Of a stretch of DNA of 64,000 nt, positions 1 to 64,000 are shown piece after piece. A model generated the notes under the pieces. The model was given only the letters and a program-made list of their open reading frames with translations, was not told where the DNA came from and made no database searches. The position numbers and the translations under genes are program-made. Position 1 is the stretch's first letter. Every line of letters starts with the position of its first letter. The DNA is from Amycolatopsis sacchari (GTDB lineage: Bacteria > Actinomycetota > Actinomycetes > Mycobacteriales > Pseudonocardiaceae): contig NZ_FORP01000012.1 in assembly GCF_900114035.1 (NCBI RefSeq), positions 1 through 64,000 on the forward strand, in the 5' to 3' direction.

Positions 1-76
1 CTGCCTCAAACGCTACCTAGCCCGCGAAATCTACAACACCCTCCACCACCCCACCACCAGCACAAACATCCCTTGA
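1..76 (+). CDS. IS110-type transposase, C-terminal fragment
   Basis: Only the last 24 codons are inside the window (reading frame from base 2, stop TGA at 74-76). The visible tail CLKRYLAREIYNTL resembles the C-terminus of IS110/IS116-family transposases, which end in a Transposase_20 domain with a Leu-Lys-Arg-Tyr-(Leu/Val)-Ala-Arg-Glu-(Ile/Val) motif. The family match is from memory on a short peptide, so it is tentative. IS110 elements usually lack terminal inverted repeats and none is visible in the 120 bases that follow, so the right end of the element cannot be placed. The next gene (P450) converges on it. Confidence 0.5.
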   Translation, partial: CLKRYLAREIYNTLHHPTTSTNIP

Positions 77-199
77 CAACCATAGGAGCATCCCGGTGAG
101 CCAACCGCTAAGGCAGCTGGGGATCGGGGTCGGGGGAGGGCCGGGCGGTGGGCCTTTGCTCGCTTCGCATCGCCGGGTGTCTGTGGGTGCCGGGTGTCG

Positions 200-1474
200 C
201 TATCGCTTCGGCCGCACCGAGAACGTCATGCCGAAGTTGTCCAGTGTGGACGGTAGGGGGGTGGCGGGGCCCAGTTGCTGTCCTGAGGTGAGCAGGTAGT
301 CCCGCGTTTCCAGCATCTTCGCCAGGAAGACGCTCGTCACCATCAGCACCAGGTTCCGTGCGGGGCATTCGCCGGGGCCTGCGCTGAACGGGACCAGTGC
401 CGGGTTCTCCTGCGCCCGCCCGTCGAGCCAGATGTCGGGGGCGAAGCTGTGTGCGTAGGGCAGGTTCTGGTCGTCCCGGTGGAAGAACGGGGCGAAGATC
501 AGCAGGCCCGTGCCCTCCGGGAGGCCTTCGACCTCCTTCGTCGTGTCGCGGAGGATCGCTGGGGTTGTCGGCCACAGGCGGACCGTCTCCAGGACGCTCG
601 CGCGCAGGTACGGGAGGTCTGGCGCGGACGGGACCTCCTCGAGCGCCAGCTGCCGGGCGTGCGGGTGCGTCGCCAGCATGCCGAGCGTGCGGAAGGTGAC
701 CATGCCCGCCGCGTCGAACGCGAACAGCCAGTGGCCGACCTGGTCGACTGCGTCTTCCTCCGTTGTCCCGGCCGCTTCGGCCAGGCTCCCGGCCTCGGCA
801 CGCGCGAGGTGGGCACGCACGCGTGCCAGTGTCCGCTCGCGCAGGCCCTTGTGCCTCGGCGAGAGGTAGGACCAGTTCGCCGACGACCGCAGCCGCCCCA
901 GGAGTTCCGTCGTGGTGTCGTCGTCCCGTGCCGCGTCACCGAGGACGATGCGGCGCACCGCGCGCCACCAGACGCCCGCGAACTGGTTCCAGTCCAGCAC
1001 CCCGGACGTGGGCAGCGCCGCGACCTCCTCCTGCACCTTCCGCAGCACGACCGGCGTGAGGTGGTGCAGCGGCTGCGGCGTCTCCAGCGCGCGCTCGGTG
1101 AACTCCCGCCGCCGGGCCCGCTCCGGTCCCTCCGAGATCAGCACGCCGTGCGGCTGGAACTTCTCCAGCGCCCGCCGCTTCTCCAGGTTCGCCGGGCTGA
1201 ACGGCTCCGGCGACTCGGCCAGCACGTGCCCCACCTCGTCGGCGGACAGCACCAGCGCGAACGACCGCCCCGGCACCGCCAGCCGCACCAGCGGGGCCGC
1301 GTACTTCGCCCGCAGGTCCTGCAGGATCTGCACGGCCGAGGTGTCGGCCTGCGCCTTCTCCAGCAGCCCCATCACCTTCGGCCGCCGTTTGATGACCCCG
1401 CCGGCGAGCACCGGGCCGAGCACCCCGGTCGCCACTTTCAGGGTGTCGAGCCGGGAAGCGGTCGGTACCGTCAC
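200..1474 (-). CDS. Cytochrome P450
   Basis: Haem-thiolate monooxygenase of 424 residues, a normal length for a soluble bacterial P450. Visible signatures are the K-helix ExxR (ETVRLWP) and the haem loop FSAGPGECPARN with the cysteine ligand near residue 370. The I-helix reads AFDAAGMVTFRT, so the usual (A/G)GxxT acid-alcohol pair is not typical, which suggests unusual oxygen-activation chemistry or a non-standard substrate. It is the last gene of a minus-strand operon; its start overlaps the stop of the upstream hydrolase by 4 bp (1471-1474). No ferredoxin or reductase gene is adjacent, so electrons must come from partners elsewhere. The substrate is unknown. Confidence 0.93.
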   Translation of the reverse strand: MTVPTASRLDTLKVATGVLGPVLAGGVIKRRPKVMGLLEKAQADTSAVQILQDLRAKYAAPLVRLAVPGRSFALVLSADEVGHVLAESPEPFSPANLEKRRALEKFQPHGVLISEGPERARRREFTERALETPQPLHHLTPVVLRKVQEEVAALPTSGVLDWNQFAGVWWRAVRRIVLGDAARDDDTTTELLGRLRSSANWSYLSPRHKGLRERTLARVRAHLARAEAGSLAEAAGTTEEDAVDQVGHWLFAFDAAGMVTFRTLGMLATHPHARQLALEEVPSAPDLPYLRASVLETVRLWPTTPAILRDTTKEVEGLPEGTGLLIFAPFFHRDDQNLPYAHSFAPDIWLDGRAQENPALVPFSAGPGECPARNLVLMVTSVFLAKMLETRDYLLTSGQQLGPATPLPSTLDNFGMTFSVRPKR

Positions 1475-2379
1475 GTGCGTCCTCCTCTGACGACCAGGTC
1501 CGCGATCCGCCCCGAAGCCTGCTTCGCCTCGGGGAAGCTCGCGATCATCCAGGCGTGGAACATGTCCTCGTACTCCCAGTACTCCACCGGGACACCGTGT
1601 TCCTCCGCCTTCGCGCGGAACCGCCGCGCGTCCGACAGCAGCACGTCACGGGTACCGACGAACACGCTCAGCGAACCCAGCCCCGTCACGTCCCCGTTCA
1701 AGGGGCTGACCAGCGGGTCACTCGGATCCAGCCCGCCCGCGTACAGCCGTCCAGCCTCCAGCAGGCCGTTGATCGCCAGGTACGGGTCGTGCCGGTCGTA
1801 CTCCTGCTGCGCCGGGTCGCTCATCGTGATGTCGAGCCACGGCGAAAGCAGCACGACCTCCTTCGGCTGCGGGCTGCCCTCGTCCCGCAGCGACTGCGCC
1901 AGCACCAGCGCGAGCCCGCCGCCCGCCGAGTCGCCCATGAGGATCTGGTCGTCGCCGGGCAGGCCGCTCAGCTTCTCCTTGTACACCGCCTTGACCATCG
2001 AGATCGTGTCGTCGTAGCGGTGGTCGGGCGCGAGCGGGTAGAGCGGTGCGGTCGCCGTGCAGCCCGTCGCGGTGACGAGTCGCGTGAGGAACGACCAGTG
2101 GTCCTTCTGGATCTGGTGCACGTACGCACCACCGTGGAAGTACAGCACGTGCCGCGAGGAGTAGCCCCGCCGCGGCCGCAGCGTGTAGACCGGGCGGTCG
2201 TGGATCTCCTGCTTCGTCACCAGGACCTGCTCCTGGACCGAGGCGGGCGGCTCCGCGTCCGCGGGCCGCTGCCTCGGCTCCAGGCTCTTGTGCAGCTTCG
2301 CGATGTCGGCAAACGTTTGCTTCCGCCGCGTCAGCCGCATCGCCGCGATCATCGCTCTGGCGTGCAAGCTCGGTTTCAC
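1471..2379 (-). CDS. HSL-family alpha/beta hydrolase (esterase)
   Basis: A 302-residue hydrolase of the hormone-sensitive-lipase type. The oxyanion motif HGGAYV lies near residues 82-87, the nucleophile elbow GDSAGGG gives Ser near 151, and GTRDVLLSD and DMFHAW supply the likely Asp and His. No signal peptide is seen, so it probably acts in the cytoplasm on an acyl ester. It sits 30 bp downstream of the CocE/NonD gene and is translationally coupled to the P450 by a 4-bp overlap, so all three are expected on one transcript. Whether it releases, transfers or degrades an acyl group in a pathway with the ATP-grasp protein is not shown by the sequence. Confidence 0.88.
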   Translation of the reverse strand: MKPSLHARAMIAAMRLTRRKQTFADIAKLHKSLEPRQRPADAEPPASVQEQVLVTKQEIHDRPVYTLRPRRGYSSRHVLYFHGGAYVHQIQKDHWSFLTRLVTATGCTATAPLYPLAPDHRYDDTISMVKAVYKEKLSGLPGDDQILMGDSAGGGLALVLAQSLRDEGSPQPKEVVLLSPWLDITMSDPAQQEYDRHDPYLAINGLLEAGRLYAGGLDPSDPLVSPLNGDVTGLGSLSVFVGTRDVLLSDARRFRAKAEEHGVPVEYWEYEDMFHAWMIASFPEAKQASGRIADLVVRGGRT

Positions 2380-2409
2380 AGCGGGTCGGGTACCCGAGCC
2401 CGCCGTCCG

Positions 2410-4434
2410 TCACACGTGGTCGCGCGGGAAGGTGTACCGCCAGTTCCGCGAGAACGCCCGGTGCGGGCCCTCGTACCCGTCCAGGCTCGCGTGCAGCACG
2501 AACTCCTCCGGCGTGCACGTGAGCAGGATCTTCGTGTCCGTCCTGGCCTCCCAGTCACCCCGCCGGAAGGTCATCGACCAGTCCGTCTGACCCGCCGGCG
2601 ACGCGAAGTCGTCCGCCACCGACGTGTAGCGCTCGTACGCACGACGTGACACCTCCAGGTCGATGTCGTCGAACCGCTTGGTGCCCGAGTCCTTGAGGAT
2701 CTCCAGCGTCTGCTCGTAGTTCACCAGGTCACGCGACACCTGCCACTTCTGCCTGCCGGGCCGGACCTGCGTCGTCGGCAGGGGCGGGGCGCCCTCCGGC
2801 TCGCCGAACACGTGCGCGCCCACCTCGTCGGCCTCGTTCGTCGGCCGGACCGGCAGGGTCAGGTTGCTCGACCCCGTGAACACCGTCAGCGTCGCGGCCT
2901 CCGGCGGCGGCCACGCGAGCGGCCAGTACGAAGTGGACAGTGACAGCCGGATGCGGTGGCCCTTGGGGAACCGTTGCGCCATCCCGTTCAAGGTCAGCTC
3001 GACGTGATAGCGCTTTCCGGGTTCCAGCGGCTGCGGGTCGTCGTGCCCGTCGCGGTGGGTCAGGTTGAGCAACCCGTACGTCACCCGCGTCGCGCGCCCG
3101 TCCGGCGCCACGTCGGACAGCCGCGCGGCCACCATCGCCACCGGCTTGTCCGCGCAGACGTCGAGGTGCACGACGGGTGCGCCGAGGATCTCACACGGTT
3201 CGGTCAGCTCGTCGGTGTCGAACACCAGCGAACCGCCGTCCTCCTCCCGCTGGTCGTAGGGCAGGTCCGGCGGGGCGTTGTAGGACGCCCACTTCCCGGC
3301 GAACTGGCCCACCGACAGCGGCGACTCGACGCTCAGCCCGCGTTCGGGGATCTCCTCGCCCGGCCGGGCGATCCGGTGCGGCGCCAGGCAGTACTTCTCC
3401 GGCTTGATGTGCGGTGACGGCCAGTGCGGCTCCCCGACCCAGCGGCCCGGCCGGTCCTCGTACGCGGTCGACGGCGGCACGCTGTCCTGCATCCAGGCCA
3501 GCAGCATCGGGCCGTCCAGCACGCCGTTGTCCGCGTCCTTGAGCCAGTGGTCCCACCAGCGCACGACCTCCTGCAGGTAGCCGATGGCCGGCCCGGGCTC
3601 GCCGAGGTGCGGGTACCGGTGCGACCACGGCCCGATCAGGCCCTTGCGCGGCACGTCGAGGTTCGCCAGCAGCCGGGTGACGGCGTTGGAGTAGCCGTCC
3701 GCCCAGCCGCTGGAGGCGAGCACGGGCACCTGGACGTCGGAGTAGTTCTCGCACACCGAGGCGTGCCGCCAGTAGTCGTCACGCCGCTGGTGCCGCAGCC
3801 ATTCGTCGACCCACGGGCCGACCGCCTCGATCCGCTCGGCCCACATGTCGCGCCAGCGGTCCCCGACCAGCGCGGGGTCCGGCGGGAGCGTGCTGTAGGC
3901 GAACATCGTGCCGGCCTCGGCGAGGTTGTCCGACAGCATGCAGCCGCCCATGTAGTGGAAGTCGTCGTTGTACCGGTCGTCGGTGAACGACGAGATCACG
4001 ATCGCCCGCAGGCTCGGCGGTTTGCGCGCGGCGACCTGGAGCGAGTTGAACCCGCCCCAGGAAATGCCCATCATGCCGGTCTTCCCGTCGCACCACGGCT
4101 GGTTCGCGATCCACTCCAGCACGTCCTCGGCGTCGCGCTGCTCCTGCTCCAGGTACTCGTCGACCAGCACGCCCTCGGACTCACCCGTGCCGCGGATGTC
4201 GACGCGCACGCACGCGTAGCCGTGCCCGGCGAGGTAGGGGTGGTGGATGGAGTCGCGCCCGGCGGTCAGATCCCTTTTGCGGTAAGGGATGTACTCCAGG
4301 ATGCCGGGCACCGGCTGGTCGTCGGAGCAGACCGGCCGCCAGATCCGCGCGGCGAGGCGGGTGCCGTCCGAAACCGGTATCCAGACGTGCTCGGACTCGG
4401 CGATCTCGTACGGCAGTGAGCTGACCGCCCGCAA
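2410..4434 (-). CDS. CocE/NonD-family hydrolase (S15-like)
   Basis: A 674-residue serine hydrolase of the CocE/NonD family, which includes cocaine esterase and X-Pro dipeptidyl-peptidases. The N-terminal part is an alpha/beta-hydrolase domain with nucleophile elbow GISWGG (Ser near 125) preceded by DIRGTGESEG. The C-terminal third is a PepX_C-type jelly-roll (RLSLSTSYWPLAWPP region). It begins 3 bp after the stop of the ATP-grasp gene, which argues for a tight operon. Family members cleave esters or proline-containing amides and some act as acyltransferases, so a processing step on the product of the ATP-grasp ligase is a reasonable but untested inference. Confidence 0.88.
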   Translation of the reverse strand: MRAVSSLPYEIAESEHVWIPVSDGTRLAARIWRPVCSDDQPVPGILEYIPYRKRDLTAGRDSIHHPYLAGHGYACVRVDIRGTGESEGVLVDEYLEQEQRDAEDVLEWIANQPWCDGKTGMMGISWGGFNSLQVAARKPPSLRAIVISSFTDDRYNDDFHYMGGCMLSDNLAEAGTMFAYSTLPPDPALVGDRWRDMWAERIEAVGPWVDEWLRHQRRDDYWRHASVCENYSDVQVPVLASSGWADGYSNAVTRLLANLDVPRKGLIGPWSHRYPHLGEPGPAIGYLQEVVRWWDHWLKDADNGVLDGPMLLAWMQDSVPPSTAYEDRPGRWVGEPHWPSPHIKPEKYCLAPHRIARPGEEIPERGLSVESPLSVGQFAGKWASYNAPPDLPYDQREEDGGSLVFDTDELTEPCEILGAPVVHLDVCADKPVAMVAARLSDVAPDGRATRVTYGLLNLTHRDGHDDPQPLEPGKRYHVELTLNGMAQRFPKGHRIRLSLSTSYWPLAWPPPEAATLTVFTGSSNLTLPVRPTNEADEVGAHVFGEPEGAPPLPTTQVRPGRQKWQVSRDLVNYEQTLEILKDSGTKRFDDIDLEVSRRAYERYTSVADDFASPAGQTDWSMTFRRGDWEARTDTKILLTCTPEEFVLHASLDGYEGPHRAFSRNWRYTFPRDHV

Positions 4435-4437
4435 GTC

Positions 4438-5721
4438 TCAGACCTCCTCGAACTCGAAGTGCAGCGCGTCGACCGTCCGCTGGTACTTCTCCTTCAGTTC
4501 CGCCTCGCTGTCCGCGCCGACGTAGACGAACGCCAGCTCGTAGCTGTAGCTGTCCTGTGCGTCCATATCGGACAGTCGCTGACCCTCCCGCGGCACGAGG
4601 TCCACGACCACGCCGGGGATGTCACGCTGGATCCGCTCGATCTCCTCCCGCGTGGGCAGGCGGCGCACGATGCCGTCTTCGAACCGGCGGTGGTACCACT
4701 TGGCGCCGATCTTGTACTTCCCCTGCCCCCGCGGCATTTCCGGCAGGTTGCCCAGGCCCAGCTGCACCATGCAGTGGTGGTTGGGCACGCCGTCGACGAA
4801 CTCGAACATCTCCGCGTGCGACTGCGAGTGCCGGGCGTTGACCTCCAGCACGTTCACCTCGCCGGTGTCGGGGCAGGCGAAGAACTCGATGGAGAAGGTG
4901 GAGTTGTTCATGCCGAGCTGCTCGATCACCTTCTTCGACACGTCGAGCATCTTGTCCACCACCTCCTCGGGCAGCTGCGAGGGGTACTGGTGGCGCAGGA
5001 AGCAGGGCGTGCCGGGGTAGTTTATCGAGTCGAGCGCCCCGTTGAGCACGACTTCGCCGTCGTGCACGTACCCCTCCGTCGCGGCCTGTTCGCCGACGAG
5101 CGATTCCTCGGCGAGGCACGCGAGCGCACCGGCGTCCGCGACCTCCGATGGCAGGTGCAGTTCCGGTGCGTGGTCGAGCACGTACTGGAACGGTTTGCCG
5201 ACCCGGTCGATGCCCTCGCGGATCTTTTCCACGGCGTCGGCGAACTCCTGCTCGTCGTCGGCCTTGAAGGCCAGTTCGGAGGAGAACGACTTCACCGGCT
5301 TCAGCCACATCGGGAAGTCCAGGTCGGCGGGCGGTTTCTCGTCGCCGTCGAGGTCCACGAGCGCGAACTTCGGCAGGTTGTCGATCACCTTGGCCTGTTC
5401 GAGGCGGCTCCAGTACTTGTGCTCGGCGCGGATCACGCCTTCGAGGTCCGGGTGCGGCACGCCGTAGCGCTTGCTGAGGATGGGCACGATCGACGTGACG
5501 GGGAAGTCCCAGTAGCCGACGATCGCGTCGATGTCGCCGTCGAACTCGTCGAGCCGCTGGATGGCCTTGTCGATCAGTTCGGCGATGCGGATCTCCCCCT
5601 CCTGGATCTCCGACAACGTGAGCACCGGGTGGAACCGGTAGTTTTCGGCTCCCGGCACCCGCCGCAGCGTTCTCAGGTTGGGGTCGTCCAGGCCCACCAC
5701 GAAAATGTTCTTGGTCTCCAC
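4438..5721 (-). CDS. ATP-grasp carboxylate ligase-like protein
   Basis: A 427-residue ATP-grasp protein that should activate a carboxylate as an acyl-phosphate and join it to an amine or thiol. The C-terminal catalytic part contains IEFFACPDTGEVNVLEVNAR, the acidic/Asn metal-binding strand of the fold, preceded by a Lys-rich lobe (MWLKPVKSFSSELAF). The frame stays open for 167 codons further upstream, but the GTG at 5721 has a good ribosome site (GGAGGAGCGAGTG) and starts the conserved protein ETKNIFVVG; the upstream part overlaps the divergent gene. It heads the four-gene operon ending in the P450. Substrates are unknown; it is not a recognisable biotin carboxylase or D-Ala-D-Ala ligase. Confidence 0.82.
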   Translation of the reverse strand: METKNIFVVGLDDPNLRTLRRVPGAENYRFHPVLTLSEIQEGEIRIAELIDKAIQRLDEFDGDIDAIVGYWDFPVTSIVPILSKRYGVPHPDLEGVIRAEHKYWSRLEQAKVIDNLPKFALVDLDGDEKPPADLDFPMWLKPVKSFSSELAFKADDEQEFADAVEKIREGIDRVGKPFQYVLDHAPELHLPSEVADAGALACLAEESLVGEQAATEGYVHDGEVVLNGALDSINYPGTPCFLRHQYPSQLPEEVVDKMLDVSKKVIEQLGMNNSTFSIEFFACPDTGEVNVLEVNARHSQSHAEMFEFVDGVPNHHCMVQLGLGNLPEMPRGQGKYKIGAKWYHRRFEDGIVRRLPTREEIERIQRDIPGVVVDLVPREGQRLSDMDAQDSYSYELAFVYVGADSEAELKEKYQRTVDALHFEFEEV

Positions 5722-5805
5722 TCGCTCCTCCTCCGTATCTCGGCCATTCGGGTCCCCGAGCGCGGAGAGGGATAAACCCTCCCCCCATTCGGTACTGTGC
5801 GTGCT

Positions 5806-6888
5806 GTGGCCGACCTCAGCGAGTACCGGAGGAAACGGAATCCCAGGCGGACTCCGGAACCGGTGCCTGCCGAAGAAGCTTTGCCACGCGGGAACGACGA
5901 CACGTTCGTGATCCAGGAACACCACGCCCGGCGCCTGCACTGGGACGTGCGTTTCGAGCGTGAGGGCGTGCTGGTGTCGTTCGCCGTGCCGAAGGGGCTG
6001 CCGCCGCTGCCGGACACCCCGCGGCTCGCCGTGCACACCGAGGACCACCCGTTGGAGTACGCGACTTTCGAGGGCACGATCCCCGCCGGGGAGTACGGCG
6101 GCGGCGTGATGAAGATCTGGGACCGCGGGCACTACGAGACGCTGCACTGGGGAGACCACAAGGTCGAGGTGGTGTTGCACGGTTCGCGGGTGCGCGGCAA
6201 GTACGTGTTCGTGAACCGGCATTCGGCGGAGGAACAGCGGGACTGGATCGTCCGGCGCGTGGATCCGCCGCAGCGCAAGGACTTCGCCGCGTTACCCGTG
6301 TTCGTGCAGCCGATGCTGCCGCGCAAGGGCGGCCTGCCCCCGGATGACGACGGCTGGGCGTACGAGTTCCTCTGGGAGGGGGAGCGGGCGCAGGTCCGGG
6401 TGGAGGGCGGCCGGATCGAGGTGCGGCACGCCGACGGCCACGAGATCACCGACCTGTACCCGGAGTTGAAGGGGCTCGGCGAGGAACTGGGAGCCACCGA
6501 GGTGCTGCTGGACGGCGAACTGATCGCCATGGACGATGGCCGCCCCAGCCCCGACGCGCTGCGCCGCCGCACCGAGGCCCCGGACGCCCGCAGCGCGAAA
6601 CGCCTGGTCAGCAGTGCCCCGGTGCTGTACCTGCCGTTCGACGTGCTGCACCTGGACGGGCGGTCGCAACTGGACCAGCCGTACTCGCGGCGGCGCCAGC
6701 GGCTGCGCAAGCTCCACCTGGAGGGCGAGAGCTGGCGCGTGCCGCAGCACTACGTCGGCGGCGGAGCAGACGTCCTGGCGGCGGCGCTGGACAACGGCCT
6801 CACCGGGGTGACCGCCAAGCGGCTGGATTCGGAGTACGAGCCAGGCAAGCGCAGCGCGAACTGGCGGGTGGTCAAACGCCGGAGGTGA
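5806..6888 (+). CDS. LigD-like PE domain with degenerate ligase domain
   Basis: A 360-residue two-domain protein. Residues about 25-150 match the 3'-phosphoesterase domain of bacterial end-joining ligase LigD (HHARRLHWDVR metal-site motif, GEYGGGVMKIWDRG). Residues about 165-355 follow the ATP-dependent ligase fold (LDGELIAMDDG, AKRLDSEYEPGKRS), but motif I reads YEFLWEGERAQV where KxDG is expected, so the adenylated lysine is replaced by Leu. No OB-fold domain follows. It is therefore probably a 3'-end processing or binding protein, not a ligase. GTG 5806 is preferred over GTG 5797, because a TACTGT box at 5793-5798 places the transcript start at the codon. Confidence 0.82.
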   Translation: MADLSEYRRKRNPRRTPEPVPAEEALPRGNDDTFVIQEHHARRLHWDVRFEREGVLVSFAVPKGLPPLPDTPRLAVHTEDHPLEYATFEGTIPAGEYGGGVMKIWDRGHYETLHWGDHKVEVVLHGSRVRGKYVFVNRHSAEEQRDWIVRRVDPPQRKDFAALPVFVQPMLPRKGGLPPDDDGWAYEFLWEGERAQVRVEGGRIEVRHADGHEITDLYPELKGLGEELGATEVLLDGELIAMDDGRPSPDALRRRTEAPDARSAKRLVSSAPVLYLPFDVLHLDGRSQLDQPYSRRRQRLRKLHLEGESWRVPQHYVGGGADVLAAALDNGLTGVTAKRLDSEYEPGKRSANWRVVKRRR

Positions 6889-7674
6889 GGCCGCGGTTGG
6901 CGGTGGGGCCGCGGCGCCGGGCGGGCCGCCCGCGGCGGCCGGGCCGCCGCGGAGTCCGGGCCGCAGCGTTCGCGCTGGGCTACGGCTGCTGGGCAGGGCG
7001 GGGTCTCGACGGCGCTGGGGGTGGGGCATGCCGCTGCGGAGGCCGGGTCTCGCCCGCACGGCTCGCGGTGGCCTGCCGCCGCCGGGCGGCGCGCGCGGAG
7101 GCGAGGCATGCCGCCGCGCGCGGGCCGGGTTCGGTCGCAGCGCTCGCCCTGGGCTACGCCGCTCCGGAGGCCAGGTCTGGCCCGTGCGGCTCGCCACGGG
7201 CTACCGCCGCTGGGCAGGGCGGGGGTCTCAGAGGCGCCCTGGTGAGGCCTGGCTCGCTGAGGCCGGGTCTCAGCCGCAGCCGTCCACGCTGGGCTACCAC
7301 TGCCACAGAGGCCGGGGTTTCGGAGGCGCGGAGGCGAGGCATACCGCCGCGCAGGCGGGGGCGACGCCCGCCCTGGGCTACAGCCGGGCGAGCCGGAGGC
7401 GCCGAGACGAGGCGCGCCGCCCCGCGGCCCCCGCCCTGGGCTACCGCCCCCGGGCGGGCGAGGGCCTCGGAGGCGCCGAAGTCAGGCGCGCCGTCCCGGA
7501 GCCACCCCACCCGCCCTGAGCCCCCCGCCCCCCACCAAGACCCCACCCCACCGGCCCACCGGCCACCGAACCCACCCCACCCCACCGGCCGCCGAACCCA
7601 CCCCCGCCCCGCGAACCCCCACCCCAGCCGCCCCGCCAGGTTTTCTCCCCTCCCGGCCTGGGCATTCCCCGGCC
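6889..7674. repeat. GC-rich degenerate repeat tract
   Basis: This 786-bp gene gap is not unique sequence. GGGCTAC recurs at 6977, 7151, 7198, 7291, 7375 and 7438, usually preceded by CGC-CCT or CGC-GCT, with shared flanks such as GGAGGCGAGGCAT-CCGCCGC (near 7098 and 7331) and GCTGGGCAGGGCGGGG (6988 and 7209). Spacing varies from 47 to 174 bp, so it is a diverged cluster, not a clean tandem array. From about 7500 to 7670 it changes to a C-rich ACCCC/CACC low-complexity run. Open frames cross it, but their composition (Arg, Gly, Ala, Pro) and lack of start signals argue against coding. Confidence 0.7.
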
Positions 7675-9150
7675 ATGCAGCTGCCCCCGCCCCTGTCACT
7701 GTGGGTCGACACCGCCCCGTCGCCCGACCGGGCCACCCGGCCCCTGCCCACCGAGGTCGACGTGGTCGTCATCGGGGCCGGGATCGCCGGCCTGACCACG
7801 GCGTACGCGCTGCTCAACGCGGGCCGCTCGGTGCTCGTCGCCGAGGCGGGGCAGGTCGCGGGCGGCGTCTCCGGGCACACGACCGCCAAGGTCTCCGCCC
7901 AGCACGGCCTCAAGTACGCCACGCTCAAGTCCCGCAAGGGGACCGACGGCGCGCGCCAGTACGCCCGCAGCCAGTCCGACGCCATCGACTGGATCGAGCG
8001 CACCTCGGCGGAGCTGGGCATCGACTGCGACTTCGAGCGGCGGGACAGCTACGTCTACTCCACCCGGGACAAGCAGGTCGGCAAGCTCAAGGAGGAGGCC
8101 GACGCCGCACAGGAGGCCGGCCTGCCCGCGACCTTCGTGACGGACGTGGACCTGCCCGTCGACGTCGTGGGCGCCGTGCGCGTCACCGAGCAGGCGCAGT
8201 TCCACCCGCGCAAATGGCTGCTCGGCCTGGCCGCGGCGATCGAGGGCCTCGGCGGCACCATCCTGGAGCAGGCCCGGGTGCAGCGCGTCGACGAGCGCCC
8301 CGTGCCGACCGTCCACGTGCGCGGCGGCCAGGTGCGCGCCGCCGACGTCGTGATCGCCACGCACTACCCGATCCTCGACCGCGGGTTGTACTTCGCCCGC
8401 CTCGAACCGACGCGTGACCTCGTGGTGACGGGTGAGGGTGACCCGCCGCCCGGCATGTACCTGGACGCCGACACGCACCACTCCGTGCGTGGCTACGACG
8501 GCCTGCTGATCGTCGGCGGCGAGCACTACCGCACCGGCGAGCACGTGGACGTCGAGGCGCGGTACGAGACGCTCGCGGACGTGGCCACGCGCTTCGGCGT
8601 CCGCCGCGTGACGCACCGCTGGTCCGCGCACGATATGTCCACATTGGACTCCGTCCCGTACGTCGGTCGCTACCACCCGGGCACGCGCCACCTGTGGGTC
8701 GCGACGGGCTTCGGGCAGTGGGGGATGACCGGCGGCACGGCCGCGGGTCTGTTGCTGGACAAGGAGATCCGCGGCGAGGGTAGCGAGTACGCCGGCCTGT
8801 ACGACCCCTACCGCTTCGACCTGCGGTCGTCGGTGAAGCTGGCGGAGAACAACGGCCAGGTGACCAAGCACCTCGTGACCGACCACCTGCGTGCCGTCAC
8901 GTCGGGCGGGCTGCCGAGCGTCGGCGAGGGCAAGGTGACCCGGCGGGGCACCCAGTTCGTCGCCTCCTACCGCGACGAGGACGGCACCGTCCGCAGCGTC
9001 AACGCCCGGTGCACGCACCTGGGCTGCCTGGTGGCCTTCAACAACGCCGAAAGGACCTGGGACTGCCCATGTCACGGATCGCGGTTCGGCACGGACGGCT
9101 CGGTGGTCCAGGGCCCGGCGACGCGGGCGCTGCCGCCTGTGGCGGACTGA
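7675..9150 (+). CDS. FAD-dependent oxidoreductase with Rieske domain
   Basis: A 491-residue fusion. The N-terminal DAO-type flavoprotein has the Rossmann motif VVVIGAGIAGLTTAYAL and ends around residue 390; the C-terminal domain carries Rieske 2Fe-2S ligands CTHLGC and CPCHGSRF. A flavin and an iron-sulfur centre in one chain suggests internal electron transfer during oxidation of an amine or similar substrate; the substrate is not visible. It is the first gene of a three-gene plus-strand set: the next gene (GCS2-type ligase) starts inside its 3' end, and the iron-enzyme gene follows 30 bp later. No clear ribosome site precedes ATG 7675. Confidence 0.9.
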   Translation: MQLPPPLSLWVDTAPSPDRATRPLPTEVDVVVIGAGIAGLTTAYALLNAGRSVLVAEAGQVAGGVSGHTTAKVSAQHGLKYATLKSRKGTDGARQYARSQSDAIDWIERTSAELGIDCDFERRDSYVYSTRDKQVGKLKEEADAAQEAGLPATFVTDVDLPVDVVGAVRVTEQAQFHPRKWLLGLAAAIEGLGGTILEQARVQRVDERPVPTVHVRGGQVRAADVVIATHYPILDRGLYFARLEPTRDLVVTGEGDPPPGMYLDADTHHSVRGYDGLLIVGGEHYRTGEHVDVEARYETLADVATRFGVRRVTHRWSAHDMSTLDSVPYVGRYHPGTRHLWVATGFGQWGMTGGTAAGLLLDKEIRGEGSEYAGLYDPYRFDLRSSVKLAENNGQVTKHLVTDHLRAVTSGGLPSVGEGKVTRRGTQFVASYRDEDGTVRSVNARCTHLGCLVAFNNAERTWDCPCHGSRFGTDGSVVQGPATRALPPVAD

Positions 9151-10220
9151 CCCTCGGGGTCGAGGAGGAGTTCCTGCTCCTCGACCCCGCCACGGGCGCC
9201 ACCGTGCCGCGTGCCGCCCGCGTGCTCGAAGGACATCCGCCGCTACCGGACGGCGCGAGCCTGCAACCCGAACTCCGTGCCACGCAAGTGGAATCCGCGA
9301 CGGGGATCTGCACGACGGGACACGAACTCCGGGCGCAGCTCCGCCGCGGAAGGCGCTTTCTCCGCGAGGCCGCGAGCCTGCACGGCACCGCCGTCGCCGC
9401 CACCGGCACGTCCGTCCTTTCCGGACCCGCGGTGCTGGGCGCGAACGACGGCCGGTTCGCGCGCATCGACGAGCTGTACCGGGGGATGGTCGCCGACTAC
9501 GAGGCGTGCGGCTGCCACGTGCACGTCGGGATGCCGGACCGGGAGACGGGTGTCGCGGTGCTCAACCACCTGCGCCCCTGGCTGCCCGCGCTGCTGGCGC
9601 TGTCGGCGAACTCGCCGTTCGACCACGGCCGCGACACCGGCTACGGCAGCTGGCGCATGGTGCAGCAGTCGCGCTTCCCGGGCTCGGGCGTGCCGCCCTA
9701 CTTCGCCGACCTCGCCGCTTACGACGACGAAGTGGCGCGGCTGGTGGACTGCGGTGCACTGGTGGACGAGGCGATGTCGTTCTGGCTCGTCCGGTTGCCG
9801 AGCAGGCTGCCCACCATCGAGTTCCGCGTCGCGGACACCGCGCTGACCGTCGACGAGGCGGTCTTGCAGGCGCTGTTGTCCCGCGCGCTGGTGAGACGCG
9901 CGCTGGCCGACCTGGCGCAGGGGCTGGCCGCGCCCCGGCTGTCCGGACAGGTCGCCGCCGCGGCGGTGTGGACCGCGGCACGGGACGGCCTCGACGGCAG
10001 CGCCGTGCACCCGGCACTCGCCCAGCAGGTGCCCGTGGAGCGCGTCGTCGCGGCGTTGCTGGAGCACGTGCGGCCCGCGCTGGAGGACACCGGCGACCTG
10101 GAGTTCGTGCGCGAAGGGGTGCGGCGCCTGCTGCGGGACGGCACCGGCGCACGCCGGCAGCGCCACGCACTCGCCGCGGGGTTGCCCGCGTTGCTCACAA
10201 TGCTGACGGGTGAGGCGTAG
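9069..10220 (+). CDS. Carboxylate-amine ligase (GCS2/YbdK family)
   Basis: Member of the glutamate-cysteine ligase 2 family, with the N-terminal signature LGVEEEFLLLDP and GCHVHVGMPDRE in the active-site region; 383 residues from ATG 9069, a normal family length. ATG 9069 is chosen because the frame has no later ATG or GTG before the conserved core; a GTG at 9009 also exists. The gene begins 82 bp inside the Rieske gene in another frame, so expression is probably coupled. Family members form amide bonds using ATP, often between an acidic residue and an amine. A second GCS2 paralogue is present at 19752-20900 on the other strand. Confidence 0.85.
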   Translation: MSRIAVRHGRLGGPGPGDAGAAACGGLTLGVEEEFLLLDPATGATVPRAARVLEGHPPLPDGASLQPELRATQVESATGICTTGHELRAQLRRGRRFLREAASLHGTAVAATGTSVLSGPAVLGANDGRFARIDELYRGMVADYEACGCHVHVGMPDRETGVAVLNHLRPWLPALLALSANSPFDHGRDTGYGSWRMVQQSRFPGSGVPPYFADLAAYDDEVARLVDCGALVDEAMSFWLVRLPSRLPTIEFRVADTALTVDEAVLQALLSRALVRRALADLAQGLAAPRLSGQVAAAAVWTAARDGLDGSAVHPALAQQVPVERVVAALLEHVRPALEDTGDLEFVREGVRRLLRDGTGARRQRHALAAGLPALLTMLTGEA

Positions 10221-10249
10221 CAGCAGGAAAACGCGGGTATTCACCCGTT

Positions 10250-11233
10250 ATGACGACTGCTGTTGCCGTGCTGCCCGAGGCCAGGGGCCCCTTGTCGGAA
10301 GCGGTGCTGGACTCGCTGCGCCGGGACGAGCGTGGCGACTTCCCGGAACTGCCCGTGACCGGCGACGCCGACCCGTTCGGCGAGGACCTGCAGCTGGCGC
10401 TGCACGTGTGCTACGAGCTGCACTACCAGGGCCTGCCAGGCGTGGACCCGGAGTGGGAGTGGGACCCGGAGCTGCTGCGGCTGCGCGGCGCGATGGAGCG
10501 CGTGTTCCTCGCCGGGCTGCGGGCGCACACCGCGGGCGGCGAGGACGTGCGCGGTGAACTCGACGAGCTGCTCGTCGAACCCATCGACGGCACCGGCATC
10601 AGCCACTTCCTCGCCGAGCAGGGCGAGTGGTGGCACATGCGGGAGTACCTGACCCTCCGCTCGATCTACCACCTCAAGGAGGCCGACCCGCACGCGTGGG
10701 TCATCCCGCGGCTGCGCGGCCGGGCGAAGGCCGCGCTGGTCGCCGTGGAGTTCGACGAGTTCGGCGGGGGCCGGGCGGAGCGCCTGCACTCCCGGCTGTA
10801 CGCGGACCTGATGGACGCCGCCGGGCTGGACTCGGGCTACCTGCACTACCTGGACCAGGCGCCGGGCTGCATGCTGGCGGTCGTCAACCTGATGTCGTTG
10901 TTCGGGCTGCACCGGCGGCTGCGCGGCGCGCTGGTGGGCCACTTCGCGGCGGCCGAGATCACGACGGCGCCGAGCGCGATGCGCATGGAGAAGGCGCTGA
11001 ACCGGCTGGCCGCGCCGGACGCGTGCAAGCTGTTCTTCACGGAGCACATCGAGGCCGACGCCGTGCACGAACAGGTCATGCGGCACGACGTGATCGGCGG
11101 CCTCCTCGCGGACGAACCGGAGCTCGCGGCGGACGTCGTGTTCGGCATCCAGGCCACGAACCTGGTCGAGGCCCGGTTCGCCACGCACGTCCTGTCGGCG
11201 TGGCACTCGGGCCGGTCGTCACTGCGGTCCTGA
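10250..11233 (+). CDS. Haem-oxygenase-like iron enzyme (Haem_oxygenas_2)
   Basis: A 327-residue all-helical protein of the iron-containing redox enzyme family (haem-oxygenase-like di-iron fold). Likely metal ligands are in CYELHYQG and in FFTEHIEADAVHEQ, where Glu, His, Asp and His are spaced as on two helices; GHFAAAEIT is another conserved patch. Such enzymes carry out oxygen-dependent N-oxygenation, decarboxylation or C-C cleavage. It follows the GCS2 ligase by 29 bp, suggesting that the ligated product is oxidised. The gene ends at a bidirectional hairpin and faces the CDGSH/methyltransferase genes. The exact reaction is unknown. Confidence 0.78.
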   Translation: MTTAVAVLPEARGPLSEAVLDSLRRDERGDFPELPVTGDADPFGEDLQLALHVCYELHYQGLPGVDPEWEWDPELLRLRGAMERVFLAGLRAHTAGGEDVRGELDELLVEPIDGTGISHFLAEQGEWWHMREYLTLRSIYHLKEADPHAWVIPRLRGRAKAALVAVEFDEFGGGRAERLHSRLYADLMDAAGLDSGYLHYLDQAPGCMLAVVNLMSLFGLHRRLRGALVGHFAAAEITTAPSAMRMEKALNRLAAPDACKLFFTEHIEADAVHEQVMRHDVIGGLLADEPELAADVVFGIQATNLVEARFATHVLSAWHSGRSSLRS

Positions 11234-11242
11234 ACGAAAGGA

Positions 11243-11269
11243 GGGGCCTCGCCGCAGTGGCGAGGCCCC
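11243..11269. terminator. Bidirectional terminator hairpin
   Basis: Perfect 11-bp inverted repeat GGGGCCTCGCC / GGCGAGGCCCC with a 5-base loop (gcagt), lying between the convergent iron-enzyme gene and the CDGSH gene. There is no strong T-tract on either side, which is common in high-GC actinomycetes. Confidence 0.8.
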
Positions 11270-11275
11270 GGACGG

Positions 11276-11479
11276 TCAACCGCGGACTTTCTTGCGGTGG
11301 CTGGTGTCGCAGAAGGGAAAGCGCTTGCTGCGGCGGCAGGCGCACACCGCCACGACGAACCGGTCCGAGGTCACCGTGGACCCGTCGGGCAGCCGCAGCT
11401 CCACCGGTCCCTCCACGAGCACCGGCCCGCCCTGTTCGATCGTGACGCGGCGTGGTTCAGCGTTCGATGCGGTCGGCAC
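11276..11479 (-). CDS. CDGSH iron-sulfur domain protein
   Basis: A 67-residue protein ending in a CDGSH-type 2Fe-2S site: CACRRSKRFPFCDTSH supplies three Cys and one His in the family order, with Asp-Thr-Ser replacing the canonical Asp-Gly-Ser. Such proteins transfer electrons or clusters. It overlaps the 3' end of the methyltransferase gene by 23 bp and is the last gene of that minus-strand run. Its convergent neighbour is the haem-oxygenase-like iron enzyme, and the two may be functionally linked. Confidence 0.85.
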   Translation of the reverse strand: MPTASNAEPRRVTIEQGGPVLVEGPVELRLPDGSTVTSDRFVVAVCACRRSKRFPFCDTSHRKKVRG

Positions 11480-12143
11480 GGATCACCACCAGCTCTTCGG
11501 TCCGCTCGCCCGGTTCGATGAGGCCCGAGCTTTCCAGGTAGTCGATGCGGCTGCGCATCACGGGGCCGAACGGCTCCAGCGCACGCGCCACGACCGAGGA
11601 CTTCAACCCCTTGTCCCGCAAGGATTCCAAGGTCATCGACACCCCGCACAGTGCGGAGTGGACGACGAGGAGGGTCCCGTTCGGCGCGAGCAGGTCCGCC
11701 GCCCGGTCACACAGCTCGTCGAGGCACCGGCGGCCGTCGAACCCCGCGTCCCAGGCCAGTGCCGCCCCGCGCGCGGGATCCGGCGACGCGCAGGGCACGT
11801 ACGGCGGGTTCGCGGTGATGAGGTCGAACTGGCCCTCCACGGAGGACACCGAGCCGTGCCGCACCCGGACCGGCAGCCCGCGCATGCGCGCGTTGAACCG
11901 GGCGCTCAGCACGGCGGGCAGGTAGCGGTCCACCGCGGTCACCTGCCGGGCGCCGTGCCGCGCCGCGGCGATCGCCGCCACCCCGGACCCGGTGCACAGA
12001 TCCAAAGCCCGGGCCGGCCGGCCCAGCCGGGCGTCCCGCAACGCGCTCAACAGCAACCGGGTGTCCGCCTGCGGGCGGTAGACACCGGGCAGTCTCAGCA
12101 ACCACACCCGGCTGTGGTACCTCCGCCGGAGCGGGTCAAACAT
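11457..12143 (-). CDS. HemK2/Mtq2-like methyltransferase
   Basis: A 228-residue class I SAM-dependent methyltransferase. Motif I is ALDLCTGSGVAAIAA, and the catalytic motif NPPY (ITANPPYVPC) marks enzymes that methylate amide or amino nitrogens such as glutamine in release factors. It lacks the N-terminal helical domain of PrmC, so it resembles the shorter HemK2/Mtq2 group. The start overlaps the topoisomerase gene by 8 bp and the end overlaps the CDGSH gene by 23 bp, so the three are probably co-translated. The target could be a protein or a small molecule. Confidence 0.85.
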   Translation of the reverse strand: MFDPLRRRYHSRVWLLRLPGVYRPQADTRLLLSALRDARLGRPARALDLCTGSGVAAIAAARHGARQVTAVDRYLPAVLSARFNARMRGLPVRVRHGSVSSVEGQFDLITANPPYVPCASPDPARGAALAWDAGFDGRRCLDELCDRAADLLAPNGTLLVVHSALCGVSMTLESLRDKGLKSSVVARALEPFGPVMRSRIDYLESSGLIEPGERTEELVVIRADRIER

Positions 12144-13155
12144 GGGGCCGCTTGTTCAGCAGCCGGATCACCGCGCGTTCCAGCACCTGCCGGTCCTCGT
12201 CGCCGTGGATGCCACGGTCACCCAGCCGGCGCAGGGCCGATTCCACGGTGAGGCCCTCCTCGTAGGCCTTCACCACCCGTGGATCCACATAGGATTTCCT
12301 CGCCACGGCAGGGGTGTTGCCGAGGTTCTCGGCGACCTCCCGCATGACCGCGGCCTGCGTGCGCTTGAGGCCACGCTGGGACTTCACCGGCCCCGCCGCC
12401 GCGAACGCCGCCGCCGCGAGCACGGTCGCGTGCCACGTGCGCAGGTCCTTCCCGGTGAACTCGTCCCCGGCCAGCTCCTTGAACCGCTCGTTGATGGCCT
12501 CGGCGTGCACCTCGTGCCAGCCGAGCCGGTCGCGGTAGACCAGCAGCCGGTCCGAACCGGACTTCACCCGCAGCAGCCCCCTGATGACCTTCGCCAGCTC
12601 GGGGTCGGTGATGCTGTGGTTGCGTTCGATGCTGCCCTTGGCGTTGTAGCAGAAGGTGATCTCGTCGCCGCGCACGCTGACGTCTTCCTTGAGCAGCGTG
12701 GCCGCACCCCGCGTGCCGTTCGCCTCGGCGTACTCCTCGCTGCCGGTGCGGAACACGCCCCGGTCGAGCATGCGCAGCGCGGCGGCGAGCACGCGGGTCC
12801 TGGTGTACCCGCGCTCGTCGAGGTCGGCCGCCACCCGCTCACGCCACTTCGGCAGGCACCTGGCCAGGCGCAGCACGCGGTCGTGCTTCTGCTCGTCGCG
12901 CTCCCGCCGCCACTGCTCGTGGTAGAGGTACTGCTTGCGGCCCGCGTCGTCGATGCCGACCGCCTGGATGTGCCCGTTGGGCCGCGGTGAGATCCACACC
13001 TTGCGCCAGGCAGGCGGGATCACCAGGTCCTGCACGCGCTGCAGCGTCTCCTCGTCCCGCAGCGGCTCGCCCTCGGGCGTGAAGTAGCGAAAGCCCTTGC
13101 CGCTGCGGCGCCGCCGGATGCCGGGCTTCGCGAGATCACTCCTGGCCAGGCGCAT
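12136..13155 (-). CDS. DNA topoisomerase IB
   Basis: A 339-residue enzyme of the poxvirus/bacterial type IB topoisomerase family, which relaxes supercoils through a 3'-phosphotyrosine intermediate. Recognisable elements are the N-terminal IRRRRSGKGFRYFTPEG, the catalytic core KDLRTWHATVLAA and the likely active-site tyrosine in ARKSYVDPRV. Length is normal for the bacterial group (about 330-360). It lies 18 bp downstream of the DUF2795 gene and overlaps the methyltransferase gene by 8 bp. Topo IB is an accessory enzyme in actinomycetes, so the gene is probably dispensable. Confidence 0.92.
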   Translation of the reverse strand: MRLARSDLAKPGIRRRRSGKGFRYFTPEGEPLRDEETLQRVQDLVIPPAWRKVWISPRPNGHIQAVGIDDAGRKQYLYHEQWRRERDEQKHDRVLRLARCLPKWRERVAADLDERGYTRTRVLAAALRMLDRGVFRTGSEEYAEANGTRGAATLLKEDVSVRGDEITFCYNAKGSIERNHSITDPELAKVIRGLLRVKSGSDRLLVYRDRLGWHEVHAEAINERFKELAGDEFTGKDLRTWHATVLAAAAFAAAGPVKSQRGLKRTQAAVMREVAENLGNTPAVARKSYVDPRVVKAYEEGLTVESALRRLGDRGIHGDEDRQVLERAVIRLLNKRPHV

Positions 13156-13173
13156 CCTGACCTCCGACCGCTC

Positions 13174-13368
13174 TCATCCGGCCTCGGTCAGTGCGCTCGT
13201 CACGGCACCGAGATCGCGGTAGGTGCGGTCGGGCAGGCCGCCGAGGTGGCCGAGGGTGCCGTCGTCGGCGCCCTGCGCGGCGGCCTGCCGCAGCAGCTCG
13301 GCCCTGTCGCACGGGAAGTCCACATCGGACAGCAGCGTGCGGAGCCGGTCCTCCTCGGGCAACGTCAT
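13174..13368 (-). CDS. DUF2795 small protein
   Basis: A 64-residue protein with the DUF2795 pattern: a short helical domain beginning LRTLLSDVDFPCDRAELLRQAAA, then Gly/Asp-rich turns and LGGLPDRTYRDLGAV. These small proteins are common in actinobacteria and have no established activity. It lies between the carotenoid oxygenase (40 bp upstream) and topoisomerase IB (18 bp downstream) on the same strand. Confidence 0.75.
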   Translation of the reverse strand: MTLPEEDRLRTLLSDVDFPCDRAELLRQAAAQGADDGTLGHLGGLPDRTYRDLGAVTSALTEAG

Positions 13369-13407
13369 GCCCCGGAAGTACCCGGTGGCCGGGCGGGCAA
13401 ACCGGGC

Positions 13408-14655
13408 TCAGTCCGCGATCCAGTTGCCGTGGAACCCTTCGGGCACGCGGGCGGGCAGGTGCACGGTCGCCACCGGTTCGCGCAGGTCCGTCGCGTCGAG
13501 GACGACGACGTCGCTGGCGTCGCGCGCCCGGTCGTACACGTAGGTGATCAACCAGTTCGGCGGCGCGAACACCGCTTCGCCGGGCTTGCGGCCCGGCCCG
13601 AACTCGTGCGCGGTGGCGCCGCCGCCGTGCAGGTCGTAACGCACGAGCGCGTCGTCCGCCGTGACGTGGCCGTAGCGGACGTCGAGCCCGGCGAGCCGGT
13701 CGTCGATGCGAGGGAACTCGCACGGCCGGTCGTCGAGCTGCTCCTCGCGGACGGTGCCCGTGCGCAGGTCCACGGTCCACCGCCACAGCGTCGCGGGCCC
13801 GTCCTCGTGCCCCGGCCACCACAGGTGCGCGTACCGCACGACGTGCAGCACGATCGCGTCTCCGGCCTCGTGGGCGTTGAGGGTGTGGAAGACGTAGCAC
13901 GGCTCGACCGGGAACCAGCGCACCTCGCCGTGCGGGTCCTGCCGCGACAGCACACCGATGCGTGCCCCATAGCTTTCGCTCCACTCGTACGGCATGCCCT
14001 GCCCCGGGCTGAACACCACGGGCAGGTCGAGGAACACGACGTGCCTGCTGGTGAGGGTGAAGTCGTGCATCATCGTCGCGCCCGGCACGTCGATGGGACG
14101 GGACAGCTGGAGCTCGCCGTGGGCGTCGGCCCGGTGGTAGGTCACGTACGGCTCGCGCACGTCGTAACCGAAGAAGTGCAGTTCGCCGGTTTCCGGGCAG
14201 ATCTTGGGGTGCGCCGTCATCGCGGTGGTGAGCTTGCCCGAGAAGTCGTAGGGGCCCACCGTGTCGAGTTCGTGCGTGATCTCGTACGGCAGCGAGGACT
14301 CGACGAGCGCGAGGGTCTTCCCCGCGTGGTTCACGACGTGGGTGTTGGCGAGAGACGCCGTGCGGTCGACCGTGCCGTCCTCCCGGTAGAGGCGCACCGA
14401 TGGGTCCTCGAAGCTGCGGGTGCGGACCCAGCGGTTGCGGTACCACGCCGCACGCCCCTGCTCGAACCGGACGCCGTGGATCATCCCGTCGCCGACGAAC
14501 CAGTGCGCGGACTCGTCGCGCGGGTTCGGGCCGTTGCGCAGGTACCAGCCGGTCAGCTCCGGCGGGATCGAGCCGGTGACGGGCAGGTCGAACTCGGTCA
14601 GCTCGTCGGTGACGGGCGCGTAGTTGCCCTTGAGGTGGAAGGTCGTCCGGGTCAT
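13408..14655 (-). CDS. Carotenoid cleavage oxygenase
   Basis: A 415-residue member of the carotenoid oxygenase (RPE65/CCO) family, a seven-bladed propeller with a non-haem iron held by four histidines. All four histidine regions are visible: AHPKICPETGELHFFGY, MMHDFTLTSRH, FHTLNAHEAGD and the C-terminal PEGFHGNWI. It should cleave an apocarotenoid or stilbene-type double bond with oxygen. The start ATG 14655 is preceded by AAGGAGCTGTC and overlaps the stop of the upstream membrane-protein gene by 4 bp, so the two form a unit under the PadR operator at 15225-15265. Confidence 0.92.
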   Translation of the reverse strand: MTRTTFHLKGNYAPVTDELTEFDLPVTGSIPPELTGWYLRNGPNPRDESAHWFVGDGMIHGVRFEQGRAAWYRNRWVRTRSFEDPSVRLYREDGTVDRTASLANTHVVNHAGKTLALVESSLPYEITHELDTVGPYDFSGKLTTAMTAHPKICPETGELHFFGYDVREPYVTYHRADAHGELQLSRPIDVPGATMMHDFTLTSRHVVFLDLPVVFSPGQGMPYEWSESYGARIGVLSRQDPHGEVRWFPVEPCYVFHTLNAHEAGDAIVLHVVRYAHLWWPGHEDGPATLWRWTVDLRTGTVREEQLDDRPCEFPRIDDRLAGLDVRYGHVTADDALVRYDLHGGGATAHEFGPGRKPGEAVFAPPNWLITYVYDRARDASDVVVLDATDLREPVATVHLPARVPEGFHGNWIAD

Positions 14656-15200
14656 GACAGCTCCTTCAGCGCGCGGGCGCGCACGATCGCGGGGTAGCGG
14701 ATGGTGAACACGGCCGGCACCGCGAACCCGATGACCTCCACCACGATCACGCCCACCGTGCCGTGCACGAGCGACAACGCGACGGCGTGGAAGGTGAACC
14801 CGCTTGCCCACACCGCGGTGATCACGGCGTTGGTGCGGCGGAAGAGCGGGTTGTCCCACATCTCGGGCCCGATCATCGTGCGGGCGATGCCGAGCGTGAA
14901 CGGCTTGCCGACGGCGAGCGAGCCCCAGGCGGTGAGGGCGAGCCAGATCGACGGCAGCGCCACGATCTCGTGGCGCAGCGGGGAGTCCGGAGCGGCGAAG
15001 GCGAACACCGTCAGGAGTGTGAAGAACAACGCGCCGCTGAGTTCGATGACCAGCGCGTCCCAGGGCGTGCGGCGACGGCGTTGCCAGACGACGAGCACCG
15101 CCGACACCAGGAGGCCCGCCAGAGCGCTGTAGCGCCAGTCGACCTCCTTGGCCAGGACCGCGTACGCCAGCCAGGGGGCGAAACTCCGCAGAAAGTGCAT
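14652..15200 (-). CDS. Integral membrane protein, partner of carotenoid oxygenase
   Basis: A 182-residue, very hydrophobic protein with about six membrane segments (for example WLAYAVLAKEV, LLVSAVLVVW and ALFFTLLTVFAFAA). I do not recognise the family. The start ATG 15200 has a GAGGAG site 9 bases upstream; a longer frame upstream runs across the divergent regulator and is not real. It is the first gene after the PadR-controlled promoter and is translationally coupled to the carotenoid oxygenase. A role in handling the lipid-soluble substrate or product is possible but is inferred only from position. Confidence 0.75.
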   Translation of the reverse strand: MHFLRSFAPWLAYAVLAKEVDWRYSALAGLLVSAVLVVWQRRRRTPWDALVIELSGALFFTLLTVFAFAAPDSPLRHEIVALPSIWLALTAWGSLAVGKPFTLGIARTMIGPEMWDNPLFRRTNAVITAVWASGFTFHAVALSLVHGTVGVIVVEVIGFAVPAVFTIRYPAIVRARALKELS

Positions 15201-15224
15201 CGACCACTCCTCAACATTCCAAGA

Positions 15225-15265
15225 TTGACAGGTCGAAGTTAGAAGGTGAGACTTCGACCTGTCAA
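15225..15265. promoter_or_regulatory. PadR operator, 15-bp inverted repeat
   Basis: Perfect inverted repeat TTGACAGGTCGAAGT (15225-15239) and ACTTCGACCTGTCAA (15251-15265) with an 11-bp spacer, between the PadR gene and the membrane-protein/carotenoid-oxygenase operon. On the minus strand the outer TTGACA (15265-15260) with TAACTT (15241-15236) makes an 18-bp-spaced promoter. On the plus strand TTCGAC (15253-15258) and TAGGAT (15276-15281) would drive padR. The operator overlaps both promoters, which predicts joint repression and autoregulation. Confidence 0.85.
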
Positions 15266-15287
15266 GAGTGGAAGGTAGGATCTGCCC

Positions 15288-15803
15288 ATGAGTCTCCGAC
15301 ACGCCGTGCTGGGTCTGCTGGCGGAGGGTCCGGCCAGCGGCTGGGACCTGATGCAGAAGTTCGACCTCGCGCTGACCGACGTCTGGCCCGCCACGCAGAG
15401 CCAGGTCTACGGCGAGCTGAACAAGCTCGCCGCCGCCGGGCTGCTGGAGGTCGTCGCCGAAGGGCCGCGCGGGCGCAAGGAGTACGCGATCACCGGCGAG
15501 GGGCGGGCGGAGCTGCGGCGGTGGCTGATGGAGACCCCGCCGCGGAACCGCCGGAACGAGGTGCTGCTGCGGGTCTTCTTCCTCAACGCGGTCGAAACGG
15601 GCCAGGCGAGGGAGTTCCTGGCGCGCTGGACGGAGACGGCGGCCGAGGAGCACGAACGCCTGCGCAAGCTCGACGACCAGGTGGACTGGGGCGACGACGC
15701 GTTGTCCGTGTACGGCAGGCTCGCGCTGGAGTGGGGCCTGCGGTTCACGCAGATGCACCGGGAGTGGGCCGAATGGGCGCTGGAGCGGCTGCCGGAGAAA
15801 TAA
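15288..15803 (+). CDS. PadR-family transcriptional regulator
   Basis: A 171-residue PadR-like winged-helix regulator. The N-terminal half is the DNA-binding domain (RHAVLGLLAEGPASGWDLMQKFD, then QVYGELNKLAAAGLLEV and GRKEYAITGEGRAEL); the C-terminal half is a helical Vir_act_alpha_C dimerisation region. It is divergent from the carotenoid oxygenase operon and separated from it by a perfect inverted repeat, so it most likely represses that operon and itself. ATG 15288 lies exactly 7 bp after a TAGGAT -10 box, which suggests a leaderless mRNA. Confidence 0.9.
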   Translation: MSLRHAVLGLLAEGPASGWDLMQKFDLALTDVWPATQSQVYGELNKLAAAGLLEVVAEGPRGRKEYAITGEGRAELRRWLMETPPRNRRNEVLLRVFFLNAVETGQAREFLARWTETAAEEHERLRKLDDQVDWGDDALSVYGRLALEWGLRFTQMHREWAEWALERLPEK

Positions 15804-15831
15804 GCGCGGCCGGGTTGTGGTTGCGCTCACC

Positions 15832-16542
15832 ATGAGCCTGGTGAAGGTGGAACGTGGTGCGAAGCGGGTGCGGGTGGTCTTCGGTGGCAAGGTCGTCGCC
15901 GACACACTGCGGCCGCTGCTGGTGTGGGAGGTGCCGTACTACCCGGCGTACTACCTGCCGAAGGAGGACTTCGCCGAGGGCGTGCTCGTCCCCGGCGACG
16001 GCAAGGCGCTGACGGTCCGCGTGGGCGAGCGCGAGGCCGTGGATGCCGGCGTGGAGTACGAGGACGAACCCGAGGTGCGCGGCCACGTGCGCCTCGACTT
16101 CGAGGCGATGGACAGCTGGTTCGAGGAGGACGAGGAGATCTTCGTCCACCCCCGTGACCCGTACAAGCGCGTGGACATCCTGGGCAGTTCCCGGCACGTG
16201 AGGGTCGAGATCGACGGCGTCACGGTCGCCGACTCGCACAGCCCCCGCCTGCTGTTCGAGACCGGCCTGCCGACGCGGTACTACCTGCCGAAGACCGACG
16301 TGCGCCTGGACCTCCTGGAGCCGAGCGACACGATCACGCGCTGCCCGTACAAGGGCTCGGCGGAGTACTACTCGGTGCGCGTCGGGGACAAGCTGCACCA
16401 GGACGTCGTCTGGTACTACCGCACGCCGCTGCCGGAGAGCCAGAAGGTCCAGGGCCTGGTCTGTTTCTACAACGAGAAGGTCGACATCTACGTCGACGGT
16501 GTGAAGGAGGAACGGCCGAAGACCCCGTTCTCGGCCGACTAG
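15832..16542 (+). CDS. DUF427 protein with two DUF427 domains
   Basis: A 236-residue protein containing two copies of the DUF427 fold: first VRVVFGGKVVADTLRPLLVWE...YYLPKEDF, then VRVEIDGVTVADSHSPRLLFE...YYLPKTDVR with the typical CPYKGSAEYYSVRVG stretch. These small beta-rich proteins are widespread in actinobacteria with no proven activity. ATG 15832 begins the conserved sequence; GTG 15817 is also in frame. Neither has a clear ribosome site. The stop codon TAG is part of the -10 box of the next gene. Confidence 0.82.
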   Translation: MSLVKVERGAKRVRVVFGGKVVADTLRPLLVWEVPYYPAYYLPKEDFAEGVLVPGDGKALTVRVGEREAVDAGVEYEDEPEVRGHVRLDFEAMDSWFEEDEEIFVHPRDPYKRVDILGSSRHVRVEIDGVTVADSHSPRLLFETGLPTRYYLPKTDVRLDLLEPSDTITRCPYKGSAEYYSVRVGDKLHQDVVWYYRTPLPESQKVQGLVCFYNEKVDIYVDGVKEERPKTPFSAD

Positions 16543-16551
16543 GCTTTCCCC

Positions 16552-17262
16552 ATGCAGGATCGCCTCTACTTCCGGCAGTTGCTGTCGGGCCGCGACTTCG
16601 CCGTCGGGGACCCGGTCGCCACGCAGATGGTCAACTTCGCCTACCTGATCGGCGACCGGGAGACGCGGGAGGCCGTGGTCGTGGACCCGGCCTACGCCGT
16701 GGGTGACCTGCTCGACGTCCTCGCCGCCGACGACATGCGGCTCACCGGCGTCCTCGCCACGCACCACCACCCCGACCACGTCGGCGGCAGCATGATGGGC
16801 TTCACCCTCGCCGGGCTCGCCGAGCTGCTCGCCCGCGAAGCCGTGCCCGTGCACGTCAACCGCAACGAAACCGAGTGGGTCCAGCGCGTCACCGGCCTGT
16901 CCGCGACCGACCTCACCGGCCACGACCACGACGACGTCGTGCACGTCGGCGAGATCCCGATCCGGCTCCTGCACACCCCCGGCCACACCCCGGGCAGCCA
17001 GTGCTTCCTGCTCGGCGACCGGCTCGTCGCGGGCGACACGCTGTTCCTGGAAGGCTGTGGCCGCACCGATTTCCCGGGCGGCGACGCCGAAGCGATGTAC
17101 CACAGCCTCTGCGCGCTGGCCGACCTCCCCGGCGATCCCGTGGTCTTCCCCGGGCACCAGTACTCCGCCGCGCCCTCGGCGCCCCTGTCCTCGGTGCGGG
17201 AGAACAACTTCGTCTACCGCCCCAAGAACCTCGACGAGTGGAAGACGATGTTCGGGGGCTGA
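16552..17262 (+). CDS. MBL-fold metallo-hydrolase (glyoxalase II-like)
   Basis: A 236-residue metallo-beta-lactamase-fold hydrolase. The metal motif THHHPDHVGG supplies HxHxDH; TPGHTPGSQCFLLGDRLVAGDTLF gives the next His and bridging Asp, and FPGHQYS the last His. The pattern resembles glyoxalase II and persulfide dioxygenase-like enzymes, so a thioester or sulfur substrate is likely. ATG 16552 lies 7 bp after TAGGCT (16540-16545), suggesting a leaderless transcript starting just after the DUF427 stop. It converges on the TetR gene with a 7-bp gap. Confidence 0.88.
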   Translation: MQDRLYFRQLLSGRDFAVGDPVATQMVNFAYLIGDRETREAVVVDPAYAVGDLLDVLAADDMRLTGVLATHHHPDHVGGSMMGFTLAGLAELLAREAVPVHVNRNETEWVQRVTGLSATDLTGHDHDDVVHVGEIPIRLLHTPGHTPGSQCFLLGDRLVAGDTLFLEGCGRTDFPGGDAEAMYHSLCALADLPGDPVVFPGHQYSAAPSAPLSSVRENNFVYRPKNLDEWKTMFGG

Positions 17263-17269
17263 TGAACAG

Positions 17270-17866
17270 TCAGGGCATGAAGGAGTGGACGTAGGCGAGC
17301 GCCGCCTTCATCGACGCCCGCAGGGGTTCGGCGGTGCGCAGCGTCCGGCTGAGGAGCCCGCCGCCCTGCAGCGCCGCGAGCAGTGCCATCGACAGTTCGT
17401 CCAGATCGGCCTCGGCGCGCAGCTCGCCCCGTTCCCGCATGGCCTTCAGGCCGTCGTGCAGCAGCGACTGCCAGCGTTCGAACACGTTGCACAGGTCTTC
17501 GCGGAGCTGGTCGTCGGCCGGACCGAGCTCGCCCGCCAGTGAGGTCAGCGTGCAGTCCCCGCGGCCGTGGTTGTGCTCCTGGTGCTCGACCGCGGCGTCG
17601 GCCCACGCACGCAGGGCCTCGAAGCTGTCCAGCGGGCCCATGACCGGCTCGCCGGGCACGAGCGGCGCCTCGGCCTGGCGGAGGATGACCGCCCTGATCA
17701 GGGCCTGCTTGCTGTCGAAGTAGTGGTAGAGCTGCGACCCGCTGATCCCCGCCGCCTTGCGCACGTCCTCGGTGCTGGTGCCCGCCACGCCGCGGTGGGC
17801 GATGAGCTCGGCCGCCGCCTCCAGGATGCGTTCCCTGGTCGCCTGGCCTTTGCGGGTCAACGTCAC
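17270..17866 (-). CDS. TetR-family regulator
   Basis: A 198-residue TetR-type repressor. The N-terminal HTH is clear (TRERILEAAAELIAHRGVAGTSTEDVRKAAGISGSQLYHYFDSKQALIRAV). The C-terminal half is an effector domain of the kind found in NemR/AcrR-like regulators of redox enzymes. It is divergent from an F420-dependent oxidoreductase gene, with two near-identical 16-bp palindromes between them. GTG 17866 lies 7 bp after a TAGACT box (17878-17873), consistent with leaderless expression that would be blocked by binding at the adjacent operator. Confidence 0.9.
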   Translation of the reverse strand: MTLTRKGQATRERILEAAAELIAHRGVAGTSTEDVRKAAGISGSQLYHYFDSKQALIRAVILRQAEAPLVPGEPVMGPLDSFEALRAWADAAVEHQEHNHGRGDCTLTSLAGELGPADDQLREDLCNVFERWQSLLHDGLKAMRERGELRAEADLDELSMALLAALQGGGLLSRTLRTAEPLRASMKAALAYVHSFMP

Positions 17867-17884
17867 GACGCCAGTCTACCGGAC

Positions 17885-17934
17885 TGGGTTGCGCAACCCA
17901 GATTTGGCGAGTACGAATTGGGTTCATCAACCCA
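17885..17934. promoter_or_regulatory. Twin TetR operators
   Basis: Two palindromes with the same arms: TGGGTTGCGCAACCCA at 17885-17900 (perfect) and TGGGTTCATCAACCCA at 17919-17934 (perfect arms, 4-bp centre). Their centres are 34 bp apart, about three helical turns, so two dimers could bind one face. They occupy the divergent promoter region between the TetR and F420 oxidoreductase genes. Confidence 0.85.
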
Positions 17935-17948
17935 GAAAGGATCCCCGC

Positions 17949-18662
17949 GTGAAACTGGGACTGGGACTGCCCCACTACAGCGACGAAGCCGCCCCGGACC
18001 GGATCGTCGCGTTCGCCCAGCGCGCGGAAGCGCTGGGGTACGACTCGGTGTGGGCGCTCGAACGCCTGCTCCGTCCCGTCGAGCCGCGCAACCCGCCGTG
18101 GGAAGGCATGCGGCCGCCGCAGTACTACGCCCGCGTATTCGACCCGATCGAGACCGTGACCTACGTCGCGGCCCACACGCGGACCATCCGGCTCGGCACC
18201 AGTGTCATCGATCCCGTGAGCTACCAGGGACGCTTCTACCGCATCCCGCCATCAGAGGTCGGGCCGAAGCCGCTGCGGGAAGGCGGTGTGCCGGTCCTCA
18301 TCGGCGTGCTGCCCCAGGCCGAAGCCTCCGTCGAACGGGCCGGCCGGATGGGGCTCGGCCTGCACCCCATGGCCTTCGACTGGAAGAGCCTCGAACACCA
18401 GCTCACCCTCTTCCGCGAGACGACGCCCAGCGGCCGCGAGCCCGGCCCCGTCGTCGTCCGGGTCAACAACCCGGTCACCGAAACCCCGCTCGACGAGGCC
18501 GACCGCACGCCGTTGTCCGGCTCGGTGGAGCAGGTGAGGGCGGACCTCCAGCGCGCCGCCGAGCTGGGCATCGACTACGTCATGTGGGACCTCACGGCGG
18601 GCTTCGTCCCCTACGACGTCCAGCTCCGCCTCCTCGAACCGCTGATCGAAGCGAAGCCCTGA
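17949..18662 (+). pseudogene. F420 luciferase-like oxidoreductase, internally deleted
   Basis: In-frame ORF of 237 residues starting GTG 17949 (GAAAGG site). The N-terminal half matches LLM-class F420 enzymes (GLGLPHYSDEA, RAEALGYDSVWALERLL, TRTIRLGTSV) and the C-terminal half resumes with GRFYRIPPSEVGPKP. The usual middle part, containing ARRLxTLDxLSGGRLxxGLGxGW and about 60 residues in all, is missing; the junction is near residues 88-90 (about 18208-18220). Loss of a beta/alpha unit from the TIM barrel probably abolishes normal function, although no stop or frameshift is present. Its regulator and operators remain intact. It could instead be a genuinely shortened variant. Confidence 0.72.
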
Positions 18663-18684
18663 CCGGGAACCGCAGCGGCCCGGG

Positions 18685-19767
18685 CTAGAGCCAGTCCTCC
18701 GCGACCCGGGCCGCGAGCTGCTCCAGCAACGCCGCGGTCTCCGTCATGCACCGCTGGACGTCCGGCTCGATGTCCGTCAGCCCGTACCCGGCCGAAAACC
18801 CGTGCTGCCGCAGGGTTTCCCGGTCGAGCGTCACGCGTCCGGCGACCGCGACCACCGGCGTCCCGGCCGCTCGTGCCGCGATGCCGGCCGGGCCCTTGCC
18901 GCGCAGCGTCTGCTCGTCGAACGACCCCTCGCCGGTGATCACCAGGTCGGCCCCGGGCAGCTTCTCCGCGAACCCGGTCAGCTCCAGCACCACGTCGATC
19001 CCGGAGCGGAACGTCGCGCCGAGGAGCGCCAGCGCCCCGAAGCCCGTGCCGCCCGCCGCTCCCGCGCCGGGCGCGTCCGCGAACTGCGTGCCGACGACCT
19101 CGGCGAAGTGCGCGAGCGCCCGGTCCAGCAGCTCGATGTCCTCGGGCGTGGCGCCCTTCTGCGGCCCGTACACCGCGGCCGCGCCGTGTTCGCCGAGCAA
19201 TGGGTTGTCGACGTCGCTCGCCAGCACGATCTCCGCCTTGCGCAGACCGCTGAGGTCGATCGTCGCCAGGTCCAGCAAAGCCTTGCCGCCCAACGGGAGT
19301 TCGCGCCCCTCGGCGTCGAGCAGGCGCGCGCCGAGCCCCTGCACGAGGCCCGCACCGCCGTCGGTGCTCGCGCTGCCGCCCAGCCCGAGCACGACCTTCG
19401 TGCACCCGTTGTCGAGCGCGTGCGCGATGACCTCGCCGACGCCGAGCGTGGTGGCCGTCAACGGCGCGAGTTCGGTCATCATGCTCAGCCCGGACACCGC
19501 CGCCAGCTCGACGATCGCCGTGTCGTCCTTGCGCGCGTACCCCGTGCGCACCCGCTCGCCCGTCGGCCCGGTCGCCTCGGCCGGCACGAACTCGAACCCC
19601 GCCGCGACCGCCGCCGCCACCGTGCCGTCCCCGCCGTCCGCGATCGGGCACTCCAGCGTCTCGACGCCGGGCACCGCCCGCCGCAGCCCCGCCGCGATGG
19701 CGTCCGCGACCTCCTCCGCGGGCAGCGTTCCCTTGAACTTGTCCGGCGCGATCACGACTCTGGGCAC
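18685..19767 (-). CDS. glxK: Glycerate kinase
   Basis: A 360-residue glycerate kinase of the GlxK/GarK family. The start is marked by VIAPDKFKGTLPAEEVADAIA after GTG 19767, and the conserved CPIADGGDGT, LGLGGSASTDGGAG and TGEGSFDEQT motifs follow. It phosphorylates glycerate to 2-phosphoglycerate, feeding glyoxylate-derived carbon into glycolysis. The 5' end overlaps the GCS2-ligase gene by 16 bp, with GGAAGGGAG upstream as ribosome site. Long upstream extensions of the frame overlap other genes and are not real. Confidence 0.92.
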   Translation of the reverse strand: MPRVVIAPDKFKGTLPAEEVADAIAAGLRRAVPGVETLECPIADGGDGTVAAAVAAGFEFVPAEATGPTGERVRTGYARKDDTAIVELAAVSGLSMMTELAPLTATTLGVGEVIAHALDNGCTKVVLGLGGSASTDGGAGLVQGLGARLLDAEGRELPLGGKALLDLATIDLSGLRKAEIVLASDVDNPLLGEHGAAAVYGPQKGATPEDIELLDRALAHFAEVVGTQFADAPGAGAAGGTGFGALALLGATFRSGIDVVLELTGFAEKLPGADLVITGEGSFDEQTLRGKGPAGIAARAAGTPVVAVAGRVTLDRETLRQHGFSAGYGLTDIEPDVQRCMTETAALLEQLAARVAEDWL

Positions 19768-20900
19768 CGCGGACTCCCTTCCCGCATCTCCGCCACCAGA
19801 GACGCGACCACTGCCTTGAGGCTGCCGTTGTGCTCCCGCGCCACCGCGCGCTGCCGCTGGTAGCTCGCCCCGTGCTTGAGGATCGTCTCGATCCCGCGCA
19901 GCTCCGCGACGCAGTCCAGCCGCCGGGCCACCGGTTCCAGCCGGTCGAGCAGGTCGGCGACGTCGTCGGTCACCAGCCGTTCGCGCCCGGCCGCGTCGAG
20001 GATGACGATCGCGTCCAGCCCGTACCGCGCGGCCCGCCACTTGTTCTCCTGCACGTGCCACGGCGGCAGCCGCGGCAGCTCCTCGCCGCGGTCGAGCCGT
20101 TCGCTGAAGTCGTCGACGAGGCACTGCGTGAGCGCGGCGATCGCGCTCACCTCCGCCAGCGTCGGTAGCCCGTCGCACACCCGCATCTCGATCGTGCCGA
20201 AGTGCGGGGCGGGCCGGATGTCCCAGCGGATCTCCGAGAGGTGGTCGATCACCCCGGTGGTGAACATGTCGTCCACGTAGTGCTCCAGCTCGGCCCACTC
20301 GCGGAACTGGAACGGCAGCCCCGCCGTGGGCAGCTGCTGGAACATCAGCGCGCGGTTCGACGCGTACCCGGTGTCCTCCGCGCCCCAGTACGGCGACGAC
20401 GCCGACAGCGCCTGCAGGTGCGGCGCGTAGTTCAGCAACGCGTCGAGCACCGGCAGCACCTTGTCGCGGGAGTCGAGCCCGACGTGCACGTGGACGCCGT
20501 AGATCAGCATCTGCCGGCCCCACCACTGCGTGCGGTCGATGAGCTTCTGGTACCGCGCCTTGTCGGTGACCTTCTGCTGGTACCACTGGGAGAACGGGTG
20601 CGTGCCGGCGCAGAACACCTCGACGCCCAGCGGGTCGATCACCGAGTGCACGGTCTCCAGCGACCCGCTCAGGTCCGCCGCGACCTCGCCGACCGTCTCG
20701 CACACCCCGGTGATGATCTCGATGGTGTTGAGCAGCAGCTCCTGCTTGATCTTCGGGTGTTCCCGCTGCCCGTCCGGCCGCACCGCCTCCAGGATGCGCT
20801 CGGCGACCGACGAGAGCTCGCCGCTGCGGCGGTCCACGAGGGCGAGCTCCCACTCGGCCCCCACCGTCGAGCGCCGCGACGGTGTGAAGTCGATCCGCAT
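19752..20900 (-). CDS. Glutamate-cysteine ligase family 2 protein
   Basis: A 382-residue carboxylate-amine ligase of the GCS2/YbdK type. The N-terminal TVGAEWELALVDRRSGEL holds the catalytic Glu pair, with QELLLNTIEIITGVC, MLIYGVHVHVGLDSRDK and GTIEMRVCDGLPTL further on. It could make gamma-glutamyl amides; a mycothiol-producing organism does not need it for glutathione. It begins 1 bp after the stop of the small membrane-protein gene and overlaps glycerate kinase by 16 bp, so a four-gene minus-strand transcript from the lipase gene onward is likely. A more distant paralogue is at 9069-10220. Confidence 0.88.
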   Translation of the reverse strand: MRIDFTPSRRSTVGAEWELALVDRRSGELSSVAERILEAVRPDGQREHPKIKQELLLNTIEIITGVCETVGEVAADLSGSLETVHSVIDPLGVEVFCAGTHPFSQWYQQKVTDKARYQKLIDRTQWWGRQMLIYGVHVHVGLDSRDKVLPVLDALLNYAPHLQALSASSPYWGAEDTGYASNRALMFQQLPTAGLPFQFREWAELEHYVDDMFTTGVIDHLSEIRWDIRPAPHFGTIEMRVCDGLPTLAEVSAIAALTQCLVDDFSERLDRGEELPRLPPWHVQENKWRAARYGLDAIVILDAAGRERLVTDDVADLLDRLEPVARRLDCVAELRGIETILKHGASYQRQRAVAREHNGSLKAVVASLVAEMREGSPRCPES

Positions 20901-21386
20901 TCAGACCTGCGCGCCGTTGCTCGGATCCGCGCCGTCCGGCGGCCCCTGCTTGACGCGCAACAGCAGCAACGCGATCGCGGTCGCCAGCGCCAGGATGCCG
21001 AGCGGGGTGCCGACCGTGGCGTTGATGCCGACGAGGCCGGGCGCGATCAGCAGGAACAGGCCGATCAGGAACAGCAGCAGGACGACGAACGCGCCCTTGC
21101 CGGGCCGGGGGAGCGGCGGCGGCTCCGGCGGCACGTAGTGCTCGTCGTCGTCGGCCGGGTCGTCCCCGAGCACGGTGTCCTCCCACGCCGTGCCCCCGGT
21201 CCGCCACTGCGGCTGCTCGGGCTCGGCCGGCGGTGCTTTTTCGGCCTTCTCGGCGCGCTCCGCCTTCTCCGGCCGGGGCTCCACGGGTTCGTCGAGGAAC
21301 TCGCCGACGCCCTCGGCGCGCAGGTCGGCGACGATGGCCGCGAACGTCGCGTCCACGTCCTCCGGGTCGGTGCCGTGCGAGTTCAT
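20901..21386 (-). CDS. Acidic-linker membrane protein, two TM segments
   Basis: A 161-residue protein I do not recognise. The N-terminal part is acidic and Glu/Pro/Lys-rich (KAERAEKAEKAPPAEPEQP), with a predicted cytoplasmic linker. The C-terminal part has two closely spaced membrane helices (AFVVLLLFLIGLFLLIAPGLVGI and LGILALATAIALLLLRV). It overlaps the lipase gene by 4 bp at its start and abuts the GCS2 gene at its end. Similar small two-helix proteins with charged linkers are common, uncharacterised actinobacterial families. Confidence 0.72.
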   Translation of the reverse strand: MNSHGTDPEDVDATFAAIVADLRAEGVGEFLDEPVEPRPEKAERAEKAEKAPPAEPEQPQWRTGGTAWEDTVLGDDPADDDEHYVPPEPPPLPRPGKGAFVVLLLFLIGLFLLIAPGLVGINATVGTPLGILALATAIALLLLRVKQGPPDGADPSNGAQV

Positions 21387-22138
21387 CGCGATCCCACCTG
21401 CTCGTGTGCGAACTCGACGCTGCGCTCGAAGATCAGCGGGGCGTCATGGTCGAGGGTAGCCACGTGGAAGCTGTTCTCCAGCACCACCTCGGTGACGTTT
21501 TCGCTGCGCACCCCCGCCAGCACGAGCTCCGCGTTGACGGGCTCGACGACGTGGTCGGCGCGGGAGCGGAACAGCAGCAGCGGCTGCGTCACCTTGTCCA
21601 GGTCGGCGCGCACCAGGCGCCACAGCTGCGCGAGGCTCGCGGCGGCGCGCACCGGGGTGCGGGGGTAGGCCAGCTCGGTCACCCCGGGCTTGGCGATGTC
21701 GTTCGCGATCGCGGGCACCGACGGCAGCACGCGGCCCAGCAGCGGCAGCAGTTTCGCGTCGCGGCGCAGTGTCGTGACCGACGGGTTGACCAGCACGAGC
21801 CCGGCGACCTGCTCGCCGAAGTCCTCGGCGAGGCGCAACGCGAGCGTGCCGCCCATCGACAGGCCGAACACGAACACCGACTCGCACGTCTCGCGCAACG
21901 CGAGCAGCTCGGTGCGCAGGCAGCCGTACCAGTCGTGCCACGTGGTGCGGTTGAGCTCCGGCCAGGACGTGCCGTGGCCGGGCAGGCGCGGGCAGCGGAC
22001 CGTGAAGCCGCGCTCGGCCAGGTACTCGCCCCACGGCCGCATGCTCTGCGGCGTGCTGGTGAAGCCGTGGCACAGCAGCACGCCGGCCTCGACCGACCCG
22101 GTGTGCGAGAACGGCTCCGCACCGGCGAGCACGGGCAT
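21383..22138 (-). CDS. Alpha/beta hydrolase (monoacylglycerol lipase/Est30-like)
   Basis: A 251-residue hydrolase of the carboxylesterase/monoglyceride-lipase group. Visible motifs are CHGFTSTPQSMRPWGEYLAE at the oxyanion hole, the nucleophile elbow GLSMGG, FRSRADHVV for the Asp and NSFHVATLDHD for the His. ATG 22138 begins the conserved protein; the much longer frame upstream crosses the divergent acyltransferase gene. It overlaps the small membrane-protein gene by 4 bp. With PlsC transcribed divergently, a role in glycerolipid turnover is plausible. Confidence 0.88.
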   Translation of the reverse strand: MPVLAGAEPFSHTGSVEAGVLLCHGFTSTPQSMRPWGEYLAERGFTVRCPRLPGHGTSWPELNRTTWHDWYGCLRTELLALRETCESVFVFGLSMGGTLALRLAEDFGEQVAGLVLVNPSVTTLRRDAKLLPLLGRVLPSVPAIANDIAKPGVTELAYPRTPVRAAASLAQLWRLVRADLDKVTQPLLLFRSRADHVVEPVNAELVLAGVRSENVTEVVLENSFHVATLDHDAPLIFERSVEFAHEQVGSR

Positions 22139-22319
22139 GATCCGTCCGCCCTTCTCCGCTGACCTGACCCGCACCATCGTCGCACGCGCGAGCCGATCAG
22201 CACATGCCCGCCGGACCTGTGAGATGCCGCGCACCTCGCGGAGGCGCCGTTGTGCTCGGCCGGTCACGGTTCGTACCCTGGGGGGAAGCTGGTCGGGCGG
22301 GTCGGAAGGGCGAAGCGCG

Positions 22320-23078
22320 GTGTTGTACCGGTTGCTCAAGTGGGTGCTGCTCGGGCCTGCACTCCGGTTGCTGTGGCCCACGAAGGTCACCGGCACCGAG
22401 CACATCCCCGCCACGGGTGGTGCGATCCTCGCCAGTAACCACCTCGCGGTCGCCGACTCGTTCTTCATGCCCCTGCGGGTGCCCCGCCGCGTCACCTTTC
22501 CCGCGAAGTCGGAGTACTTCACCGAAAAGGGGGTCAAGGGCCGGCTGAAGAAGTGGTTCTTCACCGGCGTCGGGCAGATCCCGATCGACCGCTCCGGCGG
22601 CACCGCGGCCCAGGCGGCGCTCGACACCGCGATCCGGCTCCTGCGTGAGGGCCACCTGCTCGGCATCTACCCGGAGGGCACGCGCTCGCCGGACGGGCGG
22701 CTGCACAAGGGCAAGACCGGCGTCGCGCGCATCGCGCTGGAGGCGAAGGTGCCGGTGATCCCGGTCGCGATGATCGGCACCGACGAGGTCAACCCGATCG
22801 GCTCGAAGATGTGGCGGCCGCGCCGGCTGGAGATCCGGTTCGGCAAGCCGCTGGACTTCTCCCGTTACGAGGGGCTGCAGGGCGACCGGTTCGTGGAGCG
22901 CTCGATCACCGACGAGATCATGTACGCCCTGATGGAGCTGTCCGGCCAGGAGTACGTGGACATCTACGCCGCCCGCGCCAAGGAGCTGATGGCGGCCGAG
23001 GCCGCGGGCGTGCGCCCGGCGGTGCCCGCCCAGTCCGCCCGCGAGATCGACCGGGTCCCGGAGTCGAAAGCGTCCTGA
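22320..23078 (+). CDS. plsC: 1-acylglycerol-3-phosphate acyltransferase
   Basis: A 252-residue PlsC-type acyltransferase that acylates lysophosphatidic acid in phospholipid synthesis at the membrane. Motifs are HxxxxD in SNHLAVADSFF, GQIPIDRSGG, YPEGTRSPDG and VPVIPVAMIG. GTG 22320 is preceded by GGAAGGG; the frame is open much further upstream, but that part overlaps the divergent lipase. A TACCCT box at 22273-22278 could be its -10 element. The C-terminal 30 residues are an Ala-rich tail beyond the catalytic fold. Confidence 0.92.
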   Translation: MLYRLLKWVLLGPALRLLWPTKVTGTEHIPATGGAILASNHLAVADSFFMPLRVPRRVTFPAKSEYFTEKGVKGRLKKWFFTGVGQIPIDRSGGTAAQAALDTAIRLLREGHLLGIYPEGTRSPDGRLHKGKTGVARIALEAKVPVIPVAMIGTDEVNPIGSKMWRPRRLEIRFGKPLDFSRYEGLQGDRFVERSITDEIMYALMELSGQEYVDIYAARAKELMAAEAAGVRPAVPAQSAREIDRVPESKAS

Positions 23079-23091
23079 CTAGAGTTTCCCG

Positions 23092-23580
23092 GTGCGATTC
23101 TTCTACGACACCGAGTTCATCGAAGACGGCGTGACGATCGATCTGGTGTCGATAGGGGTCGTGGACGAGCGGGGCCGGGAGTTCTACGCCGTGTCCACCG
23201 ATTTCGACCCCGGCAAGGCGGGGCCCTGGGTGCGGGAGCACGTGCTGCCGAAGCTGCCCTCGCCGGCGGATCCGGCGTGGCGCAGCCGGGAGCGGATCCG
23301 CACCGACCTGCTGGACTTCTTCGGTAAGCCGCCCGGCGGCATCGAGCTGTGGGCCTGGTACGCGGCGTACGACCACGTCGCGCTGGCGCAGCTGTGGGGC
23401 CCGATGCCCGCGCTGCCGCGCCAGCTGCCCCGCTTCACGCGCGACCTGCGCCAGCGCTGGGAGGACGCGGGCAAGCCCAAGCTCCCCTCCCCACCCGCCG
23501 ACGCACACGACGCACTCGCCGACGCCCGCTTCAACCTGGAGCGGTGGCGGATCATCGAGGCCCAGCGCACCCGCCGCTGA
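23092..23580 (+). CDS. DEDDh 3'-5' exoribonuclease
   Basis: A 162-residue exonuclease of the small actinobacterial 3'-exoribonuclease family related to Mycobacterium Rv2179c. The DEDDh residues are visible: YDTEFIEDG (Asp, Glu), WYAAYDHVAL (Asp) and HDALADARFN (His, Asp). It trims RNA 3' ends, possibly adenylate tails. GTG 23092 is exactly 7 bp after TAGAGT (23080-23085), so the mRNA is probably leaderless. The 3' end of this gene (GAGGCCCAGCGCACC and following bases) reappears about 140 bp downstream in the intergenic repeat region. Confidence 0.88.
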   Translation: MRFFYDTEFIEDGVTIDLVSIGVVDERGREFYAVSTDFDPGKAGPWVREHVLPKLPSPADPAWRSRERIRTDLLDFFGKPPGGIELWAWYAAYDHVALAQLWGPMPALPRQLPRFTRDLRQRWEDAGKPKLPSPPADAHDALADARFNLERWRIIEAQRTRR

Positions 23581-23913
23581 GCCCTGACGCCCACCACGCG
23601 CGACGGCTGCGGTGCCCGCGCTCACCGGCGCGCGACAGGCCCCGGCCAGCACCAGGTCTTGGCGGCCTGGCCCGCGGAAGCTCTCCGCACCACGCCGAGG
23701 CCCAGCGCACCCGCCGCTGAGCCCCGATGCCCGCCACGCGCGACGGCTGCGGCGCTCTCCGGCCCACCACGCGCGACGGCGCGGCGCTCCTCGGCGCGCC
23801 ACCTCCCACCGCGCTCACCGGCGCGCGACGGCGCGGCGCTCCTCGGCGCGCCGCGCCCGCCGCGCCCGCGCTCCCCGGCGCTCCTCGGCGCGCCGCGCCC
23901 ACCGCGCCCGCGC
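23581..23913. repeat. Intergenic chimera of duplicated gene tails
   Basis: The 333 bp between two convergent genes is largely copied from them. GAGGCCCAGCGCACCCGCCG followed by CTGAGCCC, the end of the exoribonuclease gene, recurs at about 23697-23725, followed again by the downstream CACGCGCGACGGCTGCGG. A segment at about 23649-23700 (CAGCACCAGGTCTTGGCGGCC ... GGAAGCTCTCC) is a diverged copy of DAHP-synthase coding sequence at about 24026-24075. GCTCACCGGCGCGCGAC, the DAHP-synthase stop region, occurs at 23630, 23815 and 23912. Short GCGCGGCGCTCCTCGGCGCGCC repeats fill 23789-23905. No gene is supported here. Confidence 0.75.
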
Positions 23914-24996
23914 TCACCGGCGCGCGACGGCCCCGGCCAGCTCGTCCAGCAGCTCCGCCGTCGTCGGCCAATCGAGGCACGCGTCCGTGATCGACTGCCC
24001 GTAGGTCAGCTCGGACGCCTGCCCCAGCACCAGATCCTGGCGGCCCGCCTCGAGGAAGCTCTCCAGCATCACGCCGACGATCCCGCGCTCGCCGTCGCCG
24101 ATCCTGGCCGCCAGCTCGCGGACCACGCCCGCCTGCCGGACGTGGTCCTTCCCGCTGTTGCCGTGCGAGGCGTCGACGATCAGCCGCTCGGGCAGGCCGC
24201 TCGCCCGCAGCCGCGCGAGGGTGTCCCGCACGGTTTCCGCGTCGTAGTTCGGGCCGCCGCTGTGCCCGCGCAGGATGACGTGGCAGTCCGGGTTACCCGC
24301 CGTCGTGACGAGGGCGGCCAGGCCGTCGGCGTTGATCCCGGGGAACACGTGGCTCGCCGCGGCCGCGCGCGTCGCGTCCACGGCGACCTGCACGTCGCCC
24401 TCGGTGGAGTTCTTGATCCCCACCGGCATGGACAGCGCGCTGCACAGCTGCCGGTGCACCTGGCTGGCCGCGGTCCGCGCGCCGATCGAACCCCAGCTGA
24501 CGGTGTCGGCGATGTACTGCGGGGTGATCGGGTCGAGGAACTCGCAGCCCACGGGCAGGCCGAGCGCGGAGATGTCGAGCAGCAGCTTGCGGGCGATCCG
24601 CAGCCCCTGGTTGACGGCGTAGCTGCCGTCCAGCCCGGGGTCGTTGATCAGGCCCTTCCAGCCCAGCGTCGTGCGCGGCTTCTCGAAGTACACGCGCATC
24701 ACGACGTGCAGCTGTTCGCGCAGCGCGTCGGCCTTCTCGGCGAGCCGGATGGCGTAGTCGACGGCCGCTTCCGGGTCGTGCACCGAGCACGGGCCCACGA
24801 CGACGAGCAGCCGGTCGTCGTCACCGTTGAGGATGTCGACGGTCGCGGCGCGCCCCTGCGCGACGGTCTTGGCGACGGCCGCGTCCATCGGGTGCTCCTG
24901 GCGGAGCAGGGCGGGGGAGAGCAGCGGGCTCATGCTCACGGTGCGCTGGTCGTCGAGCGCGACCGGGGTTTCCGCGGGGCCTGCGGCGATCTGCAT
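23914..24996 (-). CDS. aroF: DAHP synthase, class I
   Basis: A 360-residue 3-deoxy-7-phosphoheptulonate synthase of the AroF/G/H type, the first step of aromatic amino acid synthesis (phosphoenolpyruvate plus erythrose-4-phosphate). Motifs are VVVGPCSVHDPEAAVDYA, RVYFEKPRTTLGWKGLINDP, LRGHSGGPNYDAE and IVDASHGNSGKDH. ATG 24996 starts the conserved protein; AAAGGA lies 12-17 bases upstream. An aromatic-rich leader ORF (25079-25147) and alternative hairpins precede it, predicting attenuation by aromatic aminoacyl-tRNA supply. Parts of its 3' coding sequence are duplicated in the intergenic region beyond its stop. Confidence 0.94.
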   Translation of the reverse strand: MQIAAGPAETPVALDDQRTVSMSPLLSPALLRQEHPMDAAVAKTVAQGRAATVDILNGDDDRLLVVVGPCSVHDPEAAVDYAIRLAEKADALREQLHVVMRVYFEKPRTTLGWKGLINDPGLDGSYAVNQGLRIARKLLLDISALGLPVGCEFLDPITPQYIADTVSWGSIGARTAASQVHRQLCSALSMPVGIKNSTEGDVQVAVDATRAAAASHVFPGINADGLAALVTTAGNPDCHVILRGHSGGPNYDAETVRDTLARLRASGLPERLIVDASHGNSGKDHVRQAGVVRELAARIGDGERGIVGVMLESFLEAGRQDLVLGQASELTYGQSITDACLDWPTTAELLDELAGAVARR

Positions 24997-25036
24997 GGCG
25001 GTTTCGGTCCTTTCGCGACCGGCCCGCCGTGTGCTG

Positions 25037-25069
25037 CCACCGAGCCGGTCTTCGTTCTCCGGCTCGTGG
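25037..25069 (-). promoter_or_regulatory. Attenuator hairpin before DAHP synthase
   Basis: On the minus strand CCACGAGCCGG (25069-25059), a 10-base loop and CCGGCTCGGTGG (25048-25037) form an 11-bp stem with one bulged G between the leader ORF and aroF. A competing pairing is available: TGGGTGG inside the leader ORF (25114-25108) is complementary to CCACCCA (25072-25066), which includes the start of this stem. The two structures are mutually exclusive, as in leader-peptide attenuation. No U-run follows, so the stem may also act on translation or on Rho. Confidence 0.7.
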
Positions 25070-25078
25070 GTGGCTGGT

Positions 25079-25147
25079 TCAGCGCGCGGCGATCTCGCCG
25101 GCTGGCCCACCCAGGGCCGGCCCGCTAAACCAGAAATACCGCTGCAC
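25079..25147 (-). CDS. Aromatic leader peptide (22 aa) of DAHP synthase
   Basis: GTG 25147 opens a 22-codon ORF whose fourth to seventh residues are Tyr-Phe-Trp-Phe (VQRYFWFS...), ending with a TGA at 25079, 82 bp before aroF. Four consecutive aromatic codons are very unlikely by chance, and aromatic leader peptides before DAHP synthase genes are known in actinobacteria (for example upstream of aroF in corynebacteria). A TAGGGT box at 25160-25155 puts the transcript start at or next to the GTG, so the leader peptide itself is probably translated from a leaderless mRNA. Stalling at the aromatic codons would favour the antiterminator pairing. Confidence 0.8.
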   Translation of the reverse strand: MQRYFWFSGPALGGPAGEIAAR

Positions 25148-25163
25148 GGACACGACCCTACCA

Positions 25164-25208
25164 AAGCGGTGCACCGCTTGACCGATCAAGGCCGGGCTTG
25201 GCTACGCT
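25164..25208. promoter_or_regulatory. Divergent aroF/PFK promoter region with palindrome
   Basis: Contains a perfect 16-bp palindrome AAGCGGTGCACCGCTT (25164-25179), overlapping TTGACC (25178-25183) and a second near-palindrome TTGACCGATCAA (25178-25189). TTGACC with TACGCT (25203-25208, 19-bp spacer) could drive the phosphofructokinase gene; the TAGGGT box for the aroF leader lies just outside at 25160-25155. A regulator binding the palindrome would affect both genes. The regulator is unknown. Confidence 0.5.
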
Positions 25209-25257
25209 GGCGCCCACAAGTGTGATCCAGGACAAACTTTCGAAAGGGCTGGTTCCC

Positions 25258-26283
25258 ATGCGAGTGGGGGTGCTGACCGGTGGCGGCGACTGCCCCGGCC
25301 TGAACGCGGTGATCCGGGCGGTCGTCCGCAAGGGGATCGAGGCCAACGGCTGGGAGGTCGTCGGTTTCCGCAGCGGCTGGCGCGGCCCGATGACCGGCGA
25401 CTCCAGGCCGCTGGGCCTCGACGACGTCGAGGAGATCCTCACCCGCGGCGGCACGATCCTCGGCTCCTCGCGCACCAACCCGTACAAGGAGGAGGGCGGG
25501 GTCGACAAGATCAAGGCCACGCTCGCCGACCAGGGGATCGACGCGCTCATCGCGATCGGCGGCGAGGACACCCTGGGTGTCGCGAAGAAGCTGACCGACG
25601 ACGGCGTGGGCGTCGTGGGCGTGCCCAAGACGATCGACAACGACCTCGCGGCCACCGACTACACCTTCGGCTTCGACACCGCGGTGCACATCGCGACCGA
25701 GGCCATCGACCGCCTGCGCACGACGGCGGAGTCGCACTACCGCGCCATCGTCGTCGAGGTCATGGGCAGGCACGCGGGCTGGATCGCGCTGCACTCCGGG
25801 CTCGCCGGCGGCGCGAACGTGATCCTGGTGCCGGAGCGGCCGTTCTCGGTCGACCAGGTCGTCGAGTGGGTCGAGCGCCGGTTCGAGCGCATGTACGCCC
25901 CGATCATCGTGGTCGCCGAGGGCGCGCTGCCCGAGGGCGGCGAGGAGATCCTGACCAGCGGCGAGAAGGACGCGTTCGGGCACGTCCGGCTCGGCGGCGT
26001 CGGGACCTGGCTCGCCGACGAGATCGCCAAGCGCACCGGCAAGGAGTCCCGCGCGGTCGTGCTCGGCCACGTCCAGCGCGGTGGCACGCCGACCGCGTAC
26101 GACCGCGTGCTGGCGACGCGGTTCGGGCTGCACGCGGTGGACGCGGTGCAGGACGGCGACTTCGGTGTGATGGTCGCGTTGCGCGGCACCGACATCGTGC
26201 GCGTGAAGCTGGCCGAGGCGACGGCCGAGCTGAAGACCGTGCCGCAGGAGCGCTACGAAGAGGCCGAGGTCTTCTTCGGCTGA
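25258..26283 (+). CDS. pfp: 6-Phosphofructokinase, pyrophosphate type predicted
   Basis: A 341-residue phosphofructokinase (GVLTGGGDCPGLNAVIRAVV, PKTIDND, MGRHAGWIALHSG, LGHVQRGGTPTAYDR). Residue numbering coincides with the E. coli enzyme at the two positions known to decide the phosphoryl donor: Asp104 (GGEDT) and Lys124 (VPKTIDND). Gly at both positions is typical of ATP enzymes; Asp104 with Lys124 marks pyrophosphate-dependent ones, as described for Amycolatopsis methanolica. The reaction would be reversible fructose-6-phosphate phosphorylation. ATG 25258 has an AAAGGG site. The 3' end overlaps the truncated haemoglobin frame by 31 bp. Confidence 0.88.
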   Translation: MRVGVLTGGGDCPGLNAVIRAVVRKGIEANGWEVVGFRSGWRGPMTGDSRPLGLDDVEEILTRGGTILGSSRTNPYKEEGGVDKIKATLADQGIDALIAIGGEDTLGVAKKLTDDGVGVVGVPKTIDNDLAATDYTFGFDTAVHIATEAIDRLRTTAESHYRAIVVEVMGRHAGWIALHSGLAGGANVILVPERPFSVDQVVEWVERRFERMYAPIIVVAEGALPEGGEEILTSGEKDAFGHVRLGGVGTWLADEIAKRTGKESRAVVLGHVQRGGTPTAYDRVLATRFGLHAVDAVQDGDFGVMVALRGTDIVRVKLAEATAELKTVPQERYEEAEVFFG

Positions 26284-26693
26284 GGCGCCCAGGGCGGCAC
26301 AGCCCAGTCCCGGCGCGGCACCGGCTCGTCCGTGGCCGGTGCCGCGCCGGGGGCGGAGAACACGACCGCGAGCCTGCTGCCCCATTCCACGTAGCCCGCG
26401 AACGCCGCCCGGAACTCGGGGTCGGCGGGCAGGCCCGTCTCGTCCGCGGCGTCCATCAGCAGCGAGACCCACCGCCGCCGCTGCGGTTCGGTGATGCCGC
26501 GGCCCTGGTGCCTGCTGATCATGTGCGCGTGCCCGCCGCGCGTTCCGCTGTAGCGCGCGGGCCCGCCGAACACCTCGCCGAGCCAGTCGGCCACGTGCCG
26601 CGGGTGGCCGGGGTCCATGTCGCGGAACACGGGTTCGAGCAGGTCGTCCGCGAGCACCTTGGTGTAGAACGTCTCGAAGAGCCGGAAGTCGTC
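26253..26693 (-). pseudogene. Truncated haemoglobin, 5' end missing
   Basis: The frame encodes a group II truncated haemoglobin from AADDFRLFETFYTKVLADDLLEPVFRDM through HPRHVADWLGEVFGGPARYS, HAHMISRHQGRGI (proximal His region) and FRAAFAGYVEWGSRLAV. The start of the globin (the usual first 8-15 residues and an initiation codon) is not there: upstream of about 26693 the sequence is instead the 5' part of a divergent HxlR-type gene. The frame continues to ATG 26849, but that part is antisense to HxlR and is not globin-like. It reads into the PFK gene before stopping at 26253. Probably inactive; use of the distant ATG cannot be excluded. Confidence 0.68.
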
Positions 26694-26990
26694 GGCGGCA
26701 AGTGGAAACCGGTGATCCTCGCGCACCTCAAGGAGGGCGTGCACCGGTACGGCGAGCTGCGGCGGCGGATGCCGGACGTCAGCGAGAAGGTGCTCACGCA
26801 GCAGCTGCGGGAGCTGGCGGCCGACGGACTCGTCGCCCGCACCACGCACGACGAGCGCCCGCCGCGCGTCGAGTACCGCCTCACCGCCGAAGGGCTTTCG
26901 CTCGGCCCGGCGTTGCAGGCCCTCTACGAGTGGGGCGAACGCCGTGCCGCCGCCACCGGCGTGGAGTTCGAGCCGGTACCGGAAAACTGA
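26691..26990 (+). pseudogene. HxlR-type regulator, 5' end missing
   Basis: About 99 codons encode an HxlR/MarR-like winged helix from VGGKWKPVILAHLKEGVHRYGELRRRMPDVSEKVLTQQLREL to EYRLTAEGLSLGPALQALYEWGERR. Family members normally begin 20-30 residues earlier with a Cys-Pro-(Val/Ile)-x-x-(Ala/Thr)-Leu-(Asp/Glu)-(Val/Ile) stretch; here that part is absent and globin sequence in the opposite orientation begins at the same base. The first in-frame GTG is at 26712, inside the helix. A single deletion covering both gene starts would explain the arrangement. Confidence 0.68.
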
Positions 26991-27010
26991 CCCGACTTTC
27001 GTCGGGAATT

Positions 27011-27046
27011 CTGGTTCGGACCATTGAGCTAATGGTCTAGTCCACT
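27011..27046. promoter_or_regulatory. Two DasR-like sites (dre) before chitinase
   Basis: Two sites resemble the DasR-responsive element, whose known consensus is near AGTGGTCTAGACCACT. CTGGTTCGGACCATTG at 27011-27026 has TGGT-4-ACCA arms, and AATGGTCTAGTCCACT at 27031-27046 has the TGGTCTAG core with one changed base in the right arm. They are 20 bp apart, about two helical turns, and 43 bp upstream of the chitinase start. This predicts repression by the N-acetylglucosamine regulator DasR, which is not encoded in the window. Confidence 0.75.
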
Positions 27047-27088
27047 TAACGTGCTGTTCGTCCCTGCTCGTCCGGCCGGGGAGGATGC

Positions 27089-28285
<1,197 letters not shown>

Positions 28286-28297
28286 GCGGTGCACCGC

Positions 28298-28338
28298 GAG
28301 CGGGCCGGAAGACCTTCGGGACGTCTTCCGGCCCGCTC
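28298..28338. terminator. Terminator after chitinase
   Basis: Perfect 16-bp inverted repeat GAGCGGGCCGGAAGAC (28298-28313) and GTCTTCCGGCCCGCTC (28323-28338) with a 9-base loop, 12 bp after the chitinase stop and before the end of the convergent small gene. It can serve both genes. Confidence 0.85.
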
Positions 28339-28349
28339 ACCCTCGGCAC

Positions 28350-28544
28350 TCACGCGGGTGGCGGCTGCTGCCCCTGCTCACCCTGGCCGCGGGCGAAGTC
28401 CTTCGCCTTCTGGGCGGCCTGGTCGATCTGGTCGCCGTGCTCGCCCCACTTGCCCTTCGCGGCGTCGGCGGCCTTGTCGATCCCCTGGTCGGCCTTGTCC
28501 GGGTGCTGGCCCAGCGCTTCCTTGGCCTTGTCGAACAGATTCAC
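28350..28544 (-). CDS. MT0933-like small antitoxin-family protein
   Basis: A 64-residue highly charged helical protein (MNLFDKAKEALGQHPDKADQ then GIDKAADAAKGKWGEHGDQI) matching the MT0933-like antitoxin family pattern, where short Asp-Lys-Ala repeats dominate. Its C-terminus is Gln/Gly/Pro-rich. No toxin gene is next to it: the neighbours are a chitinase (convergent) and a DUF2461 gene (divergent). An unrelated role, such as a CsbD-like stress protein, is possible. Confidence 0.7.
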   Translation of the reverse strand: MNLFDKAKEALGQHPDKADQGIDKAADAAKGKWGEHGDQIDQAAQKAKDFARGQGEQGQQPPPA

Positions 28545-28656
28545 TCGTCCGCTCCCTTCCGTTCGGTTCGGACCCGCAAGCAGTTCCCGCCGTGCGGGGG
28601 AGGCGAAACCCCGCGTCCCCCGACCCGGTGACTGTCGGAGTGACTACGGTGTCCGC

Positions 28657-29322
28657 GTGGAGTTCGTGGGATTCGGGGAGCACGCGGTCGAGTTCTACGA
28701 CGGCCTGCTCGCCGACAATTCGAAGGCCTACTGGGAGGACCACCTCGCGCTGTACCGCGAGCACGTCCGCGCCCCGATGGAGGCGCTGCTCGCCGAGCTC
28801 ACCCCCGAGTTCGGCCCCGGCTTCGGCGAGGGCAAGGTCTTCCGCCCGTACCGCGACGTGCGGTTCGCCAAGGACAAAACGCCGTACAAGACGCATTGCG
28901 GTGCGGTGGTCGAACAGGGCCGGGGCGGCGGCGCGTACTACGTCGAGCTGTCGTCCGAGGGGCTTCGCGCCGGCGGCGGCTGCTTCCACCTCCAGTCAGA
29001 CCAGCTGGCGCGCTTCCGCCAGGCCGTGGACACCGAGGTGCACGGCGCGGCGCTCGAACGAATTCTCGCCAAACTCCGCCGGTCCGGCTGGCGGATCGCG
29101 GGTGACGTCCTGCGGACACGGCCTCGCGGGTTCGCCGAGGACCACCCGCGGCTCGAACTGCTCAAGCACCGTTCGCTGTACGCCATCCGCAGCTGGGAAC
29201 CCGACGACACGCTGCACGAACGGGCGTGCCTCGATCGGGTGCGCAAGGCGTGGCGGCAGCTGCGTGACTTCAACGAGTGGGCACGCGACCACGTAGGGGT
29301 GAGCGAAAAACCCCGGCGCTGA
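28657..29322 (+). CDS. DUF2461 (TIGR02453) protein
   Basis: A 221-residue protein of the DUF2461/TIGR02453 family, conserved in many bacteria with no established function. Typical elements are FYDGLLADNSKAYWEDHLALY near the start, VFRPYRDVRFAKDKTPYKTH in the middle and LKHRSLYAIRSWEPD near the end. GTG 28657 lies exactly 7 bp after TACGGT (28645-28650), pointing to a leaderless mRNA. It precedes pyruvate kinase on the same strand by about 56 bp, but that gene has its own -10 box. Confidence 0.85.
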   Translation: MEFVGFGEHAVEFYDGLLADNSKAYWEDHLALYREHVRAPMEALLAELTPEFGPGFGEGKVFRPYRDVRFAKDKTPYKTHCGAVVEQGRGGGAYYVELSSEGLRAGGGCFHLQSDQLARFRQAVDTEVHGAALERILAKLRRSGWRIAGDVLRTRPRGFAEDHPRLELLKHRSLYAIRSWEPDDTLHERACLDRVRKAWRQLRDFNEWARDHVGVSEKPRR

Positions 29323-29378
29323 CTCGATCTCGGGATCGGTACAGACGGATCGGCCACAAGGGGCTACGCTGTATGAAC

Positions 29379-30803
29379 GTGACCCGACGCGCGAAGATCG
29401 TTTGTACACTAGGCCCCGCCACCGCCACTCCGGAAAGAGTGCGGGCCCTCGTCAACGCCGGGATGGACGTCGCGAGGATGAACTTCAGCCACGGCAGTCA
29501 CGGTGACCACAAGCAGGTCTACGACATGGTGCGTGAGGCCGCCGCGGCGACGGGCCGCGCGGTGGGCATCATGGCCGACCTGCAGGGCCCGAAGATCCGC
29601 CTCGGCACGTTCGCGGGCGGTCCGGTCGAGTGGCGCACCGGGGACGTCGTGCGCATCACCGTGGAGGACGTGGCCGGCACGCACGACCGCGTCTCGACCA
29701 CCTACAAGGGGCTGGCGAAGGACGCCAAGCCCGGTGACCGGCTGCTCGTCGACGACGGCAACATCGGCCTCGTCGTCAAGTCCGTCGAAGGCCCCGACGT
29801 GGTCTGCGAGGTCACCGAGGGCGGCCCCGTCAGCAACAACAAGGGCGTTTCGCTGCCGGGCATGGACGTGTCCGTGCCCGCCATGTCCGAGAAGGACATC
29901 GAGGACCTGGAGTTCGCCCTCGAACTGGGCGTCGACTTCGTGGCGCTGTCATTCGTGCGCTCGCCGGCCGACATCGACCAGGTGCACCAGGTGATGGACC
30001 GCTCCGGCCGGGGCAGGCTGCCGGTCATCGCGAAGCTGGAGAAGCCCGAGGCGGTCTACAACCTCGAGGCGATCGTGCTCGCGTTCGACGGGGTCATGGT
30101 CGCCCGCGGTGACCTGGGCGTCGAGCTGCCGCTGGAGCAGGTGCCGCTGGTGCAGAAGCGTGCGATCCAGATCGCGCGGGAGAACGCCAAGCCGGTCATC
30201 GTGGCGACCCAGATGCTCGACTCGATGATCAACAACTCGCGGCCGACCCGCGCGGAGGCGTCCGACGTCGCGAACGCCGTGCTCGACGGCGCCGACGCGG
30301 TGATGCTGTCCGGCGAGACCAGTGTCGGGCGCTACCCGATCGAGACCGTGAAGACGATGGGCCGCATCGTCGAGGCCGTCGAGACCGACTCGCCCACCGT
30401 CCCGCCGCTGTCGCACGTGCCGCGGACCAAGCGTGGCGTGATCTCCTACGCCGCCCGCGACATCGGCGAGCGGCTCAACGCCAAGGCGCTGGTCGCGTTC
30501 ACGCAGTCCGGTGACACGGTGCGCCGCCTGGCGCGGCTGCACACGCGGCTGCCGCTGCTGGCGTTCACGCCGGAGGAGAGCGTCCGCAGCCAGCTGTCGA
30601 TGACGTGGGGCACGGTCACGCAGATCGTGCCGAAGGTCGACTCGACGGACCAGATGATCCAGCAGGTGGACCACGCGATGCTGGAGATGGGCCGGTACCA
30701 GCCGGGCGATCTCGTCGTCATCGTGGCCGGTTCCCCGCCCGGGACCGTCGGCACCACGAACCTGATCCGGGTCCACCGCCTGGGCGAGGACGACCACGCT
30801 TAG
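29379..30803 (+). CDS. pyk: Pyruvate kinase
   Basis: A 474-residue pyruvate kinase, the last step of glycolysis. Motifs run from TRRAKIVCTLGPAT through NFSHGSHGDH, MADLQGPKIRLG, IAKLEKPEAVYNLEAI, MVARGDLGVELPLEQVP, VIVATQMLDSMINNSRPTRAE and a full C-terminal allosteric domain. GTG 29379 (VTRRAKIVCTLG, the length seen in mycobacteria) is preferred to ATG 29373: a TACGCT box at 29365-29370 places transcript start only a few bases before it. Together with the pyrophosphate-type PFK upstream, the two key glycolytic control points are within 5 kb. Confidence 0.95.
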   Translation: MTRRAKIVCTLGPATATPERVRALVNAGMDVARMNFSHGSHGDHKQVYDMVREAAAATGRAVGIMADLQGPKIRLGTFAGGPVEWRTGDVVRITVEDVAGTHDRVSTTYKGLAKDAKPGDRLLVDDGNIGLVVKSVEGPDVVCEVTEGGPVSNNKGVSLPGMDVSVPAMSEKDIEDLEFALELGVDFVALSFVRSPADIDQVHQVMDRSGRGRLPVIAKLEKPEAVYNLEAIVLAFDGVMVARGDLGVELPLEQVPLVQKRAIQIARENAKPVIVATQMLDSMINNSRPTRAEASDVANAVLDGADAVMLSGETSVGRYPIETVKTMGRIVEAVETDSPTVPPLSHVPRTKRGVISYAARDIGERLNAKALVAFTQSGDTVRRLARLHTRLPLLAFTPEESVRSQLSMTWGTVTQIVPKVDSTDQMIQQVDHAMLEMGRYQPGDLVVIVAGSPPGTVGTTNLIRVHRLGEDDHA

Positions 30804-30866
30804 GCCAGCCCCTTCCCCGCCACCGCCCTCAACGGAGGCGCTGCCGCGCCCAGTTACATTCCAGCT

Positions 30867-31769
30867 ATGACCGAACTGGCCAAGGACGCCGCCGCGGGGC
30901 TCGACAGCGCCGGGGGGCTGGGCGGGCAGGCCGTGCTCGACCAGCTCATCGACCTGCTCGACCTCGAGAAGATCGAGGAGAACATCTTCCGCGGCGTGAG
31001 CCCCGCGCACTCGCCCGTCCGCGTGTTCGGCGGGCAGGTCGCGGGGCAGGCGCTGGTCGCCGCGGGCCGGACGGTGCCGGAGGAGCGGAAGGTCCACTCG
31101 CTCCACGCGTACTTCATCCGGCCCGGCGACCCGAGCATCCCGATCGTCTACGAGGTGGACCGCATCCGCGACGGCCGCTCGTTCACCACGCGGCGGGTCG
31201 TCGCCGTCCAGCGCGGCAAGGCGATCTTCGCGTTGTCGGCGTCGTTCCAGAAGGCCGAGCCCGGCCTGGAGCACGCCGACGAGATGCCCGACGTGCCCGC
31301 GCCCGAGACGCTGCCGACGTACGCCGAGCGGATCGCGCAGCTGCCCGGCACCGAGATGCTGCGCCGGCCGCGTCCCATCGACATCCGGTACGTGAACGAC
31401 CCGCCGTGGCTGACCCGCGGCAAGGGCACCACCGAGGCCCGCAACCAGGTGTGGATGCGCGCGGACGGCACGCTGCCCGACGAGGACCTGCTGCACGTCT
31501 GCGTGCTGACCTACGCCTCGGACATGACGTTGCTGGACTCACCGCTGGCGCGGCACGGCGTGTACTGGGAGCTCGACGACGTCCACGGCGCGAGCCTGGA
31601 CCACGCGCTGTGGTTCCACCGCCCCTTCCGCGCGGACGAGTGGTTCCTGTACGACACGGCCTCGCCGTCGGCTTCGGGCGCCCGCGGGCTGGCCACCGGC
31701 CGCTTCTTCGCCGCGGACGGCACGCTCATCGCGACCGTCGTGCAGGAGGGGCTGCTTCGCGTCCGCTGA
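30867..31769 (+). CDS. tesB: Acyl-CoA thioesterase II
   Basis: A 300-residue double-hotdog thioesterase of the TesB family that hydrolyses acyl-CoAs. Typical elements are FRGVSPAHSPVRVFGGQVAGQAL, the YFIRPGDPSIPIVYEVDRIRDGRSF stretch and SLDHALWFHRPFRADEWFLYD near the C-terminus. ATG 30867 is 7 bp after TACATT (30855-30860), so it is probably leaderless. Its stop is 6 bp from that of a convergent small gene. A separate frame overlapping it is a shadow. Confidence 0.93.
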   Translation: MTELAKDAAAGLDSAGGLGGQAVLDQLIDLLDLEKIEENIFRGVSPAHSPVRVFGGQVAGQALVAAGRTVPEERKVHSLHAYFIRPGDPSIPIVYEVDRIRDGRSFTTRRVVAVQRGKAIFALSASFQKAEPGLEHADEMPDVPAPETLPTYAERIAQLPGTEMLRRPRPIDIRYVNDPPWLTRGKGTTEARNQVWMRADGTLPDEDLLHVCVLTYASDMTLLDSPLARHGVYWELDDVHGASLDHALWFHRPFRADEWFLYDTASPSASGARGLATGRFFAADGTLIATVVQEGLLRVR

Positions 31770-31775
31770 TCTCGT

Positions 31776-32132
31776 TCAGCTGACGGAGTGAAGATGCGTC
31801 GCCCGATGGCGGCGCGGCCGCGCCCGCCGTCCCGCCATCGACTCCAGCTTGCCCAGCCGGAGCTGCACCGCCAGGTACGCCCGGCAGGGCGTCGGCGTGC
31901 GGCGCCGGAACGACAGCCGTGCGGGCCCGGCGCACACCGGGCAGCGGCCGGACTGGTCCGGCTCGTGCGCGGCGAGCACGGACCGTAACGCCTGCACCAG
32001 AAGAGGGATCTCCCGACGGGCGAGTGCGATGGCCCTGTCCGCGTCGGACTGCCGCGCCAGCCGCGCCAGTTCGTCCAGCCGCTGGTGCACGGTGGCGGGC
32101 AGGGGATCGGTCGGGGTTTCGGTGTCGGGCAC
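31776..32132 (-). CDS. Small Cys-motif protein, unknown function
   Basis: A 118-residue protein I do not recognise. It is helical (TVHQRLDELARLARQSDADR, then EIPLLVQALRSVLAAHE) and then has a CPVCAG pair followed by CRAYLAVQLRLGKLE and a strongly basic tail (RRARPRRHRATHLH). The cysteines could bind zinc with the histidines. GTG 32132 has a perfect AGGAGG site 4 bases upstream; an ATG 33 codons earlier has none. It is divergent from the XRE regulator, with a near-palindrome between them, so the regulator may control it. Confidence 0.6.
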   Translation of the reverse strand: MPDTETPTDPLPATVHQRLDELARLARQSDADRAIALARREIPLLVQALRSVLAAHEPDQSGRCPVCAGPARLSFRRRTPTPCRAYLAVQLRLGKLESMAGRRARPRRHRATHLHSVS

Positions 32133-32212
32133 GCCGCCTCCTGGGGGAGCCGCCTCGTCCCGGTGTCCTGGATCACCCGAAACGGACGCAGGATGCCACC
32201 CTACATCCGCAG

Positions 32213-32227
32213 AGTGCAAATTGCAGT
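32213..32227. promoter_or_regulatory. Near-palindrome before the XRE regulator
   Basis: AGTGCAAATTGCAGT is a 15-bp inverted repeat with one mismatch (arms AGTGCAA / TTGCAGT). It is the only AT-rich symmetric site between the small Cys-motif gene (start 32132) and the XRE gene (start 32332). It is a candidate binding site for that regulator. Confidence 0.45.
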
Positions 32228-32331
32228 ACACCGATCCGGGGAAAGTAACCCGTTCGGGTAGGGGTCGGGCTCCGGCTCCGGGGAGAATCGGCTGGTTAGA
32301 TGTAGTACGGCGCTGACGACAAGACCGGGGA

Positions 32332-33213
32332 ATGGCGCGGACTCAAGCGGAGGTGCGACAGGTGAAACGGGGTCAGGGTCCCACCATTCGCCGCCGGCGG
32401 CTGGCGAGCGAGTTGCGCCGGTTACGCGAAGCCGCGGATCTGACCATCGACGAGGTGGGCGAAAAGCTGGAATGCTCCGCGTCGAAGGTCAGCCGGATCG
32501 AAACCGGCCACGTCGGTGTCACTCCTCGTGACGCCAGGGACATGCTGGAGCTGTACGGCATCACCGGCGACGAGCGCGAGGCGCTCGTGCAGCTGGCGCG
32601 TGAAGCCCGCAAGCCCGGCTGGTGGCACGCCTACAAGGAGGTGTTCACCGGGACGTTCGTCGGGCTGGAGGCGGACGCCAGTTCCCTGCGCGCCTTCCAG
32701 GCGCTGCTCGTACCGGGGTTGTTGCAGACCGAAACGTACGCGAGGGCCGTCATCCGCGCGATGCGCCCGGACGCCGACGAGTCCGACATCCAGCGCCGCG
32801 TGGCCGCGCGCACCGCGCGCCAGCAGCTGCTGTCCGACCCCAACCCGCCCGAGTACTGGGCCGTCATCGACGAGGCCGTGCTGCACCGCGAGGTCGGCGG
32901 CAAGGACGTCATGGCCAAGCAGGCGCAGCGGCTGCTGGACCTGGGGCAGTTACCGCACGTGACCATCCAGGTCGTGCCGTTCACGGCCGGGGCGCATCCG
33001 GGTATGGAGGGCCCGTTCCTCATCCTCGGTTTTCCGGAGCAGGCCGACCCCGACGTCGTCTACGTCGACAGCACGTCCGGCGGTTTCTTTCTCGAACTGC
33101 CCCCCGACGTTCGACGTTATTCACTCATGTTCGATCATCTGCGTGCCGCGGCGCTCAAACCGGACGACTCGCTAGCCTTGATCGCCCAAGCCGCGGAACG
33201 ATATTCCGCCTGA
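32332..33213 (+). CDS. XRE-family regulator with DUF5753 domain
   Basis: A 293-residue actinobacterial regulator. Residues about 20-85 form a helix-turn-helix of the XRE type (LASELRRLREAADLTIDEVGEKLECSASKVSRIETG). The rest is the DUF5753 domain (FQALLVPGLLQTETYARAVI; YWAVIDEAVLHREVGG; VTIQVVPFTAGAHPGMEGPF). Such proteins are usually paired with a DUF397 protein, as here (59 bp downstream), in arrangements like the developmental whiJ-type loci of Streptomyces. No ribosome site is obvious upstream of ATG 32332. Confidence 0.9.
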   Translation: MARTQAEVRQVKRGQGPTIRRRRLASELRRLREAADLTIDEVGEKLECSASKVSRIETGHVGVTPRDARDMLELYGITGDEREALVQLAREARKPGWWHAYKEVFTGTFVGLEADASSLRAFQALLVPGLLQTETYARAVIRAMRPDADESDIQRRVAARTARQQLLSDPNPPEYWAVIDEAVLHREVGGKDVMAKQAQRLLDLGQLPHVTIQVVPFTAGAHPGMEGPFLILGFPEQADPDVVYVDSTSGGFFLELPPDVRRYSLMFDHLRAAALKPDDSLALIAQAAERYSA

Positions 33214-33271
33214 CGGCGGGGTATTCCAGCCGGAGAAACACCACCGCGTGAAAAGTGAGGAGCGGGGAGCT

Positions 33272-33463
33272 ATGGCGAAAGTTGAATTTCCCGGGGCAGC
33301 CTGGCGCAAGAGCAGCTACAGCGGCGGCGGCAACGACTGCGTCGAGGTCGCACTGCTCGCCGAGCGCGTCGGCGTGCGGGACTCGAAGGACCGTGACGCG
33401 GGCGCGCTGAGCGTCTCCCCGTCGGGGTGGCGTGGCCTGCTGACCGTCGTCGGCCGCGCCTGA
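33272..33463 (+). CDS. DUF397 protein
   Basis: A 63-residue DUF397 protein: WRKSSYSGGGNDCVEVA, VGVRDSKDRDAGALSVSPSGW and a short C-terminal strand are all typical. These small partners of XRE-DUF5753 regulators are thought to antagonise them. ATG 33272 has a GGGGAG site. The gene ends just before a strong terminator with a T-run, so the pair forms one unit. Confidence 0.92.
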   Translation: MAKVEFPGAAWRKSSYSGGGNDCVEVALLAERVGVRDSKDRDAGALSVSPSGWRGLLTVVGRA

Positions 33464-33472
33464 GCCCTCCAG

Positions 33473-33522
33473 AGACCCCTTACACCGCCGAGCAGGGGCA
33501 AGGCGGGGTAAGGGGTCTTTTT
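33473..33522 (+). terminator. Rho-independent terminator after DUF397
   Basis: AGACCCCTTAC-A-CCGCC (33473-33489) pairs with GGCGG-G-GTAAGGGGTCT (33502-33518), and is followed by a run of T to 33522. It is the most canonical intrinsic terminator in the window and isolates the XRE/DUF397 unit. Confidence 0.88.
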
Positions 33523-33616
33523 CGTACCCGGACTGCGTGATCGACCGATGCCGCGCCACCGGCCTCAGGACGACTCTGAAGCTCACCGGAAGTACGACGA
33601 GTGGAAGAGGGACCCC

Positions 33617-33811
33617 ATGCGCAACGACTGGATCTTCGACGCGGTGCAGGCCGAGGTGGCGTACCGGACCGAGGAGCTGCACAAGGCCTGGCCCGCCGGT
33701 GGCAAGCGGCGCCGGTGGCGGCTGGGCAGGAGGATGCCGGAGGTGAAGGTACCCCAGCAGCGGCGCCCGAGCCGGGACGAAGCGGTGCTCTCCGGGGCTC
33801 GGGCGCGTTAG
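33617..33811 (+). CDS. Small hypothetical protein
   Basis: A 64-residue protein (MRNDWIFDAVQAEVAYRTEE..., then basic KRRRWRLGRRMPEV). It resembles the short basic proteins with an N-terminal amphipathic helix that occur widely in actinobacteria near regulators; function unknown. ATG 33617 has GAGGGACCCC upstream; an ATG at 33548 extends it by 23 residues (KYDEWKRDP looks protein-like) but has no ribosome site. Codon bias supports coding only moderately. Confidence 0.5.
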   Translation: MRNDWIFDAVQAEVAYRTEELHKAWPAGGKRRRWRLGRRMPEVKVPQQRRPSRDEAVLSGARAR

Positions 33812-33960
33812 ACCACCGCGACGACGTGCGAGAGGGAGGCCAAGGGGTGGGCGAGAACACTTCGCGGCGGTACCGCGGAGCGGGACGTTCCGGACATCTC
33901 CCGCTGTTCGCTGACGGCGGGACGAAAACCGTTCCGGAACTGTCGGTGGGGTAGGACAGA

Positions 33961-36900
33961 ATGCGTCTTGTGCCCCGTCTTGGTTCCGGAATCCCCCTGG
34001 TCGCACGTGTCGACGAGCTGCGCAGGCTCCGCGCCGGCTTCACCCGCGCCGAACGCGGTGAGGCCGGCGCCGTCCTGCTCTCGGGTGACGCGGGCGTGGG
34101 CAAGACGAGGCTGCTGACGGAGCTGGCCGAGTTCGCGGACGGCCGCGGGGCGCTCGTGCTCACCGGCCGCTGCCTCGACGTGCGGGAGGGCGGTCTGCCG
34201 TACCTGCCGTTCGCGGAGGCGCTCGGCCCGCTGGCCACCGCGGAGGACCCGGTCGTGGCCGAGGCCGTGCGCAGCCGCCCGGCGCTGGCCAGGATGCTGC
34301 CGCTCGCGCAGCCGGGGCCGCTGGCGCACACGGAGTACGTACCGGTCACGTCCGAGCACGAGGTGCCGTACCGGCCGCGCCCGGAGCAGGACCTCGGGCA
34401 GCTGCAACTGTTCGACGCGGTGCTGGGGCTGCTCACCGACATCGCCGCGCACCGGCCGGTGCTGCTCGTGCTGGAGGACCTGCACTGGGCGGACGGGTCC
34501 ACGCGGAACCTGCTGTCCTTCCTGCTGTCCCGGTTGCGGGCGCAGCGGTTGCTGATCGTGGCGAGCTACCGCGAGGAGGACGTGCACCGGCGCCACCCGC
34601 TCCGGGGCATGCTCGTGGAGCTGGTCCGGCTGCCGGCCGTCACGCAGGTGGAGCTGCACCCCCTCAAGGAGGCCGACGCGCGGGCGTTCGTCGAGGCGCT
34701 GGCCGACGGGCCGCTGAGCCCCGAGGTGATCGCGAGCGTCGTGGAGCGCTCGGAGGGCAACCCGTTCTTCGCCGAGGAGCTGCTGGCCTCCTGCGAGGAC
34801 CACGAAGACCTCCCGGCCGGGCTCGCCGAGGTCCTGCTCGCCCGGCTCGAACGCCTGTCGCCCGACGCCCGCCGGGTGCTGCGGGCCATCTCGGTCGCGG
34901 GCGAGTCGGTCTCGCACGCCGCGCTCGCCGAGGTGGCGGCGCTGGCGGAGGACGAGCTGGACGAAGCGTTGCGCGAGGCCGTGCAGCACCACGTGCTGGT
35001 GGTGGAGAAGGGTGGGTACACGTTCCGGCACGCGCTGCTGCAGGAAGCGGTGTACGGCGATCTGCTGCCGGGCGAGCGCACGAGGATGCACGCCGCGTAC
35101 GCGGCCCGCATCCAGCGCATCCCGCAGGGCCGTGGGCACGACGCGAAGCTGGCGTACCACAGCCTGCAGAGCCGTGACTTCACGACGGCGCTGCCCGCGT
35201 TGCTGCTCGCCGCCGACGAGGCGGAGCGGCTGGGCGCGCCCGGCGCCGCGCTGCGGCACGTCGAGCAGGCGCTGGAGATCTGGGACGCGGTGCCCGCCGC
35301 GGCGCGCCCGCAGGACGTGGACGAGCTGCGCCTGCTCGCCGAGGCCTCCTACTTCGCGGGCACGTCCGGGGAGCCCGACCGGTCGATCGCGTACGCGCGC
35401 TCGGCGGTGGGGGAGCTGCGGGCGGACACCGATCTCGAGCGTGCGGTCAAGACGTGGCGGCGGCTGGCCGAGTCCCTGATGAACGTCGAGGGCCGGATCG
35501 ACGAGGCGGTCGAAGCGATCGGGCAGGCGTGGGAGCTGGTGGCGGACGCGAAGCCGAGCAAGACCAGGGCGTGGGTGCTGGCGACCAGGGCGGCCATCCT
35601 GCGGGCGATCGACCGGTACGAGGAGGCGCGGCAGAGCGCGGAGACGGCGGTGGCGGACGGGCGCGCCGTCGGCTCGGCGGGGGCGGAGGCCTCGGCGCTG
35701 ATCACGCTCGGCGCGCTCGACGACAACGCGGGCGAGTTCGAGGAGGCACGGGCCCGCTTGCGGGACGCCGGGCGCAAGGCGCGCGAGGCGGACGCGCCCA
35801 ACGTCGAACTGCGCGCGCTGTGCCACCTCGGGTTCAGCTACGAGGACCACGGCGAGATCGGCCAGGCGATCGGGACGTACGAGCGCGGGATCAGGCGCGC
35901 CGAGGAGACGGGGCTGACGTGGAGCGCCTACGGGCTGGAGCTGCGGGCGCGGCACCTGCTGCTGCGCTACCAGTCGGGTGACTGGCCGTCGGAGTCGGTG
36001 ACGGGGGCGCCGGCGCGCGGGGTTTCGAGCGTGCTGACGGCGCGGATGACGGCGTCGTGGCTGCCGATCGTGGTGGCGCGCGGGCAGTTCGGGCCCGCGG
36101 GGAAGTTGCTGGCGGAGTTGCGGCCGCACTGGCGGGCGGAGCCGCTGACGGCGATCGCGGCCGGCGGTGCGGGCGCGGAGCTGGCGTACTGGCAGGGCGA
36201 TCACGAACTGGCGGTCAAGCGGGCCCGCGAGGCGATGGACTTCCTCGACGCGCTCGACCAGGGGTACCGGCTGAGCGGGATCCGGCTGGGTGCCGGTGCG
36301 CTGGCGGCGGTCGCCGCGCAGGCGCTCGCGGGGCGGCTCAGGGGTGACGAGCCCGCCGTGTCGGCCGCGGTGGAGCTGGGGGAGGAGCTGATCGCGCGCG
36401 TGCGCAAGGCGGTCGCGCTGGGCAGGCCGCGGTCGGGTTCGCTCGGGCCGGAGGGCCGGGCGTGGCTGGCCCGCGCCGAGGCGACGGCGCGGTGCGCGGT
36501 GGGCGAGCCGGATCCGGAGCTGTGGGCGCGGGCGGTGGCGGAGTTCGGCTACGGCGCGGTGTACGAGCAGGCCGTGTGCCGGTGGCAGTACGCCGAGGCG
36601 CTGCTCGCGGTCGGTGAGCCCGGGCGCGCGGCGGAGGAGCTGGCCGGCGCGCACGAAACGGCCGAGCGGCTGCGGGCGCTCCCCCTGCGTGACGCGGTCC
36701 GCGACCTGGCGCGGCGGGCGCGGATCGAGCTGCCGGGTGTGGCGGTGGAGGCGCCGGCGCCGCGGCGGGACACGGTGGACCCGCTGACGGAACGCGAGCG
36801 CGCGGTGCTCGAGCGGGTGGCGCTCGGCCGCACGAACCGGCAGGTCGGGGAGGAGCTGTACATCAGCGAGAAGACGGTGAGCGTGCACCTGTCCCGCGTG

Positions 36901-37002
36901 ATGGCCAAACTCGGCGCGACGCGCAGAGCCGAGGCGGTGGCCATCGCCTACGACCGTGGCCTGCTCATGCGCCCGGCGGGGCAGTCGGTGGTGCGCACGT
37001 AG
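33961..37002 (+). CDS. LuxR-type regulator with AAA ATPase (LAL family)
   Basis: A 1013-residue LAL-type regulator. The N-terminal ATPase has Walker A GDAGVGKTRLL near residue 42 and Walker B VLLVLEDLHWAD near 160. A long middle region is helical and TPR-like (AARPQDVDELRLLAEASYFAGT and following). The C-terminal LuxR helix-turn-helix is LTERERAVLERVALGRTNRQ followed by VGEELYISEKTVSVHLS at about 940-985. These large regulators bind ATP and activate catabolic or secondary-metabolism genes; the target is unknown. The neighbouring genes give no clear hint. A strong terminator follows. Confidence 0.92.
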   Translation: MRLVPRLGSGIPLVARVDELRRLRAGFTRAERGEAGAVLLSGDAGVGKTRLLTELAEFADGRGALVLTGRCLDVREGGLPYLPFAEALGPLATAEDPVVAEAVRSRPALARMLPLAQPGPLAHTEYVPVTSEHEVPYRPRPEQDLGQLQLFDAVLGLLTDIAAHRPVLLVLEDLHWADGSTRNLLSFLLSRLRAQRLLIVASYREEDVHRRHPLRGMLVELVRLPAVTQVELHPLKEADARAFVEALADGPLSPEVIASVVERSEGNPFFAEELLASCEDHEDLPAGLAEVLLARLERLSPDARRVLRAISVAGESVSHAALAEVAALAEDELDEALREAVQHHVLVVEKGGYTFRHALLQEAVYGDLLPGERTRMHAAYAARIQRIPQGRGHDAKLAYHSLQSRDFTTALPALLLAADEAERLGAPGAALRHVEQALEIWDAVPAAARPQDVDELRLLAEASYFAGTSGEPDRSIAYARSAVGELRADTDLERAVKTWRRLAESLMNVEGRIDEAVEAIGQAWELVADAKPSKTRAWVLATRAAILRAIDRYEEARQSAETAVADGRAVGSAGAEASALITLGALDDNAGEFEEARARLRDAGRKAREADAPNVELRALCHLGFSYEDHGEIGQAIGTYERGIRRAEETGLTWSAYGLELRARHLLLRYQSGDWPSESVTGAPARGVSSVLTARMTASWLPIVVARGQFGPAGKLLAELRPHWRAEPLTAIAAGGAGAELAYWQGDHELAVKRAREAMDFLDALDQGYRLSGIRLGAGALAAVAAQALAGRLRGDEPAVSAAVELGEELIARVRKAVALGRPRSGSLGPEGRAWLARAEATARCAVGEPDPELWARAVAEFGYGAVYEQAVCRWQYAEALLAVGEPGRAAEELAGAHETAERLRALPLRDAVRDLARRARIELPGVAVEAPAPRRDTVDPLTERERAVLERVALGRTNRQVGEELYISEKTVSVHLSRVMAKLGATRRAEAVAIAYDRGLLMRPAGQSVVRT

Positions 37003-37011
37003 ACCGCCCGC

Positions 37012-37054
37012 CGCTCCGGTACCCGCCGGGTGGGGTGCGGCGGGCACCGGAGCG
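37012..37054 (+). terminator. Terminator after the LAL regulator
   Basis: CGCTCCGGT-a-CCCGCC (37012-37027) pairs with GGCGGG-c-ACCGGAGCG (37039-37054) around an 11-base loop, 10 bp after the regulator stop. The 15-bp stem has one internal A/C mismatch. Confidence 0.82.
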
Positions 37055-37194
37055 ACGGGCTCACCCGGATTTCGGTTTGGTGGGGGTTGTGGCGGGACGC
37101 GGGGGCGGGGGGCGTGCCGGTCCTGTCGCGGGGGTAGGCGTGGCCCGCAGGGCGGCTCGGGCGGGCGGCGGCTAGCCGCAGCCCGGGTTGGGTC

Positions 37195-37800
37195 GTGCCT
37201 GCCTCAGCCGTGCCGGGCTGCTCCCGCCTCAGCCGGGCCGTGACTGTGCCCCCACAGCCCCGCGTGACGGGATCGCGTCCGTCGGTCGCGACCCCACCGG
37301 CGCAGCCCGGGCGAGGCTGGGCCGCCTCCACCGGGCGAGGCCGCTCCTGCCGCAGCCGGGCGTGATCGTGCCCGGCGAGCCGCGCCCGCCTCCACGGGGC
37401 GAGATGGTGCCTGCCGCAGTCGCGCGAGGTCGTGCCCGCCTCGGCCGGGCGTGACCGTGCCGCCGCTGCCGGGAGGACTGTGGCCGCCTCAGCGCGGGTG
37501 CGATGTGCCGTCTCGGCCGGAGATCGTGCCTGCTCAAGCCGCGCGGGCTGTGCCGCCGCTGCCGGGCGTGACCGTGCCTGTCGCGGCTGGGAGTGACCGT
37601 GCCTGTCGCAGCCGGGCGAGACCGCCGCCGCCGGGCGTGGCCGTGCCTGCCTCCGCCGCGCGAGCCCGCGCCCGCCTCCGCCGCGCGTGATCGCACTGCC
37701 GCCGCTGGGCGAGACTGCGCCGCCGCAGCCGCGCGAGGTCGTGCCTGCCGCAGTCGCGCGAGACCGCGCCGCCGCTGCGCGAGCCCGCGCCGCCACCGCC
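37195..37800. repeat. Degenerate 25-bp tandem repeat tract
   Basis: About 20 units of 22-26 bp follow one another, each close to GTGCCTGCCGCAGCCG plus GGCGTGACC (the sense unit). Clear copies start near 37193, 37352, 37414, 37439, 37458, 37557, 37575, 37600, 37648 and 37742. Units differ by several bases, and there are no unique spacers. The tract is the main content of the 854-bp gap (37003-37856) between the convergent LAL regulator and semialdehyde dehydrogenase genes; 37055-37190 is G-rich unique sequence and 37800-37856 C-rich. No gene is supported. Confidence 0.75.
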
Positions 37801-37856
37801 GCACCGCCGCGACGGCGGCCCGCGGCGACCACCCCACCCCCAGCGAACCCCCGCCG

Positions 37857-39461
37857 TCAGCGGATGCGGCGGAGCAGGCGCAGCCCCGCGGTCATCCCGC
37901 CGGTCCACAGCTTCGGCGGCACCAGGCGCGGCGGGCGCAGCCGCAGGCCGCGTTGCACCGCGATCGACTGGGATTCCGTGTACTTCAGCAGGCCCTCGGC
38001 GCCGTTGCGCCGCCCGTAGCCGGACTCCTTCATGCCGCCCATCGGCAGCGCGACGGAACCGAAAGTCGCCGAGTAGCCCTCGTTGACGTTCACCGTCCCG
38101 GCCTTGATGCGCGAGGCCACCGCCCAGCCCGCGGCCTGGTTGCCCGTCCAGATGCTGGCGTTCAGCCCGTACGTCGTGTCGTTGGCGCGCTCGATCGCGT
38201 CCTCGATGTCGGTGTAGCCGTAGATCGACACCACCGGCCCGAACGTCTCGCCCGCGAACAGCTCCGCGGTCTCGGGCACATCGGTCAGCACGGTCGGCTC
38301 GTAGAACAACGGCCCGAGGTCCGGCCGGGGACGCCCGCCCGTCAGCACCGTCGCGCCCTTCTGCCGCGCGTCCTCCACGTGCGCGGAGATCGTGGCGAGC
38401 TGGCTTTCCGACGTCAGCGAACCCATGTCCGCGCCGTAGCCGAGCTCGCCGCCCAGCCGCAGCGCTTCGGTCTTCGCGACGAACGCGCGCGTGAACTCCT
38501 CGCGGATGCTCTCGTGCACGTAGATCCGCTCCACCGACACGCACAGCTGCCCGGCGGAGGAGAAACACGCCGTCACGGCACCGGCGGCGGCCTTGGCGAC
38601 GGGCGCGTCCGGCAGCACGATCATCGGGTTCTTGCCGCCCAGCTCCAGCGAGTACCCCGTCAGCCGCCGCGCGACCTTCGCCGCCAGTTCCTTGCCCGTC
38701 GGGGTGGAGCCGGTGAAGCACAGGTAGTCCGACTCCTCCACGAGCGCGTCACCGATCTGCGAGCCGCGGCCCAGCACGATCCGCCACACGCCCGCGGGCA
38801 GCCCCGCCTCCTCGGCGAGCTCGTGCAGCCACAACGCGGACAACGCCGTCTGGTTGTCGGGCTTCTGCACCACCGCGTTCCCGGCGACCAGCGCGGGCAG
38901 GACGTCCATCGAGGTGAGCGCGAGCGGGTAGTTCCACGGGGAGATCACCCCGACGACTCCCTTGGGGTGCCGCAACTCCCCGGCCTTGGTGAGCAGCGGC
39001 AGCACCCCGGCGACCCGCCGGTCACCGAGGATGCGGGCACTGTGCTTCCCGTAGTAGCCCGCGACGAGCGCCGTCGAGGCGACCTCGTCGAACGCGTCGA
39101 GGCGCGCCTTGCCGGCCTCCAGCTGGACCAGGTCGAGGATCTCGTCCTGCCGGTCCAGGATCAGGCGGTGCAGCCGCGTCAGCACCTGCTGCCGCTCACG
39201 CACCGGGCGCGCCGCCCACGACCGCTGTGCCTCCCGCGCCTCGCCGAACACCTTGCGCACGTCGGGGTCGGTGGCCTGCGGCAGGGTGGCCGTGACGAGC
39301 CCGGTGAACGGCGCGGTGATCTCGACGGGTGCCGAGTCCTGGCCACCGGCCGCGCGGCGGGCCAGCTGGGCGGCACGCGCGGCGGACGGTGCTCCGACGA
39401 CTCCGCCGACCGTGGTCGGTTTGCCTGGTTCGTGGCCCGTGGTCGCGGCAGTGCTCGTCAT
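37857..39461 (-). CDS. gabD: Succinate-semialdehyde dehydrogenase (NADP)
   Basis: A 534-residue aldehyde dehydrogenase most like the actinobacterial GabD2 semialdehyde dehydrogenases. Catalytic features are ISPWNYPLALTSMDVLPAL (Asn), LELGGKNPMIVL (Glu), SSAGQLCVSVERIYVHE (Cys) and MGGMKESGYGRRNG near the C-terminus. It oxidises succinate semialdehyde in GABA or polyamine breakdown. The start ATG 39461 has GGAGGGG 3 bases upstream. A 15-bp palindrome lies in its promoter. About 40 N-terminal residues are low-complexity and not part of the fold. Confidence 0.9.
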   Translation of the reverse strand: MTSTAATTGHEPGKPTTVGGVVGAPSAARAAQLARRAAGGQDSAPVEITAPFTGLVTATLPQATDPDVRKVFGEAREAQRSWAARPVRERQQVLTRLHRLILDRQDEILDLVQLEAGKARLDAFDEVASTALVAGYYGKHSARILGDRRVAGVLPLLTKAGELRHPKGVVGVISPWNYPLALTSMDVLPALVAGNAVVQKPDNQTALSALWLHELAEEAGLPAGVWRIVLGRGSQIGDALVEESDYLCFTGSTPTGKELAAKVARRLTGYSLELGGKNPMIVLPDAPVAKAAAGAVTACFSSAGQLCVSVERIYVHESIREEFTRAFVAKTEALRLGGELGYGADMGSLTSESQLATISAHVEDARQKGATVLTGGRPRPDLGPLFYEPTVLTDVPETAELFAGETFGPVVSIYGYTDIEDAIERANDTTYGLNASIWTGNQAAGWAVASRIKAGTVNVNEGYSATFGSVALPMGGMKESGYGRRNGAEGLLKYTESQSIAVQRGLRLRPPRLVPPKLWTGGMTAGLRLLRRIR

Positions 39462-39501
39462 GGCCCCTCCGGTGGCGCAGCTACGTTACTGACGAGTACA
39501 C

Positions 39502-39516
39502 CATACCGGCGGTATG
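39502..39516 (-). promoter_or_regulatory. Palindrome over the gabD promoter
   Basis: CATACC-GGC-GGTATG is a perfect 6+3+6 inverted repeat. On the minus strand it overlaps TATGGT (39507-39502), a good -10 box for the semialdehyde dehydrogenase gene 40 bp downstream. A repressor binding here is expected; which one is unknown (the nearest TetR gene is 900 bp upstream). Confidence 0.55.
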
Positions 39517-39527
39517 CGAAACCAGTG

Positions 39528-40289
39528 TTACCTCGCGGCGGGGAGGTCGTCCTCGCCGTCGAGCGCGGAGGCTCCCGGCGCCGGCCACCGGGCGCCGGTA
39601 ACCCGTGGCGGGCTCGGTTCCGGGGCGGCGCCTTGCGGTACCGGTGGGGTTGCCTCCGGGGCGCTGGGCCAGCCCCTCTCGGGAGCGGCCGTCGGCCCCT
39701 CGGACGGGCCGGGCTCCGGGTCCGCGGACAACATCGACACCTGGACCTCGTCACCCTCGTCGTCCGCCTCGGTCTCCACCCGCCGGCGGTGGGGCAGGAG
39801 CACGGCCGCCGCCGCGAGGGCCGTCGCCGCGGCGGCCACGACGAACCAGAAACCCGGTTGGATGCTGTAGACCGAGAGGTTGCCGGTGCTCGGCTCGGCG
39901 GGCTGGGCGTCGTTGAAGTTCAGCGCCGATTCGATTTCCATCCCGAGCATCAGCGCCACGACGACCGCCCCCGCCACCGCGGCGGACACCGCGAGAGCCG
40001 CCCGGCGCCCCACCCGCAGGGCGAGAACTCCCGCGAGGACCAGCCCCACGGCGACCACCAGCACCGGGATGCCGTAGAGCGGCGAGTGGATCTTCCCGTC
40101 GTCGCTGATCGTCGGTTCTCCCGGACCGGGAGCCAGGACCTGGCCCCAGCCCGTCCGGTCCATCTGCAGCAGCGGGACCCCGTTGACGGACTGCACCAGG
40201 CGCACGAGCGGCAGGAAGCTGCTCACCAGCAACAGGCCGGCGGAAGCGAGCGTGAGCACAGCGCCGAAGATGCGGGGAAAACGCGCCAT
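39528..40289 (-). CDS. Membrane protein with Pro-rich C-terminus
   Basis: A 253-residue protein I do not recognise. It has four membrane helices (LTLASAGLLLVSSFLPLV; YGIPVLVVAVGLVLAGVLAL; ALAVSAAVAGAVVVALMLG; WFVVAAAATALAAAAVLL) with a loop of about 50 residues after the first, then a disordered cytoplasmic tail rich in Pro, Glu and Ala. Similar topology is seen in uncharacterised actinobacterial families. It lies downstream of the TetR gene on the same strand, with a 118-bp gap. Confidence 0.72.
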   Translation of the reverse strand: MARFPRIFGAVLTLASAGLLLVSSFLPLVRLVQSVNGVPLLQMDRTGWGQVLAPGPGEPTISDDGKIHSPLYGIPVLVVAVGLVLAGVLALRVGRRAALAVSAAVAGAVVVALMLGMEIESALNFNDAQPAEPSTGNLSVYSIQPGFWFVVAAAATALAAAAVLLPHRRRVETEADDEGDEVQVSMLSADPEPGPSEGPTAAPERGWPSAPEATPPVPQGAAPEPSPPRVTGARWPAPGASALDGEDDLPAAR

Positions 40290-40407
40290 TTGAACAACGT
40301 ACCAGCGTCAGGGCCTCAGCTGGAGCGTCGAAAACCCGCCGAGGTACAGACCATTTCCGCACCCGAACGGGTCAAGCGAACCGCGTCATCCGCACCAGTC
40401 CGCGTCG

Positions 40408-41046
40408 TCACCCCTGTGTCGCGGGCCGGCCCGAGTGAGGGCCGGGCCGGCCCGCGTGCCCTACCGCGATCCGCTTCCACTCCTCCAGCAGCTGCTTGCG
40501 CCGTGCCGGCGCCCCGCCCAGCTCGGCGTCCAGCGCCAGCCCGCGCGCCAGGTTCACCGTCAGCCAGAACAGGGTCTCCACCTGCTCGGCGGGCAGGTCC
40601 CCGACGATCGACCGCACGCGCCGCAACGCGGTCCGCCCGAGCGCCCGGTCGACCGGCCGGATCGCTTCGCGCAGTGCCGGATCCGTGCGCGCGGCTATCC
40701 ACAGCTCGGTCGACGCCGTGGCGAGCGCGCCCGAATACCCCTCCCACAGCAGGTCCACCGCCGCGGGGATCGCGTCGAGCCCGCCGGGCAGCGCTTCGAG
40801 GGACTCGGTGAGCGCGGCCATCCGCTTGGTCGTCAGGTGTGCCACGGCCGCCGCCATCAGCTCCGCCTTGTCCGCGAAGTGGTGCTGCGCGGCGCCTTTC
40901 GACACCCCGGCCCGCGAACAGATCTCCTGCATCGACGTCCGCGCGTAGCCGAGCTCGACGAGGCAGTCGATCGTCGCGTCGAGCAGGGCCGTGCGGGTCT
41001 GCTCGCGCCGCTGCGCCTGCGTTCGGTGTCCTCGGGGCTCGACCAC
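40408..41046 (-). CDS. TetR-family regulator
   Basis: A 212-residue TetR regulator. The HTH is RTALLDATIDCLVELGYART followed by SMQEICSRAGVSKGAAQHHFADKAELM. GTG 41046 has GGGAGG 4 bases upstream; the longer frame runs into the divergent gene. It is divergent from an acyl-CoA dehydrogenase/CoA-transferase operon, so it probably controls that operon in response to an acyl-CoA, as FadR- and KstR-type TetR proteins do. A TGTACA-centred near-palindrome lies between them. Confidence 0.9.
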   Translation of the reverse strand: MVEPRGHRTQAQRREQTRTALLDATIDCLVELGYARTSMQEICSRAGVSKGAAQHHFADKAELMAAAVAHLTTKRMAALTESLEALPGGLDAIPAAVDLLWEGYSGALATASTELWIAARTDPALREAIRPVDRALGRTALRRVRSIVGDLPAEQVETLFWLTVNLARGLALDAELGGAPARRKQLLEEWKRIAVGHAGRPGPHSGRPATQG

Positions 41047-41055
41047 GGTGCCTCC

Positions 41056-41070
41056 CGGATGTACATTCCG
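41056..41070. promoter_or_regulatory. Candidate TetR operator
   Basis: CGGATGTACATTCCG has a TGTACA core flanked by GGA and TTCC arms (one base asymmetry) in the 70-bp divergent region between the TetR and acyl-CoA dehydrogenase genes. It is the best inverted repeat there. Confidence 0.45.
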
Positions 41071-41116
41071 ATCAGAACTTACCTTCCACGCGTAATGTTT
41101 TCTAGGAGGCCGCGCC

Positions 41117-42262
41117 GTGCCACTGCCACCCGCGAAGAGCGCCTGGGCCGAGGGGCTGGACGACGTCCGGGAGCTCGCCAGGACGTTCTGCCAGAAGGAG
41201 CTCGCGCCCAACCAGGAGCGCTGGAGCGCCCAGAAGCAGGTCGAGCGCGAGCTGTGGAACAAGGCGGGTGACGTGGGCCTGCTCGCCCTGTCGATCCCCG
41301 AGGAGTACGGCGGCGGTGGCGGCACCTTCGCGCACGAGGCGATCCTCTACGAGGAGCAGGCCCGCTCCGGCGACAGCGCGTGGGGCGTCACCGTGCACAA
41401 CGGGATCGTCGCGCACTACATCCTCGCCTACGCCTCCGAGGAGAAGAAGCGCGAGTGGCTGCCCAAGTTCGCCAGCGGCGAGATGGTGGGCGCCATCGGC
41501 ATGACCGAACCGGGCACCGGCTCGGACCTGCAGGGCATCAAGACCCGTGCCGTCCGCGACGGGGACTACTACGTCATCAACGGCGCCAAGACGTTCATCA
41601 CCAACGGCGGGCTGGCCGACCTCGTGGTGCTCGCGGTGAAGACCGACCCGGACGCCGGGGCGCAGGGCGTCTCGCTCATCGGCGTGCCCACCGACACCCC
41701 GGGGTTCCGGCGCGGCCGGGTGCTGGACAAGGTGGGGCTCAAGGGCCAGGACACCGCCGAGCTGTTCTTCGACGACGTGCGGGTGCCCGCGGCCAACCTC
41801 CTCGGCGAGGAGGGGCAGGGCTTCATCCAGATGATGCAGCAGCTGCCGCAGGAACGGCTGATCATCGCCGTCACGGCGGTGGCGGGCATGGAGGCGGCGA
41901 TCGACCAGACCATCGCCTACACCAAGGACCGCACCGCGTTCGGCCGCCCGATCTTCAACTTCCAGAACACGAAGTTCACGCTGGCCGAGGCCGCCACCGA
42001 AGCGGTCGTCGCGCGGGCCTTCCTCGACCAGTGCATCGAGCGGCACCTGCGGGGCGAGCTGGACGTGCAGGGCGCGGCGATGGCGAAGCTGTGGACCACC
42101 GAGCGCGTGAACAAGGTCGTCGACGACTGCCTGCAGCTGTTCGGGGGCTACGGCTACATGACCGAGTACCCGATCGCGCGCGCCTGGACCGACGTCCGGA
42201 TCAACCGGATCTTCGGTGGCACCAGCGAGATCATGAAGGAAATCATCTCCCGCACGCTCTGA
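41117..42262 (+). CDS. Acyl-CoA dehydrogenase
   Basis: A 381-residue FAD-dependent acyl-CoA dehydrogenase. Signatures are AIGMTEPGTGSDLQGIKTRA, ADLVVLAVKT, LQLFGGYGYMTEYPIARAWTD and FGGTSEIMKEIISRTL. At the usual medium-chain catalytic position the sequence is Gly (FGGTSEI), so the base is more likely the Glu in GMEAAIDQTI, as in long-chain and isovaleryl enzymes. The start has AGGAGG upstream. It precedes the CoA-transferase gene by 11 bp and lies divergent from a TetR gene; together they suggest branched or methyl-branched acyl-CoA breakdown. Confidence 0.94.
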   Translation: MPLPPAKSAWAEGLDDVRELARTFCQKELAPNQERWSAQKQVERELWNKAGDVGLLALSIPEEYGGGGGTFAHEAILYEEQARSGDSAWGVTVHNGIVAHYILAYASEEKKREWLPKFASGEMVGAIGMTEPGTGSDLQGIKTRAVRDGDYYVINGAKTFITNGGLADLVVLAVKTDPDAGAQGVSLIGVPTDTPGFRRGRVLDKVGLKGQDTAELFFDDVRVPAANLLGEEGQGFIQMMQQLPQERLIIAVTAVAGMEAAIDQTIAYTKDRTAFGRPIFNFQNTKFTLAEAATEAVVARAFLDQCIERHLRGELDVQGAAMAKLWTTERVNKVVDDCLQLFGGYGYMTEYPIARAWTDVRINRIFGGTSEIMKEIISRTL

Positions 42263-42273
42263 GGAGGACTGCT

Positions 42274-43416
42274 GTGAAGTCAGGTCCCCTGCGGGGGCTG
42301 CGGGTCGTCGAGCTGGCCGGGCTCGCGCCGGCGCCGTTCGCCGCGACCCTGCTCGCCGACCTCGGTGCCGACGTGGTGCGCGTGGACCGCGCGAAACCGG
42401 GTGCCGACGTGCTCGGGATCGCCGGTGACCCGCTGATGCGCGGGCGCCGCACCATCGGCGTCGACACGAAACGGCCCGAGGGCGTCGAAGTCGTGCTGCG
42501 GCTGGCCGAGCGGGCGGACGTGTTCATCGAGGGCTTCCGGCCCGGCGTCGCCGAGCGCATGGGCCTCGGGCCGGAGGACGTGCACGCCCGCAACCCGCGC
42601 GTCGTCTACGGGCGGCTGACCGGCTGGGGCCAGGACGGTCCGCTGGCGACGGCGGCCGGGCACGACATCAACTACGCCGGGATCGCCGGTGCGCTCGAAC
42701 CCGTCGGGCGCGCCGGCGAACGTCCCGTGCCGCCGCTCAACCTGCTGGCCGACTTCGCCGGCGGCGGGATGCTGCTCGCGCTCGGGATCCTGGCGGCGCT
42801 GCACGAGCGGACCGGGTCCGGGCGCGGGCAGGTGGTGGACGCGGCGATGGTCGACGGCGCCGCGCTGCTCACCACGCAGCTGCACGGCATGCGGGCGGCG
42901 GGGATGTGGCCGGGGGAGCGGGGTACGAACTTCCTCGACGGCGGCGCACCGTTCTACGACACGTACGAGACGGCGGACGGCAAGTACGTGGCTGTCGGCG
43001 CGATCGAGATGCGGTTCTGGGCGGACCTCGTGAAGGTGCTGGACCTGGCGGACGAGGACCTCCCGGTGCACGTGAACCCGGCGGAATGGCCGCGGCTGCG
43101 GGAGATCCTCGCGGAGGCGATCGGCAAGCACACGCGGGACGAGCTCGTCGCGAGGGCCGAGGGCACGGACGCCTGCCTGACGCCCGTGCTCAGCCCGTGG
43201 GAAGCGGCGGAGCACCCGCACAACGCGGCCCGCGGCACGTTCGTCGACATCGGCGGCGTGGTCCAGCCCGCTCCGGCGCCGCGGTTCGACCGGACCCCGC
43301 CGGACGTTCCGGAGCCGCCGCACGAGAAGGGCGCCGACACCGCCGAGGTGCTCGCCGAACTCGGGTACGACGCCCCCACGCTGGACTCCCTCCGCGCGTC
43401 CGCCGTCATCGCGTGA
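42274..43416 (+). CDS. Family III CoA-transferase/alpha-methylacyl-CoA racemase
   Basis: A 380-residue member of the CaiB/BaiF family closest to alpha-methylacyl-CoA racemases. It begins LRGLRVVELAGLAPAPFAATLLADLGADVVRVDR; GHDINYAGIAGAL and NLLADFAGGGMLLALGIL contain the likely catalytic His and Asp. The racemase converts (R)- to (S)-2-methylacyl-CoA for the preceding dehydrogenase. GTG 42274 has GAGGAGG upstream, 11 bp after the dehydrogenase stop, so the two form an operon. A strong terminator follows. Confidence 0.9.
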   Translation: MKSGPLRGLRVVELAGLAPAPFAATLLADLGADVVRVDRAKPGADVLGIAGDPLMRGRRTIGVDTKRPEGVEVVLRLAERADVFIEGFRPGVAERMGLGPEDVHARNPRVVYGRLTGWGQDGPLATAAGHDINYAGIAGALEPVGRAGERPVPPLNLLADFAGGGMLLALGILAALHERTGSGRGQVVDAAMVDGAALLTTQLHGMRAAGMWPGERGTNFLDGGAPFYDTYETADGKYVAVGAIEMRFWADLVKVLDLADEDLPVHVNPAEWPRLREILAEAIGKHTRDELVARAEGTDACLTPVLSPWEAAEHPHNAARGTFVDIGGVVQPAPAPRFDRTPPDVPEPPHEKGADTAEVLAELGYDAPTLDSLRASAVIA

Positions 43417-43419
43417 CCG

Positions 43420-43453
43420 ATGCCGGGGAGACCGGAGCCGGTCTCCCCGGCAT
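43420..43453 (+). terminator. Terminator after CoA-transferase
   Basis: ATGCCGGGGAGACC (43420-43433) and GGTCTCCCCGGCAT (43440-43453) form a perfect 14-bp stem with a 6-base loop, 4 bp after the stop codon. Confidence 0.88.
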
Positions 43454-43493
43454 GTCGGCGGGGGTGGCGCGGCCGCGCGATTTACGCTGCAAT

Positions 43494-43598
43494 GGACACG
43501 GAGAGTCAGCGGTGGCCGCCGACAGGGTGAAAGCCTGTCGTAAAGCCTTGTCGCCGGGCAGGATGGCGGGGTGTCCGGGCGTGGCCGCCGGAGCGGCC
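43494..43598 (+). ncRNA. Structured 5' leader, candidate cis-regulatory RNA
   Basis: A TACGCT box (43483-43488) should start transcription at about 43495, where GGACAC (43494-43499) can pair with GTGTCC (43571-43576). Inside this closing stem lie GCGG/CCGC (43509-43519), GACAGG/CCTGTC (43521-43539) with a GTGAAAG loop, then GTAAAGCC and CGCC/GGCG (43552-43568). A separate perfect hairpin GGCCGC-cgga-GCGGCC (43583-43598) follows before the ribosome site GGATGGAG of the 55-residue gene. The layout is like a riboswitch aptamer plus expression platform, but it does not match any class I know. Confidence 0.55.
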
Positions 43599-43623
43599 CC
43601 CGCGAACCGATCGGATGGAGCGT

Positions 43624-43791
43624 ATGTCGGCGAACACCAAGAAGATCGTCATCGTCGCCGTCGTCGCGTTCGTGTTGTTCTTCCTGATCAGCAGGCCCAC
43701 CCAGTCCGCGGAGGTCGTGCAGAACGTGCTCGGCTGGCTGCGGGACGGCGCGGAGGCGATCGTGACCTTCGTGCGGACCCTGTTCTCCTGA
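43624..43791 (+). CDS. Small membrane protein (55 aa)
   Basis: A 55-residue ORF with strong codon bias: a basic start (MSANTKK), one membrane helix (IVIVAVVAFVLFFLIS), then an amphipathic region (SAEVVQNVLGWLRDGAEAIV). ATG 43624 follows GGAG. It resembles short single-pass proteins common in actinomycetes; function unknown. Its unusually long, structured leader (about 130 bases) suggests regulated expression. Stop at 43789-43791. Confidence 0.72.
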   Translation: MSANTKKIVIVAVVAFVLFFLISRPTQSAEVVQNVLGWLRDGAEAIVTFVRTLFS

Positions 43792-44085
43792 CCCCATCAG
43801 CGGTTCGCCCGGTGCCGGACGGCATCGGGCCCACTGCCGTGTCCGCGTGTTTCGAGATCACGGAAAGTCACCATTCCCGGCGTTTGGGCGGGGTCGTTCG
43901 ACCATCCGGGTGGATCAAGAGGATTAACGCCCTGGTCGCCGGATTCCCGGGGAAAAGGGTCTGGCGTCCAGGCCGGAATTGGCTCTACGGTGCTCACATT
44001 GCGTGACCAGCGCGTTCTGGCACGCTCCATCGCTCGATATCGCGGTTTCAGTCAGGCTTGTCGGTTGGGGCACGAGGAGGCAGGG
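43792..44085 (+). other. Intergenic region before hypothetical gene
   Basis: About 290 bp with no supported gene. It holds GCATCGGGCCCACTGCC-like GC-rich sequence, then a less GC-rich part near 43850-44040 with the ribosome site GAGGAGG of the next gene at its end. A GTG at 43990 extends the following frame by 32 codons but has no ribosome site. I see no clear inverted repeat. Confidence 0.5.
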
Positions 44086-44571
44086 ATGACCGGAGATCCC
44101 GGGGTTGATGCGGTTATCGCCCAGTGGGCGGCCGAGCGGGAGAAGACGCCGGAGGAGCAGGAGATCGACCGCATCACGTCCGCCTGGCTCGCCGACGTCC
44201 CACAGCAGCAGCCGCCAGGGATCCCCGGTCAGCGCGCGCGTTCCGGTGCCCGTGGCTGGGCGCAGGTCGAGTCCGCCGACCCCGACTACCTCGACGCGAT
44301 GCGCGCCCGGCTGCCCGGGGTGCCGCACGAACTGCTCGTCGCCGCCGCGGGCTGGTGGCAGATGATCGGTGACGTCAGCGAGGCCGAGCGGTGGTGGGAC
44401 GCGGGGATCAGCCCGCTGGACCAGCGCGCGCTCGACTACCGCGCCGCGGGCCTCACGCCGGGCGACCTCAGCCGCCGCCTCGGCCCGATGACCGTCCTGC
44501 AGCACCTCCGCCGCGGCAGCGCCCCGGCCTGGTGCGTCGCCCGCCTCGCCCGCCAGCAGAAGGCCGGTTAG
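44086..44571 (+). CDS. Hypothetical protein, DNA/partner-binding unknown
   Basis: A 161-residue protein I do not recognise. It is mainly helical and charged: DAVIAQWAAEREKTPEEQEI, then a linker, then PHELLVAAAGWWQMIGDVSEAERWWDAG and ALDYRAAGLTPGDLSRRLGP, which could form a small helical DNA-binding-like fold. ATG 44086 has a GAGGAGG site 5 bases upstream; the frame begins earlier at GTG 43990. Codon bias is typical for the genome. It is 255 bp upstream of the transglycosylase with the nested hairpin between them. Confidence 0.65.
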   Translation: MTGDPGVDAVIAQWAAEREKTPEEQEIDRITSAWLADVPQQQPPGIPGQRARSGARGWAQVESADPDYLDAMRARLPGVPHELLVAAAGWWQMIGDVSEAERWWDAGISPLDQRALDYRAAGLTPGDLSRRLGPMTVLQHLRRGSAPAWCVARLARQQKAG

Positions 44572-44610
44572 TTCTGGATTCGGCCTGCCGACCGGTGCGG
44601 GTAGCGGAAC

Positions 44611-44695
44611 CTGAGGCGGCCCCTCGCTCCGGGATCGCCTCCTCATGACCGCCAGGTCACCACGGAGGCGCTGTCCTCGCGAGGAACCGCCTCAG
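44611..44695. other. Four-stem nested hairpin
   Basis: An 85-bp fully nested inverted structure. From outside in: CTGAGGCGG/CCGCCTCAG (44611-44619 with 44687-44695), CCTCGC/GCGAGG (44622-44627 with 44679-44684), CGCCTCC/GGAGGCG (44636-44642 with 44664-44670) and TGACC/GGTCA (44646-44650 with 44655-44659, GCCA loop). It lies between a hypothetical gene and the lytic transglycosylase on the same strand, 131 bp before the latter's start. No T-run follows. It could be a terminator, an RNA element or the relic of a small mobile repeat. Confidence 0.7.
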
Positions 44696-44826
44696 AACCC
44701 GCGGCGGTGCCGGTTGCTCGGGTGGTAAAGCGGCTACGCCGCCGCAACAAAGTCGAATACACGCCCGTAACGTAGGTGTCCGTATGGTCGTTGGTGGTAC
44801 GGAGACCGTTGCGGGAGGCAGGATTC

Positions 44827-45690
44827 TTGGGCACTGAGCAAGCCGAGCAGGAGACGGCCGCGGTGCCCGGAAGGGCGCGGCCCGGTCTCGCGGCGCTGGG
44901 GCGGCTCGGGATCGTCGCGGCGGTGCTGGCCGTGGGCGCGACGGCGGTGTTCGTCACCACCAAGGTCACCACCCCCGAGGCGGGCCGCACCACCACCGAC
45001 ATCCCGGCGCTCTCGGTGCCCGCGGTCGACGTCGAACCCGGGTCGACCGCTCCGGTCAACGCCACGGTCGCCGGTAGTCCCGTTGCCAACACCCAGCCCG
45101 TCCAGCAGCAGCCGCAGCCCCAGAGCAACAAGACGCCGCTCGCGGTGTGGGCGGACAAGGTTTCAGCGGTCACGAACATCCCCGCGCGAGCGCTCGTCGC
45201 GTACGGCAACGCGGAGCTGGCGCTGCGTGACAGCCAGCCCGCCTGCCGGGTGTCCTGGGCCACGCTCGCGGGTATCGGGCGCATCGAGTCCAACCACGGG
45301 CAGTACGCCGGAGCGGTCCTGCAGGCCAACGGCTATCCCTCCAAGGCCATCGTCGGGGTACCACTGGACGGCTCGGCGGGCGTGCGCGCGATCGGCGACA
45401 CCGACGGCGGCCGGTTCGACGGCGACCCGAACTACGACCGCGCGGTCGGGCCGATGCAGTTCATCCCCAGCACGTGGGCGAAGTGGGGCGGCGGCTACGA
45501 CCCGCAGCAGATCGACGCCGCCGCGCTGGCCGCGGCGAAGTACCTGTGCGCGGGCGGCCGGGACATGTCCAGCGCCGCCGGCTGGTGGCAGGGCATCCTG
45601 TCCTACAACAACTCCGTGGAGTACGCGCAGAAGGTCTTCGGCCTCGCCGACTCCTACGCCAAGGCCGCGCAGGCGGTCAAGGTCTCGTGA
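44827..45690 (+). CDS. Lytic murein transglycosylase, membrane-anchored
   Basis: A 287-residue SLT-type lytic transglycosylase. An N-terminal helix (RLGIVAAVLAVGATAVFVTT) anchors it, followed by a Pro/Gln/Thr linker and a catalytic domain beginning at TPLAVWADKVSAV. The catalytic Glu lies in IGRIESNHGQYAG, and AVGPMQFIPSTWAKWGGGY matches the MltB-like signature. It cleaves peptidoglycan glycan strands outside the membrane. TTG 44827 is chosen for its GGGAGGCAGG site; GTG 44776 extends by 17 residues without one. Confidence 0.88.
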   Translation: MGTEQAEQETAAVPGRARPGLAALGRLGIVAAVLAVGATAVFVTTKVTTPEAGRTTTDIPALSVPAVDVEPGSTAPVNATVAGSPVANTQPVQQQPQPQSNKTPLAVWADKVSAVTNIPARALVAYGNAELALRDSQPACRVSWATLAGIGRIESNHGQYAGAVLQANGYPSKAIVGVPLDGSAGVRAIGDTDGGRFDGDPNYDRAVGPMQFIPSTWAKWGGGYDPQQIDAAALAAAKYLCAGGRDMSSAAGWWQGILSYNNSVEYAQKVFGLADSYAKAAQAVKVS

Positions 45691-45716
45691 AGCCGGGCGA
45701 GTGCTAGCGTCGGGGT

Positions 45717-46112
45717 GTGCCAGCCGGGTTCCTCACGCCACGCCGCATCGCCATCGGCGTGCTGTGCCTGGTCAGCCTCGTCGTCTGCTGCGGGCTGGCC
45801 TGGTGGCAGTGGAACCGCTTCGAGTCGGCCAGCGGCACGTTCCAGAACCTGGGCTACGTGCTGCAGTGGCCGCTGTTCGGCCTGTTCCCGGCGTTCATGG
45901 TGCTGCGCATCCGCAAGCTGCGCCGGGAGGCCGCGGCCGCCGACGACGCGCCCGAGCCTGAGCCCCGCCAGGAGTGGGGCCGCAAGCCGGTCGCCGAGGT
46001 GCCCCGGCCGCGGCCCGCGCGCCCGGCCGTCACCGACGACGAGGACGAGGAACTGGCCGCCTACAACCGCTACCTCGCCGAACTGCACGCGCGAGACCAA
46101 GAGGAACGCTAG
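45717..46112 (+). CDS. Conserved two-TM protein, unknown function
   Basis: A 131-residue protein with two membrane segments (RRIAIGVLCLVSLVVCCGLAW and LQWPLFGLFPAFMVLRI) and a charged cytoplasmic tail ending AAYNRYLAELHARD. This pattern is common to an actinobacterial family that usually precedes a DUF3817 gene, as here (12 bp downstream). GTG 45717 is exactly 7 bp after TAGCGT (45705-45710), so the mRNA is probably leaderless. It probably forms an operon with the next gene. Confidence 0.78.
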   Translation: MPAGFLTPRRIAIGVLCLVSLVVCCGLAWWQWNRFESASGTFQNLGYVLQWPLFGLFPAFMVLRIRKLRREAAAADDAPEPEPRQEWGRKPVAEVPRPRPARPAVTDDEDEELAAYNRYLAELHARDQEER

Positions 46113-46124
46113 GAGAACCCGCAG

Positions 46125-46469
46125 ATGGTGAGCAGCACTGAAGGCACCGCCAAGGCGAGCGTGTCCCTGAAGGGACCGCTGCTGCGCTACCGGGTGCTGG
46201 CCTACGCCACCGGTGTCGCGCTGCTGTGCCTGACCGCAGCGTTCATCCTCAAGTACGCCGCAGACTCGCCGGGCATGATGAGCTGGGCGGGCGTCACGCA
46301 CGGCGTGTTCTACATGGTCTACCTCGTGATGGCCGTCGACCTCGCGCTCAAGGCCCGCTGGTCGATCAAGGGCACGATCCTGGTGCTGCTCGCCGGCACC
46401 ATCCCGTTCTTGTCGTTCGTCGCCGAGCGGGCCGTCACGCACCGCGTCCAGGAGGGGCGGAAGCTCTGA
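46125..46469 (+). CDS. DUF3817 membrane protein
   Basis: A 114-residue protein of the DUF3817 family with three membrane helices (RVLAYATGVALLCLTAAFIL; THGVFYMVYLVMAVDLAL; GTILVLLAGTIPFLSFVAE). ATG 46125 is preceded by AGGAGAACCC. The 3' end overlaps the convergent polyamine-gene frame by 35 bp. Function unknown; members are small inner-membrane proteins. Confidence 0.88.
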   Translation: MVSSTEGTAKASVSLKGPLLRYRVLAYATGVALLCLTAAFILKYAADSPGMMSWAGVTHGVFYMVYLVMAVDLALKARWSIKGTILVLLAGTIPFLSFVAERAVTHRVQEGRKL

Positions 46470-47640
46470 CCCGCAGCGGCGGCACGGTGTTGCCGCGCAG
46501 CGCGGTCGCGTCGATCGTCTCCGGGCGGTAGGCCAGCTCCTCTAGGCGCAGGTCCGGTTCGCCCGGTTCGCGGCGGCCGGACAGGAACGCCCACTCGTGC
46601 TCGTCCGAGCCGTAGTAGACGACCGTCCCGAACGCCTCGGTGAACCGCCGCCACGCGGTGATCAGCGTGTCGTTGCGCCACATCGTCGGACAGCCCGCCT
46701 GGCTGGACACGACACCGCCGGGCGCGAGCACCGCGGCGCAGCGCGCCAGGAACTCCGCCCCGTAGAGCCGGTTGTGCTGTGCCGCCGGGTCGTCGTTCTC
46801 GTCCGGCAGGTCGATCACCACGACGTCGTAGCCCGGTTCGCAGTCGCCGAGGAACTCCCAGCCGTCGCGGTAGTGCACCCGCACGGCCCCGTCGCCGCGT
46901 TCGGCCGCCGCCAGTTCCTCGGGCGTGTAGCCGTAGGGCAGGTGTTCGGCGCACGCCCGCACGGCCTCGCGGTCGATGTCGACGTGGTCCACCAGTGCCC
47001 CCGCATCGGCCGCGATCCGACTCGCCACGCCCTCGCTGGAGCCGATGATCAGCACCCGCCGCAGCCGCTTCGCGAGCAGCATCGGCGGCACCATCAGCGC
47101 CTCGTGGTAGGTCAGCTGCGTGGCCTCCGTGCTCTGCCGTTCCTCGTCGCAGAACAGCGAGACGCCCTGCGCGGTCCGCCCGATCAGCACGTGCTGGAAC
47201 GGGGTGCGCGTCTCGAACAGCACCTCCTCGACCGTCCACGACCGGCTGAGCCCGCGCCCGACCGGCTCGACGAGCTGCCGCGCGCCGTGCCCGCGGTGGG
47301 CCGTGGTGGTGCGGACCGATTCCGTGCCGAGCGCGCGGGCGAGCAGGCGCACGGCGAGCTCGGGGTCGGCCCGTTCGCCGCAGGTGAACACGTCCGCGAA
47401 CGCGGCCCCGATCTCGGGGTAGGCGTGCACGGACGCGTGGGACTCGGCCAGCATCGCCAGCACCGTGACCCCGTGCGGCTCGAACCGGTGGGCCAGCACG
47501 TCGATCACCTTCGCACCGGCCTCGGTGACCGCGGTGCGCAGCGCCTCGCGCAGGAACTCCGGGTCGTCGAGCAGCCGGGGCTCGACGCCGTCGAGTTCGG
47601 CGAGCACGTGCCGTCCGGAGAAGGTGCCGATCTCACTCAA
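46435..47640 (-). CDS. speDE: SpeD-SpeE fusion: AdoMet decarboxylase/aminopropyltransferase
   Basis: A 401-residue fusion. Residues 1-125 match S-adenosylmethionine decarboxylase (SpeH/SpeD type): FSGRHVLAEL, the self-cleavage site ESHASVHAYPE (Ser67 would become the pyruvoyl group) and ADVFTCG. Residues about 130-401 form an aminopropyltransferase with a SAM site (VLIIGSSEG, replacing the usual GGGDG) and YDVVVIDLPDEND. One chain could thus make decarboxylated AdoMet and use it on putrescine. The start is TTG 47640, overlapping the decarboxylase gene by 8 bp; no ATG/GTG in frame fits. Convergent with DUF3817. Confidence 0.86.
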   Translation of the reverse strand: MSEIGTFSGRHVLAELDGVEPRLLDDPEFLREALRTAVTEAGAKVIDVLAHRFEPHGVTVLAMLAESHASVHAYPEIGAAFADVFTCGERADPELAVRLLARALGTESVRTTTAHRGHGARQLVEPVGRGLSRSWTVEEVLFETRTPFQHVLIGRTAQGVSLFCDEERQSTEATQLTYHEALMVPPMLLAKRLRRVLIIGSSEGVASRIAADAGALVDHVDIDREAVRACAEHLPYGYTPEELAAAERGDGAVRVHYRDGWEFLGDCEPGYDVVVIDLPDENDDPAAQHNRLYGAEFLARCAAVLAPGGVVSSQAGCPTMWRNDTLITAWRRFTEAFGTVVYYGSDEHEWAFLSGRREPGEPDLRLEELAYRPETIDATALRGNTVPPLRVRASAPPGRGA

Positions 47641-48739
47641 GGCAGTACGTCCGCAGCGGCTCGATCCCGTTGAACGCCACCGAGGAGTAGCTGGCCGTGT
47701 AGGCCCCGGCGTCGAGGATGCCGAGCTGGTCACCCGGCGCCAGCGCCAGCGGCAGTTCGCAGGGCGTGTGTTGGTAGAGCACGTCGTCACCATCGCACGT
47801 CGGTCCCGCGAGGATCACCGGCCCCCGCTCACCGCCGCCGTCCTCGAACCGGTACGGGATGGCCTCGTTCTCCGTCTCGGCCAGCCCGTTGTAGCGGCCG
47901 ATGTCGAGGTAGACCCACCGGTGCTCGCCGCGCCACGCGACCAGCACGACCTCCGTGCGGATGAGCCCGGCCTCGGCGACGACGGCCCGGCCGGGTTCGA
48001 GCACCAGCCGTGGGGGTGTGGGGAAGTGGGCCGCGAGCGCGGCGCGCACGACCGCCGCGTACTCGGCGAGCGAGGGCACCGGATCGCGGTAGCGGATGCC
48101 GAACCCGCCGCCGATGTTCAGGTGCGCCAACGGGATTCCGGCCTCGGCGGCGACCTTCGCCGCGGTCGCGATCCCGGTGTCCCACGCCGACGGGTCCGGC
48201 TGCTGCGAGCCGACGTGGAACGCGAGCCCCGGCGTCAGCCCGAGGTCGGTGGCCAGGCGCAGCAGGGCGACGGCCTCGGCCGGGGTGCAGCCGAACTTGC
48301 GGCCGAACGGGGTGGCCGACGCCGGGGTCTCGACCAGCATCCGGACCGAGACCGCGGAACCGGGGGCGTGCCGCGCGATCTGCCGCAGGTCGCTCTCGGC
48401 GTCGGTGGTGAACTCGCGCACCCCGTGCTCGAAGGCGAACGCGATGTCCGCGGCCTTCTTGATCGGGTTGCCGTACGACAGGGACTCCGGCGCGGCACCC
48501 TCCGCCAGGCAGGCGGTGATCTCCGCGGGCCCGGCGACGTCGAACCCGCCGCCCGCGGCCAGCACGGCCCGCAGCACGGCGGGTTCGGGGTTCGCCTTGA
48601 CGGCGTAGCACAGGCGCGAGTGCGGGAATTCGGCTGCGAACTCCCGCACCCGCGCGGTGACCAGTGCGGTGTCGACGACCAGGAAGGGCGTCGGCGGGGC
48701 CTGCCCGGCCAGGAAGCGGCGGATCCTCTCCGAACTCAC
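47633..48739 (-). CDS. Ornithine/lysine decarboxylase, type III fold
   Basis: A 368-residue PLP-dependent decarboxylase of the alanine-racemase fold. The PLP Lys is in LCYAVKANPEP; HVGSQQPDPSAWD, LEPGRAVVAEAG and GPTCDGDDVLY (catalytic Cys, Asp) are typical of ornithine decarboxylase and relatives. It makes putrescine (or cadaverine) for the SpeD-SpeE fusion downstream, overlapping by 8 bp. The start GTG 48739 has GGGGAG just before it and lies 13 bp after the symporter stop, so it is likely on the symporter transcript. Confidence 0.86.
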   Translation of the reverse strand: MSSERIRRFLAGQAPPTPFLVVDTALVTARVREFAAEFPHSRLCYAVKANPEPAVLRAVLAAGGGFDVAGPAEITACLAEGAAPESLSYGNPIKKAADIAFAFEHGVREFTTDAESDLRQIARHAPGSAVSVRMLVETPASATPFGRKFGCTPAEAVALLRLATDLGLTPGLAFHVGSQQPDPSAWDTGIATAAKVAAEAGIPLAHLNIGGGFGIRYRDPVPSLAEYAAVVRAALAAHFPTPPRLVLEPGRAVVAEAGLIRTEVVLVAWRGEHRWVYLDIGRYNGLAETENEAIPYRFEDGGGERGPVILAGPTCDGDDVLYQHTPCELPLALAPGDQLGILDAGAYTASYSSVAFNGIEPLRTYCLE

Positions 48740-48752
48740 GCTCCCCAGGTTG

Positions 48753-50351
48753 TCAGGTCCCGATGCCGGTCAGCGACCGGACCTCCATCTCGGCCTGCTT
48801 GCGCTCGTCGGCCTTGTCGCGGCCGATCAGCGTGCCGACGAACCCGCACAGGAACGAGAACGGGATCGACACCAGGCCGGGGTTGGACAGCGGGAACCAG
48901 TGGAAGTCCACGCCCTTGATGATCGACGTCGCCCCGCCGGACACGACCGGCGAGAAGATCACCAGCACCACCGAGCAGATCAGGCCGCCGTACATGCCCC
49001 ACAGCGTGCCCGTGGTGTTGAAGCGCTTCCAGAACAGCGTGTACAGCAGCGTCGACAGGTTCGCCGACGCGGCGACGGCGAACGCCAGCGCCACCAGGAA
49101 CGCGACGTTCTGGCCGTTGGCGAGGATGCCGCCGAGGATCGACAGCACGCCGATGCCGAGCGCGGCGCGGCGCGCGACGCGCACCTCGTCCACCGGGTCC
49201 GCCTTGCCGCGCTTGAAGATGTTCGCGTACACGTCGTGCGCGAAGGACGCCGAAGCGGTGATCGTCAGGCCGGCGACCACGGCGAGGATCGTCGCGAACG
49301 CCACCGCCGCGATGATGCCGAGCAGCACCGTGCCGCCGATGTGCAGCGCCAGCAGCGGCGCCGCCGAGTTCTCGCCACCGGGCGCGGCCTTGATCTCGTC
49401 GGCACCGACGAGCGCGGTCGCGCCGAAGCCGATGACCAGCGTGCACAGGTAGAACACGAACACGCACGCCGTCGCCCACACCACCGAGCGGCGCGCCTCG
49501 TGCGAGTTCGGCACGGTGTAGAAGCGCATCAGCACGTGGGGCAGGCCCGCCGTGCCCAGGATCAGCGCGACGGCCAGCGACAGGAAGTCCAGCTTCGTGA
49601 CGCCGCTCTTGCCGTACTGCGCGCCCGGTTCGAGCAGCCGCTCGCCCAGCGGGCTGTGGTAGGCGGCCTGCGACAGCAGGTTCGACAGGCTGAAGCCGAA
49701 CTTGCCGAACAGGAACACCGTCATCAGCACGACGGACAGGATCAGGATCGCGGCCTTGATGATCTGCACCCACGTCGTGCCCTTCATGCCGCCGACCAGC
49801 ACGTAGAACACCATGACCAGACCCACGACGGCGATCACGATCGACTGGCCGAACCGGCTGTGCACGTTGAGCAGCAGCGCGATCAGCGCACCGGCACCGG
49901 CCATCTGCGCGAGCATGTAGAACAGCGAGATGACCAGCGTCGACGTGGCCGCGGCGGCGCGGACCGGGCGCTGCTTCATCCGGAAGCTGAGCACGTCGCC
50001 CATCGTGAACCGGCCGGTGTTGCGCAGCAGTTCCGCCACGAGCAGCAGGTCGACCAGCCAGGCGACGAGGAAGCCGATCGAGTACAGGAAGCCGTCGTAG
50101 CCGTTGATGGCGATCGCGCCGGCGATGCCGAGGAACGAGGCGGCGGACAGGAAGTCACCGGACAGCGCGACGCCGTTCTGGCGGCCGGTGAACGCGCTGC
50201 TCGCCGCGTAGTAGTCGGCCCGGGACGACTTCCCGCTGCTGGCCCGGTACACGACGAACAGCGTGATCGCGACGAAGATCGCGAACACCGAGGTGTTGAG
50301 GATCGGGTTGCTGCTGTCGGGGCTGCTGCCCGCCGCGAACGTGGTGAACAT
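48753..50351 (-). CDS. actP: Cation/acetate symporter (ActP/MctC-like)
   Basis: A 532-residue sodium:solute symporter with about 13 membrane helices, most like ActP/MctC monocarboxylate transporters: YYAASSAFTGRQNGVALSGD, FLSAASFLGIAGAIAINGYDG, RNTGRFTMGDVLSFRM and VGGMKGTTWVQIIKAAIL. It imports acetate, pyruvate or propionate. It follows the DUF485 gene by 4 bp, the usual partner, and is followed after 13 bp by the decarboxylase gene. Repeated AGAAAGCGCT elements lie upstream of the operon. Confidence 0.92.
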   Translation of the reverse strand: MFTTFAAGSSPDSSNPILNTSVFAIFVAITLFVVYRASSGKSSRADYYAASSAFTGRQNGVALSGDFLSAASFLGIAGAIAINGYDGFLYSIGFLVAWLVDLLLVAELLRNTGRFTMGDVLSFRMKQRPVRAAAATSTLVISLFYMLAQMAGAGALIALLLNVHSRFGQSIVIAVVGLVMVFYVLVGGMKGTTWVQIIKAAILILSVVLMTVFLFGKFGFSLSNLLSQAAYHSPLGERLLEPGAQYGKSGVTKLDFLSLAVALILGTAGLPHVLMRFYTVPNSHEARRSVVWATACVFVFYLCTLVIGFGATALVGADEIKAAPGGENSAAPLLALHIGGTVLLGIIAAVAFATILAVVAGLTITASASFAHDVYANIFKRGKADPVDEVRVARRAALGIGVLSILGGILANGQNVAFLVALAFAVAASANLSTLLYTLFWKRFNTTGTLWGMYGGLICSVVLVIFSPVVSGGATSIIKGVDFHWFPLSNPGLVSIPFSFLCGFVGTLIGRDKADERKQAEMEVRSLTGIGT

Positions 50352-50355
50352 GGGG

Positions 50356-50772
50356 TTACTGGACTCCTGCCTGCTGCCGCACGACCTCGACCTGGGGGTC
50401 GAGCCTGCGCTTGGCGAACCGCAGATAGGCGATCGTGATCAGGGCCGTCGAGACGAACTGCAGGATGCCCAGCACGATCGCGACGTTGATCTCGCCGTAG
50501 ACCTTGGTGCTCATGAAGCCGTGCGCGTACGCCGCGAGCAGCACGTACCCGAGGTACCACGCGATGAACAGCAGGGTCATCGGGAACGCGAACCGGCGGA
50601 ACCGGCCGCGCAACGTCGTGAACTCCGGACTCCGCTGGATCGCTTCGTAGTCCACGGTCGTGGCACGCGGGCGAGGCTGTGGGGCCTCTTCGCCTGCCCC
50701 GAACAACGCCGGCGCCTGACCGGGGCCCGGGGCGGAGGTTCTCGTCGCTGGATTCTGGACGACGTTCTGCAT
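50356..50772 (-). CDS. DUF485 membrane protein
   Basis: A 138-residue DUF485 protein with two membrane helices (FAFPMTLLFIAWYLGYVLL and AIVLGILQFVSTALITIAYL) after an N-terminal proline-rich region. It is the standard companion of ActP-type symporters and is the first gene of the operon. ATG 50772 has GGGAGG 5 bases upstream; a longer ATG at 50811 does not. The downstream symporter begins 4 bp after its stop. Confidence 0.9.
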   Translation of the reverse strand: MQNVVQNPATRTSAPGPGQAPALFGAGEEAPQPRPRATTVDYEAIQRSPEFTTLRGRFRRFAFPMTLLFIAWYLGYVLLAAYAHGFMSTKVYGEINVAIVLGILQFVSTALITIAYLRFAKRRLDPQVEVVRQQAGVQ

Positions 50773-51532
50773 GGCTGCCTCCCAGCGAGCTGGCGAACCT
50801 TTGAGCCGCACATGCTAGCCACGGCTTACTACGGCTCTTGCGGGAGGCTGGGTTCACTGCGTGAGCACCGATTAGTGCTTTCACCAGGAGGAATGGGCCG
50901 TTCAGGCTAGCCGCGGCAGAAAGCGCTTGCTGGCGGTCTCACTGTTAGTAGTCAGAAAGCGCTACCACCACCGAATCGAGTGACAGGTGAGTTGCTCACC
51001 AATTCGGAGCGTGAAGTGGAGAATTATTGTCCGATTTGCCCTGTTGGCGGGGAAATCCGGCCTGTTCAGCAGCCCGCGGAAGCCACAAGATCGGGCGTTA
51101 TTCTTCTGTAACTCCGGCGCCCGGCGTACGGTCAGTGCGCCTTTTCCCCGCTCTCCCGGCCACCCCTGGGCTATGTGGGTGAAAGCGGAGGAAAGCGGTC
51201 TCACCAGGGCCGTCACGCAATCGGAGGCTCCGGGCGCCGACCCGCGCACCCGGCGGTCAACCCCCTGTCACAACGGGTATTTCCGCAGGTCGGCGCCCCC
51301 TTTTGCGGGAGGGTCCCGATGCTACCCATTGGTGTAAGCTCCTCTGGCCACGTTGACTCGCTGTGATCGAAGGTAACCGATCTTGTCCGGGCATCGGTGC
51401 ACATCGCATCATGCAGGGGCACCGGGAGCAGCAGGTCGACGCGGCCGGGGACGGCGTCCGTCGGCCCGCGGGCCACGCACAGACGAACGTCGCAGGACGC
51501 GCACACGAGATGCCGGACAGGGAGTCACCTTC
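50773..51532. other. Long divergent intergenic region, symporter/conservon
   Basis: A 760-bp gap without a supported gene, less GC-rich than the surroundings near 50985-51110. Contents: repeated AGAAAGCGCT elements (50917-50963), a perfect small inverted repeat GGTGAG-TTG-CTCACC (50986-51000), TTGACT at 51354, and the ribosome site GGGAG of the kinase gene at its right end. Short open frames here have no codon bias. A long 5' leader or a small RNA for either gene is possible, but I cannot identify one. Confidence 0.5.
50917..50963 (-). promoter_or_regulatory. Direct repeats CAGAAAGCGCT upstream of DUF485-actP
   Basis: CAGAAAGCGCT occurs at 50917-50927 and again at 50953-50963, 36 bp apart; the first continues as CAGAAAGCGCTTGCTGG, which has LacI-family-like symmetry (AAGCGCTT core). 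They lie about 150 bp upstream of the symporter operon. A carbon-source regulator of LacI or similar type is a reasonable guess. Confidence 0.4.
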
Positions 51533-54500
51533 GTGACCGTTGCAGGACAAGGCCAAGTGCCGGTGGGACAGCTCCTGGGTCAGCAGCCGAGGCGGCCCGC
51601 CAAGTGGCGCGCGATCACCAGATGGCGGGACTGGAGCATCTCCGTCAAACTGGCCGCCGTCACGCTGGTCCCCATCGTCATCGCGCTCGTGCTCGGTGGC
51701 ATCACCATCAGCAACCAGGTGCAGCGGTCCACCGACTTCGAGCGGATCGACCGGCTCGTCGTGCTCAGCACCGACGTGCGCGCCCTCGTCGACGCGCTGC
51801 AGCAGGAGCGCACCCGCACCGCGGCGCTGCTCACGCAGGGCACGGTCGGCAGCTCCCCCGAACTCGACGCGGCCCGCGCCGCGACCGACACCGCGCTCAA
51901 GCCGCTGGCCACCGACACCGCGCGGGTGACGCAGGTGGACAACGCGGTGGCGGCGCCCGGCACCGCGAGCAACAACGCGCTGGCCCGGCTCGGTGAGGTC
52001 CGCCAGCAGGTCGCCGCGGGGCAGCTCGACTCCGTGCAGGCGCTCGACGCGTACTCCGCGATGACCACCGCGCTGCTGGGCCTCGACACCTCGCTCGTCG
52101 CCGGGATGGGTGACCCGTCGATCAGCGGCACCGCCAACGCGCTGCACGACCTCCAGGTCGCCAAGGAGGAGGTCTCGACCTCCCAGGTGCTCGTGACCTA
52201 CGGCATCGCGCGCAGCAGCCTCACCCCGACCCAGCTGAACCAGCTCCGCACCGCGGAGGTGCGCCTCGCCGACCGGCTCGAGGACTTCCGCGCCGCCGCG
52301 ACCGGTGCGCAGGGGCAGGACTTCGACCGCACCGTCACCGGGCAGGACTTCGACACCCGCAGCAGGCTCGTGAGCACCGTGCTCGCCGCGCAGGGCGTCA
52401 CCGTGGGCGACGCGCTCGAAGCGATCTCGGGTGAGCAGTGGACGGCGGTCTCCACCGCGGTCGTCGACTCGCTGCGCGCGGTCAGCGGCCGCCTCGGCGA
52501 CCAGGTCGCGACCACCTCCGCCGACCTGGTGGACAGCTCCGGCACCGACGCCGGCCTGCTCGCCGTGCTGCTGTTCGCCGCGCTCGTCGTCACCGCCGCG
52601 GTCGTCTTCCTCATCACCCGCCAGCTGCTGCGCTCGCTGCGGCTGCTGCGCCGCAGCGCGCTGGACGTCGCCGACCGGCAGCTGCCCGCCGCCGTGCAGA
52701 ACATCCAGGAGGGGCGCGAGCAGAGCGCCGAGGTCACACCCGTCGAGGTCGGCACCGGCGACGAGATCGGCCAGGTGGCCAAGGCGTTCGACGCGGTGCA
52801 CAGCCAGGCCCTGCGCCTGGCGATCGAGCAGGCCGCGATGCGGACCGGCTACTCGAGCGTGTTCGTCAACCTCTCGCGCCGCAGCCAGAGCCTCGTGCAG
52901 CGGCAGCTGCAGCTGATCGAGCGGCTGGAGCGGGACGAGGAGGACGCCGACCAGCTGGCGACCCTGTTCCAGCTCGACCACCTCGCCACCCGCATGCGGC
53001 GCAACAACGAGAACCTGATGGTGCTCTCCGGCGCCGAGCCGGGCCGCCGCTCCGGGCAGCCGATCTCGATCGCCGACGTGCTGCGCGCCGCGGTGTCGGA
53101 GATCGAGCAGTACCAGCGCGTCGTGGTGCAGCCGCCGCCCGAGGGCCGGATCGTCGGGTACGCGGCCAGCGACCTGATGCGCCTGATCGCGGAGCTGCTG
53201 GACAACGCGACGGCGTTCTCGGCGCCCGAGACGCAGGTGACGGTGTCGACGCGGGTCGCGGACAACGGTGCCGTGGTCGTCGACATCATGGACAAGGGCA
53301 TCGGCATGAACGAGGCCGAGGTCGCCGAGGCGAACGCCCGGCTGACCGAGGCCGCGACCGTCGACCTCGCGACCTCGCGCCGGATGGGCCTGTTCGTGGT
53401 CGGCCGCCTCGCGGGGCGGCACCGCATCGGCGTCGCCCTGCACGGTGGCAAGGACATCGTCGGTGTGCGGGCGACCGTGACCGTGCCGGCGGAGCTGGTG
53501 ATGGGCCTGCCGCAGGCCGAGCCCCCCGCGCCGCTCCCACAGCCGCAGGACCCGGCGCTGGCGCGGCGCCGCACCGTCAACGGCACGGGCCGCGCGGGTG
53601 CGCTGACCAGCCTGGCGGGGACGTCGGGCACCCTCGGCGACGGTGCCGCCGTGCCGGGGCCGTGGAGCCAGAACGGGCACACGGGCATGCTGCCGCCGCG
53701 GCCGCCGTCGGACCTCGAGGTGTCGGGGACGGCGCTGTTCAACCCGATCCCGGCGGACGAGCAGGACCTGCCCGAGGCGCCGTCGTCCCCGGCCGACCTG
53801 CCGGGTGGCGCGCTGCCCGCGGGCAAGGCGCTGTTCGAGGCGAACACGAGTTCCGGCGCGCTGACGGAGTGGTGGAGCGCGGCCGCGGCCGAACCCGCGC
53901 CGCCGCCCCCGCCGCCCACCCCGCGTGAGACGACCCCGATCTTCGACGAGACGCTGTCGGCGTGGTTCCGCAGCGACAAGCCCGCGCCGAAGCCGGCCGA
54001 GAAGGCCGCCGAGTCCGGGAAGTCCGAAGCGGCCGAGGAAACCAAGGCGAACACCGGCTGGGACTTCGCGGTCGACGAGAACTTCCGCGCGGTGCAGGCC
54101 GCGGCTCAGGCCGAGCCCACGAGCTTCACCGAGTCGGGCCTGCCGAAGCGCCGCCGGGGCGAGCAGCTCATGCCGGGCAGCGTGGCGCCGGGCACGGCCG
54201 CGCCGCGCTCGCCGGAAAGCGCTTCCCCGGAGGCGCCCGCACTGCCGACCCGCGACCCCGCGGACATCCGCGGTCGCCTGAGCAGCTTCCAGCAGGGCAT
54301 CAGCCGGGCCCGGCACGCGGCCCGCGAGCAACCTGCCGAGACCGGGGACGCGCAGTCGGCGGCGCCGTCCGCCGGGGCCACGGGGTTGCAGCGCCGGCCG
54401 CAGGCCGAGCAGGGTGGCCAGGCGTGGCCGGACGCCGACCAGGCGGCCGCCGCCGAAGCGGATGCGCTGCCCCAGCGCCGTCAGGGCGGCGAAGGCGCGG

Positions 54501-55819
54501 CCGAAGGTGGGCTGCCGCAGCGGCAGCGCCGTGCAGAAAGCGCTTCCCCGGAGGGCGAGCTGCCGCAGCGCCGTCCGGGTGGGGATGCGTCCTTGCGGCA
54601 GGCCGGCGCCGAGAGCGGTGCGTCCGAGCAGCAGGAGAGCGGCTTGCCGCGGCGGCAGCCGGGCGCCGAGCGTCAGCAGGGCGCGGAAGGCGGCCTCCCG
54701 CGGCGGCAGCCCGGCGCGGCCCCGCACGAGGGCGCCGAAGCCGAACGCCAGGGCGCCGAGGGTGGCTTGCCGCAGCGGCAGCAGGGTGCCGAGGGCGGTC
54801 TGCCGCAGCGGCAGCCGACGACGGACAGTGGCCTGCCGCGTCGGCAGCCCGGCGGGGAGCTGCGGAGTCAGCCCCCGCAGACCGGGGGTGGCAGCAGCCT
54901 CTTCGGCGGCCAGCCGGGCGAGGACGGCTCGCTCCCGCGCCGGCAGCGTGGTGAAAGCGTTTTCTCGCGTCAGCGTGGCGGGGAGAACGGCCTCGACCAG
55001 CGGCGCCGGCCCGCCGACACCGACCCCGGTGCCGCGGAGCGCCGGCCCGCCGCCGACTCCGGTCTCGCGCAGCCCCAGCCGGGCGTCGCTCCCGGTTTCC
55101 CGCAGCGCCAGCCGGGCGGCGACTCCGGCCTCCCGCAGCGCCAGCGTGGCGGTGAGAACGGCCTCGCGCAGCGCCAGCCGGGTGCGGACGCCAGCCGCCA
55201 GCCGGGCGGTGACACCGGTCTTCCGCAGCGCGGGCGTGGCGGTGAGAACGGCCTCGCGCAGCCCCAGCCGGGCGACTCCGGCCTCCCGCAGCGCGGGCCG
55301 GGCAGTGACGGCTCCCTGCCCCGCCGCCAGCCGGCGGCCGCGCAGGCCGGGACCGACGCCGACCAGCTCCCCCAGCGCCGCCCCGGCGTCGAGCCGCCCC
55401 GGCGGCTCGAACCGCCGGAGGATCCTGCCGAGACCTCGGGTGCCTTCCTGTGGCGCAAGCCGCAGTTCGGCAAGGAGGGCCAGCCTCCGCTGCCCAGGCG
55501 GCAGGACGAGGCCGAGCCCGTCCCCGGTGCCGGGGAGTCCGCGTGGTCCTTTGCGGCGGACGAGAGCTGGCAGGCGGTGCAGGCGCTGTCGCAGACGGCT
55601 CCTGCGAGCTACACGGCGGCGGGACTGCCGCGCCGCCGTCGTGGTGAACAACTCATGCCGGGCAGTGCGTCTTCCACGGGCGGGCTGGGCCCCCGAACCC
55701 AGCGCGACCCGCAGGATGTGCGCGGCAGGCTGAACAGTTTCCAGCAAGGTGTCCGGCGTGGACGGCACCGCACGGGTCAGCCGGCCGAGTCTGATCACGA
55801 AACGATGGAGGGTGAATGA
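51533..55819 (+). CDS. cvnA: Conservon sensor kinase with nitrate-sensing domain (CvnA)
   Basis: A 1428-residue sensor histidine kinase. TM1 (KLAAVTLVPIVIALVLGGI) and TM2 (LLAVLLFAALVVTAAVVFLI) flank a NIT-type extracellular region (about 65-340); a HAMP-like linker, the LDHLATRMRRNN helix near 481 and a HATPase_c domain (LIAELLDNATAFSAPE; DKGIGMNEAE) follow. After residue 665 it is disordered. A module of about 85 residues (VDENFRAVQA ... GLPKRRRGEQLMPGS ... RGRLSSFQQGI) at 842-930 is repeated at the C-terminus (1338-1420), with about 14 exact LP(Q/R)R repeats between. GTG 51533 has GGGAG. It senses an unknown signal for the conservon. Confidence 0.9.
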   Translation: MTVAGQGQVPVGQLLGQQPRRPAKWRAITRWRDWSISVKLAAVTLVPIVIALVLGGITISNQVQRSTDFERIDRLVVLSTDVRALVDALQQERTRTAALLTQGTVGSSPELDAARAATDTALKPLATDTARVTQVDNAVAAPGTASNNALARLGEVRQQVAAGQLDSVQALDAYSAMTTALLGLDTSLVAGMGDPSISGTANALHDLQVAKEEVSTSQVLVTYGIARSSLTPTQLNQLRTAEVRLADRLEDFRAAATGAQGQDFDRTVTGQDFDTRSRLVSTVLAAQGVTVGDALEAISGEQWTAVSTAVVDSLRAVSGRLGDQVATTSADLVDSSGTDAGLLAVLLFAALVVTAAVVFLITRQLLRSLRLLRRSALDVADRQLPAAVQNIQEGREQSAEVTPVEVGTGDEIGQVAKAFDAVHSQALRLAIEQAAMRTGYSSVFVNLSRRSQSLVQRQLQLIERLERDEEDADQLATLFQLDHLATRMRRNNENLMVLSGAEPGRRSGQPISIADVLRAAVSEIEQYQRVVVQPPPEGRIVGYAASDLMRLIAELLDNATAFSAPETQVTVSTRVADNGAVVVDIMDKGIGMNEAEVAEANARLTEAATVDLATSRRMGLFVVGRLAGRHRIGVALHGGKDIVGVRATVTVPAELVMGLPQAEPPAPLPQPQDPALARRRTVNGTGRAGALTSLAGTSGTLGDGAAVPGPWSQNGHTGMLPPRPPSDLEVSGTALFNPIPADEQDLPEAPSSPADLPGGALPAGKALFEANTSSGALTEWWSAAAAEPAPPPPPPTPRETTPIFDETLSAWFRSDKPAPKPAEKAAESGKSEAAEETKANTGWDFAVDENFRAVQAAAQAEPTSFTESGLPKRRRGEQLMPGSVAPGTAAPRSPESASPEAPALPTRDPADIRGRLSSFQQGISRARHAAREQPAETGDAQSAAPSAGATGLQRRPQAEQGGQAWPDADQAAAAEADALPQRRQGGEGAAEGGLPQRQRRAESASPEGELPQRRPGGDASLRQAGAESGASEQQESGLPRRQPGAERQQGAEGGLPRRQPGAAPHEGAEAERQGAEGGLPQRQQGAEGGLPQRQPTTDSGLPRRQPGGELRSQPPQTGGGSSLFGGQPGEDGSLPRRQRGESVFSRQRGGENGLDQRRRPADTDPGAAERRPAADSGLAQPQPGVAPGFPQRQPGGDSGLPQRQRGGENGLAQRQPGADASRQPGGDTGLPQRGRGGENGLAQPQPGDSGLPQRGPGSDGSLPRRQPAAAQAGTDADQLPQRRPGVEPPRRLEPPEDPAETSGAFLWRKPQFGKEGQPPLPRRQDEAEPVPGAGESAWSFAADESWQAVQALSQTAPASYTAAGLPRRRRGEQLMPGSASSTGGLGPRTQRDPQDVRGRLNSFQQGVRRGRHRTGQPAESDHETMEGE

Positions 55820-56259
55820 CCTCGCCGCAGCCACAACAGAACCAGTTCGGATGGCTGGTCAACGACTTCGCCGAGCGCGTCCCCGGTGTCGCGCACGCGG
55901 TGGTCGTGTCGGCCGACGGGCTGCTGCTGACCGCGTCGAACCGCTTGCCCCTCGACCGTGCCGACCAGCTCGCCGCGGTTGCCTCCGGTCTCGTCAGCCT
56001 CACGCAGGGGGCGGCGCGCTGCTTCGAGGCCGGTGCGGTCAACGAGACCGTGGTGGAGATGGAGCTGGGCATCATGGTGCTGATGTCCATCAGCGACGGC
56101 TCGTGCCTGGCCGTGCTGGCCGCGCCCAACTGCGACATCGGGCAGGTGGCCTACGAGATGACGATGCTGGTCGACCGCGTCGGCCAGATCCTCACCCCGG
56201 AACTGCGCGCGCAGCTGCAGGGTTCCGGGGGTCCCCTGATCGGCGAACCGGTGGGATGA
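55816..56259 (+). CDS. cvnB: Roadblock/LC7 protein (CvnB)
   Basis: A 147-residue roadblock/LC7-domain protein (FGWLVNDFAERVPGVAHAVVVSADGLLLTAS, MGLMVLMSISDGSCLAVLAAP-like segment). In conservons it acts with the GTPase CvnD as a possible activator. ATG 55816 overlaps the kinase stop (ATGA), so it is translationally coupled. An intact, normal-length member of the four-gene set. Confidence 0.94.
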   Translation: MTSPQPQQNQFGWLVNDFAERVPGVAHAVVVSADGLLLTASNRLPLDRADQLAAVASGLVSLTQGAARCFEAGAVNETVVEMELGIMVLMSISDGSCLAVLAAPNCDIGQVAYEMTMLVDRVGQILTPELRAQLQGSGGPLIGEPVG

Positions 56260-56266
56260 TGCCGCG

Positions 56267-57049
56267 ATGACCCCTCCCGCGGAGGACGAAGACGCGACGT
56301 TCGCGGACGTCCTCAACGGCTTCACCTTGGATTCCGGCCGTGCCCGCCGGAAGCGGAAGAAGGCCAAGGAGACCGAGGAGGCCGAGGCGCCGGCCGCGTC
56401 GCAGGACGAGCCGGCGCCCGGTCCGGCTCCGGTGCCGTCGCCCGCGCCGGCACCGCCCGGCAGGCCACCGGGGTACGAACCCCCGGTGCTGCAGCCCCCG
56501 GCGGCGCCGCCCGCCCAGCAGGGCTCGGGCTACTTCGAGGCGCCGCAACAGGGGTCGGGGTACTTCGAACCGAACCAGGGGTCGGGGTACTTCGAACCGG
56601 CGCGGGGCACGAACTTCGGCACCGGCTTCTTCGAGCCCGCAGTGGCCAACAGCGGCCCGGCGCTGCCCGAGCGGCCCGAGCCGGCGCCCCTCGACGAGGA
56701 GACCGCGGCGGTGCGCCCGTACGCTCTCACCGGCGGACGGACGAAGGCCAGCTACGCGCTGGAACTGGAGACGCTGGTCTCGGTGAAGGACGGTGTCGCC
56801 GCCCGCCTCGACGCGGGGCTGGTGATGCAGTACGAGCACCGCCAGATAGTGGAAGAATGCCGGAAGCCACGTTCGGTCGCGGAAATCGCGGCACTGCTGC
56901 GGGTTCCGGTCGGCGTGGCCAGGGTGCTCATCAGCGACACGGCCGACGCCGGTCTGATCACCGTGCACAAGACCGTGTCCGGCAGTGACAACGCCGAGGC
57001 GCATCTCATGTTGATGGAAAGGGTGTTGAGTGGACTCCGTCGGCTTTAA
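56267..57049 (+). CDS. cvnC: DUF742 protein with GSGYFE repeats (CvnC)
   Basis: A 260-residue protein. The C-terminal 115 residues are DUF742 (RPYALTGGRTKASYALELETLV; EECRKPRSVAEIAALLRVPVGVARVLI), a winged-helix-like domain. The N-terminal half is a long Pro/Ala-rich linker containing three GSGYFE units (QGSGYFEAPQ, QGSGYFEPN, QGSGYFEPA) and a diverged fourth (GTGFFEP), which most DUF742 proteins lack. It overlaps the GTPase gene by 20 bp. Confidence 0.9.
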   Translation: MTPPAEDEDATFADVLNGFTLDSGRARRKRKKAKETEEAEAPAASQDEPAPGPAPVPSPAPAPPGRPPGYEPPVLQPPAAPPAQQGSGYFEAPQQGSGYFEPNQGSGYFEPARGTNFGTGFFEPAVANSGPALPERPEPAPLDEETAAVRPYALTGGRTKASYALELETLVSVKDGVAARLDAGLVMQYEHRQIVEECRKPRSVAEIAALLRVPVGVARVLISDTADAGLITVHKTVSGSDNAEAHLMLMERVLSGLRRL

Positions 57050-57641
57050 AGCACCGCGGCCGGCCGCGCCGCAGACCATGACCTCGGCCAAGATCGTGGT
57101 GGCCGGTGGCTTCGGCGCCGGCAAGACCACCTTCGTCGGGTCGGTGTCGGAGATCGTGCCTCTCACCACCGAGGCGATGATGACCGACGCCAGCCGCGGC
57201 ATCGACAACCTCGACAACACCCCGAACAAGGCCACCACCACCGTGGCGATGGACTTCGGCAGGGTGTCGCTGGACGAGGACCTGATCCTGTACCTGTTCG
57301 GTACCCCGGGTCAGCAGCGGTTCTGGTTCATGTGGGACGACCTCGTGCGCGGGGCGATCGGTGCCGTCGTGCTCGCGGACACGCGCCGGCTCGCGGACTC
57401 CTTCGCGCCGGTCGACTTCTTCGAGGACCGCAGGCTGCCGTACATCATCGGCGTCAACACGTTCGACGGCGTGCTGCACCACGACCTGAACGACGTGCGT
57501 GAGGCGCTGGCCATCGACCCGGGCATCCCGATCGTCCGCTGCGACGCGCGGGACCGGGAGTCGACCAAGCAGACGCTGATCACGCTGGTCGAGTACGCGA
57601 TGCGGCAGTGGATCTCGCTGCGGGCGGCCAACGCCCGCTGA
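57030..57641 (+). CDS. cvnD: ATP/GTP-binding protein (CvnD)
   Basis: A 203-residue small GTPase of the conservon type. Walker A is GGFGAGKTTFVGS; LFGTPGQQRFWFMWDD contains the Gly-x-Pro-Gly switch II and GVNTFDG the NKxD-like specificity element. GTG 57030 lies 20 bp inside the DUF742 gene. It completes the set kinase, roadblock, DUF742, GTPase, which is thought to work like a membrane-bound G-protein complex. Confidence 0.94.
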   Translation: MDSVGFKAPRPAAPQTMTSAKIVVAGGFGAGKTTFVGSVSEIVPLTTEAMMTDASRGIDNLDNTPNKATTTVAMDFGRVSLDEDLILYLFGTPGQQRFWFMWDDLVRGAIGAVVLADTRRLADSFAPVDFFEDRRLPYIIGVNTFDGVLHHDLNDVREALAIDPGIPIVRCDARDRESTKQTLITLVEYAMRQWISLRAANAR

Positions 57642-57763
57642 CGCGGCAACGGGCACCGGGTGCGGAGCGCGCCCGGCCTGTCGCCTGCCCGGAAAATCCC
57701 AGTGGCCCACGTCACGCTGAAGCTCGGGTGTAAAACAGTAGGAAGTCCGAGTATTTTGGGGGC

Positions 57764-60700
57764 ATGAGCGCGTCCCTGTACGAAGCTGTGCACCCGGTTC
57801 GGTTCGTGACGGCGTCGAGCCTGTTCGACGGGCACGACGCCTCGATCAACATCATGCGCCGCATCCTGCAGGCGCAGGGCGCCGAGGTCGTGCACCTCGG
57901 GCACAACCGGTCGGTCGACGAGGTCGTGACGGCCGCGATCGACGAGGACGCCCAGGGCGTGGCGATCAGCGCCTACCAGGGCGGTCACGTCGAGTACTTC
58001 TCCTACCTCGTGGAGCTGCTGCGTGAGCGCGGCGCCGGCCACGTCCGCGTGTACGGCGGCGGGGGCGGCGTGATCGTGCACGACGAGATCGAGCTGCTGC
58101 ACTCGCGCGGGGTGGCCCGGATCTTCTCCCCGGACGACGGCCTGCAGCTGGGGCTGCCCGGGATGATCAACCTGATGATCCGCGAGTGCGACTTCGACCT
58201 CGCGGCACGGCAGGCCGGTTCGCCGGAGGACCTCCTCGCCGGTGACGTGCCCACGCTCGCGCGCGTGATCACGCGGCTGCAGGCGGGGGTGCTGGACGAG
58301 GACTGGCGGGCCCGGATCGCCGAGGCGGCCACGAACAGGAGCGTGCCGGTGCTGGGCATCACCGGCACCGGTGGCTCGGGCAAGTCCTCGCTGACCGACG
58401 AGCTGGTGCGGCGGTTCCGGCTGGACCAGCAGGACAAGCTGCGCATCGCGGTGCTGGCGATCGACCCGACGCGCCGCCGCGGTGGCGGGGCGCTGCTGGG
58501 CGACCGGATCCGGATGAACTCGCTCGGGTCGTCGGTGTACTTCCGGTCCCTGGCCACGCGCACCACGAGCGGTGAGATCCCGGAGGGTCTCGACGACGCG
58601 ATCCTGGCGTGCAAGGCCGCCGGGTACGACCTGGTGATCGTGGAGACGCCGGGTATCGGCCAGGGCGACGCGGGGATCGTCGACCACGTCGACCACTCGC
58701 TGTACGTGATGACGCCGGAGTTCGGCGCGGCCTCGCAGCTGGAGAAGATCGACATGCTCGACTTCGCCGACGCGGTGGCGATCAACAAGTTCGAGCGCCG
58801 CGGTGCGGAGGACGCGCGGCGGGACGTGGCGCGCCAGCTGGTGCGCAACCGCGAGGAGTTCGGTGCCTCGCCCGAGGACATGCCGGTTTTCGGGACCAGT
58901 GCGGCGAAGTTCAACGACGACGGCGTGACATCGCTGTACCAGTTCCTGCGGGACCTGCTGGCGGACAAGGGGCTTCCGGTCGCCGCGGGCACGCTGCCGC
59001 GCGTCGAGGGCAAGGTGTCCACGGGTGCCAGCACGATCATCCCGACGTCGCGCACGCGGTACCTCGCGGAGATCGCGGACACCGTCCGGAGCTACCACCG
59101 GCACACGCAGGAGCAGGTCGAGGCGGTCCGCGAGCGCGACCAGCTGGCGGCGGCGAAGGCCGCGCTGGAGAAGGTGGACGCGGACACCACCGCGATCTCC
59201 GAGCTGCTCGCCGAGGCGGAGTCGCGTGTGGACGGTGAGACGCGGCGGCTGCTGGAGCACTGGCGGGAGCTGGCGGAGTCCTACCGCGGCGAGGAGCTGG
59301 TGTTCAAGGTGCGCGACAAGGAACTGCGCACCCAGCTGTGGCGGGAAACCTTGTCCGGCAACAAGATCCCGCGTGTCGCGTTGCCGCGCTACACCGAGAA
59401 CGGCGAGCTGCTGTCGTTCCTGCGCCGTGAGCACCTGCCCGGCTACTTCCCCTACACGGCGGGCGTTTTCCCGTTCAAGCGCGAGGGCGAGGACCCGGCG
59501 CGCATGTTCGCGGGGGAGGGTGACGCGTTCCGCACCAACCGGCGGTTCAAGTACCTGTCCGCGGAGTCGCCCGCCAAGCGCCTGTCCACCGCCTTCGACT
59601 CGGTGACGCTGTACGGGCACGACCCGGACACCCGGCCGGACATCTACGGCAAGGTCGGCACTTCCGGCGTGTCGATCGCGTCGCTGGAGGACATGAAGGC
59701 CCTCTACGACGGGTTCGACCTGACCGCGCCGAACACGTCGGTGTCGATGACCATCAACGGTCCCGCGCCGACGATCCTCGCGTTCTTCCTCAACACCGCG
59801 ATCGACCAGCGGGTGGACGCCTTCCGCGCCGAGCACGGCCGTGAGCCGACGCCGGAGGAGTTCGACGAGCTGCGGGAGTGGACGCTGCGGCAGGTACGCG
59901 GCACGGTGCAGGCCGACATCCTCAAGGAGGACCAGGGGCAGAACACCTGCATCTTCTCCACCGAGTTCTCGCTGCGGATGATGGCCGACATCCAGGAGTG
60001 GTTCATCGAGCACGGGGTGCGCAACTTCTACTCGGTGTCGATCTCCGGGTACCACATCGCGGAGGCCGGGGCGAACCCCATCTCGCAGCTGGCCTTCACG
60101 CTCGCCAACGGGTTCACCTACGTCGAGTCCTACCTCGCGCGCGGGATGCACATCGACGACTTCGCGCCGAACTTGTCGTTCTTCTTCTCCAACGGCATGG
60201 ACGCGGAGTACTCGGTCCTGGGCCGCGTCGCGCGGCGGATCTGGGCGACGGCGATGAAGGAGCGCTACGGCGCGAACGAGCGCTCGCAGAAGCTGAAGTA
60301 CCACGTGCAGACGTCCGGCCGCTCGCTGCACGCGCAGGAGATGAGCTTCAACGACATCCGCACGACGCTGCAGGCGCTGTGCGCGCTGTACGACAACGCG
60401 AACTCCTTGCACACCAACGCTTATGACGAGGCGATCACCACTCCGACGGAGAACTCGGTGCGCCGCGCGATGGCCATCCAGATGATCATCAACAAGGAGT
60501 GGGGCCTGTCGAAGAACGAGAACCCGCTGCAGGGCTCGTTCATCATCGACGAGCTGACCGACCTGGTCGAGGAGGCCGTGCTCACCGAGTTCGACCGGAT
60601 CTCCGAGCGCGGCGGCGTGCTCGGGGCGATGGAGACGGGCTACCAGCGGGGCCGCATCCAGGACGAGTCGATGCTGTACGAGCGGCTCAAGCACGACGGC

Positions 60701-60997
60701 TCGCTGCCGATCGTCGGGGTGAACACGTTCCGCAACCCGCACCCCGAGGACGACGAGGTCGAGGTCGAGCTGGCGCGCGCGACGGAGGAGGAGAAGCAGT
60801 CCCAGCTGCGGCGCGTGCGGGACTTCCAGCAGCGGCACCGCGCGGAGGCCGAGCAGGCGCTGAAGGCGCTGCGTGAGGCGGCCACGAGCGGGGAGAACGT
60901 GTTCGCGGTCCTGATGGACGCGGCGCGGGTGTGCACGCTGGGCCAGATCACGGACGCGTTCTTCGAGGTCGGCGGTCAGTACCGCCGGAACGTGTAG
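57764..60997 (+). CDS. icmF: Fused isobutyryl-CoA mutase
   Basis: A 1077-residue IcmF: B12-binding domain (FDGHDASINIMRRILQAQGA, residues about 15-140), MeaI-type G-protein chaperone (Walker A GTGGSGKSS near 200, GIGQGDAGIVDHVDH) and acyl-CoA mutase domain (about 520-1077; YGHDPDTRPDIYGKVGTSGVS, YSVSISGYHIAEAGANPISQLAFTLANGFTY). It interconverts isobutyryl-CoA and n-butyryl-CoA using adenosylcobalamin. ATG 57764 is 7 bp after TATTTT (57752-57757), so the transcript is probably leaderless. A methyltransferase fossil follows. Confidence 0.95.
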   Translation: MSASLYEAVHPVRFVTASSLFDGHDASINIMRRILQAQGAEVVHLGHNRSVDEVVTAAIDEDAQGVAISAYQGGHVEYFSYLVELLRERGAGHVRVYGGGGGVIVHDEIELLHSRGVARIFSPDDGLQLGLPGMINLMIRECDFDLAARQAGSPEDLLAGDVPTLARVITRLQAGVLDEDWRARIAEAATNRSVPVLGITGTGGSGKSSLTDELVRRFRLDQQDKLRIAVLAIDPTRRRGGGALLGDRIRMNSLGSSVYFRSLATRTTSGEIPEGLDDAILACKAAGYDLVIVETPGIGQGDAGIVDHVDHSLYVMTPEFGAASQLEKIDMLDFADAVAINKFERRGAEDARRDVARQLVRNREEFGASPEDMPVFGTSAAKFNDDGVTSLYQFLRDLLADKGLPVAAGTLPRVEGKVSTGASTIIPTSRTRYLAEIADTVRSYHRHTQEQVEAVRERDQLAAAKAALEKVDADTTAISELLAEAESRVDGETRRLLEHWRELAESYRGEELVFKVRDKELRTQLWRETLSGNKIPRVALPRYTENGELLSFLRREHLPGYFPYTAGVFPFKREGEDPARMFAGEGDAFRTNRRFKYLSAESPAKRLSTAFDSVTLYGHDPDTRPDIYGKVGTSGVSIASLEDMKALYDGFDLTAPNTSVSMTINGPAPTILAFFLNTAIDQRVDAFRAEHGREPTPEEFDELREWTLRQVRGTVQADILKEDQGQNTCIFSTEFSLRMMADIQEWFIEHGVRNFYSVSISGYHIAEAGANPISQLAFTLANGFTYVESYLARGMHIDDFAPNLSFFFSNGMDAEYSVLGRVARRIWATAMKERYGANERSQKLKYHVQTSGRSLHAQEMSFNDIRTTLQALCALYDNANSLHTNAYDEAITTPTENSVRRAMAIQMIINKEWGLSKNENPLQGSFIIDELTDLVEEAVLTEFDRISERGGVLGAMETGYQRGRIQDESMLYERLKHDGSLPIVGVNTFRNPHPEDDEVEVELARATEEEKQSQLRRVRDFQQRHRAEAEQALKALREAATSGENVFAVLMDAARVCTLGQITDAFFEVGGQYRRNV

Positions 60998-61009
60998 CGG
61001 GTCGCACCG

Positions 61010-61190
61010 GCCCGCAAGCTGCTGAACCAGTTCCTGACGGCAGTGGTACAGCGCGCTGTCGACCACGGTGTCGAACCGGTCGTCGAAGCCGTCCAGCCCG
61101 GGTGAGGTCACCGACCTCGAACGTGACCCGCAGCCCCCGCGCTTCCGCGGCGGCCCTGGCCTGCTCGACGGCCGTCGGCCCATGGAGCGA
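61010..61190 (-). pseudogene. Methyltransferase fragment, frameshifted
   Basis: The minus strand encodes two adjoining pieces of a SAM-dependent methyltransferase: TAVEQARAAAEARGLRVTFE (about 61190-61104) continuing VGDLTR, then in another frame LDGFDDRFDTVVDSALYHC (about 61096-61040). They join in the order seen in intact proteins (post-motif I, then motif II with DTVVDSALYHC), with one extra base near 61097-61100. Both ends are missing. A small decayed remnant between icmF and the F420 enzyme. Confidence 0.65.
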
Positions 61191-61241
61191 GAGCAGTCCC
61201 CTCGGGGAATAGCCGGCGGCGGTGCCGGGTTGCGCGGACGT

Positions 61242-62060
61242 ATGAAGTACGGAATCGCCACCTTCGTGACCGACGAGACGATCCAGCCCGCACCGCTCGC
61301 CCGCGCCCTGGAGGAACGTGGTTTCGACTCCGTGTTCCTGGCGGAGCACTCGCACATCCCGGCGAGCCGGGAGACCCCGTACGAGGGCGGTGGCGAGCTG
61401 CCGGACTACTACCGCCGCACGCTCGACCCGTTCGTGGCGCTGTCGGCGATGGCGGCGGTGACCGAGGACCTGCTGCTGGCGACCGGCGTCGCGCTGGTGA
61501 TCCAGCGGGACGTGATCCACACGGCGAAAGAGGTCGCCAGCCTGGACCTGATCTCCGGCGGCCGCGTGCTCTTCGGCGTCGGCGTGGGCTGGAACCGCGA
61601 GGAGATGCGGAACCACGGCACCGAGCCGCGCACCCGCGGCGCCCTGCTGAACGAGCAGATCGAGGCGCTCAAGGCGATCTGGACGCAGGAGCAGGCCGAG
61701 TACCACGGGAAGTTCGTCGACTTCGACCCGATCTTCGCGTGGCCCAAGCCGGTGCAGGCGCCGCACCCGCCCGTCTACGTCGGCGGGGAGAGCCCGAAGG
61801 CGCTGGACCGCCTGCTCAAGCACGGCGACGCCTGGCTGCCGCGCCCGCACACCGAGATCGCGGAGATCAAGCGGGTGCGCTCGTGGCTGGCCGACAACGG
61901 CCGTCCGGACGTGCCGTTCACCGTGTTCGGCGCCCCGGCCGACAAGGGCAAGCTGGAGCAGTACGCCGAAGCCGGCGTCGAGCGCGTCACGTTCTTCCTG
62001 ACGCCGGGGCCCGAGGCCGAGGCGCTGAAGAAGCTCGACGAGTTCGCGGCGCTGCGGTGA
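61242..62060 (+). CDS. F420-dependent LLM-class oxidoreductase 1
   Basis: A 272-residue luciferase-like flavin/F420 enzyme (TIGR03619-type). It starts MKYGIATFVTDETIQPAPLA; FLAEHSHIP, LATGVALVIQRDVIHTAKEVASLD, SGGRVLFGVGVGWNREEMRNHG and FDFDPIFAWPKPVQ-like motifs are present. It resembles enzymes that use F420H2 to reduce enones or unknown substrates. It overlaps the next paralogue by 4 bp (GTGA), with which it shares most motifs, so the pair arose by tandem duplication. No clear ribosome site precedes ATG 61242; it lies in the region of the methyltransferase fossil. Confidence 0.9.
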   Translation: MKYGIATFVTDETIQPAPLARALEERGFDSVFLAEHSHIPASRETPYEGGGELPDYYRRTLDPFVALSAMAAVTEDLLLATGVALVIQRDVIHTAKEVASLDLISGGRVLFGVGVGWNREEMRNHGTEPRTRGALLNEQIEALKAIWTQEQAEYHGKFVDFDPIFAWPKPVQAPHPPVYVGGESPKALDRLLKHGDAWLPRPHTEIAEIKRVRSWLADNGRPDVPFTVFGAPADKGKLEQYAEAGVERVTFFLTPGPEAEALKKLDEFAALR

Positions 62061-62860
62061 AGGTCGGCATCAGCACCTTCGTCACCGACGAGAGCATGCC
62101 GCCCGCCGCGCTGGCCAAGGCGGTGGAGGAGCGCGGTTTCGACGCGTTGTTCCTCGCGGAGCACTCGCACATCCCGGTCTCCCGCGAGACGCCGTACCCG
62201 GCGGGCGGGGAGCTGCCGCGGCCGTACTTCCGCGCGCTCGACCCGTTCGTGGCACTGGCCGCGGCCGCGGCGGTGACGACGTCGCTGCGCCTGGGCACCG
62301 GGGTCAGCCTGCTGGTCCAGCGTGACGTGATCCACACCGCGAAATCCGTCGCCAGCCTGCACCTGGTGTCGGGTGGGCGTGTGCTCTTCGGCGTCGGCGT
62401 GGGCTGGAACCGCGAGGAGATGCGCAACCACGGCACCGACCCGCGCACGCGGGGCAGGCTGCTCGACGAGCGGATCCAGGCCCTGCGGGTCCTCTGGAAG
62501 GACGACGAGGCGAGCTACTCCGGTGAGCACGTCCGGTTCGACCGGGTCTTGCAGTGGCCGAAGCCCGCGCAGCCACCGATGATCTACATCGGGGGCAACA
62601 GCGAGGCCGCCGCCGACCGGGCTCGGCGGCTCGGGGACGGCTGGTTGCCCAACGCGGTGCGCGATCCCGCGCAGGTACCGGCGCAGCTCGCCATGGTGCG
62701 GGACACCGGCCTGCCGGTGACGGCCACGTCGGCCCCGCCCGACGAGCGGCTGTTCGCCGCGTACGCCGAGGCCGGCGCGGAACGCGTCACGCTGTCGCTG
62801 CCACCCGGGCCGGAGGCGGACACGCTCCGCAGGCTCGACGAGTTCGCCGCGCTGCGCTGA
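62057..62860 (+). CDS. F420-dependent LLM-class oxidoreductase 2
   Basis: A 267-residue paralogue of the preceding gene: GISTFVTDESMPPAALAKAV, FLAEHSHIPVSRETPYPAGG, RDVIHTAKSVASLHL and SGGRVLFGVGVGWNREEMRNHG align almost without gaps with its neighbour. GTG 62057 overlaps the upstream stop by 4 bp, so translation is coupled. Its C-terminal half is more divergent (MIYIGGNSEAAADRARRLGDGW), which suggests a different substrate. Confidence 0.9.
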   Translation: MKVGISTFVTDESMPPAALAKAVEERGFDALFLAEHSHIPVSRETPYPAGGELPRPYFRALDPFVALAAAAAVTTSLRLGTGVSLLVQRDVIHTAKSVASLHLVSGGRVLFGVGVGWNREEMRNHGTDPRTRGRLLDERIQALRVLWKDDEASYSGEHVRFDRVLQWPKPAQPPMIYIGGNSEAAADRARRLGDGWLPNAVRDPAQVPAQLAMVRDTGLPVTATSAPPDERLFAAYAEAGAERVTLSLPPGPEADTLRRLDEFAALR

Positions 62861-62907
62861 AGCTCGGTACGGTTGCCCTATCGCACGTCAGAAAGGTTGA
62901 TGAGGTC

Positions 62908-63897
62908 GTGAGTGACGTTCAGATCGGCATCGCCGCGGCGCTGGAGCAGTTCTCGCCGCGCGAATCCATCGAGCTTGCCGCGCTGTCCGAGCAGCACGGG
63001 TTCTCCGGGCAGATGGCCGCGGACCACTTCCAGCCGTGGGTGCCGCAGCAGGGGCAGGCGTCCTTCGTGTGGAGCGTGCTGGCCTCGCTCGCCGAGAACA
63101 CGACCGGTGACCTCGGTCCCGGCGTGACGTGCCCGTCGTTCCGGCTGCACCCGGCGATGGTGGCGCAGGCCGCCGCGACGCTGGAGGCCACGTACCCGGG
63201 CCGCACCTGGCTCGGCATCGGTTCCGGTGAGGCGCTCAACGAGCACATCATCGGCGGCTACTGGCCCGAGGCCCCCGAGCGCGTGCGCCGCATGTTCGAG
63301 GCGCTGGAGATCATCCGCAAGCTGTTCAGCGGCAAGGACGTCAAGCACTCCGGCGAGTTCTTCAAGCTGCACACCACGCGCCTGTGGACGCTGCCGGACA
63401 CCCCGCCGCCGGTCTACATCGCCTCCGCGGGCCCGTACACCTCGCGCAAGACCGGTGAGCTGGCCGACGGGCTGATCACGCCCGGTGCCTCGCTGGACAA
63501 GCTGGCCGGCATCCTCGACAACTTCGCGCAGGGCGCCCGCAAGGCCGGCAAGGACCCCGACACGATGCCGAAGCTGCTGCAGGTGCACCTGTCCTGGGCG
63601 GAGACCGACGAGCAGGCGCTGGCCAACGCGATGGACCAGTGGCCCAACGGCGGGATGAAGTTCCCGAAGGCCGACGTCCGCTCGCCGTTCGACTTCGCGC
63701 AGATGGCGAAGCTGGTGCGCGAGGAGGACTTCGAGGGCCGCATGGTCATCTCGTCCGATCCCGACGTGCACCGCCAGTCGCTCCAGCGCTACATCGACGC
63801 CGGGTTCAACCGGATCTACGTGCACAACGTGGGCCGGAACCAGAAGGAGTGGATCGAGGTCTTCGGCCGCGAGGTGCTGCCCAAGCTCAAGGCTTGA
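62908..63897 (+). CDS. F420-dependent glucose-6-phosphate dehydrogenase-like
   Basis: A 329-residue LLM-class enzyme closest to F420-dependent glucose-6-phosphate dehydrogenase and its relatives (TIGR03557 type): QHGFSGQMAADHFQPWVPQQGQASFVWS, LGIGSGEALNEHIIGGYWPEA, YIASAGPYTSRKTGELADG and NRIYVHNVGRNQKEWIEVFG. It reduces F420 at the expense of a sugar phosphate or similar, and could supply the cofactor for the two enzymes upstream. TACGGT at 62868-62873 may be its own -10 box; GTG 62908 is preceded by GAAAGG. Confidence 0.9.
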   Translation: MSDVQIGIAAALEQFSPRESIELAALSEQHGFSGQMAADHFQPWVPQQGQASFVWSVLASLAENTTGDLGPGVTCPSFRLHPAMVAQAAATLEATYPGRTWLGIGSGEALNEHIIGGYWPEAPERVRRMFEALEIIRKLFSGKDVKHSGEFFKLHTTRLWTLPDTPPPVYIASAGPYTSRKTGELADGLITPGASLDKLAGILDNFAQGARKAGKDPDTMPKLLQVHLSWAETDEQALANAMDQWPNGGMKFPKADVRSPFDFAQMAKLVREEDFEGRMVISSDPDVHRQSLQRYIDAGFNRIYVHNVGRNQKEWIEVFGREVLPKLKA

Positions 63898-64000
63898 GCA
63901 GCGCGGCGAGCTGGCCGGTGCCGTCCGTGAGCGCCTTGGCCATCGAGCGGTAGTAGGCCAGCGGCGCCGAGGTCAGCACGATCACGACGTACCGGGAGTC
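63887..64000 (-). CDS. Partial gene at right edge, serine-hydrolase-like end
   Basis: The minus strand at the right edge carries the last 37 codons of a gene (stop TGA at 63887-63889, overlapping the end of the F420 gene by 11 bp). The visible tail DSRYVVIVLTSAPLAYYRSM looks like the C-terminal strand and helix of a class A beta-lactamase-like serine hydrolase, in which a strand such as (R/Y)YVVVVLT is common. That assignment is weak; the rest lies outside the window. Confidence 0.5.
   Translation of the reverse strand, partial: DSRYVVIVLTSAPLAYYRSMAKALTDGTGQLAALLKP

Follow-up and report, generated by a model that had tools for sequence, protein, structure and literature searches.

A candidate leaderless Tyr-Phe-Trp leader peptide upstream of actinobacterial class I DAHP synthase, with the ribosome site as its probable output in one lineage

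The synthesis of aromatic amino acids begins with DAHP synthase. The aroR leader and the aroF attenuator of Corynebacterium glutamicum were reportedly described by Neshat et al. in 2014. As presented in the literature, aroR is an aromatic leader with the core Phe-Tyr-Phe that precedes aroF; this organism has two DAHP synthase genes, of which aroF is one (PMC11802643; PMC4046766). A review describes its response as one to phenylalanine and not to tyrosine (PMC11802643). This pair is the closest known counterpart of the locus described here from Amycolatopsis sacchari, which lies in a stretch of 64,000 nucleotides (positions 1 to 64,000 of contig NZ_FORP01000012.1; hereafter the window), and both share a short aromatic leader upstream of a DAHP synthase gene. 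However, aroR-aroF is described as having a transcriptional output and a Phe-Tyr-Phe core, whereas the leader in the window includes Trp and is followed by a predicted ribosome-site hairpin instead of a U-tailed terminator.

T-boxes bind tRNA by means of the RNA itself and have no leader peptide. Some actinobacterial T-boxes are described as masking a ribosome site rather than building a terminator, and those before ileS act, as is predicted for the window, through a hairpin that covers the ribosome site (PMC1262725). Leaders of the ermC type and that of toiL-topAI are likewise similar in that stalling of a ribosome rearranges the leader and exposes the ribosome site of the gene that follows, but they are described as sensing antibiotics, whereas the signal predicted for the window is uncharged aromatic tRNA (PMC12121999). 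The actinobacterial trp, leu and ilv attenuators resemble the present locus in their alternative hairpins and in their leader peptides, which are often leaderless and contain runs of such codons, but each is presented as answering a single end product (or the branched-chain set), and several have U-tailed terminators (PMC1262725, PMC8079986). A 2005 actinobacterial survey, whose genomes included those of Nocardia farcinica and mycobacteria, reports no conserved structures before phenylalanine or tyrosine operons (PMC1262725), and none of the eight, mostly leaderless, leader peptides reported in Streptomyces lividans belongs to DAHP synthase (PMC8079986). A terminator survey (PMC2965389) contained none of the aro terms looked for. 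In titles and abstract openings of the open literature, a scope with most subscription journals outside it, we found neither a Tyr-Phe-Trp leader nor control of DAHP synthase through its ribosome site described.

The leader and its conservation

The gene that would be regulated occupies positions 23914..24996 (ATG at 24996) and encodes a class I DAHP synthase of the aroFGH family, with the coding sequence 24996-23914 matching the TIGR00034 profile at E 1.4e-144; the same profile matches in C. glutamicum, which served as a control of the search. All features considered here, namely the leader, the -10 box, the stem and the DAHP synthase gene, lie on the minus strand. No second class I copy turned up in the genome. 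A single class II DAHP synthase is encoded elsewhere in the same genome, and no aromatic leader was seen upstream of it; this class II gene (L172) may itself be leaderless, with a TATCCT 7 nt before the GTG that opens its frame, a site located about 100 nt before the matched start. On its other side the leader is flanked by a divergent phosphofructokinase gene, a possible promoter of which was recognized by eye on the plus strand of the window at 25178-25208 (TTGACC, 19 nt, TACGCT). This stretch lies just upstream of the -10 box of the leader and is conserved in most loci of the same genus. Across the 64 kb, on both strands, no curated Rfam family reached its gathering score.

A sequence-only reading of this DNA had proposed a 22-codon GTG-initiated ORF with four consecutive aromatic codons upstream of the class I DAHP synthase gene, and we find this ORF, MQRYFWFSGPALGGPAGEIAAR, at 25079..25147, with its GTG at 25147 and a TGA stop separated by 82 bases from the ATG of DAHP synthase. 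Its putative sensor codons, recognized by their position and by the conserved set of Tyr, Phe and Trp, are TAT TTC TGG TTT (Tyr-Phe-Trp-Phe) at 25127..25138. A -10 box, TAGGGT, is located at 25155..25160, 7 nt before the GTG, and conforms to the conserved TANNNT pattern, by which the transcript is predicted to start at or beside 25147; a consensus promoter scan at the leader found none. Of the three occurrences of TAYTTYTGGTTY in the 7.6-Mb genome, only the present one is closely preceded by a -10 box and a start codon and followed by DAHP synthase. As in aroR-aroF, a leader ORF with aromatic codons immediately precedes a class I DAHP synthase gene, and a short ORF with a cluster of end-product codons before a gene of the pathway is the arrangement expected of a leader-peptide attenuator.

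We compared 120 actinobacterial loci with the main copy of class I DAHP synthase, made up of the best search matches and of 34 regions hand-chosen for spread from a search with matches in 249 of 397 genomes, only part of which were taken. An aromatic leader ORF was found in 110 of them (those of L064, L157, L163 and L165 set by hand after reading the frames; L033 and L053, from contigs of equal length, are probably one and the same locus), and these leaders comprise 84 distinct peptides. Its carriers include Amycolatopsis, Pseudonocardia, Rhodococcus, Nocardia, Mycobacterium, Gordonia, Williamsia, Micromonospora, Streptomyces and Kribbella. A class-wide search gave matches in 58 of 296 genomes, with upstream regions counted only where already among the loci. 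Within the family, a 27-base leader pattern allowing at most 2 mismatches occurs in 38 of 150 genomes, once in each, as against none for the pattern read backwards; 30 of these 38 matches were taken as loci, and in all 30 a class I DAHP synthase gene adjoins.

Comparison with relatives, which the sequence-only reading had named as a check on the aromatic codons, bears them out: Tyr, Phe and Trp codons are all kept within six codons in 105 of the 110 leaders, the exceptions being three without Trp, one without Tyr and one without Phe, while their order varies (YFWF in 51, YWRF in 13, YRWF in 7, YWF in 6, and also WYRF, YYWF and others). The leaderless start that it had proposed fares similarly, as the -10 box and its spacing are kept along with the leader. 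A TANNNT lies 6-8 nt before the ATG or GTG in 110/110 aromatic leaders (7 nt in 86), a figure favoured by our start-picking script, which preferred start codons with a -10 box, and to be set against a rate of 1.5% in shuffled upstream sequence. In L020, where the leader is longer at its start, the -10 box shifts along with the start codon, and in L150 the leader NWRFYFEW likewise has a -10 box 7 nt upstream. Despite the preference of the script for boxed starts, this spacing is good comparative evidence that supports leaderless translation, and the conservation of the leader suggests that it is translated.

No leader was seen in any of six divergent second copies, which were our own choice among further second copies present in the matches. 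Ten of the 120 main copies likewise have no clear leader (L028, L029, L030, L045, L062, L077, L084, L097, L131 and L132), with L029 having a doubtful aromatic ORF that was scored as none. In L045 and L132, which belong to one genus, parts of regions 3-5 (described below) and the Shine-Dalgarno (SD) sequence are kept with no recognizable aromatic leader ORF. A recent loss of the sensor is possible in these two loci.

Alternative helices and the ribosome site

The RNA from the leader to the DAHP synthase start can be described in terms of successive regions. Region 2, CCGGCCCTGGGTGG, lies within the leader right after the aromatic codons (25107..25120, transcript 28-41) and pairs with region 3, CCACCCACGAGCCGG (25059..25073, transcript 75-89), which can alternatively pair with region 4, GACCGGCTCGGTGGC (25036..25050, transcript 98-112). 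Region 4 is in turn a partner of region 5, CGGGCCGGTC (25017..25026, transcript 122-131), and region 5 forms the left arm of a ribosome-site hairpin by pairing with the SD-holding stretch that ends at the ATG. The pairing from within the leader that the sequence-only reading had set in competition with the stem at 25037-25069 is real: in helix 2:3, CCGGC and TGGGTGG of the leader pair with CCACCCA and GCCGG downstream. Helix 3:4, the presumed terminator of that reading, joins CGAGCCGG (25066-25059) to CCGGCTCG (25048-25041), with a possible extension by GCCACC/GGTGGC. The helices 2:3 and 3:4 are mutually exclusive, with one arm, region 2, inside the leader ORF. Helix 4:5 has 10 bp in the window. 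The hairpin (24997..25028) consists of a lower stem, GGCGG/CCGCC, and an upper stem, CGGTC/GACCG, ends next to the ATG, and contains the SD sequence of DAHP synthase, AAAGGA, at 25013-25008. This predicted hairpin over the SD sequence and start codon, alternative to an upstream helix, is the layout of a translational attenuator.

By the presence of a short 3:4 hairpin like that of the window, 64 of the 110 leader loci were placed in one group, 43 of which (less than 0.93 alike) were used to examine the structure; as these sequences are related, every p-value given here is optimistic. The region-5 anchor was set by hand in 13 of the 43, and the SD sequence and start codon were picked by rule. 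In an alignment-free comparison of duplex energies, the whole of 2:3, of 4:5 and of the ribosome-site hairpin (5:6) each paired more favourably within a species than across species, with 0 of 10000 permutations as good in each case. The variable part of 2:3 alone was not significant (719/10000), and 3:4, the core of which is nearly invariant and so insensitive to this test, gave 1630/10000. A further candidate pairing, of the aromatic codons with the region of the stop codon (11 bp in the window), was rejected, being no better within than across species (5594/10000).

On a fixed alignment no covariation was detected for 2:3, with 471 of 500 shuffles as high in score and 478 of 500 in paired cells. 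For 4:5, 20 cells are changed on both sides, compared with 8.3 in shuffles (0/500 as high), and the covariation score is 0.182, compared with at most 0.049 in slid controls. Two flank pairs of 4:5 change on both sides (GC in 25 and AU in 10; AU in 21 and GC in 10), a number of pairs not above that in shuffles, and the same ten sequences change both, so that few independent events may be involved. The ribosome-site hairpin gave a mixed result, with 1/500 shuffles as high in covariation score and 94/500 in cells changed on both sides.

Structure around the ribosome site is in excess in the group of the window. Opening the stretch from SD to start costs 12.6 kcal/mol there, compared with 8.4 kcal/mol when the upstream sequence is shuffled (p 4.6e-9; 43 sequences). 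In the other leader loci the values are 9.0 and 8.6 kcal/mol (p 0.56), in a comparison with differently cut segments that begin 50 nt before the SD in these loci and after region 4 in the group, and that covers 41 of the 46 loci (L063, L153, L157, L159 and L163 yielded no SD and start by rule), among which are a few of the window's type missed by the grouping pattern, such as L142, L143 and L146. Excess structure at the ribosome site was also observed outside the group of the window, in L149, L155, L156, L065 and L092, which have mycobacterial-type leaders or belong to Dietzia; perhaps both kinds of output occur together in these.

The accessibility of the SD core, our initial measure of switching, went in the wrong direction and was rejected: the core is unpaired at 0.58 with region 4 free and at 0.68 with region 4 taken, and with region 4 free its unpaired share is higher by more than 0.1 in 3 of the 43 sequences and lower in 15. 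By the cost of opening SD to start, a measure chosen second, the mean over the 43 sequences is 7.0 kcal/mol with region 4 free compared with 12.6 with region 4 taken, and in the window 5.9 compared with 16.0 kcal/mol. The real drop of 5.6 compares with a mean of 1.5 when the stretch made up of the loop and region 4 is shuffled, and for 24 of the 43 sequences no more than 5% of the shuffles of that sequence give as large a drop. In the free state of the window, 4:5 costs 2.3 kcal/mol against the ensemble.

Proposed switch and competing explanations

These comparisons point to a leader-peptide attenuator of class I DAHP synthase in which the output, in this lineage, is probably access to the ribosome site. 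Transcription would start at the GTG of the leader, and a ribosome would begin there in the manner of leaderless translation, with no Shine-Dalgarno site. If Tyr-, Phe- or Trp-tRNA were uncharged, the ribosome would pause at the YFW codons and 2:3 would pair before region 4 exists; region 4, left free, would then pair with region 5, the hairpin that covers the SD sequence and the start codon would open, and DAHP synthase would be translated. With charged aromatic tRNAs the ribosome would reach the stop codon and cover the beginning of region 3; 3:4 would then pair, region 5 would close the ribosome-site hairpin and translation would drop. The leader would in this way probably let the cell switch DAHP synthase on when tyrosine, phenylalanine and tryptophan are scarce. 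Comparison supports the leader, the -10 spacing, the set of three aromatics, the covariation of 4:5, the alignment-free signals of 2:3 and 5:6, and the structure at the ribosome site; stalling, co-transcriptional timing, the direction of switching and how each single amino acid is answered are inferred.

Models of the ribosome at different positions agree with this scheme in part. When the transcript is cut just after region 3 and a ribosome is placed on the first aromatic codon, the mean pairing of region 3 is 0.85. For the window, such a truncated transcript pairs region 3 through 2:3 at 0.85, 0.85 and 0.71 with the ribosome at Tyr, the first Phe and Trp, respectively. Helix 2:3 is largely blocked once the ribosome stands at the last Phe (mean pairing of region 3 0.32; window 0.38), so that a sensing role suits the first three aromatic codons but hardly the last Phe. 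A ribosome at the stop codon of the truncated transcript still leaves region 3 paired, with other partners (mean 0.77; window 0.98). Compared with a ribosome at the stop codon, one at the first aromatic codon makes the ribosome site easier to open in 37 of the 43 loci and harder in 4. For the full leader of the window, an equilibrium model of ribosome positions failed to produce a switch, with 3:4 winning in every ribosome state (P 1.00); the switch would consequently require 2:3 to form first during transcription and to persist. A finding counter to the ribosome-site explanation is that L045 and L132 retain their parts of regions 3-5 without the aromatic ORF.

The sequence-only reading had the locus as a classical transcription attenuator, with 3:4 (25037-25069) as terminator and 2:3 as antiterminator. 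Its sensor half is well supported by the comparison of leaders, and the stem that it called terminator-like does exist, but transcription termination at this stem is not supported: no T-tract follows 3:4, and a consensus terminator scan of 24950-25300 found no hairpin leading into a U-tract. Defined as a perfect stem of at least 7 pairs whose end shows 4 or more T among 8 bases, a U-tailed stem is found in 3 of the 64 loci of the group (absent in 61/64) versus 30 of the 46 others, compared with 1.7% in shuffles of 40 others, which suggests that the group of the window lost, or never had, the terminator. The mutual exclusion of 2:3 and 3:4 is what such an attenuator calls for, the reported action of aroR in C. 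glutamicum is transcriptional (PMC11802643), and U-tailed terminators do occur in those 30 of 46 relatives with the same leader, for example in Micromonospora, Mycobacterium and Kribbella, and in L188-L192, a genus of the window's own family. However, in the terminator-bearing relatives that we read, L188-L192 also having a separate hairpin, the U-tailed hairpin sits between regions 3 and 4 and is distinct from 3:4, and a terminator in the window would leave unexplained the co-varying 4:5 and the structured ribosome site of its group. We accordingly consider termination at 3:4 unlikely, and hold with moderate confidence that the output is to be revised from terminator to ribosome site.

A combined action has a somewhat better, if still minor, chance of being correct: the ribosome site would be closed and the untranslated message then cut short by Rho, an effect described for the toiL-topAI leader of Escherichia coli (PMC12121999). 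It overlaps with the ribosome-site explanation, and the same RNA evidence applies to it. A far less probable alternative is that the aromatic residues act not through codon sensing but as a nascent-peptide arrest sequence, or as a fixed peptide motif of a translated ORF. The residues after the aromatics, SGPALGG, are indeed strongly conserved in the genus of the window, but this conservation coincides with RNA region 2, and among the aromatics the order changes while the set is kept.

One sensor with two candidate outputs

Taking the two groups of loci together, we lean slightly towards a single leaderless sensor of Tyr, Phe and Trp that is common to actinobacterial class I DAHP synthases and works through two interchangeable outputs, a U-tailed terminator in some lineages and, in others such as that of the window, a ribosome-site hairpin reached by the chain 2:3, 3:4, 4:5 and 5:6. 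Exchange of expression platforms is known for riboswitches. It is described for T-boxes too (PMC1262725), and the two-output reading, if true, would be a case of it in a leader-peptide attenuator. It would also mean a shared control of class I DAHP synthase, in which one short peptide serves all three end products. The same sensor with two outputs would offer a route to asking how attenuators come to switch between transcriptional and translational control, and the family also lets one ask whether such a peptide responds to any of the three amino acids or to only some. The leader would be a clear target in strain engineering for releasing DAHP synthase.

In four of the terminator-bearing loci (L149, L066, L083 and L154), helix 2:3 stops just before the U-tailed hairpin, with no overlap between the two, so that the usual antiterminator logic is inapplicable to them as it stands. 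Class I DAHP synthase genes of proteobacteria were also seen to be preceded by ORFs with dense aromatic runs, in L098, L104, L107 and L114 (Xanthomonas and relatives), L109 (Bordetella), L093, L094, L115 and L128; examples of these runs are FYFWYYGFPMPLAEEG in Xanthomonas, FYFYFYGFLKPLAEEG in Bordetella and AFWYFFYP in Leisingera.
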